DNA of 43,607 nt from Candidatus Andersenbacteria bacterium RIFCSPHIGHO2_02_FULL_46_16 (GCA_001817065.1 MHHQ01000013.1:24410-68016), one strand, 5' to 3'; shown: positions 1 to 43,607, counted from the first letter of the stretch. Made by a program: numbers and translations. The notes: generated by a model not told the origin, from the sequence alone.

Positions 1-1
1 C

Positions 2-403
2 GGCCGGGAATATTCCGAAAGCCATCTCGCAGAGCTGTCCGCTGCGACAACCCAGCACGGTACCGAGCATGCTGATTTGATCAAAGCCGTGAAGCAGCTA
101 GGCGGCGCTGTTATCACTAATGAACACGCCAGTATATCGGACGTAGAAAATTTAGTCGTTAAGCAAAAACTTCCGGTCATTATCGGCTGGTTTGATGAGG
201 ATGAAGACCATTACAGTGTAGTCGTTGGTGCCACTCCCAAGTACCTCATCACTCAGGATCCAGAAGTGGGGGGTATCAGGCGCCTGCCCAAATCCAAATT
301 TCCGGCTATCTGGTTTGATTTTGTTGGGCCGGAGAACAAAATAGTCTCCTGGGGTTGGTATATGGCTATTAATTTTCCCGCTTCGTTCGCCTCGCCGGTA
401 TAA
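2..403 (+). CDS. C39-like (papain-fold) cysteine peptidase, 5'-truncated by window edge
   Basis: Frame is open to the window start (GREYSESHLAELSAATTQHGTEHADLIKAVKQLGG...). 'VIIGWFDEDEDHYSVVVG' and 'ITQDPEVGG' fit the His/Asp region of Peptidase_C39-like proteins. Confidence 0.65.
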   Translation, partial: GREYSESHLAELSAATTQHGTEHADLIKAVKQLGGAVITNEHASISDVENLVVKQKLPVIIGWFDEDEDHYSVVVGATPKYLITQDPEVGGIRRLPKSKFPAIWFDFVGPENKIVSWGWYMAINFPASFASPV

Positions 404-535
404 TCCTTGACTAGAACAGTTTTCTGTTTGTTGCTAATCCAGTCTAGGTTCAGCCGACCAATTTTAATTTTATCTTGCTGTGTTCATTGGTAATTTGCAT
501 ACTAAAAGCCTAATCAATTCTCACCACAATAAATT

Positions 536-1132
536 ATGAAAAATAATGCTCATCAAATTCAGTTAGTATCCTCGCGCTCAGCGGAACGGGGCATGACCAA
601 TACTGCGACTATCGTCATCGGCTTAATTACTCTAGTCGTTGTCGTCGCCATCGGCTTTATCATCTATCGCCGTCCCCCCGAGCAGCCCGCGATAACCGCC
701 GACGAGACTACTTCCGCGACTGAGATGGCCATACCTACACTAGAACAAGGTGCACCCATTCTAACCAGTCCGAAAACCATGCCGCTCCTACAGCCAGACA
801 CCAGTATTGATACCCTTACCGCCGAAACGGCTCCTGTTGCCTCGCCTGTTCCACCGGCTGTCCAGGAATTTATAGTCTCGGGGCAAAATTATAGTTTTAC
901 CCCCAATGAAATTCGCGTCAAACAAGGCGATACTGTCAGAATCAGTTTCAAAAATGCTGGTGGCATGCACGATTGGCGCTTGGATGAATTTAACGCCAGT
1001 ACTCAAATCACTAAAACAGGAGAAACCGATACGGTTGAATTCGTCGCCGATCGCACAGGTCGCTTTCAGTTTTACTGTTCAGTGGGTCAGCATCGTCAGT
1101 TAGGTATGGTTGGCACGCTCATTGTTGAATAA
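536..1132 (+). CDS. Membrane-anchored cupredoxin (plastocyanin/azurin-like) domain protein
   Basis: N-terminal TM segment and Pro/Thr-rich linker. C-terminal 'FTPNEIRVKQGDTVRISFKNAGGMHDW...FYCSVGQHRQLGMVGTLIVE' carries a His/Cys/His/Met type-1 copper ligand pattern. Confidence 0.85.
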   Translation: MKNNAHQIQLVSSRSAERGMTNTATIVIGLITLVVVVAIGFIIYRRPPEQPAITADETTSATEMAIPTLEQGAPILTSPKTMPLLQPDTSIDTLTAETAPVASPVPPAVQEFIVSGQNYSFTPNEIRVKQGDTVRISFKNAGGMHDWRLDEFNASTQITKTGETDTVEFVADRTGRFQFYCSVGQHRQLGMVGTLIVE

Positions 1133-1164
1133 ATACCATAAGGTAGCGCTTTTGCCCCGTCCGA

Positions 1165-2181
1165 TTATAAAACCCAAGACGCCACAATAAAATAAACAAG
1201 CACACTGACCATATCCTGAATAATCGTAGCAGTGGGCCCGCTGGCATTGGCTGGATCGAACTTCAGTTTGCCAAAGAGGTAAGGCACAACCAGTCCAGTG
1301 ACCAGTGAAGAAACAATGGCCAAGAACAGCGCCGCCGATACCACAACACTCACTCTTGCGTTGCTGTATATCACCAGAGTTGCTACAAACAGTATGATAC
1401 TCAATAACGACCCAATAAAAGTAGTCACGGCGAAGTGTCGCATCAGATACCTAAAAAAATTCAGATGAGGATTCAATGCCAAGTCCCTGATTATAAAAGC
1501 CTCCATTTGGGTGCCTACCGCATCAGCTACATAGACAATCAATGGAATAAAGGCCGCCAGAATTAGATGCTGGGCTAGCAGGTCCTCAAAAAACTTAATA
1601 ATTCCCGCCGCCAATATTCCCCCCGCCAAACCAAGAACCAGCCAAGGCAGCCGATGTCTGATTGAAACCGACAAAGAGTCGTTTAGCACATTATCCACTG
1701 TGCTTTTATGATAGATTCCGCTAAAGCGGAGTATGTCCTCTACGGCTTCACTGTCCAAAATCCGTAAAATTGTATCCGAAGTAACCGCCCCCAGCAGTTG
1801 TTTGTTATTATCAACCACCGGTATTGCCTTCAGACTATGCTTTAACGCCAGTAGTGCCACATGCTCCTGGTCGGTATGGGAAGTAACAGAAATTAACTCT
1901 TTTCGCCCCTGCTGTTTTATTAAGTCAGCTACCTTCATAGCAGACAGCTGGCGAAATATATCTTTGATCGATAAAACTCCCGCTAATTCTTTCCGTTCGC
2001 TAATAACGTAAATGTAATTAATTGTTTTATATACAGCAGCGTGCTCAGTAAGCAGTTTAGCAATATCCCCTACCGTGGCGGTCATCTGGACTATAGGAAT
2101 ATGAACCGTCATGAGTCTGCCGGCTGAAGCCACAGGCCACTTCGACCCTTTTGTTTCTAATAAATTATTGTGGAATTTCAT
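1165..2181 (-). CDS. mgtE: MgtE-family magnesium transporter (CBS domains plus membrane domain)
   Basis: Tandem CBS-like region followed by TM helices and 'GKLKFDPANASGPTATIIQDMVSVLVYF', a typical MgtE C-terminal signature. Confidence 0.8.
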   Translation of the reverse strand: MKFHNNLLETKGSKWPVASAGRLMTVHIPIVQMTATVGDIAKLLTEHAAVYKTINYIYVISERKELAGVLSIKDIFRQLSAMKVADLIKQQGRKELISVTSHTDQEHVALLALKHSLKAIPVVDNNKQLLGAVTSDTILRILDSEAVEDILRFSGIYHKSTVDNVLNDSLSVSIRHRLPWLVLGLAGGILAAGIIKFFEDLLAQHLILAAFIPLIVYVADAVGTQMEAFIIRDLALNPHLNFFRYLMRHFAVTTFIGSLLSIILFVATLVIYSNARVSVVVSAALFLAIVSSLVTGLVVPYLFGKLKFDPANASGPTATIIQDMVSVLVYFIVASWVL

Positions 2182-4483
2182 ATACCCAACTTTCCATCAT
2201 TTGCTCCTTCTTTCCTTCGCTCCTAATATGCTTAACTTCCAGCCAGGTGTCCATCGGCTCCATGGTTAGCGGCTCCAAGTTCGTTACCATTAACGTGCGA
2301 ATGTTTGTAGTATCAATCCATGCTTGTTGTTTTTCTATCGAAAGATCGTCTCGGTAGTAAAAAACATTATCCGGAAAATACACCTCAGAAATTTGGTATA
2401 ACCGATCAAAGCCATGTGGACCAGGTAGATTCTTGGCGGCCTGGTTTGCCTCATAGATCACATAGTCTACCGCTGAATTTTCGTTCAGGTGATCAATCGT
2501 GGGAGTAATCTTGTACTGCAAAATAAAAATGGTAATTACCAACGGCGCCAGGAGAGCATAATGCAGCAGTAAACTGCCCGTTATGGCTAGGACCTTATAT
2601 CTCCTGGGCTGTTTCATCGCATACTTTTGTATATAGTACAGCGGCAGGAACAAGGCAGTGGTTAGCATCAGTATGAGCAGCGGATAATCCTGTTGGAAAT
2701 GTTTAGGCATCGGATGAAACCAGAGCGCAATAAGTACTTGTGTCACTAGCACCAACAAAATTAGTACCCCTCGCCAGCGCGTATGTAGGAGAAAAGGAAT
2801 GACACTCGCCACCATAACCCCGGCTGTCAATTTCATGACGGCATCACTAAACTCCATCAGCGGTCCATCCAGTTGTGTTACGGAGCGCAATATCATAACA
2901 AAAAAAGTTGCCACCAGTGATGTCGCGATCATCGCCAGCGCCAGTACTCCCCATGACCGACCTAGCCATCGCTTTCTTGCTCCCCCTCCGGCAATTATTA
3001 GCCAAACAAGAGCAAACGCACCGCCCGTCAGCAAAAAAGGATCTTTCAATTCAATATATTTTTCTTGGGACCATGTTCGCCACCACAATGATCCCAGGAC
3101 TTGCCAGGTTGCTGCCGCGCTTTCCCGAAAGGTATTCCAAGAATCAACGAGTTCATTGCGTCCCCCCTCAAAATACGATGTGAAAAAAGGGTTTCCGAAA
3201 GTAGCTGCGTTATTAATAAAAAACGGTAACACCAAAATAAATAGCGGTATTATAAGGCGTACATATCCTTGCCACCACAATTGTTTTCTCAGCGCCAAGG
3301 TTCCAAGAATAAGTACCACTGCCAATGCCAATCCCTCTTGTCTGGTCATAGCCGCAAATCCTAAGGTGATGCCGAGACACCATTGTGCCCACGCATGATC
3401 AAGCGACAAATATAGCCATAGTGCTAAGAGCAGAAGAAAAGTGTAAAAAGTATACGGTTCTGGCCTCAGGGACGTTAAGAAAAAATCTTTCTGAAAAGAC
3501 AATAATATAGGGGCTGCCACTTGCACACTCCACGGCAGGTGTAATTTTCTTGCTAACAATGCCAGCATCACAACACTGCCGCCAGCGCTTAGGATAGATA
3601 AAAAGCGCATCCACCAGATATCATCTATCTTGCTTAAATATGCGGGCACCAATAATAAAGGCCATCCAGGCAGTCGCTTTTCTACTGCTAAAGGATTTTT
3701 TAGCTCAGTGATTTGTTTGGTAATGGAAAGATAATTATATGCATCTCCTCCGCTTACTCCCTTAAGGCCTTTCGATATATTCATTCGAACGCCGACCGTC
3801 ACCAAGAAAATAATTAACAGAAAAGACAGATACAGCCCAACTTTCCATCGCTGTGAGATGCCCCTGAGGGACGGGACAAGAAATATTATGACCATGACCA
3901 GAGTTGTTGTTAGCCCAGACAAAATAGCTGGTCCCAGATTGTATGTCGTTACCAGCTGCACAAAAAACTGCCTCGCCGCACGCCAAAACGGCACTCGTTC
4001 GCGCACTGCTAAAGCCAATTCCTCGGGGCTGCCCAATTCAAATCGTAGCCCTACCGGATTATCCTTGGTTGCCTCTGGCGCGGAAAAATCAACGCGCACC
4101 TGTCTGCCTGGAATATCCAGGTCAGAAAAGTTAGTCCACGCTATACTGTCGTCCTTTATATCCTCGTCTGGGATGTCTTGTTCAGCCAGCAATTCATTGT
4201 CTACCGTATACACTGCTACTTTAACTCCAGTGAGTTGTGATGCGCGTCGCAGATTAACCAACACCGCCCCGATACCCCTCAGTTTTCCATTGATGGTAAT
4301 AACCTGAGATTTGATGCGTTTACCGTAAAGCGCGTGATGCGCCGCGTATTCGTCTGTGCCGACATTAATAATGCGCTGCTGATTCACGGGATAAAAAACC
4401 GCTACTGCAGCCAATCCCGCTACTATCACAACAATGATTCTAAATGTTCTGCTCACCACTTTATAATAAACACGGAATAGCAA
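2165..4483 (-). CDS. Multi-TM glycosyltransferase/mannosyltransferase-like membrane protein
   Basis: 772-aa ORF with many hydrophobic helices and the PMT/GT39-like stretch 'SGGDAYNYLSITKQI...KRLPGWPLLLVPAYL'. Overlaps the mgtE start by 17 bp. Confidence 0.6.
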   Translation of the reverse strand: MLFRVYYKVVSRTFRIIVVIVAGLAAVAVFYPVNQQRIINVGTDEYAAHHALYGKRIKSQVITINGKLRGIGAVLVNLRRASQLTGVKVAVYTVDNELLAEQDIPDEDIKDDSIAWTNFSDLDIPGRQVRVDFSAPEATKDNPVGLRFELGSPEELALAVRERVPFWRAARQFFVQLVTTYNLGPAILSGLTTTLVMVIIFLVPSLRGISQRWKVGLYLSFLLIIFLVTVGVRMNISKGLKGVSGGDAYNYLSITKQITELKNPLAVEKRLPGWPLLLVPAYLSKIDDIWWMRFLSILSAGGSVVMLALLARKLHLPWSVQVAAPILLSFQKDFFLTSLRPEPYTFYTFLLLLALWLYLSLDHAWAQWCLGITLGFAAMTRQEGLALAVVLILGTLALRKQLWWQGYVRLIIPLFILVLPFFINNAATFGNPFFTSYFEGGRNELVDSWNTFRESAAATWQVLGSLWWRTWSQEKYIELKDPFLLTGGAFALVWLIIAGGGARKRWLGRSWGVLALAMIATSLVATFFVMILRSVTQLDGPLMEFSDAVMKLTAGVMVASVIPFLLHTRWRGVLILLVLVTQVLIALWFHPMPKHFQQDYPLLILMLTTALFLPLYYIQKYAMKQPRRYKVLAITGSLLLHYALLAPLVITIFILQYKITPTIDHLNENSAVDYVIYEANQAAKNLPGPHGFDRLYQISEVYFPDNVFYYRDDLSIEKQQAWIDTTNIRTLMVTNLEPLTMEPMDTWLEVKHIRSEGKKEQMMESWVYEIPQ

Positions 4484-4586
4484 AGAAAGAAAAGACAGCC
4501 ACTTAGCAAATCCCTACAATCATCAGCCTTATGTGTTGGCATCAAGTTCCTACTTCACTTCGTGAGAACACTATCGATGTGGCTTC

Positions 4587-4934
4587 TTACTTTTTAATCC
4601 ACGCGTAACTCTCAAAGTGTATCTTCCTGTCAGTGAATACCTCAATTACTTCGAACTCTCCTGTCGTATAAACCTTCCCATTTTCCAAAAAATTCTTCGA
4701 CTACTTAATCACTACACTCGCTTTAGGCCGTGATAGTTTCCCCTCCCCGGCCGTCTCCAACAGCGGAATCTCGCCATGCAGCCAATATAATCTCTGCCCA
4801 TTCTTCAGGAAAGGATACGTTTCGCCCGCTTTTAGGTTTTCCGGAATACACTCCTCCTCTTTTCTCTGGCCTGCTCGAAATTCAGCAATATTCCGCAGCG
4901 CTAAATCCGGGTTAAATTCCACTTGTATACCCAT
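4587..4934 (-). pseudogene. Small protein gene interrupted by an in-frame TAG codon
   Basis: ORF 4934..4701 ends '...SRPKASVVIK-TAG'. The same frame continues 'SKNFLENGKVYTTGEFEVIEVFTDRKIHFESYAWIKK' to a TAA at 4587-4589. Confidence 0.6.
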
Positions 4935-5145
4935 TTCCTAAGTGTATCAAAGGAAGAGAAATTATTGCCAATTCCAACACCAGCCCTGTTTTACTGCGCT
5001 GGCCATCCGCATTGACAGGCGTTCATTATAAAATTCAAATTATTCATGACAGGAGCCTTTATCTGTGATAAAAAGAGCTCATGATATAACCTCCGGAGAA
5101 TTGTACCTTTTCATATCTTACCAAGCACAAGAAAAGGAGACTGCC

Positions 5146-5316
5146 ATGATCCGTATTGACGATAAACACTGGTCCGGAAAAATTAACAGTCGGCGCCGCA
5201 CTATCAAGTGTAGAAAATTTCGTGCACTGCATAGAAAATGGCATTCTAGGCAACCGTTCAGGGAATGGGCTCGAGAAAAATTTTTATCGGCTGACATCCA
5301 TATATCCCGAATGTAA
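5146..5316 (+). CDS. Possible small basic protein (56 aa)
   Basis: ATG at 5146 preceded by 'aaaaggagactgcc' (strong Shine-Dalgarno). MIRIDDKHWSGKINSRRRTIKCRKFRALHRKWHSRQPFREWAREKFLSADIHISRM, highly basic. No recognised family. Confidence 0.3.
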   Translation: MIRIDDKHWSGKINSRRRTIKCRKFRALHRKWHSRQPFREWAREKFLSADIHISRM

Positions 5317-5515
5317 TCCAACCCCCAAGCTGTGTAGCAAAGCTCTCGTGACTTACTGCCGATGATATTTTAGCGGCACTCGCGGATCATGCTCGCTGTC
5401 CCTTTCTCTTTCACCGCCGAATCTTCGCGCAGTTTTTTATTTCCCCAATTTTAAAAGTAGGCAGGATGGTCGAATTGTCGGATTGTTTTGCGAGTCCACT
5501 AGCGCAATTTTTGGG

Positions 5516-5863
5516 CTATAACTGCTTAATTTTTTGTTCATGACGCTGTACGGATTCTTTCACTATTTCCATATCTACCGTTAATTTGCCAGTCTGTTCA
5601 AAAATGACATCCACCTTCTCCGTCATATGATCCATTCTCTCCGTCATATGATCCATTCTCTCCGTCATATGATCCATTCTCTCCGTCATATGATCCATTC
5701 TATCAGTGAGGTGCGAGACGTTTTCTTTTATTGTAGAAACATCATCTGCGATCAGCTCTAATTTATCGTCAGTGTTTTTAATCAGTTTTTCAATCTTGTC
5801 ATCAGTATGCCTAGCGTGTTTCGCTAAAATATCTTCCAGTTCTCGCTTTTCTGTTTTATCCAT
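5516..5863 (-). CDS. Coiled-coil protein with perfect heptad repeats
   Basis: Likely start is MDKTEKRELEDIL (the ORF track start at 5926 is too long). Contains MTERMDH repeated, matching 7-residue heptads. Confidence 0.6.
   Translation of the reverse strand: MDKTEKRELEDILAKHARHTDDKIEKLIKNTDDKLELIADDVSTIKENVSHLTDRMDHMTERMDHMTERMDHMTERMDHMTEKVDVIFEQTGKLTVDMEIVKESVQRHEQKIKQL
5618..5701. repeat. 21-bp tandem repeat, 4 perfect copies (ctccgtcatatgatccattct)
   Basis: Read directly in the sequence. In-frame within the coiled-coil CDS. Confidence 0.95.
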
Positions 5864-5891
5864 GACCAAATGATACCGTATCTGTGAATTC

Positions 5892-6080
5892 GCCGCAAAG
5901 CAAAATAAGACCAATCTGAACGACAAGGCGACAAATATTGATATTCGAGATTATGCCAAGCACGTCCTCTTGACCGGCATGCGCGAGGACAAACAAGCAA
6001 TCATGGTCTGCGTCACTACGACGCTATATCTGAAATCAAAAACGATCAGGACAATGAAGCCGAGGGCGGCAAGACTTTAG
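5892..6080 (+). pseudogene. Remnant of serine recombinase C-terminus
   Basis: Translates to AKQNKTNLNDKATNIDIRDYAKHVLLTGMREDKQAIMVCVTTTLYLKSK...; nearly matches TATNIDIRDYAKHILMTGKREDKQAIMACVTTTLYLTQK in the intact recombinase at 10787-12118. Confidence 0.8.
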
Positions 6081-6127
6081 AACCCCGAACTATTTTCCAG
6101 CTCCAAAAGCAGTATATATATATCCCC

Positions 6128-6180
6128 GACCTACGCCCACAGGGACAGATCTTTCGAAACTCACCGAACGACTCAACTTA
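6128..6180 (+). pseudogene. Short remnant of serine recombinase catalytic-domain segment
   Basis: Translates to DLRPQGQIFRNSPNDSTY; matches the intact recombinase 'EIRTHGQIFHNSPNEKF'. Confidence 0.6.
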
Positions 6181-7029
6181 TTAAACACTTTTCTTTAAAA
6201 TTGTTATTGGGGAATGGGGTTTCGTTGATTCAGTTTCACTTACATATCCAGTAGAATATATCGTCTCGTGGTTCCCGCTTGGAGGTAAGGAGTTTGAAAT
6301 CAAGCAAATACCTCCAACCTTAAGCACCCGTTCCATTTCCGATTGATAATCTTTTTTATATGAATCTTCAGTTAGAATATCGCCTATTCCCGAGTTTAAA
6401 AGATTCACTGATTTATCTGGCAATCTCTTCATAAAGCTAACTGCATCTTCGGCTACTAAATTAAATGGAATTGGCTCATAACCAACTCTAAGTTTTTTAG
6501 TGCGAAGATAACTTCGTACGAGACTTTGAAAATTATAAGTTTCAACACCAATATAGCCTTTAGCCCCCAGCAAGCAAGCCATCTCATAACTCCTATTGGG
6601 CCTTACAACTCCATCACCAGCGCCAAGGTCAACAACAACAGAGTCTTTGAAAGCTTCTTGTAACTTATCAAATTCTTCTGGCTTATTCTTTTTTAAATTA
6701 TCCAAAAAAGTCTCAAGATCTATAACGAAAGCGGTAGGCATGTCTATGCCAGGATTATGATGTATAGCCTTGAATGTTTCAGTGGCACTCTGTGGACAGT
6801 TATCTAAAGAGATCAAATCCTCGTCCAACCTTATCTCTGGAACTAGCACGTCTAATGAAGTGATTTTTTCTTTTAAAAAACCAATTTCTTCTGGTTTAAC
6901 ATCGTTTACATAATTCAATATTCGAGCGTCTAGAACACTATTCGCGACTTTATCCTCTCTCGCTTCGTTCGACATTTCTGGAACGGGCTGTTTCGGTATT
7001 GGATTTAACCGTGGTTCGCGTTCGTTCAT
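6181..7029 (-). CDS. Class I SAM-dependent methyltransferase-like protein
   Basis: Motif I 'SVVVDLGAGDGVV' and later 'MERVLKVGGICLISNS'. Confidence 0.65.
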   Translation of the reverse strand: MNEREPRLNPIPKQPVPEMSNEAREDKVANSVLDARILNYVNDVKPEEIGFLKEKITSLDVLVPEIRLDEDLISLDNCPQSATETFKAIHHNPGIDMPTAFVIDLETFLDNLKKNKPEEFDKLQEAFKDSVVVDLGAGDGVVRPNRSYEMACLLGAKGYIGVETYNFQSLVRSYLRTKKLRVGYEPIPFNLVAEDAVSFMKRLPDKSVNLLNSGIGDILTEDSYKKDYQSEMERVLKVGGICLISNSLPPSGNHETIYSTGYVSETESTKPHSPITILKKSV

Positions 7030-7182
7030 GCCTTTATGATAGACGAGCTTGCCAACTTAGTCTATCAGTTCGGCAGTCCGACTTGGGTACAAAAATAACC
7101 GCCTTTTTGAGCGATTATTTTATAAGTTCGCCGTTATGGTCTAGAACCTTAGTATGGGATTTTACGGGGTCTTTGGCAAAGC

Positions 7183-7325
7183 AAAATGGGACAAATGAGA
7201 CACTACATGGCATATATAGAAAGTGTTCCATTTCTAGGGTTAACTACTAACATATCCTCCCGAAAGTACGGTTTCGTGGCGTTATATAAAATGGGACAGT
7301 GGTCGGAACGACTGTCCCATTTTTT
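7183..7325. repeat. Structured repeat unit A (~143 bp) ending in a 13-bp stem hairpin
   Basis: Begins AAAATGGGACAAATGAGACAC and ends AAAATGGGACAGT-ggtcggaacg-ACTGTCCCATTTT (perfect inverted repeat 7288-7300/7311-7323). Confidence 0.7.
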
Positions 7326-7341
7326 AGCATCGTGCCGAAAG

Positions 7342-7482
7342 AAAATGTTACAAAATGTTACACTATTTTGGCTATTTGAAAAGTGTAATTTATTAGCAAA
7401 AACTAGAAAGATAGTAGTCTCAAATAGCGGTTTAGTGGCGGTTTACAAAACGTTACAGTCCAAAGCGACTGTAACGTTTTGT
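7342..7482. repeat. Structured repeat unit B (~141 bp) ending in a 16-bp stem hairpin
   Basis: Begins AAAATGTTACAAAATGTTACAC and ends ACAAAACGTTACAGTC-caaagc-GACTGTAACGTTTTGT (perfect inverted repeat). Same layout as unit A. Confidence 0.7.
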
Positions 7483-7517
7483 ATATGCCAATAAGGCAAA
7501 TTATAGATAATACTTTG

Positions 7518-7592
7518 TAGGAGGGGTGGGATTTGAACACCACGACCTTTCTCTTATAAGGAGAACGCTCTACCAGGCTGAGCTACCCTCCC
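7518..7592 (-). tRNA. tRNA-Ile-like (anticodon UAU), T-stem with 1-nt bulge, no encoded CCA
   Basis: Minus strand GGGAGGGTAGCTCAGCCTGGTAGAGCGTTCTCCTTATAAGAGAAAGGTCGTGGTGTTCAAATCCCACCCCTCCTA. D-stem GCTC/GAGC; anticodon arm TTCTC-CTTATAA-GAGAA; T-stem GTGG(T)G/CCCAC. Confidence 0.75.
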
Positions 7593-7593
7593 A

Positions 7594-10500
7594 TTATTTT
7601 TGAGCAAGCCACACGACAAAGTGCCGTTCTTCTTTGAGCTTGATCTTCTCCACCTTAGCAAAGCCTGCCTTCCTTAACAAACCTTCCATTTCACTTTCGC
7701 TTAAGTCGTAGGCCATGTTAGGTAAACCTTCTTCATTGCCATTCTTGTCTCTTAACAAAAGCTGAGCAAACCGCACGTTATCTTCAGGTTTACGTTCGAC
7801 ATAAAACACCAAGTCTTTTTGCTCCTTCGAATCCCTAATGTTTAGCCGTGCCGCTACTTTCCTGTCAGGAATTTCTGAATCCCTGAATTTGTCTACATAC
7901 AAATAACCGCTTGGCTTCAGCAAGTCGTAATAAACCTTAAACGTATCAAGTAGGGCTTGTAATGTTTTTTCTTTATCTACTACTGTCTTAGTATTCCAAC
8001 CGCCTCCGGCGTATATAACGGTGTTGCCGCGGTTGAATAGCATATCAAAAGAGGATGGCGAGAAATGATGAGGCAAATCAAGCCAAGTAGATTTAGTTAC
8101 TTTGTGGTCGATGTCTAATTCTTTAAGGCTTTCATAAAACGGTTTGGTTGTTCCTTCACTCATGTCGGCGGTAGCAAGGTTGTATCCCTTTTGTAGAAGT
8201 TCGGTAGAGAAAAAGCCTGGCCCCACACAAGTATCCAGTATTGCGGACTCATTATTGATGCCAATCTTTTCGAATAGTTTTTCCATTTCTTCCACGTACG
8301 CCTTGCTGTCGTAGAGTAATTTATACTCAGTTAGCTTCCATAGTTCAGCAAAGGTCGGCGTGGTTTCCACGTCTAGTTCTTCCAGCGCGTCTTTGTCAGA
8401 TATGTATTTCATTTCCGTACCGATCGCTAAGTTTCTTTCTGCATTCGGACCGAGAGGAATGTTGAAAAACTTAAACGAGCCGCTGCCTTGCTCCTGCAAG
8501 AATAGTTTGGTGTACAGCTCACCTGCTCGGGTAACGGCATTATCGCACATGGCCGGAGTGAAGGCGACCAACATTTTGTGCTTGGCCTGTGTTTTGGGGG
8601 TTTTAACCTTCTCTGATAAATACCCAAAGCTTACCACCGGAGCCCTACCAAACAATTCGGCCAAAAACTCCGAGATTTCCACGATGCAGAACTTACCACC
8701 CGTTTTTGACTGGAATGTTTCAAAATTACAAACCTTGATTTGCTGGTTATCAAGAATGTTGATTGAGATATCGATTTCTTCGTCGGACGCAGTGTAGTCA
8801 ATAATGTCAGAAAAATATTCCTTATTTTTGCCAACAAATGACTTAAAGTTGGCGCGCAAGATTGTTTCGCGGAAGAAATAGGCGCGGCCGTTCTTGAGAA
8901 TATCCTTCTTGCCCAGCTTATATTGCTTGGCAATGTCCAGATACTCTTCTGGAACGCCTTCCGTACCGGCAAATTGCGTCAGGATTTCATCACGGTAAGA
9001 TTCAGCCGTCCGATTCGATTTATTTGCATTGGAAAGACGCAGCTCATTAATGCCGGTAGTGTCATTGGCAATAATAATGAGTTTGGCGCTAATACCATTG
9101 GCTTTCAGAGTAGCCACCACATTGCAAGCTAGCTCCCAGGTAAACAATGGAAAACTGGTCATGCCAAATTCCTCAAGCAAGCCATGAAGCCGTTCGGGCA
9201 GCAAAGGCTTAATGCTCGGCCAAAACTTATTTTCCTGCATATCTGGCACGGCTAGGAAGTGCCCACCCATAACTATCACTTCTGTCTCGCGAGGGTTATA
9301 TATTGCCGATTTTATTTTTTCAATGATCGCTGGCGCGGAATTAACAATCGCCGTGTTCTTGTAATAAATTTTATTCCTCAAAGGCTCCAGATTAGGATTC
9401 CGAATTAACCCTTTCTTCTTATCAAAAAACATTTCAATTTCGCCTAGCAGATGGTCAATATCCTCTTGGTCATTGTAGACACCCAAGCTCACACGTAAAG
9501 TTTCCTGACCCAGTTTTTCCGCAAGAGGAAAGGCGCAGTGAGCGCCATAACGGACACAGACTTTTTGTTTTGCCAAATAGTCGCCAAGTTCTTTCGTGCT
9601 GTATTCCTTCACGCCGAAGGATACCACCCCGATTTTCTGGTCTAGGCTAGTCGGGCCAAACACAATAATATCTTCTATTTGCTTCAGACCGTCTAATAAA
9701 TATGCTAATAATTCAAGCTCGTGTTTTCTTATTTCATCGAAGCCAATCGAGCGAATGAAGTTTACCGCCTTGGAAAGCCCGACAATGTTTGAAGTGTTGG
9801 GAGTCCCGCCTTCAAGTATCACGAGAGATTGGTAATATTCGGGAGAGATAACGTCCGTCTCTTTTCCATAGGTAACGGCGACGTTCTTGACCGTGCCACC
9901 ACCCACGCGCACCGGTGCTAACAAATGATGAATATCCTTAGAAGCATATAGTACTCCTACACCATCAGGTCCATACATTTTGTGACTTGAAAACGCGTAT
10001 AAATCCGCATTGTATTTTTTAACATCAACTGGCAGATGCGCTATGGATTGCGTGCCATCAATCACATACAGAATACCCTTGTTATGTCGCTTCACGATTC
10101 GGCCGATACCCTCTACATCATTGATGTTGCCTAGCACATTTGAGCAATGACCAACCGCTACAATCTTCGTTTTATCGTTAAGTACCCTTTCAATTTCCTC
10201 AATGTCGACAATACCATCTTTAAGTCCAACCATCCGTAACTTTGCACCTTTCTTTGTAAGTTTAAGATACGGCAGCATGTTGGAATGATGCTCAGACACT
10301 GAAATAATAATCTCGTCCTCCGACTGAATGTGGTCGGCGATAGAATCAACAGCAAGGTTTATGGAATCTGTCGCGTTGTTGGTAAAAACTATTTCATCTG
10401 CGTCAGCCCCGATGAACTTAGCGACGTTGTCTCGAGCTTCTTCTAATAGCTCCTTGTTGCGGATAGCGACTGCGTGCGCGCTTCTTTCGGGATTGCCTCG

Positions 10501-10620
10501 ATATTCTAAAACTTGCTCCACGGCGCGAACGACCAGATCGGGTACCTGAGTTGTGGCCGCGCTATCAAGATACGTAAGGTTATGACGACGGAAAAAGTTA
10601 AATTTTGATTTGATTTCCAT
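7594..10620 (-). CDS. Fusion protein: cysteine desulfurase-like (class V aminotransferase) + unassigned domain + SAM-dependent methyltransferase
   Basis: N-terminus has SufS/CsdA-like 'YLDSAATTQVP', PLP-Lys region 'YAFSSHKMYGPDGVGVLY' and Cys region 'VCVRYGAHCAFPLAEKLG'. C-terminus has 'AILDTCVGPGFFSTELLQKGYNLATADMS' (SAM motif I). The middle ~375 aa was not recognised. Confidence 0.85.
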   Translation of the reverse strand: MEIKSKFNFFRRHNLTYLDSAATTQVPDLVVRAVEQVLEYRGNPERSAHAVAIRNKELLEEARDNVAKFIGADADEIVFTNNATDSINLAVDSIADHIQSEDEIIISVSEHHSNMLPYLKLTKKGAKLRMVGLKDGIVDIEEIERVLNDKTKIVAVGHCSNVLGNINDVEGIGRIVKRHNKGILYVIDGTQSIAHLPVDVKKYNADLYAFSSHKMYGPDGVGVLYASKDIHHLLAPVRVGGGTVKNVAVTYGKETDVISPEYYQSLVILEGGTPNTSNIVGLSKAVNFIRSIGFDEIRKHELELLAYLLDGLKQIEDIIVFGPTSLDQKIGVVSFGVKEYSTKELGDYLAKQKVCVRYGAHCAFPLAEKLGQETLRVSLGVYNDQEDIDHLLGEIEMFFDKKKGLIRNPNLEPLRNKIYYKNTAIVNSAPAIIEKIKSAIYNPRETEVIVMGGHFLAVPDMQENKFWPSIKPLLPERLHGLLEEFGMTSFPLFTWELACNVVATLKANGISAKLIIIANDTTGINELRLSNANKSNRTAESYRDEILTQFAGTEGVPEEYLDIAKQYKLGKKDILKNGRAYFFRETILRANFKSFVGKNKEYFSDIIDYTASDEEIDISINILDNQQIKVCNFETFQSKTGGKFCIVEISEFLAELFGRAPVVSFGYLSEKVKTPKTQAKHKMLVAFTPAMCDNAVTRAGELYTKLFLQEQGSGSFKFFNIPLGPNAERNLAIGTEMKYISDKDALEELDVETTPTFAELWKLTEYKLLYDSKAYVEEMEKLFEKIGINNESAILDTCVGPGFFSTELLQKGYNLATADMSEGTTKPFYESLKELDIDHKVTKSTWLDLPHHFSPSSFDMLFNRGNTVIYAGGGWNTKTVVDKEKTLQALLDTFKVYYDLLKPSGYLYVDKFRDSEIPDRKVAARLNIRDSKEQKDLVFYVERKPEDNVRFAQLLLRDKNGNEEGLPNMAYDLSESEMEGLLRKAGFAKVEKIKLKEERHFVVWLAQK

Positions 10621-10703
10621 CGTCTAAAATGCCGTTAAAATACTTGTTTGCGTAGAATAGTTATTGCACCAATAATGCGTCAATTTTGTCTCTTGATCAA
10701 GCT

Positions 10704-10727
10704 AACTCGTCATCGAACTCGTCATCG
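10704..10727. repeat. 12-bp direct repeat, two copies (aactcgtcatcg)
   Basis: Perfect tandem duplication directly upstream of the recombinase gene. Confidence 0.85.
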
Positions 10728-10786
10728 ACTTACCTACAGTTTGAGCCTGGACTTGTATGCAAGACAGCGGCACTGTTCCTGCTACC

Positions 10787-12118
10787 ATGGTTAATATTAA
10801 CTACTGCCTATACGCCAGAAAAAGTACCGAAAGTGATGAATTACAAGCCCTTTCGATTGATTCGCAGATTAAGGAGATGTTGGCACTAGCAGAACGTGAT
10901 GGCGTTACGGTAAAAGAAATCAGGCGTGAAAGCCACTCGGCCAAAGAGTCGTTTACGAGGCCGGTGTTTTTACAACTGATTCAGGATATTCGTGCCGGAC
11001 AGTTTGGTGGCATTCTCACGTGGGCGCCTGATCGCCTATCGCGTAACGCTGGTGATCTTGGTGCTTTAGTCGACCTTATGGATCAAGGGCGATTAGAGGA
11101 AATTAGAACCCACGGTCAGATTTTTCATAATTCCCCAAATGAAAAATTCCTACTCATGATTTTATGTAGCCAAGCGAAACTAGAAAACGATAATCGAAGC
11201 GTCAATGTAAAGCGAGGACTGCGTGCCAAATGTGAGATGGGCTATCGCCCAGGCATTACGCCTTTAGGATATATAAATCTTAAATATGAGATCAAAGGAC
11301 AGAAAAAAGTTGTTCTTGATCCTAAGCGTGCACCAGTAATAAAAGAAATGTTCGAAAAGGCGGCTTTGGGTTGTAGCGGCCGCGACCTACTACATTGGAT
11401 GAATGAGATTAAGGGTTTCCGCACCAAGACTGACAAAAAAGTGGCGCTATCAGCTATCTACGTGATGTTACACAACCCGTACTATTCTGGCCGCTTTGAA
11501 TACCCTAAAGCCGGCGGCAAGTGGTACAAGGTTAAGCATCAATCAATAGTGACTAGAAAACTTTGGAAAGAAGTGCAGGAAAAATTAACGGTTGATCCGA
11601 AATCAAAGCCAGGCACTAAGGTTTTTGACTTCACAAAAATGCTAACGTGCGGAAGTTGCGGATCAGGTGTGACAGCTGAAGAAAAATGCAAGGACATAAT
11701 TGATGGCACAAAACGGCGGTACGTCTATTATCACTGCACCAGAGCCAGAAACTTAAACTGCAAGGAGCCGTATATTCGCGAAGAAGCCCTGGTTAATCAG
11801 TTAGTAAACATTATCGACAAAGTGGATATCGATAAGCTAGCGGTCGAGAATAGATTCACCGAAGACCTAATCCGCTATCGTGGGTTTATGGAAAGCGTGC
11901 TCAAGAAAAGCGGCCAGGTAATGACGGCAACGAATATTGATATTCGCGACTATGCCAAACATATTCTTATGACGGGCAAGCGCGAGGATAAGCAAGCTAT
12001 CATGGCTTGTGTTACTACAACGCTTTATCTAACACAAAAACGAATTATGTTAAAACGAGTTACTTCCGCAAAACAACGTACCAACCTGGATGATAAGGTC
12101 CATGAGTACCATCCATAA
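10787..12118 (+). CDS. Large serine recombinase (resolvase + recombinase + zinc ribbon domains)
   Basis: 'YCLYARKSTE', 'TWAPDRLSRNAGDLG', 'NEKFLLMILCSQAKLENDNRS', 'CGSCGSGVTAEEKCK...YYHCTR..NLNCKEP'. Start taken at MVNINYCLYARKS. Confidence 0.92.
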   Translation: MVNINYCLYARKSTESDELQALSIDSQIKEMLALAERDGVTVKEIRRESHSAKESFTRPVFLQLIQDIRAGQFGGILTWAPDRLSRNAGDLGALVDLMDQGRLEEIRTHGQIFHNSPNEKFLLMILCSQAKLENDNRSVNVKRGLRAKCEMGYRPGITPLGYINLKYEIKGQKKVVLDPKRAPVIKEMFEKAALGCSGRDLLHWMNEIKGFRTKTDKKVALSAIYVMLHNPYYSGRFEYPKAGGKWYKVKHQSIVTRKLWKEVQEKLTVDPKSKPGTKVFDFTKMLTCGSCGSGVTAEEKCKDIIDGTKRRYVYYHCTRARNLNCKEPYIREEALVNQLVNIIDKVDIDKLAVENRFTEDLIRYRGFMESVLKKSGQVMTATNIDIRDYAKHILMTGKREDKQAIMACVTTTLYLTQKRIMLKRVTSAKQRTNLDDKVHEYHP

Positions 12119-12860
12119 TTTTTGTAATATCCAAGGTGGAGTAAATTTGCAGTTGCTTAGCTTGACCATAGTGGAGGGCAGGTAGACCATCGTATGCGCT
12201 AGGGTTTTCTGTATAATATCCAGCCACTTGGTTTAAGAAAAATAAGGTACACGACCCTGACTCATCGGTAATTTCTTTTACGGAACGAAAGACATAGCCC
12301 TCGTTTGTTAGTGTTTGATAAATATCCGGTGCGGTTTCCTGTGGATTACCAAAAGTATGGGCAATGGTACTAGTAAAATCCAATCCTGCACTTGTTTTAA
12401 CGTGTGGCAATGCGCCAAAATCTTCTACTATATTATCTGTAATTCTTCGCGACCAATCAACTACTGGGTAATGACAAAAAGTATACAATAGTGATTCGGT
12501 GTCACGCAGGCAGACTATGGTCGAGAAAAAGTCAGCATTTGATACATACCAAATAGTGCCGTCAATCGGATCCAGTGTTAGCGTTAATCCGTTTGTGCCT
12601 TTAAACTTAGCCACTGATGGTGTATCTTCTTCGGCAATAAGTTGGCATTCAACTAATTTTGTTTTAGCCATTTCTTGAAGGATAGCTTCTTGCACGGCGA
12701 GATCAGCATCGGTGACTATATCAATACCGCGTATGCCTGTTTTGTGCTTATAATGAGTTTGAACATTGGGGCGTAATTGCAAAGCTAATTTACCAGCCCG
12801 TTTAATTACTGGTTCAAGTGCGATAAGGATATTTATGTATTCGTCGGTATTACCAATCAT
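12060..12860 (-). CDS. Inositol monophosphatase-family protein
   Basis: 'DIVTDADLAVQEAIL', 'LIAEEDT', 'LTLDPIDGTIWYVSNADFFSTIVCL' (FIG superfamily metal-binding motifs). Confidence 0.85.
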   Translation of the reverse strand: MIGNTDEYINILIALEPVIKRAGKLALQLRPNVQTHYKHKTGIRGIDIVTDADLAVQEAILQEMAKTKLVECQLIAEEDTPSVAKFKGTNGLTLTLDPIDGTIWYVSNADFFSTIVCLRDTESLLYTFCHYPVVDWSRRITDNIVEDFGALPHVKTSAGLDFTSTIAHTFGNPQETAPDIYQTLTNEGYVFRSVKEITDESGSCTLFFLNQVAGYYTENPSAYDGLPALHYGQAKQLQIYSTLDITKIMDGTHGPYHPGWYVVLRK

Positions 12861-13387
12861 ATCTTTTGAATAAGTTTATCCATTTGTTGAGGTGAGGTTG
12901 CTCTTAAAATCCGTGATTGATCTACTCCTTGCAAAGCAGCTTCCACATCCTTTCTCTCGCCTCTACTAAACACTAGCCAAAGAAATTTCAAATCCAGTTT
13001 TTCTAGCGCTTCTAGTGGTAATTCGGGCCGGCTTACTCTGCGATGCTTAAACCAACGCAGAAATACACGCCAGGCGCATAGTAAACCAGAGTAATCAAGA
13101 TAGATTATAATATCCGCCATTCTTACGCGATCAGCCATTTTGGCATCAATATAGCCTTCTGTGATCCATTGTTCTTGTTCCAGCAGTTTTGCATGTTGGT
13201 CAAGATACTCTTTCTCCGGAACTGCTTCCCAAGCGCCTTTCCAAAATATTTTGTCCATATGGATCACTGGCAAATTGAGTTTTTCGCCAAGATGGCGAGC
13301 AAGAAGACTTTTTCCCGAACCACTAATTCCTACGATCGCGATTTTGCTAGGATTCGTGATAGCTGATATTTGTGTAGGCTTTTGCAT
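12857..13387 (-). CDS. P-loop kinase / adenylate-kinase-like (topology modulation/FlaR-like) protein
   Basis: Walker A 'IAIVGISGSGKSLLARHLGEKLNLPVIHMDKIFW', 'WITEGYIDAK...ADIIIYLD'. Confidence 0.75.
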   Translation of the reverse strand: MQKPTQISAITNPSKIAIVGISGSGKSLLARHLGEKLNLPVIHMDKIFWKGAWEAVPEKEYLDQHAKLLEQEQWITEGYIDAKMADRVRMADIIIYLDYSGLLCAWRVFLRWFKHRRVSRPELPLEALEKLDLKFLWLVFSRGERKDVEAALQGVDQSRILRATSPQQMDKLIQKI

Positions 13388-13427
13388 TGGATAGGAAATG
13401 GTCGCGTTTAGGGCCTGTTTTTAGTGT

Positions 13428-13498
13428 TCCGGGACGTGGATTCGAACCACGATTAGGAGGACCAAAACCTCCCGTCCTGCCGTTAGACGATCCCGGAA
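13428..13498 (-). tRNA. tRNA-Gln (UUG), no encoded CCA
   Basis: Minus strand TCCGGGATCGTCTAACGGCAGGACGGGAGGTTTTGGTCCTCCTAATCGTGGTTCGAATCCACGTCCCGGA. Canonical cloverleaf, anticodon TTG. Confidence 0.93.
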
Positions 13499-13661
13499 TA
13501 TCTTAGCACTTACAACTTACCCCAAAAAACCCCTAATTATCAACTTTTCCCTCCCTCAATTTGGCCTTAGTTATTTGTCATTGAATTGACATTCGGTTTT
13601 TGGATTTAATTATTTATGATTTGTTTCGGATTTCTCTATTTCGGATTTCGGATTTTCTTAC

Positions 13662-15140
13662 TTATCCAAACACTTCCTTCACCGTCTCGTAAAACTGTTC
13701 TTCTCTGGACTTGCCATTGCCGCTATTGCTCTGTCCACTGCTCGGGCTCGCTTCGTCTAAGATAAACACCGCTTCTGTTTTAACTCCCAACAAAACTTCC
13801 AGTGCCTCTTCCACCATCTCTTTATTCCGGGGTGTACTAAAAAAATTACGGTGCAGCGAGTATCGCGCGCGCAAATCAACTCGTCCTTCACTACCGGCAA
13901 TCGGTTCAATCGCGCGCAAGAATGTCGCCGCGACCGGATTCTTGCTTTTAACTGCTTCTATCAATTGCGACCATATTTTCGCTACCTTTTCTACTCCTTG
14001 CTGATTAGCCTTATTCTCGGCTGGTTTATTGGAAGTTGGCAATGACTTACTTTCCTGCTGAGGCTGCTGGAGAAGCGCTTCTTTCTTTTCTGTCGGCCTA
14101 CCTCCCCCTTGTACTGGTCCCTGCGTCGTGCATATGGTCAATATAGCAAGATGTAACGCAATCTGCGGTTGTGGCACATAATCTAAGTCTTGTCTGGCCT
14201 GCAACAATGCCCGTATGATAGCAGTCCAGCGCCCGGCCTCACTCGAATTTTTTGCGATCGCTGCTAAGGCCTTATCTCTAGCCCGACGAATACTTTCCTG
14301 TAAAAATTGTTCCGGGTCATGGCCGCCATTGCAGGCAGTATCAACCGCCGTCAACGCTGCTGCGCTTTCCCCCCTTAGCATTGCTCCTAGAAAATCTTCC
14401 AGGACCGAATCAGGCGGCAAGCCTAACAATTCCATCAACGCTTCCTTCTTCAGCTCATTCTCTTGCAGCGTAAGCAGTTGACCCAGTAAAGACTCAGCAT
14501 CGCGGTAGCACCCATCAGACCGCTCAATAATAAAATCCATTACTCCGTCTTCCGCCTGCCTCTTTTCCTGCTTCAGTAAGAATCGTAGCCGCTCCATCAT
14601 CTCCTCCCGGGACGCGCGCTTAAAGCGGTATACTTGGCAGCGCGACAAGATTGTCGGCAGCACCTTATGCAATTCCGTCGTCGCTAATATAAATATGGCG
14701 TGCTTGACTGGCTCTTCTAATGTTTTAAGCAAGGCTGCCGCCGCTTCCGGTGTTAGCATGTGAACTTCATCAACTATATATACTTTGTACTTTCCCATGC
14801 TCGGTGCGGAAGCAATCCGGTCCCGCAGCGCTCGGATGTCATCAATTCCGCGGTTGCTGGCGGCGTCAATTTCAATCACGTCAATATTTCGCCCCGCTGC
14901 CATCGCTTGGCAAGATTCGCATTGGCCACACGGCTCTGCCCCAGTTGCTTTCTCGCAATTTAACCGCTTCGCCAGAATTCTGGCCGTTGTCGTCTTGCCT
15001 GTGCCCCGCGGTCCGTAAAACAAATACGCGTGCGTTAAGCGATTCCTCACAATCGCTGCTTGCAGCGTGTCTGTCACGTGTTTTTGCCCCGTCACCTCGC
15101 TAAAAATAGCCGGCCTGTATTGGCGATATAATGTGGTCAC
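13662..15140 (-). CDS. dnaX: DNA polymerase III subunit gamma/tau
   Basis: 'LYRQYRPAIFSEVTGQKHVTDTLQAAI', 'AYLFYGPRGTGKTTTARILAKRLNC', 'VYIVDEVHMLTPEAAAALLKTLEEP'. Confidence 0.97.
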   Translation of the reverse strand: MTTLYRQYRPAIFSEVTGQKHVTDTLQAAIVRNRLTHAYLFYGPRGTGKTTTARILAKRLNCEKATGAEPCGQCESCQAMAAGRNIDVIEIDAASNRGIDDIRALRDRIASAPSMGKYKVYIVDEVHMLTPEAAAALLKTLEEPVKHAIFILATTELHKVLPTILSRCQVYRFKRASREEMMERLRFLLKQEKRQAEDGVMDFIIERSDGCYRDAESLLGQLLTLQENELKKEALMELLGLPPDSVLEDFLGAMLRGESAAALTAVDTACNGGHDPEQFLQESIRRARDKALAAIAKNSSEAGRWTAIIRALLQARQDLDYVPQPQIALHLAILTICTTQGPVQGGGRPTEKKEALLQQPQQESKSLPTSNKPAENKANQQGVEKVAKIWSQLIEAVKSKNPVAATFLRAIEPIAGSEGRVDLRARYSLHRNFFSTPRNKEMVEEALEVLLGVKTEAVFILDEASPSSGQSNSGNGKSREEQFYETVKEVFG

Positions 15141-15154
15141 AAAACGAGTTTATC

Positions 15155-15667
15155 CTACGCCTTCACTTCTCTCAAGACCCGGGTTGGTTTCTTAAATATC
15201 AAGAACTTACTGCCAGCAAAATTCAGAAACAAAATAATGCCAATTGCTAACACTTTTGCCGCATTATCTTTTTGGTCACCAAAAAGTTCCTGAACAATCG
15301 GCACCTGAAAAGTAAACATGGAAACAAGTAATTGGTTAAATACCCAGGTAAAAAAGTTCAGCGTAAAATAACCAACCCATTGTTTAGCCACTTGCTTGCT
15401 AGAATCTCTAAAAGTCCAGTACTTATTAAACAAAAAGTTGCTAATAATCGCCAGCAAGACACTGATGTTATTAGCCACAATAATTTGCTGACCAAATACC
15501 ATATAGGACGCAACAAACCCTATCCCTCGAGTCAAGAAGTTGTAGGTGCTGAAATCTACTACTGCCCCAATCACGCCAGTTACACCGAACTTAATAAATT
15601 GTTTACCACTATTTTGGTACCGGGTGGGTAATTTACCAACCATTTCGTCGATCTTCTCTCTTAGCAT
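15155..15667 (-). CDS. GtrA-family membrane protein
   Basis: 'FIKFGVTGVIGAVVDFSTYNFLTRGIG...ISVLLAIISNFLFNKYWTF'. Confidence 0.85.
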   Translation of the reverse strand: MLREKIDEMVGKLPTRYQNSGKQFIKFGVTGVIGAVVDFSTYNFLTRGIGFVASYMVFGQQIIVANNISVLLAIISNFLFNKYWTFRDSSKQVAKQWVGYFTLNFFTWVFNQLLVSMFTFQVPIVQELFGDQKDNAAKVLAIGIILFLNFAGSKFLIFKKPTRVLREVKA

Positions 15668-15685
15668 GATTGCTAAATTTTCTGC

Positions 15686-16216
15686 TTAATGATGTATAAC
15701 GTGTTCAACTGCCCCCCACTCTGCCTCGCCGTTCTCCGGCAGCAGAATAGTTACCTCGTCCCCTTCCTCTGCTTTATAGAATGTCACACTGGCCAGTAAA
15801 ATTTTATAATTCTTTTCTGCCGTCTCCACATTGAAATTGCCATGCTCGTCAATACGCAGCGGTCCGCTTACTCGCCGTCTCTCCACCGGACTTATTTGTT
15901 TGTAAACAAACGATCCATCCACACCAATTGTCAGCTTTAGTATATCGCCCTCAACCAGTTTGGACTTAGATGCATAGTTAGGTGGCACCGGATATTCTTC
16001 GCCATTGTTGCCCTGCATGTTTTGCCCATCAAACACTCCTTCCACTACTTTTTCACCGCTGATGCTTTCTTCGTATCCCCGGCTGTTACTGCCCTTTTTA
16101 GCAATTAATCCCTCATTCTCTTCTAGGGCTTGTCGCACATACTGAATATTGCGCTCTGCTTCATCCAGGCGTTGTTTAATTAGCGCTAAAGTACGATTGT
16201 CTGTTTTGGTTTCCAT
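15686..16216 (-). CDS. Conserved-looking hypothetical protein (N-terminal helix, C-terminal beta-rich)
   Basis: 177-aa ORF from METKTDNRTLALIKQRLDEAERN; the track start at 16258 is likely too long. Length and codon pattern support coding. Confidence 0.7.
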   Translation of the reverse strand: METKTDNRTLALIKQRLDEAERNIQYVRQALEENEGLIAKKGSNSRGYEESISGEKVVEGVFDGQNMQGNNGEEYPVPPNYASKSKLVEGDILKLTIGVDGSFVYKQISPVERRRVSGPLRIDEHGNFNVETAEKNYKILLASVTFYKAEEGDEVTILLPENGEAEWGAVEHVIHH

Positions 16217-16346
16217 ACTAATGTTTGTTTTACAATAATTATATCCTCTACATTTCATGATAAACTATAGTTAATGATAAACAAAATCCCCTTCACAAGG
16301 CGTCGTCCGGTAACCGCGCTGCTCTTCAAGTGCTAATGATGCTCTT

Positions 16347-17879
16347 ATGACGCATCGAACTGTTTGGCTATCTCTTCTGCTGATTATCCTGATTGGCCTA
16401 GGTTTACGTTCCTACCAACTGACCACTCGTAGTCTATGGTTTGACGAAGCTTTTTCCTGGCGGCTTATTCAATTTCCCGTACCAGAGATGATTGCCCGTG
16501 ATGCTGCTGACGTCCATCCGCCGCTTTACTATTTGCTCCTCAAAGGCTGGTCAGTTATTTTTGCCACCTCTCTACTCTCCTTGCGTTCCTTCTCAGTCCT
16601 TATGGCTGGACTAACAATTCTAGGCGCTTATCTTTTTACCTCGGTAGCCTTACGCAGTCGTGCCGCAGGCTTGCTGGCCGCCCTGTTATTGGCCTTATCT
16701 GGGTGGCAAATTCAGTTTGCCTGGGAAGCTCGGATGTATACCTTGGGCACGGCTTTTATTCTTCTCTCTTCCTGGTTCCTCCTCCGAGCCATGCGTCATC
16801 ATCGTTGGTTCGATTGGCTGGGGTACGCGTTGACCGCGACTGGTCTGCTCTATATCCATTACTACGCTTTGTTTTCTATAGCTGCCCAATTTTTATTCAT
16901 TGTTGGTTATATTGTCATCACTACTCGAGGCCGAATAGGCGAAATACTACAGTGGTCGCTCTTCTGGTCGGCCGCGGTGTCCTATCTATTAATTATGCTA
17001 CTTTTCCTGCCTTGGCTGCCGACCTTTATCGCACAAAATTCACAAGTCCAGGCATCGTATTGGATTCCAGCTATTGGCGGCTGGTCAATCCCTGATACTT
17101 TTTATCGCATGTTTGCTCCTACGTCGGCCATTCCACCTCACACTGGCCTGGTCTGGATAATCCTGGCTCTCCTGCCCATAGCTGCCACTATCATTGGCTT
17201 AATATTGTTAATACTCCCGCCGCTTTTTCCCAACCACGTGTATGCCCGTGACTCCGCCTGGTTAATCTTTTCTTCCATTGTCACGCCGTTCGTTGGAAGT
17301 ATCATCCTATCCTTTCTCGGTCAAAGCTTATACCAAGATAGATTCTTTGTTTTTGCCCACATTTTTATTATTTGTGGTTTGGCCGTTCTGCTGATGCGGA
17401 TTCCCTTCAGACGCACGCGATTACTCCTAATTGTGCTTGTAGTTGCGGGATTTCTCACGGCGGACATAGCTTACTGGCGCGAGCTTGATATCCCGCATCA
17501 CCTAGGAGCCCGAGCAGCACTAGCTGCCGCAGCTGGGCAATTTAAACCATCCGACAGAATTATTGCCAGTTCTCCCTTCATCTATTTCGCTGCACTGCAC
17601 TACGCTCAAGAAGAGCACCAGCTGCCAAGTCCCAAACTATATTCCGAAACGAATCAATTATCTCATTTTGCTGGCGGTCCCATTTTAGTTAACGAAGACA
17701 TTGTGGGGCCAGCCGTATTTAATCAGCCCGGTAACCTATGGGTAGTCGATACGACTGGCTTTGGTGCTTCTCCGCTAACTGTCCCATCTAACTGGCGCCT
17801 CATCTCAACACAATCCTTTCCTGAAGTCTTTGCCCACCAAGGTGACGTGATCGTTTCCTATTATCAAGCACCGCAATAA
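16347..17879 (+). CDS. GT39/ArnT-like multi-TM glycosyltransferase
   Basis: 'GLRSYQLTTRSLWFDEAFSWRL...DVHPPLYYLLLKGW' (PMT-superfamily N-terminal signature), many TM helices. Confidence 0.85.
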   Translation: MTHRTVWLSLLLIILIGLGLRSYQLTTRSLWFDEAFSWRLIQFPVPEMIARDAADVHPPLYYLLLKGWSVIFATSLLSLRSFSVLMAGLTILGAYLFTSVALRSRAAGLLAALLLALSGWQIQFAWEARMYTLGTAFILLSSWFLLRAMRHHRWFDWLGYALTATGLLYIHYYALFSIAAQFLFIVGYIVITTRGRIGEILQWSLFWSAAVSYLLIMLLFLPWLPTFIAQNSQVQASYWIPAIGGWSIPDTFYRMFAPTSAIPPHTGLVWIILALLPIAATIIGLILLILPPLFPNHVYARDSAWLIFSSIVTPFVGSIILSFLGQSLYQDRFFVFAHIFIICGLAVLLMRIPFRRTRLLLIVLVVAGFLTADIAYWRELDIPHHLGARAALAAAAGQFKPSDRIIASSPFIYFAALHYAQEEHQLPSPKLYSETNQLSHFAGGPILVNEDIVGPAVFNQPGNLWVVDTTGFGASPLTVPSNWRLISTQSFPEVFAHQGDVIVSYYQAPQ

Positions 17880-17904
17880 CTGTTCGCTATTTAGCTCGAC
17901 AACT

Positions 17905-18798
17905 TCATTGTCCCTCTGACTCCCCGAGAGCTGTCTTGTAATATATCCGATGGGGAATTCTCACATCGATGTGTTGCATGGCCGCCACTTCTTCGGGGCT
18001 CACAGTTTCTTGTATCAGTTTCCTGATCACTTCAATTTGCCCTTCCGCTGGTCTGGTCACATCGAATAACACCGTCCAGTTATTATTCAAAACAATTTTA
18101 ACTTCACGTGCTGCTAAGGACGGTACATGCACTTCACCAATTTGCGCCCCAACTAGCTGAGGCAACTTTTCACCAGCCACTTGTAAAAAACTGATTAACG
18201 ACGCATCTACCGCTGCCGCCCCGATAGTCACCATAGCCTCTTCGTCATCATTCTTGACTGTCGTTAATACAACGCCGGGCAAAGTGTCTAATCGGGCCAT
18301 TTCGTAAGCAATCCCTTGCTCGTCTAAGAAGTAATATTTACCGCCCGACAACAATAGCGACACCGGTGTTTTCTCTTGCACAATTGCTTTGATTGTACCG
18401 GGCAATTTTCTCACTACATGCACCGTTCGTACTTTCGCTAGGCGTCCTTGAATTAGTTCTTCAATAGTGTTGGCTTGCACAAAAAATATATTTTTACCCA
18501 ATGGGCTACTGGCAATTTCCTCATTTATAATCTTTTTCACTTCGTTAGCCGTTTCTTCTCTGGCATCAACAACCGTCACGGCTTGCACATCAAACATGTT
18601 AGTAAAAAATAATAACCATCCGAATAAGACCAAAGGAATCATTAATAATGCAACAAGCAGACCGATCGAAAGCCACTGCAAAATAACGCTCTGAAACATT
18701 GTCCATTGCGCGGACTTGCGAGCCATGAAACTGAGGGACTCCCCTGGTCGTCGTAGTTTTCCTTTCAATAATTGCGATTCCTTAGGCCATAATTTCAT
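17905..18798 (-). CDS. ftsQ: FtsQ/DivIB-type cell-division protein (POTRA)
   Basis: Single N-terminal TM, then 'FDVQAVTVVDAREETANEVKKIIN...IFFVQANTIEELIQGRLAKVRTVHVVRKLPGTIKAIVQEKTPVSLL...YYFLDEQGIAY'. Confidence 0.75.
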   Translation of the reverse strand: MKLWPKESQLLKGKLRRPGESLSFMARKSAQWTMFQSVILQWLSIGLLVALLMIPLVLFGWLLFFTNMFDVQAVTVVDAREETANEVKKIINEEIASSPLGKNIFFVQANTIEELIQGRLAKVRTVHVVRKLPGTIKAIVQEKTPVSLLLSGGKYYFLDEQGIAYEMARLDTLPGVVLTTVKNDDEEAMVTIGAAAVDASLISFLQVAGEKLPQLVGAQIGEVHVPSLAAREVKIVLNNNWTVLFDVTRPAEGQIEVIRKLIQETVSPEEVAAMQHIDVRIPHRIYYKTALGESEGQ

Positions 18799-19084
18799 CT
18801 CTCCAGTATTGCTGATATCAACTAAGACAGCCAGTATCCACTCTTCTCATCTTCTCTTTCTCCTAAAAAACCTCCTTCCAACACCTAACGGAGCTAGCTA
18901 TACCCGTGCTTGGTATTAAATAGCCCAGTTGTTTCTGGTTGTCCTGATCAACCTTCCTGTTGACTGTCTATCAACGCTTCGGTATAAATAACCATCGTCA
19001 GGAATCGTGCACAAACTAGTTTCACAGCATAAGGTATTCTCCCCGTTCGTTACAAACTTCAAAGTTAAAAACAAGGAAAGAGCT

Positions 19085-19702
19085 ATGGTCAGTCCCAATG
19101 AACTCTTTGAGCCGCCTTCTGAATTAGAAGTCGCCGAAGCCAACCAATTACAGCACCGAGAATTTGCCATGTTCTCCGCTCTGCTGTATATACTGAGTGA
19201 TGCCGACAGTCGCAAGAGGCTGACCTGCCTCCCGCAGCTAACGCCCCGTCAACCCTCTCATTCCAATCGCTTCAGAATTTCCTTTCTGCGCTGCTTTCGT
19301 CTCCTTAGCTTATCCGAAAGAAAGTACGTCAAGTCATTCTTTCTCGGTAGCCTTCGGCAGGCATACTATGCGTCTCTTGCCCCTAAAAGCTACTTACTGC
19401 AAAGCTGGTTGGATAAAGAGGAAATAGATCACGATCAAGACTTCCTTTCCTGGTGCGCGGGTCAACATTGCCGGCGACTATCTGCAGCCGATATGTTTCT
19501 AGTTCTGGTGCAGTTAGAGTGTTGTGTTCTGCGTGAGAATTTTATGCCGGTCTGGTCTGGGTTTACTATCTCCTCGGCTGGCAAGTTACGAGCGATGATG
19601 TGGCGCATAATACAATGCGGCGCGAGCACCATTAATCCTTTCACTTCGGCCGGCGAAGTCAGGTATTTGGTACGAACCACTCACTTTAGCTGTGAGATCT
19701 AG
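19085..19702 (+). CDS. Hypothetical protein (205 aa)
   Basis: Start MVSPNELFEPPSELEV with upstream 'aaggaaagagct'. Followed by a terminator-like hairpin and T-run at 19713-19748. Confidence 0.55.
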   Translation: MVSPNELFEPPSELEVAEANQLQHREFAMFSALLYILSDADSRKRLTCLPQLTPRQPSHSNRFRISFLRCFRLLSLSERKYVKSFFLGSLRQAYYASLAPKSYLLQSWLDKEEIDHDQDFLSWCAGQHCRRLSAADMFLVLVQLECCVLRENFMPVWSGFTISSAGKLRAMMWRIIQCGASTINPFTSAGEVRYLVRTTHFSCEI

Positions 19703-19712
19703 CGTTTCCCAC

Positions 19713-19748
19713 CCGAATGAATTCAACAGAATTTACTCGGTTTTTTTT
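19713..19748 (+). terminator. Rho-independent terminator-like hairpin
   Basis: CCGAATGAATTC-aaca-GAATTTACTCGG (10/12 Watson-Crick, remainder G-T/A-C) followed by TTTTTTTT. Confidence 0.6.
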
Positions 19749-21049
19749 ATGGTTTTAAAGCCCACCCACCGTTGCAATACTTTCGGAACATTGATGCTGC
19801 CATCGGCTTGCTGATAATTCTCCATAATAGCAATTAAAGTCCGTCCAATCGCAAACACTGTAGCATCATTCATATGCACCAGCTCCAATTTTCCCGCCGC
19901 TCTTTTCAAGCGGGTATTAAGACGTCTCGCTTGATAATCCGTCATTAAATCTGATGTATGGGTTTCGCGATATTTATTTTGTCCCGGAAGCCACGCTTCA
20001 ATGTCTATTTGCCGAGCATCCGGATCACTCATGTCTCCAGCTGCGTTGGCCACGACGCGGTAAGGCACTTTTAGCTGCTGCATTAGATGTTCCTGTATAG
20101 CAATGATGAACTCCTGTTCCGCTAAGGAATTCTCCGCGGTCGTGAAGGACTCAATTTCCAATTTATCAAATTGGTGCACCCGGAAAATACCTTTAGTATC
20201 CTTGCCGTAAGAACCGGCTTCACGCCTAAAGCTGGTAGAGTAACCCAAGTAACGCAATGGTAAAACTTCCTCCGCTAACACCTCGTCCATATGCAAAGGT
20301 CCCAGCGTATGTTCAGCGCTCCCAATCAAAAATACATCATCGCTTGGAATATAATATCTTTCGTCACGCGGTTCTAATCGCGCCATGCGTTCAAATATCT
20401 GCGGTCTGATAAAAACCGGCGGCACAATCGGTATAAATGGTTTTGTCGGCACCTCCACTCCCGCCTGTCGCGCAATCTTAGCCAATGTTTTCTCGCTGGT
20501 TAAAACTTTCAGTGCTAATTGAATCAGCGCAAACTGCAGTTGCACTAAGGGGCCCATTAAATAATTAAAACGAGCACCTGCCACCTGCGCCGCTCGATTC
20601 ATATCAATAACTTTAAGCTCCTTGCCTAGCTCCCAGTGTTCCTTGGGAGCGAATTTAAATTTATTTATCATTCCCCACTGCCTTAGCACTTTATTGTTTG
20701 CCTCTCCTTTTCCTTCAGGGACATCAGCTGCCACTAAATTTGGCAATTTATGCCAAGCCGCATTCCTCGCGCTAGTTATTTTTTCTAGTTCGCTCTCTTG
20801 CTCCTTAAGCTCCCGTGATAATTTCTTCAGCTCAACAATCTTTTTCTGTTTGTCTTGTCCGGGCGTCTCCTGCATGACCCTATTAGCCTCATTCTGTTTC
20901 GCTCTCCCCTCTTCTGCCAGGCCAAGCAATCGGCGCCACTCTTCGTCCAGTTCCTTAACTTCGTTTAATGTTTCATTGGACACACCACGGCGCGCTAAAT
21001 TCTTTGCTGTTTCTGCCAAGTTTATTCTGATTAATTCAATGTCTATCAT
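19733..21049 (-). CDS. serS: Seryl-tRNA synthetase
   Basis: N-terminal coiled coil and class II motifs 'GSAEHTLGPLHMDEVL...LRYLGYSTSFRREAGSYGKDTKGIFRVHQFDKLE'. Confidence 0.97.
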   Translation of the reverse strand: MIDIELIRINLAETAKNLARRGVSNETLNEVKELDEEWRRLLGLAEEGRAKQNEANRVMQETPGQDKQKKIVELKKLSRELKEQESELEKITSARNAAWHKLPNLVAADVPEGKGEANNKVLRQWGMINKFKFAPKEHWELGKELKVIDMNRAAQVAGARFNYLMGPLVQLQFALIQLALKVLTSEKTLAKIARQAGVEVPTKPFIPIVPPVFIRPQIFERMARLEPRDERYYIPSDDVFLIGSAEHTLGPLHMDEVLAEEVLPLRYLGYSTSFRREAGSYGKDTKGIFRVHQFDKLEIESFTTAENSLAEQEFIIAIQEHLMQQLKVPYRVVANAAGDMSDPDARQIDIEAWLPGQNKYRETHTSDLMTDYQARRLNTRLKRAAGKLELVHMNDATVFAIGRTLIAIMENYQQADGSINVPKVLQRWVGFKTIKKTE

Positions 21050-21050
21050 A

Positions 21051-22520
21051 TTATTGTTTGGGTTTAAGCAGCGGGAAAGTAATCGTATCCCTGATTGACG
21101 GTGCGTTAGCGAGCAACGTGACTAACCGATCAATGCCCATTCCCCAACCTCCTGCCGGTGGCATGCCATATTCCATTGTAAGTAAATAATCCTCATCAAT
21201 CTCCGCTGCTTCGAGGTCCCCTTGTTCTCGATTGTGCTGCTGAGTGACAAACCGCTCCCTTTGCTCTACCGGGTCATTTAATTCCGAGTAAGCTTTAACT
21301 AGCTCCATACCTGACACCACTAATTGCATCACTTCCGCCACCCGGGGATCCTGCGCCTTTGTTTTGGCTAGGGGTGCTAATTCCACTGGATAGTCATACA
21401 ATAACGTCGGTTGCACCAAGGTCGGCCTGATCACTTCTTTATACAGTTCATCCACCAATTTATTAAACGTGCGGACCTTGGGCAGTGCCAATTTCCGTTC
21501 CGTAAAAATTGCTTCATACACGCTAGGCTCCTTTTCCGTCAACACATCCACACCAAAGTTTTCCTGCACTAACTCAAAAAATTTAACTCGGCGCCAGGGT
21601 GTCGCGAACTCTAGTATGGTATTACCATGGGGCAAACTAAAATCTCCGGTAAGATCTTTTACCAGCTGGCTTAACATCTGCTCCGTAAAATCCATTAAGT
21701 CCTCGTAGTCGGCGTAAGCCCAGTAAAATTCCGCCATAGTAAATTCCGGATTATGCTCACGGTCCATTCCCTCATTGCGAAAGTTCCGGCCAATCTCAAA
21801 CACTCTTTCTAGCCCACCGACTAATAAACGTTTCAAATATAACTCGGGAGCAATCCTCAGGTACAGGTCCGTATTCAACGAGTTGTGGTGCGTCACGAAA
21901 GGCTGAGCCGCTGCTCCTCCCGCTTGCGGCTGCAATATTGGTGTTTCCACCTCCAGAAAACCGGCTTCCTTCAAATACTTTCTTAGCCAGTCCATCGCTT
22001 CACTTTTAATAACGATTGGCCAGCGCGATCCCTCGTTTTGCAGTAAGTCGAGCGCCCGTCGCCGGTATCGCTTCTCTGGATCTTTCAAGCCGTGCCTTTT
22101 ATCCGGCAATGGCCGGATATTCTTGGCTAGCCAGTGCCAGCTGTCAGCCAAAAGTGTCTGCATACCTCGTTTGGACGTGATCGCTCGGCCTGCTATTTGT
22201 ACGAAATCCCCCGCGTCAATCATGGCTGATTTGTCGTAATTATCTCCCAGATTCTCGCGTGATAACTGCACCTGCACCTTACCGTATGCATCGCTCACAT
22301 CAATAAACGACACCGCACCGTGCCGGCGCATCGCTAACACCCTCCCGACAATTAACACTCCTTGTTTGTTCGTTTGCAATTGCTCAAACGAAGCCAGCAG
22401 TTCGGCTGTAGTATGTGTTCGTCTGGCCTCAGCTGGATACGGGCTTACACCCGCGTCAATTAACTCTTGCCGCTTGGTCAGTCGCAGTTGCCTGATCTCT
22501 TGAAGTCTTTCATTAGCCAT
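21051..22520 (-). CDS. lysS: Lysyl-tRNA synthetase (class II)
   Basis: 'GGAAAQPFVTHHNSLNTDLYLRIAPELYLKRLLVGGLERVFEIGRNFRNEGMDREHNPEFTMAEFYWAYADYEDLM'; 'GMPPAGGWGMGIDRLVTLL'. Confidence 0.98.
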   Translation of the reverse strand: MANERLQEIRQLRLTKRQELIDAGVSPYPAEARRTHTTAELLASFEQLQTNKQGVLIVGRVLAMRRHGAVSFIDVSDAYGKVQVQLSRENLGDNYDKSAMIDAGDFVQIAGRAITSKRGMQTLLADSWHWLAKNIRPLPDKRHGLKDPEKRYRRRALDLLQNEGSRWPIVIKSEAMDWLRKYLKEAGFLEVETPILQPQAGGAAAQPFVTHHNSLNTDLYLRIAPELYLKRLLVGGLERVFEIGRNFRNEGMDREHNPEFTMAEFYWAYADYEDLMDFTEQMLSQLVKDLTGDFSLPHGNTILEFATPWRRVKFFELVQENFGVDVLTEKEPSVYEAIFTERKLALPKVRTFNKLVDELYKEVIRPTLVQPTLLYDYPVELAPLAKTKAQDPRVAEVMQLVVSGMELVKAYSELNDPVEQRERFVTQQHNREQGDLEAAEIDEDYLLTMEYGMPPAGGWGMGIDRLVTLLANAPSIRDTITFPLLKPKQ

Positions 22521-22613
22521 CGTTAATTAGAGTAGCTAGAAAATCCAAAAGAGTACACAGTCATCCAGACCAATGTCGATAGTTTCCACATGCCACCCTG
22601 GCCCGAAAATCAG

Positions 22614-23069
22614 CTACAGGATTTCTATCACTTCGCAATCCTTTTCGCCCGCTGGTGTAGGAATTAATATTTTTTCCCCCTTCTTGCGGCCCATCAAAGC
22701 TTGTCCCATCGGTGATTCATTGCTAATTTTCGCTGCCATCGGATCAGCTTCATTTGAACCCACGATGCGGTACACGATTTCCTGTCCATTACAATTCAGT
22801 TTAACGATAGTCCCTACGTTTACTTCGTGCTTACTGACATGAGTAATCACGTGCGCGTTTTTTAGCGCCACTTCTAATTCCGCAATTTTAGTCTCTATCC
22901 GTCTCTGCTCCTCCTTGGCGCTTACATACTCAGCGTTTTCTGATAAATCACCCTGTTCTTTCGCGGTATGAATAGCATCAGCAATCTCGCGGCGTCTTAC
23001 CGTCTTCAACTCCAGCAGTTTTTCTTGTAGGTCTTTTAGTCCTTCTTTAGTTAAGTATGTTTCTTTCAT
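22614..23069 (-). CDS. greA: Transcription elongation factor GreA
   Basis: 'LTKEGLKDLQEKLLELKTVRRREIADAIHTAKEQGDLSENAEYVSAKEEQ...ESPMGQALMGRKKGEKILIPTPAGEKDCEVIEI'. Confidence 0.97.
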   Translation of the reverse strand: MKETYLTKEGLKDLQEKLLELKTVRRREIADAIHTAKEQGDLSENAEYVSAKEEQRRIETKIAELEVALKNAHVITHVSKHEVNVGTIVKLNCNGQEIVYRIVGSNEADPMAAKISNESPMGQALMGRKKGEKILIPTPAGEKDCEVIEIL

Positions 23070-23160
23070 AATCGTTTAAAATTAAATTATCCTCTCGCGT
23101 TTATTTTATTAAAACAACCCATCCGACTTGATGTAATTATTACTTGCCAACTAGGATAAA

Positions 23161-23189
23161 AGTTTATGAGGCGAAGCTATTACGGTCAA
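23161..23189 (-). promoter_or_regulatory. Putative sigma70-type promoter upstream of greA
   Basis: Minus strand TTGACC, 17-nt spacer, TAAACT. Confidence 0.4.
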
Positions 23190-23306
23190 GTAAATTTGTT
23201 CACACTTTGTCACTTTTAATTGACAATTTTCCTCAGCCATTGTTCCTGTCTTAATGTATTAATTAGTGTTGCTTATTATTAGCAAGGTACCAGGTATTTG
23301 TAAAGA

Positions 23307-25172
23307 TTATTTAACGTGTTCTATCCACCACTGCCAAATCTCTTCAGCTACTGGGATTGCGTCCACATCCCCTTTGCCGCCTTCCTCTAATAATACCGTA
23401 ATGACCAAATTAGGGCTTTCTATAGGCCCGTAACTCGTAAACCAGGCATGCGTAATATCTTCTCGCGAATCCAATTGTGCCGTTCCGGTCTTTCCGGCTA
23501 AGGCGATTGGCAGACTATTTAACCTTCTGGCCGATCCCTCCTGCACTGCTTGTCTCATGCCCTGTTGCACAATTTTTAAATTATTCAAGCTAATCGGTAA
23601 CTTCGTGCTGTGCTCTTTATGGGTGCTGATTGTTTTCCCTCCTCTGGTTTGCTCGGCGACCACATACGGGGTATATACTATCCCGCCATTCGCAATTGCT
23701 GCTGTGCTAACCGCTACTTGCAATGGTGAAACCAGCACATCTCCTTGGCCAATTCCCAGGTGATAAGTATCTCCGATATACCAGGGCTCATTCTTAGTCT
23801 CCATTTTCCATTCTGGCGATGGCAACAGTCCCGCCGTTTCTCCTGGCAAATCAATCCCAGTTTGTTTCCCCCAGGCAAAGTAATTCAAATATTTAGTAAT
23901 TTTTCTAACACCGAGTCCCTCTTTAGTTTCGTCCCCACCGACCAGCAAATAAAAAAATGTATTTACCGATTCCGCGATCGCCTTCGTCACATTAGTCTGT
24001 CCGTGGCCACCTGCTTTCCAGTCCGGAAAATTCCACGCGCCAATCTGGATCCCGCCGCTGGATAACACCGTTGTTTGGCTAGTGATCAACTTCTCTTCTA
24101 AACCGGCGGCTGCGATCAGCGGTTTAATGGTCGATCCTGGCGGGTACTTTCCACCGATTGCCCGATTAAACAGCGGTTGTTGTGCATCGAGCAAGACTGA
24201 TCGAGATTCATCCTGCCGAGCTGGTTGCGAAAAAACATTAGGATCGTATGTGGGATAATTCACTAACGCGAGCACCGCACCAGACGATGGATCTAGAGCT
24301 ATCACTGCTCCACGGCGTTTATTTTCCGCTAATAAGTTAAAGATGAATTCCTGCAGATCCGCATCGAGCGTCAATACTAAATCATTGCCTGGCTCGGGCG
24401 CGACCTGGGATAACTCTTTTTGCGGTTGACCATCAGCGTTCACTTCCACATAAGCGGCACCAGACCGTCCACGTAACTCTTGGTCATATTTTCTCTCAAT
24501 TCCAGATTTTCCCACTAAGTCATTCATTATTAACGAATTATTGTTGACCATTTCCTCTGCACTTGCGAGGCCAGTGTAACCAAGCACATGGGACATAGCA
24601 TGCGGTTTTAAGTAATTGCGCACCGAGGCGGATGCTAGTTTCGCTCCTGGCAGTTCCTTCAGTGCCCGTTCCAATTCAATAACAACTTCATGTATTAAAG
24701 ATTTCTTTAATAACACCGGCTGAATATTACCGCGCGCTAAATGAATCGCTTCTCTTGCCTGTGTCGGCTCCAGGTCAGTATATTTAACCAAGCCTTCAAT
24801 CAGGCCGCTTTCGTTCTCCTGGTTAGGCATATACAGCGGGTCTAATACTAAGTCTGTACTGGCAATATTTTCGACGACCTGTCGCCCAAAGCGATCATAA
24901 ACAATCCCTCTTGGCGCTGCCTGTAAAGTGATCGAAACACGATTCTCTTCGGCCTGTACGTGCCAAGTGGTACCTTGTATCACCTGTAAGTAATAACTTC
25001 TGCCTAACAAGATTGCCACCGCGCAAACTAAAATAATCCGTAACAATTTTAGCCGCATCACTCTTTTGGCGACAGTAGTAGTAAAGCTATCAATCATCGA
25101 CAGCGTGGTATTGCTTGGTCGCAATTGCTTCCGTCGTGCTGCCGAGTCTGTCAGCCTGTTTAATATTCCCAT
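23307..25172 (-). CDS. mrdA: Penicillin-binding protein 2 (elongasome transpeptidase)
   Basis: 'GGKYPPGSTIKPLIAAAGLEE' (SxxK), 'ESVNTFFY' (SxN), 'LAGKTGTAQLD' (KTGT); adjacent to mreD/mreC/mreB. Confidence 0.95.
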   Translation of the reverse strand: MGILNRLTDSAARRKQLRPSNTTLSMIDSFTTTVAKRVMRLKLLRIILVCAVAILLGRSYYLQVIQGTTWHVQAEENRVSITLQAAPRGIVYDRFGRQVVENIASTDLVLDPLYMPNQENESGLIEGLVKYTDLEPTQAREAIHLARGNIQPVLLKKSLIHEVVIELERALKELPGAKLASASVRNYLKPHAMSHVLGYTGLASAEEMVNNNSLIMNDLVGKSGIERKYDQELRGRSGAAYVEVNADGQPQKELSQVAPEPGNDLVLTLDADLQEFIFNLLAENKRRGAVIALDPSSGAVLALVNYPTYDPNVFSQPARQDESRSVLLDAQQPLFNRAIGGKYPPGSTIKPLIAAAGLEEKLITSQTTVLSSGGIQIGAWNFPDWKAGGHGQTNVTKAIAESVNTFFYLLVGGDETKEGLGVRKITKYLNYFAWGKQTGIDLPGETAGLLPSPEWKMETKNEPWYIGDTYHLGIGQGDVLVSPLQVAVSTAAIANGGIVYTPYVVAEQTRGGKTISTHKEHSTKLPISLNNLKIVQQGMRQAVQEGSARRLNSLPIALAGKTGTAQLDSREDITHAWFTSYGPIESPNLVITVLLEEGGKGDVDAIPVAEEIWQWWIEHVK

Positions 25173-25210
25173 ATCGTCACCATGTTCGATTATAATACAC
25201 AGCTATAGAT

Positions 25211-25368
25211 GTCACATTATGAAATGCCACTCTTAAATAAACGGGTGGCGGCGCGGGGGACCCCCACCGAGCGCCTGCAGGCTGCCCGCCTGGCAGGCCG
25301 AAGCCGTCGGGTGGGGGTGCAGCGCCGACAGGGCCCGTCACTATATTTGTGGCATTTCATAATGTGAC
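25211..25368. repeat. Inverted-repeat element: perfect 20-bp terminal inverted repeats around a very GC-rich core
   Basis: GTCACATTATGAAATGCCAC (25211-25230) and its exact reverse complement GTGGCATTTCATAATGTGAC (25349-25368). Core contains further nested inverted repeats (e.g. CCCCCACCG / CGGGTGGGGG). Confidence 0.85.
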
Positions 25369-25796
25369 TTCCATATAATAGTTAGAAAAGAGGTTATTAT
25401 CGTTATTAACATCATTGGTCCTACCACCGTCCAGGGTATCACCGCCACGTTTCGCATACTAATAATCTCTGGTAGAAAAAGTGTTACAGTTTGCATTATT
25501 ATAGTGAGACTTAATATTCCCACCAAAGCTGCGCTCACATCTACCTGACCCCGCCAAACTTTTTTTACCAGGTAGGGCAAAAAAACTACTAAACTAGCTA
25601 GTCCAGGCAGTGATACTGAAAAAAGTTCGGTATAAACAGCCAAGACCGCTAGGTAAACCAACGGACCATTGACCGAATAAGTTAAAACAATTGGCAGAAA
25701 GATGATTAACGGCAATAACCAGACAACTTTACTCACCAGCATACTCAAGCCTACTAATACGACAACATATATTATTTCTCGTGCCGCTTCTTTCAT
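25341..25796 (-). CDS. mreD: MreD-like rod-shape membrane protein
   Basis: 151-aa multi-TM ORF, overlaps mreC by 4 bp, in mreBCD-mrdA order. Confidence 0.75.
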   Translation of the reverse strand: MKEAAREIIYVVVLVGLSMLVSKVVWLLPLIIFLPIVLTYSVNGPLVYLAVLAVYTELFSVSLPGLASLVVFLPYLVKKVWRGQVDVSAALVGILSLTIIMQTVTLFLPEIISMRNVAVIPWTVVGPMMLITIITSFLTIIWKSHYEMPQI

Positions 25797-26548
25797 GGCG
25801 CCACCAACACAGTTACCGCCTTCAGCTCGGACGTATCATAGGATAACTGTAGACGTGCTCGTTGGTACGGATCATGTTGCTCATCTTTCGATTCACGAAT
25901 ATGTCCCACTAATAAACCATACGGGACCAATCCTTCCTGCGCTGCGGTCACGACCTCCTGTCCTGGGTGTAGTGCGACGTCCCTCGGAATGGTTATCATC
26001 TCTACACTCGTATAAGACTTGCCCTGCACTAACCCCTTGCCCATTGTTTCATCAGCTAATACCTCAGCCGGGAACGTAGACTGCGGACTTGATAGCAGCT
26101 GCAGCACCGCTGTCTTTTCGAATAGCTGGCTGATAAATCCCACCACTAGAGAACTTTGTATAACCGCGGGAGACCCTAAAACCAATCCATCTTGTGCTCC
26201 TCGATTTATAATCAGCTGGGAGTGATACGTATCTATCGGTTGCGCTGCCACTCGGGCAGGAACTTCTCTAAAGCCTTCCCGGTCCGTGGACCCCAGCTGT
26301 TTTATTATGGCTTGATAATCGCGACACTCAGCTTTTAACCGTGCATTTTCAGCTACTAATGTTCCCATTTGTTCCGCTACGTTATTCGGCACGGTCAACG
26401 GTCCAATTTGCCATATCCTCCCAATTACACTCACCCAACTGCCCCACGTAAGATTGCGGGCTGTTGTCATTAGTGGCGTTTGCAGCCACAATAACCCCAA
26501 AACAATCACTACCAATATGACGAGATAAACCTTGCTTCGTTTAGTCAT
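25793..26548 (-). CDS. mreC: Rod shape-determining protein MreC
   Basis: N-terminal TM, coiled coil 'LVAENARLKAECRDYQAII', 'LIINRGAQDGLVLGSPAVIQSSLVVGFISQLFEKTAVLQLLSSPQSTFPAEV'. Confidence 0.93.
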   Translation of the reverse strand: MTKRSKVYLVILVVIVLGLLWLQTPLMTTARNLTWGSWVSVIGRIWQIGPLTVPNNVAEQMGTLVAENARLKAECRDYQAIIKQLGSTDREGFREVPARVAAQPIDTYHSQLIINRGAQDGLVLGSPAVIQSSLVVGFISQLFEKTAVLQLLSSPQSTFPAEVLADETMGKGLVQGKSYTSVEMITIPRDVALHPGQEVVTAAQEGLVPYGLLVGHIRESKDEQHDPYQRARLQLSYDTSELKAVTVLVAP

Positions 26549-26757
26549 ACCCCTTATCTTATCCCTAATCGTATAGAGTGTTTAATACCCTTTTTGTGGA
26601 CTTGTCCCAAGTTTCACCTTCCCGAATTAACACGAGAGCATCCTGTGCACGTCTGAATGATTACTGGACATTCCTCAACCTACTTTTAATCAATCGATAT
26701 TAAACCCTTCACGTCAACGATACACTTAATCAGCTACGATTAATAAATCTTAGTACT

Positions 26758-27816
26758 TTATTTTAATTGCACGTCATGTACGCTGGGCAATAACATTTCT
26801 TGTACCGCCTCTAAATCTTCTAGCACAATTCCCGTCCCGCGCACCACACTCGTTAGCGGATCATCCGTCAATTTTGTCTTTATCTGCGTGGCTTGCCGGA
26901 TTACTTGGTCCAGCCCCCTGATTAAACTGCCGCCGCCTGCAAGCATAATGCCTTGTTCAATAATATCTGATATTAACTCTGGCGGAGTTTCCTCCACTGT
27001 ATTCCTTACCGCCGACACTATGGCTGTGATGGAGCGTTGTAAGGCTTCCCTCACCTGCGTGTCGCTTAGCATCACTTCTTTCGGCAAGCCAGTTACTAAG
27101 TCTCGTCCTCTGATTGGTGTTTCCAGTGGACTGGCCAGTTCTACCACCGAACCAATGCGAATTTTTACTTCTTCTGCAGATCTTTCACCTACCAGCATAT
27201 TAAAATTATCGCGGGCATATTGCACAATATTTTCATTCATTTCATCACCTGCCACTCTAATCGTTCGGCTCACCACGATCCCCCCTAACGAAATAACAGC
27301 CACTTCTGTGGTACCGCCGCCAATATCGACTATCATGTTTCCTGTTGCCTCGTGGACCGGCATGCGTGATCCTATCGCCGATGCCATAGACTCCTCAATC
27401 AAATACACATTGCGTGCCCCTGCTCGTAAACATGCTTCCTCAACGGCGCGCCGCTCCACTTCAGTAACAGAAGAAGGAATGCCGATCACCACTCGCGGTC
27501 GCGGTAAAATATGAAAACCTTCTTGATGTACTTTCTGAATAAAGTATCGCAACATCTGCTCGGTTACCTCAAAGTCTGATATTACCCCATCCCGCAGTGG
27601 CCGCACCGCCACAATGTGCGCCGGTGTTTTGCCCACCATTCGCTGCGCATCACGGCCAATCGCGAGCACATCGCCAGTTCTTTTATTGATCGCCACGACG
27701 GAGGGTTCATTGATCACTATTCCGCGCCCCCGTACATAAACCAGCGTATTAGCTGTTCCTAAGTCGATTCCAATGTCCTGCGAAAAGGCACCGAAAATTT
27801 TATCGGTAATCCTCAT
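26758..27816 (-). CDS. mreB: Rod shape-determining protein MreB (copy 1)
   Basis: 'DIGIDLGTANTLVYVRGRGIVINEPSVVAINKRTGDVLAIGRDAQRMVGKTPAHIVAVRPLRDGVISDFEVTE'. Confidence 0.98.
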   Translation of the reverse strand: MRITDKIFGAFSQDIGIDLGTANTLVYVRGRGIVINEPSVVAINKRTGDVLAIGRDAQRMVGKTPAHIVAVRPLRDGVISDFEVTEQMLRYFIQKVHQEGFHILPRPRVVIGIPSSVTEVERRAVEEACLRAGARNVYLIEESMASAIGSRMPVHEATGNMIVDIGGGTTEVAVISLGGIVVSRTIRVAGDEMNENIVQYARDNFNMLVGERSAEEVKIRIGSVVELASPLETPIRGRDLVTGLPKEVMLSDTQVREALQRSITAIVSAVRNTVEETPPELISDIIEQGIMLAGGGSLIRGLDQVIRQATQIKTKLTDDPLTSVVRGTGIVLEDLEAVQEMLLPSVHDVQLK

Positions 27817-29057
27817 TATTTATTTACCTGCCCTACCAGTTCTTCCAGATTTATTAATTTCGTCTCCGTTGCCTTCCTCTGTTTCACTTCGACTTGCTCG
27901 CCTGTTTTTTTAGAAACAACCACGCGCCACGGAATGCCAATTAAGTCGGCTTCTGCCAATTTCTTACCCGCCGAAACCCCTGACCGATCATCCCATAATA
28001 CCTCTATCTCATTTTCTTCTAGTTGCTGTAGGACGCGTTCTCCTTGGGTGACCGTACCTTTGTTGTCCATATTTAAAACCACTCCATGAATTTGGAATGG
28101 CGCCACCTGGGCTGGCCATATAATCCCATTTTCATCATTAAACTTCTCGACTAAAACTCCCATCACCCGCGACGACCCAATCCCATAAGAAGCCATCACC
28201 ACCGGTTGCTGCTTGCCTTGTTGGTCAGTGTATGTATACCCTACTGCCTCCGAATATTTTGTCCCGAGCGGGAAAATATTACCTACCTCACATGTCCGGC
28301 TGGCGCAAAAATTAGCTTTATCCACTTCTTGATCGACAATCTCTTTATTATAGGCTTTATGTGCTTGCTTATCGATGTATACAGTGTCCTCGCCGCTCTC
28401 GCATATTGTTTGGAATTCATGCGAAAAATTAGCGGTAAAATCCCCCCCGGTCGCTTGCGTAATAAATGTATCTGCGCCAATGCCTAAGCGATCAAAGATC
28501 TTTACGTACACTGACTTAACTTTCTCGTAAAAATCTAGCATGTCTTCTTCTGTCGCATGAAAGCTATATAAATCCTTCATGCGAAATTCGCGGCCGCGTA
28601 GCAGTCCAGATTTTGGCCTTTCTTCATTCCTGAACTTTGTCTGGATTTGATACACAGCAAACGGCAAGTCTTTGTAGCTAGTTTTAATTTTTTGGGCGAT
28701 CGGCGTAATTATCTCTTCGTGGCTTGGGTTGATAATATAAGACGCATTATTTTTCTTTATTGATGCCTCGTTAGCGCCACTGGCCATAAACAGAATATCG
28801 ATATCCTGTCGTCCAGTTTGTTGCCATAATTGACGGGGCGCCAAAGCTGGCATCAGCATCTCCGTGCCCACTTTATCCATTTCTTCTCGGATGATGTTCT
28901 CTATTTTATTAAGCACTCGCCAGCCTAATGGCAGGTAGGTGTATACTCCAGCCATGGTTCGTTCAATAAAACCGCCTTTTTGCAGCAATGTCGCATTAAC
29001 AGAATCGAACTCATGAGCCTCTTTGTTTGTCTTTATCATTAATGATGAGTATCGCAT
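27816..29057 (-). CDS. proS: Prolyl-tRNA synthetase (short form lacking INS editing domain)
   Basis: 'MRYSSLMIKTNKEA...GVYTYLPLGWRVLNKIENIIREEMDKVGTEMLMPAL', 'FRNEERPKSGLLRGREFRMKDLYSFHATEEDM'. Total 413 aa. Confidence 0.96.
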   Translation of the reverse strand: MRYSSLMIKTNKEAHEFDSVNATLLQKGGFIERTMAGVYTYLPLGWRVLNKIENIIREEMDKVGTEMLMPALAPRQLWQQTGRQDIDILFMASGANEASIKKNNASYIINPSHEEIITPIAQKIKTSYKDLPFAVYQIQTKFRNEERPKSGLLRGREFRMKDLYSFHATEEDMLDFYEKVKSVYVKIFDRLGIGADTFITQATGGDFTANFSHEFQTICESGEDTVYIDKQAHKAYNKEIVDQEVDKANFCASRTCEVGNIFPLGTKYSEAVGYTYTDQQGKQQPVVMASYGIGSSRVMGVLVEKFNDENGIIWPAQVAPFQIHGVVLNMDNKGTVTQGERVLQQLEENEIEVLWDDRSGVSAGKKLAEADLIGIPWRVVVSKKTGEQVEVKQRKATETKLINLEELVGQVNK

Positions 29058-29066
29058 GATGTTGTC

Positions 29067-30143
29067 TTATAAATAACGGCTAATATCACGGAAGGTAATT
29101 AAAATCATTAAAATTATTAACAGCCCAAAACCAGTCATGTGGCTGATGTACTCAATCTTTGCCGGTACTTTTCTCCGGAAGATGGCTTCTAATATCACAA
29201 ACAAAATGCGGCCTCCATCTAGTGCCGGAATAGGCAAAATATTTATTATTGCCAAATTCATACTGATAAAAGCAGCAAACTCTAGTATATAACTAAGCCC
29301 GAGATTAGTCATTTCGTTTGTGTATACTGCGATACCTATGGGACCTGCCACAGCTTCGCTTACACCTCGTTGAGCGATCAACCGGCCCAGCACTTTGGTA
29401 AATTCCGTTCCAATCATCCATCCCGCCGAAGCCGTGCGTGTCACGCCATACCAAGGTGCTTTCCACCAGCTGATGTGCTCCAAACCGGTCATTTGTAGTG
29501 TAATACCGAGTGGCCCTTCCCCTGGCGCTATCTCAACCCGCGGTACAGCGGCGATCACAATATGGCTTCCCTGTCTTTCTACTTCCAGGTCTACTTTCTG
29601 ACCAGCACTTTCTTTAACGACTTGTTGTACTTGTTCAATCGTCGGATCAATTACTGAATCAATTCGTACAATCCTGTCTAATGCCTTGAGTCCTGCCTCC
29701 ATGGCCGGAGTGCCCTCATCGACACCGACGATAAAAGTACGTCTGTCTTGCACCTGATTATAATTAACATCAGTTACTAGAGTTGGCACCCCAACTAAAC
29801 CTTGCCAAGTGAGCAATACCACGGCCAGTACTATATTCATCGCCACACCAGCCGCTAGGATAGTGAGCCGCCACGGAATGCTTTTGCTGGCAAAGCTGGT
29901 TGGTCCAGGATTCACATCCTGATCGTCTTCACCTTCAATTTTAACGTAGCCCCCAATAGGCAGTAAGTTAAAAGTAAACAGCGTTCCCCCGCGCTTGATT
30001 GACCACAACCGGGGTGGAAAACCGAACGCAAACTCCTCCACGCGGCACCCGGCTCGTTTGGCGACAATAAAATGCCCTAATTCATGCACCAAAACTAGTA
30101 CTAGCAGCATCACCACGAAGACGATAATTGTTATCAATAACAT
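29067..30143 (-). CDS. rseP: Site-2 intramembrane metalloprotease RseP with PDZ domain
   Basis: 'VHELGHFIVAKRAGCRVEEFAFGFPPRLWS' (HExxH), PDZ-like 'VGVDEGTPAMEAGLKALDRIVRID', 'LPIPALDGGRILF'. Confidence 0.95.
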   Translation of the reverse strand: MLLITIIVFVVMLLVLVLVHELGHFIVAKRAGCRVEEFAFGFPPRLWSIKRGGTLFTFNLLPIGGYVKIEGEDDQDVNPGPTSFASKSIPWRLTILAAGVAMNIVLAVVLLTWQGLVGVPTLVTDVNYNQVQDRRTFIVGVDEGTPAMEAGLKALDRIVRIDSVIDPTIEQVQQVVKESAGQKVDLEVERQGSHIVIAAVPRVEIAPGEGPLGITLQMTGLEHISWWKAPWYGVTRTASAGWMIGTEFTKVLGRLIAQRGVSEAVAGPIGIAVYTNEMTNLGLSYILEFAAFISMNLAIINILPIPALDGGRILFVILEAIFRRKVPAKIEYISHMTGFGLLIILMILITFRDISRYL

Positions 30144-30231
30144 AAATTATTCTTAATTATTCTATTCTAACCTTACTAGCCTAAGTTAGATATACAACTA
30201 TCAATGCGCCAGTCTGCGCCCCCATGCAATG

Positions 30232-30792
30232 CTATAAAGTTATAATTTCTTTTTCCTTCTTTTGCGCCAGATCTTCTAAGTGCTGATTCGCTCGATCAAT
30301 CATATCATCCAACTCCTTTTTTCCTTCATAGAAATTGTCTTCTGTTAAAACGCCCTTTTCTTTATCGTCCTTAATCTTCTTAAGCTCCTCATCGCGTGCT
30401 TGCCGAAGCCGGACCCTAGCTTCCTCTGTTTTATGGTTTAATTGTTTAACTGTGCGCTCTCGCCCCTCTTCGGTTAGCGAGGGAAAGACGATCCTTATAA
30501 TTTCTCCGTCGACGATAGGCATCACGCCGAGTTGCGCCTCTGTTAAAGCCCGCTCGATTGCCGCGACGACCCCTTTGTCCCACGGGGCAATCACTAAGGT
30601 TCTCGCGTCGGTATTATTTATTGAAGCTAGTCCATTGAGCGGCGTCATTGCCCCATAATGCTCTATATTAACATGCGCCACCATTTCCGGCGTAACACGG
30701 CCAGTCCTAATATGACTAATTTCTCGCTGGAACCATTCCATTGTTTCCTGCTCTTGTTGATCAAATGCGTCTAAATTTTCCTTTAGTGACAT
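30232..30792 (-). CDS. frr: Ribosome recycling factor
   Basis: 'ISHIRTGRVTPEMVAHVNIEHYGAMTPLNGLASINNTDARTLVIAPWDKGVVAAIERAL...ERTVKQLNHKTEEARVRLRQARDEELKKIK'. Confidence 0.97.
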   Translation of the reverse strand: MSLKENLDAFDQQEQETMEWFQREISHIRTGRVTPEMVAHVNIEHYGAMTPLNGLASINNTDARTLVIAPWDKGVVAAIERALTEAQLGVMPIVDGEIIRIVFPSLTEEGRERTVKQLNHKTEEARVRLRQARDEELKKIKDDKEKGVLTEDNFYEGKKELDDMIDRANQHLEDLAQKKEKEIITL

Positions 30793-30843
30793 AAAGTACT
30801 TAAATGTTAATTATCAATTATATTCTTAATTATAATACAAATT

Positions 30844-31530
30844 TTATTTTTTCCTCGCTGTTAAATGAGCTAATAATACCTCTTTAGCCATTTTTTCATT
30901 GCCACCCTTCTCCTTAATGCGGTAATAGTCCACTAACCTTAATAACAATAATTTTAACTCTCGGCTAGGCCCTTTAGCGTTTAGCTCGTCCGCTAGACTT
31001 TTGGCAATACTTCCTATACGCTCCTCGTCTATATCGTCCGCAATATTTAAACTCATCACTTCTTGCCCCTGCCGCGTAACATTCTTTGCCTCTTCCAGCT
31101 GCGATGCCTCTTCGTTTACGGTTAACCGCCGACACCTTGACCTGATAGTAATCAGTAACCGCCCAGGCCACTTGCTGGTTAATATATAACGGGCATAATC
31201 AGGGGCTTCTTCCAGTGTCTTTAATAACGCGCTGGCCGCGGTCTGGCTAAGACAATGTGCTCGTTTGATATACAATATGTGCCGTTGTTTAATTGGCTTT
31301 AATCTAGCTCCCGCAATAAACGACCTGACTTGCTTAATCGAAATATTACACTTCTCTGTGACTAGCGTCTCTATATCGCCGGTGGAGATGAGTTGATCTG
31401 CTACTGCCCTAGCTATCGCCTCCTCTACTAGTTGGTCCAGCGCTTGCTCCTCCTGCCCCACTATCAATAGCGGTGTTTGTGCACCGTCAGCTCTTAGCCA
31501 CAGATCAAGTTGTTGCCGGCCCTCACTCAT
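30844..31530 (-). CDS. holB: DNA polymerase III delta'-like subunit
   Basis: 'ISIKQVRSFIAGARLKPIKQRHILYIKRAHCLSQTAASALLKTLEEAPDYARYILTSKWPGRLLITIRSRCRRL'. Confidence 0.75.
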   Translation of the reverse strand: MSEGRQQLDLWLRADGAQTPLLIVGQEEQALDQLVEEAIARAVADQLISTGDIETLVTEKCNISIKQVRSFIAGARLKPIKQRHILYIKRAHCLSQTAASALLKTLEEAPDYARYILTSKWPGRLLITIRSRCRRLTVNEEASQLEEAKNVTRQGQEVMSLNIADDIDEERIGSIAKSLADELNAKGPSRELKLLLLRLVDYYRIKEKGGNEKMAKEVLLAHLTARKK

Positions 31531-31554
31531 GTCTAGTAAATTCCCTCATTACTA

Positions 31555-32424
31555 CTATTTGCCAAATTTTGCTAAATAAAACAAGATCGGTGGGGCAACA
31601 AATATTGAAGAATAAGTGCCCACAATTGTCCCAGCAATTAAAGCCACAATAAACCACTTAATAGTTACCCCGCCTATCGCCAAGAGTACAAACAATACCA
31701 GCAAGGTTGCCCACCCCGTGTTTAATGATCGGGTCAGACTTTTTGTATTTGCGCGGTCTAACACTGTTAACAAATCATCACCACGGCTAGCTAGCCATTC
31801 AGTTTTGAAGCGATTGAAGATAACGATGGTGTCATTTACCGAATAACCCAAGATGGCTAATATTGCCGTAATAAACATAGTATCAATTGGCACCCCATAA
31901 AGTCGGCCCAGCACCACAAACAAAGCGAGGACAAAGAGTAGGTCATGTACCGAGGCATAGACGGCAGCCAAGCCCAGTTTCCAGGGCGCCACGAAACCTG
32001 ACACTTGTCGGAAAGTGTAAGCCAGATAAACAATCAACATTATCACCGCTAAAGATAGCGCAATCACCGACTTGCGCCTTAACTCAGCGCCAATTGTCGG
32101 TCCGATTGATTCAAACCGCAGTTCCTCTTTCAGGAGATTTTCTCGATTTAAAACACTAATAATAGCTGAATGCTGTTCTTCCGTCAGCGGTTCTGCCTTA
32201 ATAATGATCCGGTTATCTTTGCTGGCTTGTACCGATAAACTAATGTTTGTTTCATTTAACAAAGCGCGCGTTGTTTCTACGTTAGCATTGTTTGTATCCA
32301 GCTCCATTAAAGATCCGCCCGTAAAATCAATCCCCCATGTTGGCTTAATTATTATCACAATCGCTGCCGCAACAATAATTGTTACCAGCGGTAATACGAA
32401 CCATACTTTAATATGTTTAATCAT
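31555..32424 (-). CDS. secF: Protein translocase subunit SecF
   Basis: 'WGIDFTGGSLMEL', 'TAILAILGYSVNDTIVIFNRFKTE', 'SLTRSLNTGWATLLVL'. Confidence 0.97.
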   Translation of the reverse strand: MIKHIKVWFVLPLVTIIVAAAIVIIIKPTWGIDFTGGSLMELDTNNANVETTRALLNETNISLSVQASKDNRIIIKAEPLTEEQHSAIISVLNRENLLKEELRFESIGPTIGAELRRKSVIALSLAVIMLIVYLAYTFRQVSGFVAPWKLGLAAVYASVHDLLFVLALFVVLGRLYGVPIDTMFITAILAILGYSVNDTIVIFNRFKTEWLASRGDDLLTVLDRANTKSLTRSLNTGWATLLVLFVLLAIGGVTIKWFIVALIAGTIVGTYSSIFVAPPILFYLAKFGK

Positions 32425-33764
32425 GATAACGGCTTTATATTTTTAACCGCTAAGAATAACCTGCGGTGTGTTACACGATAAGAGGTTAACCAAGTCAGAA
32501 AAACTCTCGTCACGGTGATTGCCGTAAACATCGATAAAATGATACCGATGCCATAAGTCAAGGCAAATCCGCGTACAATAGAAGTTCCCATGGCGTACAA
32601 AATAACAGCGGTGAGCAAGCTTGACAAATTTGATGCCTTAATCGAATCCCACGCTTCCTTAAATCCATCCTCCAGTGCATATGGTACAGTGCGGCCTGCT
32701 TTTAAATTTTCCTTGAAACGTTCAAAGATCAGCACGTTAGCATCCACAGCCATGCCTATAGTAATTATGAAACCGGCTACTCCTGCTAGAGTCATGGTGA
32801 TTGGAACGAGCTTAATTAAAGCCAAAAAGAGCGCTGCGTATATTAACAGCGCTAAAGTTGCCACCAGTCCCGGTAAGCGGTAATAGCCAATCATCCAAAT
32901 AGCAATCAATATCAAACCTATCACACCGGCCTTGATGCTTCGCTGGGCTGATTCTTGCCCTAATGAAGGACCGATTGTCTGTTGGCCGATCAGTTCGATC
33001 GGTACGGGCAATGCCCCGGCATTTAATCGGCGCGATAATTCTTTTGCCTCGTTCAAACTAAATCCGCCGGAAATTACTGCTTGGCCATTCGTAATTTCCG
33101 CCTGCACTACCGGTGCGCTGATCGGCACTTGGTCTAAATATATCGCAATTCTTTTTCCCATGTTCTCCTTAGTCAATTTGGCGAATAACTCTGTGCCTGC
33201 CCCATCAAATTCTAGATTAACCTGCGGCTGCCCTCCGACCGAATCAAACGACACAGACGAACGCTTTAAATTTTTTCCGGTCAGCTCCGTTCTCTCAAAT
33301 ACCGGTCCCGTTAAAGTGGAAGGATCGTCCACGTTAAATTGTTGCAAGGCCTCATCGGTGCCCACTTCCCGTCTAAAGTCCAGTTGGGGTGTCGCGCCAA
33401 TCATCTGAATAGCGGTATTGGGATCATGCACGCCCGCTAGTTCGACAGTCACCCGATATTCATTACCTACCTGGTTTGTTCTTATCTCTGGCTCCGCTAT
33501 CCCAAAAGCATTTATCCGCCTTTCAATCACATCTCGTACGCCAGCAATAGCTTCCTTAGCATCGTTCGAAGCAATACCTTCCAAGTCCGCCCGATAAATA
33601 AGATAAGCTCCCCCCTGTAGGTCTAAACCTAGTTTCACGGTCAGATCGCGTTCCAGTTGTCCAATTTTTAGTCGGGGATGTAAGGGGCTATCTATCCATA
33701 CAGCCACAGCCAACAATAACATTATTGCTCCCATGGCTACCCATCTTTTATTTTTTTGCTTCAT
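32421..33764 (-). CDS. secD: Protein translocase subunit SecD
   Basis: 'LGLDLQGGAYLIYRADLEG', 'GFIITIGMAVDANVLIFERFKENLKAGRTVPYALEDGFKEAWDSI'. Confidence 0.97.
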   Translation of the reverse strand: MKQKNKRWVAMGAIMLLLAVAVWIDSPLHPRLKIGQLERDLTVKLGLDLQGGAYLIYRADLEGIASNDAKEAIAGVRDVIERRINAFGIAEPEIRTNQVGNEYRVTVELAGVHDPNTAIQMIGATPQLDFRREVGTDEALQQFNVDDPSTLTGPVFERTELTGKNLKRSSVSFDSVGGQPQVNLEFDGAGTELFAKLTKENMGKRIAIYLDQVPISAPVVQAEITNGQAVISGGFSLNEAKELSRRLNAGALPVPIELIGQQTIGPSLGQESAQRSIKAGVIGLILIAIWMIGYYRLPGLVATLALLIYAALFLALIKLVPITMTLAGVAGFIITIGMAVDANVLIFERFKENLKAGRTVPYALEDGFKEAWDSIKASNLSSLLTAVILYAMGTSIVRGFALTYGIGIILSMFTAITVTRVFLTWLTSYRVTHRRLFLAVKNIKPLS

Positions 33765-34028
33765 AGTCCTTATATATGTTTATAGCTGGGTCTCTCTCTT
33801 TTGGGAAGTAGCTTCTTTAGGCCATTACTTAGTGACAGCGCAGTCAGCTACATGACCAATGACTTTTCCTTCGGTTTCTTCCCACACTCTTTCTTGCTAG
33901 CAATATGTAAAATTGTTTCCCGACCTCAAGGCTGATGATTTCTAGTATGTTGTCTCTGATGAGCTTGTTGTGATTCCTAATTAATTATCGTCGGCACTCT
34001 TCGTGCTTCATATAGTGCTTTTTGACCC

Positions 34029-34541
34029 TCAGTTACTTTCCGCAGGCATAGTAATCAGAATAGGGCTATATTTCAAATGGTTTCTTAAGCTATCAATCGC
34101 TTTACTTATTATGCCCTCATTGATTTTCTTTAACTTCCCATCAAATGGATCAGCAATTTCTATAAATTCCTTTTCTTGTTTTACGGCCATCACAAAGTGG
34201 GGAGCGTGAACAACTTTTTGTAGATAATAGCAATCAAGATAAACAATTACTTTGCCATCTTGCAAAAGTCTGCTTATCAAATTGGTATCAATCTTCTTGT
34301 TCGTTAATCTCACTCTCTTCCCTCTCTGTTTTTGAAGCTCCTTGAAGTAGTATTCATTTTCCACATACGCCCCAATTTCTTTTTCATACTCACGAGCAAC
34401 ATAATTCAGTTGTCCTATCAAGTAATTAAACTTCCAGCCGTGCTTCCAAATTTCTATCTCATCTTCCTCTTTTTTGTCAGCCATCATTAGAAGGCAACAG
34501 GCTAAACAGGTTTCGTAGGTTGATTGTTTTATTATCTCCAT
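34029..34541 (-). CDS. C39-like cysteine peptidase-fold protein
   Basis: 'KQSTYETCLACCLLMM' (Cys site), 'VVHAPHFVMAVKQEKEFIEIADPFDGKLKKI' (His and Asp sites). Confidence 0.65.
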   Translation of the reverse strand: MEIIKQSTYETCLACCLLMMADKKEEDEIEIWKHGWKFNYLIGQLNYVAREYEKEIGAYVENEYYFKELQKQRGKRVRLTNKKIDTNLISRLLQDGKVIVYLDCYYLQKVVHAPHFVMAVKQEKEFIEIADPFDGKLKKINEGIISKAIDSLRNHLKYSPILITMPAESN

Positions 34542-34550
34542 GTCATGCTG

Positions 34551-37190
34551 CTACTTCCCATGACACTTCTTATACTTTTTCCCACTGCCGCAAGGACAAG
34601 GATCGTTCCGGCCGACCCTAGCTGCCCCCTTGATAGTCTTCACCTCGCTTGATTTTCCCTCAATAGTTGGCATACCAGTCTTATCCTCTGCTGTCGTGCC
34701 TTGGCGGGCTAATTTGTGTAAGCTGCTTCCTTCCTGGGCGCCAGTTTCTCGTTGTTCCGTTGGTAGTGCTGTCTGCTCAGCTGTCGCGAAGGAGGGCTGA
34801 GCGCGTAATACCACTTCCACCACCGATGCTCGAATGGTGCTTAATAAACCTTGAAACATTTGGTAACTCTCTCGCTGGTATTCCACTAACGGATCTCTCT
34901 GTCCATAACCTCTCAGGCCAATGCCGGTGCGCAGGTAGTCCATCGCATCTAAATGGTCCATCCAGTGCATATCAATTGCCCGTAGGACCACTGCCTTTTC
35001 CAGCCGCATTATTACTGCCTCGCCAAACCTGGCTATTCGCTCTGCCCAAAAGTCCAAGCAAGTCTTTAGCGCTTGTTCTGTTAATTTATCTTTAATATTA
35101 TCCGGCCGTTGCCCGCCCTCTTTTTGCAGTAAGTCTTTGTAGGCAGACTTTAGATCATTCGCGTTGAGTCCCGTAAGCGCTGCAATTGATTCGCCGACTT
35201 CATCTGTATTCCAGTTGTTACTATCACCATCATTCGTATGCGTGAGGATTAATTTATTTACCTGATCCTTAATCAACACCTTCATATGATCATGAATTTT
35301 TTCTTCCTTCTCTTTGCCTTCTCGCCAGACGTTGCCGCTAATCACGCCGCGTCGCAGCTTATAAATAGCACTCCTTTGTCTATTCAGAACATCGTCATAG
35401 GACAACACCTGTTTTCTCATATCAAAATAATATCCTTCCACTCGCTCTTGAGCGCTGTCTATTGCCTTCGTCACCATTTTATTCTCAATTGGCTCGTTTT
35501 CCGGAAAACGCAGGCGGGTCATCAGGCCCTTTATCTTGCTTCCCCCGAATATTCTCATCACATCATCCTCTAAGCTGACATAAAACTGCGTTTCACCTCG
35601 GTCTCCTTGCCGACCGGATCTTCCACGCAGCTGGTTATCTATTCGTCGTGCTTCATGCCGTTCAGTTCCCAAGACGAATAAACCGCCTAATTCATCCACA
35701 GTCTCGCCCAGTTTTATATCCGTTCCGCGTCCAGCCATATTGGTCGAAATAGTCACGGCTGCTCTCTGTCCGGCTGCGGCAATAATCTCTGCTTCCCGGG
35801 CATGTTGCTTCGCGTTTAGGACCTCATGCTTGATGCCTTCTTTATTTAACAGCTGTGATAAATACTCTGACTTCTCAATCGCTATTGTTCCCACTAACAC
35901 TGGTTGCCCAGCCTCGTTTTTCTCTTTGATTGTTTGTACCACCGCCGCAAATTTCGCCTGCTCATTAATATAAATACGGTCTGGTTTATCCTGCCGAATT
36001 AAAGTCATATTAGTGGGCACCGCCACCACATCTAAGTTATAAACTTTCTCGAATTCTTCCGCCGATGTAACTGCCGTGCCGGTCATGCCGGCGAGTCTGG
36101 TATAGAGCCTAAATAAATTCTGAAAAGTGATAGTCGCCAGAGTACGGCTCTCTTGCTGTACTTTTACTCCTTCCTTAGCTTCTATGGCCTGATGCAGTCC
36201 TTCCGAGTATCGTCTGCCTTCCATGAGCCGTCCGGTAAATTCATCAACAATCACCACTTGGCCGTCTTTCACCACATAATCTTTATCGCGTTGGTATAAA
36301 GTATGTGCGCGCAAGGCTTGTTCCAAATGATGTACAAACCGTATTCCTTTTTCCTCATAAATATTGTCTACACCCAAGGTTTTTTCTACTTTGCTCGTGC
36401 CTTTGTCGGTCAGCATCGCGGCGCGCCTTTTCTCGTCAATATTGTAATCTACTTCTGCCTGCAGTCTGGGTACTAATTGGGCAAATTGGCTGTATAGTAT
36501 CGTTGAGTCTGTGTCCGGCGCGGAAATAATCAAAGGCGTTCTCGCCTCATCAATTAAAATGCTGTCCACTTCATCGACAATCGCGTAATTCAACGGCTGT
36601 TGCACCATCTCGGCTTCGCTTTGGGCCATGTTATCCCGCAGATAATCAAAACCGAATTCATTATTTGTTCCATAAGTTATGTTCGCAAAATAGGCCGCTC
36701 TTTTTTCTGCTGCAGTCTGGCCATGCCGTAACACACCCACTGTTAATCCAAAAAACTCATAAATTGGGCGCATCCATTCCGCGTCCCGCGCCGCCAGGTA
36801 TTCATTCACCGTTACTAAATGAGCTCCTTTTTCCGTCAGCCCATGCAAAACTAAGGGTAAGGTTGCCACTAAGGTCTTGCCTTCCCCCGTTTTCATTTCC
36901 GCAATTTTTCCATCCAGCAGTGCCAGTCCGCCCATTATTTGCACATCGAAATGACGCATCCTAATCGTCCGCTCGGCTGCTTCACGCACTGCCGCGAATA
37001 TTTCAATTTTATGATCTATGACTGCTTGGGTTGACTGGCCATAGTATTCCCGCACCCGTTGCTTAAGCTCCGTGTCAGGCAAGTCCCGCATTTCATCACT
37101 TAATGCATTAATGCTGCCCACGGCCTCGCTATATTGCAAAGCCGCTTTTTCATAGCGGTGATATTTGTCCAGCCATTTAAACCATTTCAT
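34551..37190 (-). CDS. secA: Preprotein translocase SecA
   Basis: 'EMKTGEGKTLVATLPL', 'YGTNNEFGFDYLRDNM', 'VDEVDSILIDEARTPLIIS', C-terminal SEC-C zinc motif 'RNDPCPCGSGKKYKKCHGK'. Confidence 0.99.
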   Translation of the reverse strand: MKWFKWLDKYHRYEKAALQYSEAVGSINALSDEMRDLPDTELKQRVREYYGQSTQAVIDHKIEIFAAVREAAERTIRMRHFDVQIMGGLALLDGKIAEMKTGEGKTLVATLPLVLHGLTEKGAHLVTVNEYLAARDAEWMRPIYEFFGLTVGVLRHGQTAAEKRAAYFANITYGTNNEFGFDYLRDNMAQSEAEMVQQPLNYAIVDEVDSILIDEARTPLIISAPDTDSTILYSQFAQLVPRLQAEVDYNIDEKRRAAMLTDKGTSKVEKTLGVDNIYEEKGIRFVHHLEQALRAHTLYQRDKDYVVKDGQVVIVDEFTGRLMEGRRYSEGLHQAIEAKEGVKVQQESRTLATITFQNLFRLYTRLAGMTGTAVTSAEEFEKVYNLDVVAVPTNMTLIRQDKPDRIYINEQAKFAAVVQTIKEKNEAGQPVLVGTIAIEKSEYLSQLLNKEGIKHEVLNAKQHAREAEIIAAAGQRAAVTISTNMAGRGTDIKLGETVDELGGLFVLGTERHEARRIDNQLRGRSGRQGDRGETQFYVSLEDDVMRIFGGSKIKGLMTRLRFPENEPIENKMVTKAIDSAQERVEGYYFDMRKQVLSYDDVLNRQRSAIYKLRRGVISGNVWREGKEKEEKIHDHMKVLIKDQVNKLILTHTNDGDSNNWNTDEVGESIAALTGLNANDLKSAYKDLLQKEGGQRPDNIKDKLTEQALKTCLDFWAERIARFGEAVIMRLEKAVVLRAIDMHWMDHLDAMDYLRTGIGLRGYGQRDPLVEYQRESYQMFQGLLSTIRASVVEVVLRAQPSFATAEQTALPTEQRETGAQEGSSLHKLARQGTTAEDKTGMPTIEGKSSEVKTIKGAARVGRNDPCPCGSGKKYKKCHGK

Positions 37191-37280
37191 TGGCCTAACA
37201 TACTCATTGCGCGACCTTTAGTCCAGTGTGTTTAACGCCAACAAAACGCCTTCACCCATACCCCCATACTCTCTTTGTCT

Positions 37281-37601
37281 CTAACGGCTGTTTTTAGCCC
37301 GGCCTTGTTTTCTTTTGTCTTGGAACTTCAGCAGTTCTTTTTTAGTCGCTGCAAGCGTTAAGTCCACCGCATTCTGCACCGTATCTGACGACCGTTCAGC
37401 ATGAAATACTTCGCCGCTTTGCTTAATGTTAAAACGGCAGGTGATAACTTGTCCTTGTCGATGATGCTTATCATGGCTCAGCCTGACATCAATAATAAAT
37501 GGTGGATGCAACATTTTTTCAAGTCGATCCATCTTTTCTTCCATTAGCTGTAAATCCGTTGCCCCTAGGGTGATATGCTCAGTAGATAAATTGAATTGCA
37601 T
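37281..37601 (-). CDS. hpf: Ribosome hibernation promoting factor / YfiA family (short)
   Basis: 'MQFNLSTEHITLGATDLQLMEEKMDRLEKMLHPPFIIDVRLSHDKHHRQGQVITCRFNIKQSGEVFHAERSSDTVQNAVDLTLAATKKELLKFQDK'. Confidence 0.85.
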   Translation of the reverse strand: MQFNLSTEHITLGATDLQLMEEKMDRLEKMLHPPFIIDVRLSHDKHHRQGQVITCRFNIKQSGEVFHAERSSDTVQNAVDLTLAATKKELLKFQDKRKQGRAKNSR

Positions 37602-37672
37602 GTGAATTTATTAATAATTTAAAATAGCTTACTCCCTCTCGAAGCCATTATTATCGTTTGCCTGCTTAGGCG

Positions 37673-37871
37673 CCATCCAAAAATAACTTGACCAGATCTC
37701 GTTCAATATGCGTCGAGATACGGCTTTTCCAATTGAGCGAACCAGGAGCCGTAGCCAAGCTACGGTGAGTGGTTCGTGATTGCCTGCCGGCCGTAGCCTT
37801 GGCGAAGGCTGGAAGAAAAGTCGTAGATTGGCGCATAGTGGGCGAGAAATGGTTAAGTTATTTACGGATGG
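37673..37871. repeat. MITE-like inverted-repeat element (~199 bp) with internal hairpins
   Basis: Left arm CCATCCAAAAATAACTTGACCAGATCTCGTTCAATATGCG versus reverse complement of right arm CCATCCGTAAATAACTTAACCATTTCTCGCCCACTATGCG. Internal CGAACCA-ggag-CCGTAGC-caa-GCTACGG-tgag-TGGTTCG hairpin (37738-37776). Confidence 0.75.
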
Positions 37872-37959
37872 TGACTTAGTACTTTCACTTATTTTTTACT
37901 TTACCAACATACAAACCTTATAACACTCGGTCAATATTACCTAATTATATTCAAGCCGG

Positions 37960-39096
37960 CTAGTCTATCAGTATTGCTCGTATCGCGTCTGTCATCCGCC
38001 TCTGCCAATTATACCGGCTAAAATGTAATACCGAGTTTTGCAGCCTTCCCCGACTAAATTTCTTTTCGAGTTGTTTAAACTTCCTGACAGCTTCCGCCAG
38101 CGCTTCCTCGCTCTGGTCTTCATAAAGCACTCCTGTTTCACCATGTCTCACAATTTCACCCACACCGCCTTCGCCCAAGGCTATGACTGGTGTGCCGCAG
38201 GCCAAACTTTCAGCTGTTGCCATGCCAAAATCCTCGATGCCCGGTTGTACCAGCGCCGTTGCTTGGCGGTAATACTTGCGCAGCTTCTCTCGATTCACCT
38301 GGTTTATGAATCTGGTTTTGTTCCCTGCTATTTGGCGCCACTTTTTTTGCTCACGCCCACGACCAATTACTATCAACGGATAATTCAGCTTATTCATCAC
38401 TTTTATCACTTGATCAAACTTTTTACTGGCACTACACCGGCCGACACAAAGAAAGTATCGGTCATGACGCTTCAGCTGGTATTTATTTTCCTCGCTCGAT
38501 GGCGTGAAGAAAGTTGTATCAATTGGAGGGTAGATCACTTCGCTCTTCCGTCCATAATAGGTGGCAATCCTTTGCTGCGTAAACTTTGAATTGGCGATAA
38601 ATTGATCCACTCGCTGTGCGGCCGCAAAATCAACTATGCGCAAATAATGAAAAACCAGCCGCGCCAGCCATCTTGTCCCGGGCCAAGCTAAGCCGATTGC
38701 TTCATGGGTGCTGTCCCATAAATATCTGGTCGGTGTATGGCAGTAGGATAGGTGTGGCACATCCACTCTGGTTATAACCCCTTTGCACAAGCCGCTGGCG
38801 CTGCTGATAACTAAATCAAATTCTGCTAGATCAAATTGTTCAACAGCATGCGGCAGCAATGGCAGCACACGGCTCGGGTGTCGTCGAAACCACAAAGGTA
38901 ATTTTTGCAGAAAGGAACAATTTATCGGCTTGGTTTGCCCGTCCACAATTATGGTTGGTGTACCAGCATACAACGCAAAAATCATTGCCTGCGGCAACAG
39001 TCTAATTAACTCTTCTACCACAATTTCCGCTCCACCGCGCCTAGTAAACTCGTCGTGTACAATAGCTACGTGCTTATCACTTAAATTGATCATCAG
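37960..39096 (-). CDS. Group 1 (GT4-like) glycosyltransferase
   Basis: 'HVAIVHDEFTRRGGAEIVVEELIRLLPQAMIFALYAG', 'YFLCVGRCSASKKFDQVIKVMN', 'IEDFGMATAESLACGTPVIALGEGGVGEIV'. Start taken at MINLSDKH. Confidence 0.93.
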   Translation of the reverse strand: MMINLSDKHVAIVHDEFTRRGGAEIVVEELIRLLPQAMIFALYAGTPTIIVDGQTKPINCSFLQKLPLWFRRHPSRVLPLLPHAVEQFDLAEFDLVISSASGLCKGVITRVDVPHLSYCHTPTRYLWDSTHEAIGLAWPGTRWLARLVFHYLRIVDFAAAQRVDQFIANSKFTQQRIATYYGRKSEVIYPPIDTTFFTPSSEENKYQLKRHDRYFLCVGRCSASKKFDQVIKVMNKLNYPLIVIGRGREQKKWRQIAGNKTRFINQVNREKLRKYYRQATALVQPGIEDFGMATAESLACGTPVIALGEGGVGEIVRHGETGVLYEDQSEEALAEAVRKFKQLEKKFSRGRLQNSVLHFSRYNWQRRMTDAIRAILID

Positions 39097-39160
39097 ATCA
39101 GGATAGATAATCAACTCTCATCCGGCAAGCTAGACCACTCTCACCCGAGATGATAATTTT

Positions 39161-40171
39161 CTATTTAGTTAATAAGACGCTGCGTTTATAAGCGTCAATA
39201 TTTTCCAGTGCTGCTCCTGCTCCCTTCACGGCGCAAACTAAAGGATCATCAGCTATATAGCACGGGACGGCGCACGCTCGCGATATTAGTTGATCAATAT
39301 TGCGCATCAATGCCCCACCGCCGCTCACCACAATCCCTTTATCGATAACATCCGCCGCTAATTCTGGTGGTGTTTCTTGTAGGACGTATTTTATCGCTTG
39401 TAATACTTCTGCCAAAGGTTCCCGTAATGCTTCCGTGACTTCGCTTGAGGCGATAGTCGTTTCCTTTGGCAAACCCGTAGCTAAATCTCGGCCTCTGATC
39501 ATCATGTGTCGCGTCTCTTCATCGGGTATAGCCGATGCTAATTCCTTCTTGATTATTTCTGCTGTCTGAGCACCGACCACCACCCCATATCGTTTTCTGA
39601 TATGTTCTGCTATCGCTTCATCAAAACGATTGCCGCCCACTCTGGCCGAATGCGCAATCACAATACCCCCCAATGAGATAATGGCTACTTCGCACGTGCC
39701 TCCGCCAATATCCACTATCATATGGCCTGAGCTTTCGCCGATCGGTATGCCAGCCCCAATGGCCGCTGCAATTGGCTCCTTGATCAAATAAGCGGCGCGT
39801 GCCCCGGCTGATATCGCTGCGTCCACTACCGCCCGGCGTTCTGTACTAGTGATGCCAGCCGGTACGGAAACTAGAACTTCCGGTCGCAAGAACCTCACTG
39901 AGACGCCAGTTTTCTGGATCAAATACCGTAGCATTGCTTCGGTCACGCGATAATCAGCGATCACGCCGTCTTTCAGCGGTTGATGCGCGACAATACTTTC
40001 CGGTGTACGGCCGATCATTTCTTTTGCTTCCTCACCGATGGCTAGCACTGCGTTCTCATCAATTGAAACCGCCACCACCGACGGCTCATTAAGCACAATC
40101 CCTCGGCCGGGCACATACATCAGCGTGCTAGTCGTACCTAAATCAATCGCGATCTTACGTGTTAAATTCAT
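39161..40171 (-). CDS. mreB: MreB/Mbl-like actin homologue (copy 2)
   Basis: 'KIAIDLGTTSTLMYVPGRGIVLNEPSVVAVSIDENAVLAIGEEAKEMIGRTPESIVAHQPLKDGVIADYRVTEAMLRYLI'. Confidence 0.95.
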   Translation of the reverse strand: MNLTRKIAIDLGTTSTLMYVPGRGIVLNEPSVVAVSIDENAVLAIGEEAKEMIGRTPESIVAHQPLKDGVIADYRVTEAMLRYLIQKTGVSVRFLRPEVLVSVPAGITSTERRAVVDAAISAGARAAYLIKEPIAAAIGAGIPIGESSGHMIVDIGGGTCEVAIISLGGIVIAHSARVGGNRFDEAIAEHIRKRYGVVVGAQTAEIIKKELASAIPDEETRHMMIRGRDLATGLPKETTIASSEVTEALREPLAEVLQAIKYVLQETPPELAADVIDKGIVVSGGGALMRNIDQLISRACAVPCYIADDPLVCAVKGAGAALENIDAYKRSVLLTK

Positions 40172-40382
40172 TATTTATATTTTATACCTTTGAATGTTTA
40201 ATTGTATCTCCTTCACACAGGGTTTGCACTCTCCCTCCACTCTTCTCTGCTTCCACCGCTCGATTAATATTCAATTTTAACCTACTTAAATCCTGTGTAA
40301 ACCATACACCAGCTGCTATCCAGGGTTACGTGATTATACACTGGCCACAAGGTCAGTTTCGTCGTCGTGATAATTTAGCCAT

Positions 40383-41657
40383 CTAATCTAATTTCTTTTC
40401 GTCTGATTCACCGACTCTTTTTATATCAGCACCGACAGCTCGCAGTCGTTCCACCAAATCAGCGTATCCCCTTTCTATTATTTCCGCTTCGTCAATAATA
40501 GTCTGCCCTTTCGCCACTATTCCCGCCAGAACTAATGTTGCCCCCGATCTAATGTCCAAGCTTTTGATGTGCTGTCCGCGCAATTGCGTGGGACCGTCCA
40601 CAATTACTCGGTGCGGATCGCACACGGTAATAGACGCACCCATTTTTGCGAGCTCATCACAGTGCCGAAAGCGGCTTTCGTACATCGGATCATGAATCAA
40701 GCTCGCTCCTTTGGCTTGTGTTGCCACAACCGAAAAAGGCGCTTGTAAGTCAGTCGCTATTCCGGGATGAGGCAAAGTCTGTAGGTGAAAACTCTTCAAC
40801 GGCGCCGGATGAACCTTTACTGTGTCTTCACTACACGTATAGTCAATGCCAATCTCATCTAATTTTTTAAAAAATAAAGTTAAATCTTCCAGGGGTACAT
40901 TAGTAATTGTCAGCTCTGACTTAGTGGCTGCGGCCATTAAAATAAATAAGCCAGCTTCCAGCATATCGTTCGTATTTCTGACTTTGGCACCTTTTAAATT
41001 TTCACAGCCTCTTATACAAATAGTATGGGTGCCTGCCCCTTCAACGGTTGCTCCCATCATCGTCAGCATCTCTGCTAGCTTAACCACGTGTGGTTCATTA
41101 GCGGCAATATTGATAATTGTATAACCCGGCAATGTGGCAGCCACCATCATTACGTTTTCTGTCGCCGTTACGGAAAATTCTTGTAGCACAACGCGACCGG
41201 CTTTTAGTCCTCGCCCGTCCACATGAACCAGATTATTTCGTCGACTAATTGTAGCACCTAGCTGCTCTAGTGCATCTAAATGCACGTCGATTGGTCTCGC
41301 TCCAATTACATCCCCTCCTGGTTGCGGCAAATGTGCTTCCCCAAATCTGCCCAGTAACGCTCCCAGCATAAGGATCGAACCACGCAGCTCGCCCACCACC
41401 TTATTTGGTAATCTGAACGGATCAATATCTTTAGCTTGAACAATCACCCGGTCTCCTTGCTGCGACGCTGCAACTCCCATCCCCGTCATGATTTGGATGA
41501 TGTTTTTTACATCCTTTATCTGTGGTACATTATCCATTTGCACCGGTTTTCTCGTCAACAAACTAGCCGCCAACAACGGTAGGGCTCCATTCTTAGCCCC
41601 GTTAACACTGATCGTACCGCTTAGGTGCTTACCGCCAGTTATCACTATTGATGACAT
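40383..41657 (-). CDS. murA: UDP-N-acetylglucosamine 1-carboxyvinyltransferase
   Basis: 'SVNGAKNGALPLLAASLLT', 'LRGSILMLGALLGRFGEAHLPQPGGDVIGARPIDVHLDALEQLGA', 'THTICIRGCENLKG'. Start taken at MSSIVITGGKHLSG. Confidence 0.97.
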   Translation of the reverse strand: MSSIVITGGKHLSGTISVNGAKNGALPLLAASLLTRKPVQMDNVPQIKDVKNIIQIMTGMGVAASQQGDRVIVQAKDIDPFRLPNKVVGELRGSILMLGALLGRFGEAHLPQPGGDVIGARPIDVHLDALEQLGATISRRNNLVHVDGRGLKAGRVVLQEFSVTATENVMMVAATLPGYTIINIAANEPHVVKLAEMLTMMGATVEGAGTHTICIRGCENLKGAKVRNTNDMLEAGLFILMAAATKSELTITNVPLEDLTLFFKKLDEIGIDYTCSEDTVKVHPAPLKSFHLQTLPHPGIATDLQAPFSVVATQAKGASLIHDPMYESRFRHCDELAKMGASITVCDPHRVIVDGPTQLRGQHIKSLDIRSGATLVLAGIVAKGQTIIDEAEIIERGYADLVERLRAVGADIKRVGESDEKKLD

Positions 41658-41732
41658 TTGATAACTATAACAGTAATAACGCATTAGTCAAGCACTGGAC
41701 AAATGTTTTTATTTCATTCATTGTCCTCATAA

Positions 41733-43079
41733 ATGAACATCATCTACCGCAAAATATTACTGATTATTTCGTTTCTCCTGTTTATATGCATCTCTCCGCT
41801 AGTCGTACTGTATGCCCTCGGTTATCGAGCCAGCAATATACTGGCCAACCCCTCGCCTGTTGGTGTCTTAATTGCTGAGTCAATCCCGTCCCGTGCTAGT
41901 GTCACCATTAACGGACAGGCGTACGGACATACACCTCAGTCAATCACTAACTTATCACCGGGCATCTTTGATCTGACCGTGGCTAGTGCGGGCTATGTGC
42001 CCTGGCATAAACACATCAATATAAGTTCTGGTCTAGTGACCGAAGCCAGAGATATCAGATTATTTCCCAGCAGCCAATCCATCACCACATTACTTAGCAG
42101 TGTCAAAACCTTTTCCTTGTCCCCTCATCGCCGGCTTATTGCCGCGCTGACGGCTGACCACAAACTCCATGTTATAGACGAAGACGGAATTGCTGTAATT
42201 GAACCACTCGCTTTTCCTGTCCTGCCGGACAGTTTATTATGGTCGCCGGATAGCAGTTCGATGCTGGTCGTGACTTCTGGCCAAGCTTCCTTAGTCAGCT
42301 TGACCGATCAGCTTGCGACAGCGGTACGCTTGCCTCAGCTCGATCAGGCTATCCAACTGGCGTGGGACCAGCGGATACCCGGCCGATTATATGCTATCAC
42401 TAGCGGCCATAGCTTGATTGCCTATAGTGTTTCTAACCAATCTTCGCAATTAATTGTGGCCAACATTAGCAGTTTTGCTACCAGTTCCCGTCAGCTCTAT
42501 CTGGTGGATGATGACAATCAGATACACATCCGCACCCTGCAAGGCGGATTAATTGATTCACCTTTTATAAAAACCGACAAGATTATCGAGCAGCTCCACG
42601 TGACGCCAGGCGGCAATATCGCTATCCAATTTACCGATCGCAGTGCCGCAGTTTTAACTGACACAGGGATATTGCTGCCGGTCGCCGATAGTGTCACAAA
42701 GCTTGGCTGGTCTCCCGACGAACTAATACTGTTAATGCAGCTAGATGATAACTCCCTGCACATTATGAATGTCTACGACGACCGTATTAGTTATATCCCC
42801 TTGCGAGATCTGCATTTGGTTACGCGCCTGTCTCGGCCGATCAGAAACCCCCAATGGTACGCGGGCGGTCGTCATCTGATTTATCAAGTGGACGATGAAA
42901 TTATGATTACCGAAATTGACACGCGAGACCAACCCGCGACTTACTCCGTAGACACGACAAATCTCGGCGATGCTAACATCACCGTTGGAGCGCAAGGCAC
43001 GGTCGTTCTTTATCTTAAAAAAACCGCTCAATCGAACCGGTTAGTTCAAGCACGCCTTACCGTTACACCCAATAACTAA
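41733..43079 (+). CDS. Membrane-anchored PEGA-domain protein with beta-propeller-like C-terminus
   Basis: N-terminal TM, 'ESIPSRASVTINGQAYGHTPQSITNLSPGIFDLTVASAGYVPWHKHINI' (PEGA), then WD/propeller-like repeats. Confidence 0.8.
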   Translation: MNIIYRKILLIISFLLFICISPLVVLYALGYRASNILANPSPVGVLIAESIPSRASVTINGQAYGHTPQSITNLSPGIFDLTVASAGYVPWHKHINISSGLVTEARDIRLFPSSQSITTLLSSVKTFSLSPHRRLIAALTADHKLHVIDEDGIAVIEPLAFPVLPDSLLWSPDSSSMLVVTSGQASLVSLTDQLATAVRLPQLDQAIQLAWDQRIPGRLYAITSGHSLIAYSVSNQSSQLIVANISSFATSSRQLYLVDDDNQIHIRTLQGGLIDSPFIKTDKIIEQLHVTPGGNIAIQFTDRSAAVLTDTGILLPVADSVTKLGWSPDELILLMQLDDNSLHIMNVYDDRISYIPLRDLHLVTRLSRPIRNPQWYAGGRHLIYQVDDEIMITEIDTRDQPATYSVDTTNLGDANITVGAQGTVVLYLKKTAQSNRLVQARLTVTPNN

Positions 43080-43100
43080 ATATGTCTTCAATCCTCGCCA

Positions 43101-43127
43101 TAAAAAAACCGTCACCTCGTGACGGTT
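43101..43127 (-). terminator. Rho-independent terminator downstream of csrA
   Basis: Minus strand AACCGTCAC-gag-GTGACGGTT followed by TTTTTT. Confidence 0.85.
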
Positions 43128-43200
43128 GCTGGAGTAATGTTGTGAAATCAAAATCAAGGCTTATCAGTTCTTGCCTCTCTCCTGTATTGTTTCCTCTGCT

Positions 43201-43389
43201 TTAAGGTGCCGGAGTGGGACTGAGATCCCTTTTCTCCCTTCGTGGTGGCACCTCAGGTCGACGTATGTGGATTTCAGGAGGAGCAATAAAGCCCAGCTGC
43301 ACTCGGCTGCCGCTAATTTTTAATACTCTAACCACAACTTCTTCGTCGATCACGATTTCTTCACCGATTTTTCGCGACAAAACCAACAT
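43201..43389 (-). CDS. csrA: Carbon storage regulator CsrA
   Basis: 'MLVLSRKIGEEIVIDEEVVVRVLKISGSRVQLGFIAPPEIHIRRPEV'. Start corrected from the track's 43428. Confidence 0.95.
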   Translation of the reverse strand: MLVLSRKIGEEIVIDEEVVVRVLKISGSRVQLGFIAPPEIHIRRPEVPPRREKRDLSPTPAP

Positions 43390-43477
43390 TACCAACCCTC
43401 CTCGTGAGAGAAATACTGTGCCGTCCATGACCCATTGTCAGGGATTCGACAAAAATAGAAAGAACCACTCGCCATGC

Positions 43478-43506
43478 TTTATATCACATCACATAACATT
43501 TGTCAA
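43478..43506 (-). promoter_or_regulatory. Near-consensus sigma70 promoter for csrA
   Basis: Minus strand TTGACA (43501-43506), 17-nt spacer, TATAAA (43478-43483), ~90 nt upstream of the csrA ATG. Confidence 0.7.
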
Positions 43507-43592
43507 CTTAATTTTTCGTAATCGCTCACAGGTCAAGGATATGGTAAACTCCCTCGTAGGTAACAAATACAAACAACAAGACAAACAATCAC

Positions 43593-43607
43593 ATGGCCTT
43601 CAACCTA
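43593..43607 (+). CDS. Start of a CDS truncated by window end (MAFNL...)
   Basis: ATGGCCTTCAACCTA at the window edge. Only five codons visible. Confidence 0.3.

Follow-up and report, generated by a model that had tools for sequence, protein, structure and literature searches.

The window analysed is a 43.6-kb stretch of DNA (contig C13, positions 24410-68016) from a genome assembly of 1.36 Mb. Next to a tRNA-Gln(UUG) gene, it contains a large serine recombinase, a 1008-aa fusion protein, two hairpin units, a tRNA-Ile(UAU) gene and two further genes coding for an inositol-monophosphatase-family protein and a P-loop kinase-like protein. The features are as follows (coordinates are those of the window; G002 and G003 are genomes of two other genera).

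7126-13429, no strand: proposed integrative element, 6.3 kb, core GTTC / GTGTTC (left-end homology with G002 and G003; tRNA-Gln 3' end; recombinase-free relatives)
7127-7182, +: element left end (82% over 57 bp to G002 L040:5644-5700, E 6e-9; also in G003:C37; sole copy in its own genome)
7183-7325, +: hairpin unit 1, TGGGACA motif, with two direct copies and a hairpin of that motif (73% match in G003:C14)
7341-7486, +: hairpin unit 2, TGTTACA motif (fold z -4.9; related tandem motif in C24)
7517-7592, -: tRNA-Ile(UAU), second genome copy, with T-stem bulge and G1-U72 (Rfam 58.4 bits)
7594-10620, -: 1008-aa fusion of a predicted cysteine desulfurase (1-397), an orphan domain (about 405-775) and a GSMT-like SAM methyltransferase domain (about 780-1008)
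10787-12118, +: large serine recombinase, ORF opening at 10757 (Resolvase, Recombinase and Zn ribbon; 17-locus family)
12060-12860, -: inositol-monophosphatase-family protein, cargo (Inositol_P 2e-13)
12857-13387, -: P-loop kinase-like protein (FlaR/PRK08118-like), cargo (NF005994 1.8e-36, under its cut-off)
13390-13429, -: att-like right end, where tRNA-Gln has its 3' end (G010 L056:6260-6300 matches at 88% over 41 bp, with a recombinase relic close by)
13426-13497, -: tRNA-Gln(UUG), target gene
5927-6041, +: remains of another, related recombinase, not part of the element (protein 66% identical to residues 388-437)
6181-7029, -: 282-aa methyltransferase-like ORF, outside the element, left of its left end (not found together with the fusion elsewhere)

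The intact recombinase, its degenerate C-terminal copy, the two hairpin units, the tRNA-Ile(UAU)-like gene and the fusion had all been listed in an initial annotation and were all recovered. The recombinase has intact catalytic (Resolvase), Recombinase and zinc-ribbon domains (Pfam), and the start at 10787 given in that annotation fits the homologues better than the opening of the ORF. As for the reported stand-alone SAM methyltransferase, the ORF is present but its assignment as a methyltransferase is weakly supported (Methyltransf_31 E=0.25).

The tRNA-Gln site and the serine recombinase family

A recombinase-free site, as anticipated by the initial annotation, is found in three genomes of the same family (G001, G007 and G008). 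Judged at the level of gene order, tRNA-Gln(UUG) comes there after dnaX, and some small genes separate it from xseA (a name given from the sequence, not from a scan). Here, xseA is located about 0.9 kb to the left of the window start and ~14 kb separate it from tRNA-Gln. The left flank, earlier taken for ordinary chromosome, is therefore part of a variable region or hotspot that includes relics of earlier insertions. A MgtE-like gene of this interval was dropped as a left-flank marker; it is absent in 12 relatives and thus useless as an anchor. The closest recombinases (73% and 71% identical) are those of G002 and G003, both at dnaX/tRNA-Gln and with different cargo. In G002 a second recombinase is also present, and tRNA-Gln is inverted relative to dnaX, thus the hotspot has been rearranged in that genome.

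The sequence TTCGCC(A/G)(C/T)TATGGTCTAGAACCTTA is common to the window (7127), G002 (L040:5645) and G003:C37, with homology ending at TTCGCC; the same left end is thus present in three genera. On the other side, the 3' flank of tRNA-Gln (13390-13430) matches G010 at 88%, with a recombinase relic on the same stretch of that contig. The G002 element has the direct repeat AGTGTTC on both flanks. The counterparts in the window are AGTTC on the left and AGTGTTC on the right; the right copy overlaps the 3' end of tRNA-Gln. These candidate end repeats (GTTC/GTGTTC in the window) are very short and, at this length, hardly decisive. The window flanks, when joined by script, give CCCGGAAC-TTATAAAATAATCG, i.e., CCCGGAAC..TTATAAAAT, which resembles the recombinase-free G007 site, CCCGGGAACACTTATAAAATTCG, with CCCGGGAACACTTATAAAAT. 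The 9-mer TTATAAAAT, common to both, has a frequency of 1.5e-5 per position in its own genome, thus a match by chance is unlikely; one relative out of four shows it. These comparisons place the element most likely at 7126-13429, the exact crossover being predicted, rather than proven, from a 4-7 bp core and the flank of one relative.

Seventeen intact members of the recombinase family, sharing a YARKS motif, were collected from several Patescibacteria genomes. Ten of them have an opposite-strand tRNA (Gln, Trp, Ser, Asp or Lys) at ≤2 kb from the 3' side of the recombinase, with the 3' ends facing. From tRNA density, the probability of such a count by chance is about 1e-11, a rough value, as the independence of related loci is only partial. 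According to reviews, tRNA 3' ends are targets of tyrosine integrases while serine-recombinase elements are found within genes (PMC5704250, PMC4383910), thus the preference of this family is unusual. Its members often appear, upon reading of the ORFs, to adjoin DNA-methyltransferase-like cassettes. The resolvase, recombinase and zinc-ribbon domains and the very short putative end repeats are as in the Tn4451/TndX type and phage serine integrases; the family differs from them by its tRNA 3' ends and by the lack of a relaxase (in the element, Pfam and NCBIfam scans of the four protein-coding genes gave no relaxase or conjugation gene). Similarity to the SCCmec Ccr recombinases is distant (CcrB 128 bits vs. 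a cut-off of 900) and the target differs.

The hairpins (7288-7323 and 7441-7486) are the only two that pass the filter in the window, with fold z-scores of -2.0 and -4.9. The match to unit 1 in G003:C14 belongs to another element of the same recombinase family. The hypothesis of a genome-wide mobile repeat was rejected, no further full copy being found in their own genome, where the tandem TGTTACA motif occurs twice in C24 (beside another family recombinase) and once in C32. In G003, the motif abuts an apparent transposase gene end at two contig ends, thus the hairpin units may be of IS-derived origin.

The tRNA-Ile(UAU) gene begins 1 nt past the fusion stop codon, on the same strand. Pattern searches had suggested that it was the only AUA reader of the cell; this was ruled out by a scan of nearly the whole genome, which gave another copy at C14:565-637. 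The relatives have tRNA-Ile(UAU) as a standard gene adjoining tRNA-Val(GAC). The island copy has a T-stem bulge and a G1-U72 pair, and a tRNA-Met (72%) is the nearest of the tRNAs with which it was compared; it is thus taken as a putative tRNA-Ile. The G002 element carries tRNA genes too, namely two tRNA-Ala.

The fusion protein and its homologues

Residues 1-397 (Aminotran_5 3e-110) are predicted to be a SufS-type cysteine desulfurase: Lys214 (PLP) and Cys362 (loop) align with those of SufS-type structures and are invariant across the three fusion homologues. The domain shares with SufS (type II cysteine desulfurase) the fold family, the PLP lysine and the GxHCAxP cysteine loop, but it is joined to two further domains and its score against NCBIfam TIGR01979 (360.7 bits) is under the subfamily cut-off of 475.1. 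The orphan domain (~370 aa) gave nothing at useful E-values in Pfam, NCBIfam, PHROGs and PDB, and no occurrence in 379 other sampled genomes of the phylum. Structure predictions, made from a three-sequence input, were unusable (pLDDT 33.6 for orphan plus methyltransferase domains, 35.0 for the orphan domain alone). The C-terminal domain (Methyltransf_31/GSMT-like) is nearest to glycine/sarcosine N-methyltransferase (4.7e-5 here, 2.8e-11 in homologue L017). This similarity is weak: the values of 23 and 43.5 bits against NF051855 are well under the cut-off of 350, and the domain is part of a larger chain. As far as the searches made here show, the fusion is an undescribed three-part architecture.

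A scan of 84,980 genomes with peptide patterns, which detect close relatives only, yielded full-length homologues of the fusion in two distant Patescibacteria (loci L016 and L017), with identities of 83% and 68%. For housekeeping proteins of these genomes, the identities are 27-55% (ftsZ 51%, trxR 35%, uvrA 48-55%, uvrC 27-35%). Judged by this difference in identity, the fusion has passed horizontally between distantly related bacteria. Its pN/pS is about 0.12 vs. L016; synonymous differences approach saturation, whereas nonsynonymous differences stay at about 0.1-0.2 for each domain, thus the fusion is under purifying selection. Neither the fusion nor the 282-aa methyltransferase was matched in scans of viral contigs, and the matches in collections of phages and plasmids were generic methyltransferases only.

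The fusion of L016 comes after an XRE-type regulator and is oriented divergently from a recombinase (34% identity) that abuts tRNA-Ser, i.e., the same recombinase-fusion layout with a different recombinase. In L017, the neighbours of the fusion are uvrA, uvrC and mutM, as named from their sequences, and no recombinase is nearby; movement or persistence of the gene thus occurs without a recombinase too. Inverted repeats of 211 nt around the HTH and fusion genes of L016 were considered as transposon ends; as the same repeat is found without the fusion at G000:C16, and in other genomes too, it is treated as a dispersed repeat. The 282-aa methyltransferase is absent from both other fusion-bearing genomes. 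Its expected co-occurrence with the fusion is thus not seen, and the hypothesis of one system made of the two proteins was rejected.

Proposed origin of the element and possible role of the fusion

The recombinase-free order in G001, G007 and G008, the use of the same site in G002 and G003 and the layout of L016 agree with the initial proposal of an integrated element that encodes its recombinase and carries the fusion. It is thus probable that 7126-13429 is a small integrative element with its own large serine recombinase, located at the tRNA-Gln 3' end and having the horizontally mobile fusion as main cargo. The element, presumably mobile, would have been placed there by its own recombinase, at a site reused by the recombinase family. 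The edges first given, at ~5.9 and ~12.1 kb, are not retained: they are replaced by the conserved left end at 7127 and by tRNA-Gln at 13.4 kb. That the remnant and the intact copy of the recombinase marked the limits of an element carrying both methyltransferases is very improbable. The two C-termini are indeed in the same orientation and 6 kb apart, but the remnant (78% DNA identity to 11926-12040) is, at 66% identity as protein, too diverged for a single insertion event. It is best read as the relic of an older insertion by a different, related recombinase, since similar remnants recur near family members in C24 and G010:C4. Moreover, the left end at 7127 leaves the 282-aa methyltransferase outside the element, not within its cargo, and this protein and the fusion do not co-occur. 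A wider doubt concerns the element itself, as the locus could be a tRNA-hotspot patchwork of insertion, deletion and recombination, in which fusion and recombinase are neighbours by accident. Relics and repeats are abundant (recombinase remnant, ~14 kb of variable DNA, second G002 recombinase) and L017 has the fusion without recombinase. Nevertheless, the left end is common to three genera, and L016 repeats the divergent recombinase-fusion layout beside a tRNA with a different recombinase; a patchwork is considered unlikely.

Concerning the function of the fusion, the domain order suggests a route from desulfurase to orphan domain to methyltransferase: (i) the PLP-dependent desulfurase domain would take the sulfur of cysteine as a persulfide on Cys362; (ii) this sulfur would be transferred in cis, the acceptor being a substrate that the orphan domain holds; (iii) the C-terminal SAM domain would methylate the product, giving a methylated thio-compound or a thio-modified nucleoside. 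The relatives of the methyltransferase domain and the absence of a conserved partner gene make a small molecule a little more likely, as substrate, than tRNA or DNA. Cysteine desulfurases feed tRNA thiolation; this established role and the 1-nt distance to tRNA-Ile(UAU), on the same strand, would fit a fusion modifying tRNA, perhaps that very tRNA. Such a role is rather doubtful, since L016 and L017 have the fusion without a downstream tRNA and the methyltransferase domain is nearest to small-molecule methyltransferases. A defence or DNA-modification enzyme, with Dnd/Ssp-like sulfur modification, is improbable too. The desulfurase domain does give matches to the SspA/DndA models of PADLOC (1e-63) and family recombinases often adjoin DNA-methyltransferase-like genes, but the DndA score (157 bits) is far under the NCBIfam cut-off (480) and the nearest relatives are of SufS type, i.e., the Dnd-type matches are desulfurase-family matches below cut-off. 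No DndBCDE/SspBCD partner was recognised among the neighbours (scanned in the window, read from ORF lists in L016 and L017), and in L017 the fusion stands alone among DNA-repair genes. The defence system considered in the initial annotation is thus not retained.

Taking the integrative element as the preferred interpretation, one may tentatively consider the fusion as a one-gene pathway for sulfur insertion and methylation, the central domain being a new persulfide-accepting family, spread in Patescibacteria by serine-recombinase islands located at tRNA 3' ends and carrying spare tRNA genes. To our knowledge, serine integrases are not known to use tRNA 3' ends, and little seems to be published on the mobile elements of Patescibacteria. 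A serine recombinase family found at several tRNA isoacceptors would give a map of integration hotspots for these uncultured cells, and would provide integrases that are candidates for use at tRNA sites. Since the sulfur donor, the orphan domain and the methyltransferase are predicted on one chain, a single recombinant protein could reveal new sulfur chemistry.

Repeats at the fusion locus and at the left end of the island

At L016, a locus bearing a homologue of the desulfurase-methyltransferase fusion, the HTH gene and the fusion are flanked on either side by inverted repeats of 211 nt (6307-6517 and 9862-10072). Another copy of this repeat is found in the bacterium's own genome (G000:C16:53329), there without the fusion.

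In the hairpin units of the island (window 7183-7486) the motif switches in concert, TGGGACA vs. TGTTACA, in direct and inverted copies alike. Related tandem motifs occur on contig C24 of G000, adjoining another recombinase of the family. The coiled-coil gene at window 5516-5926 contains tandem repeats of 21 bp (HMTERMD), and a homologue on contig C37 of G003, another genus, adjoins an element left end.

Relatives of the recombinase

A recurring gene set, i.e., a ParB-like/DNA methyltransferase protein, a small HTH protein and a protein of ~500 aa, often adjoins recombinases of the family (clusters c1, c2 and c3; loci L042-L054). This recombinase family is also represented in the genus G002, by an element of 3.3 kb (L040:5641-8976) that has AGTGTTC on both sides and contains two tRNA-Ala genes; the orientation of tRNA-Gln relative to dnaX is inverted in G002.

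AUA decoding

The standard arrangement in the bacterium's family is tRNA-Ile(UAU) with an adjoining divergent tRNA-Val(GAC) (G000 C14:565-637; relatives L104-L112). Since only two CAU tRNAs and no TilS-like ORF with an SGGxDS PP-loop were found in the G000 genome, the AUA codon is probably read there without lysidine.
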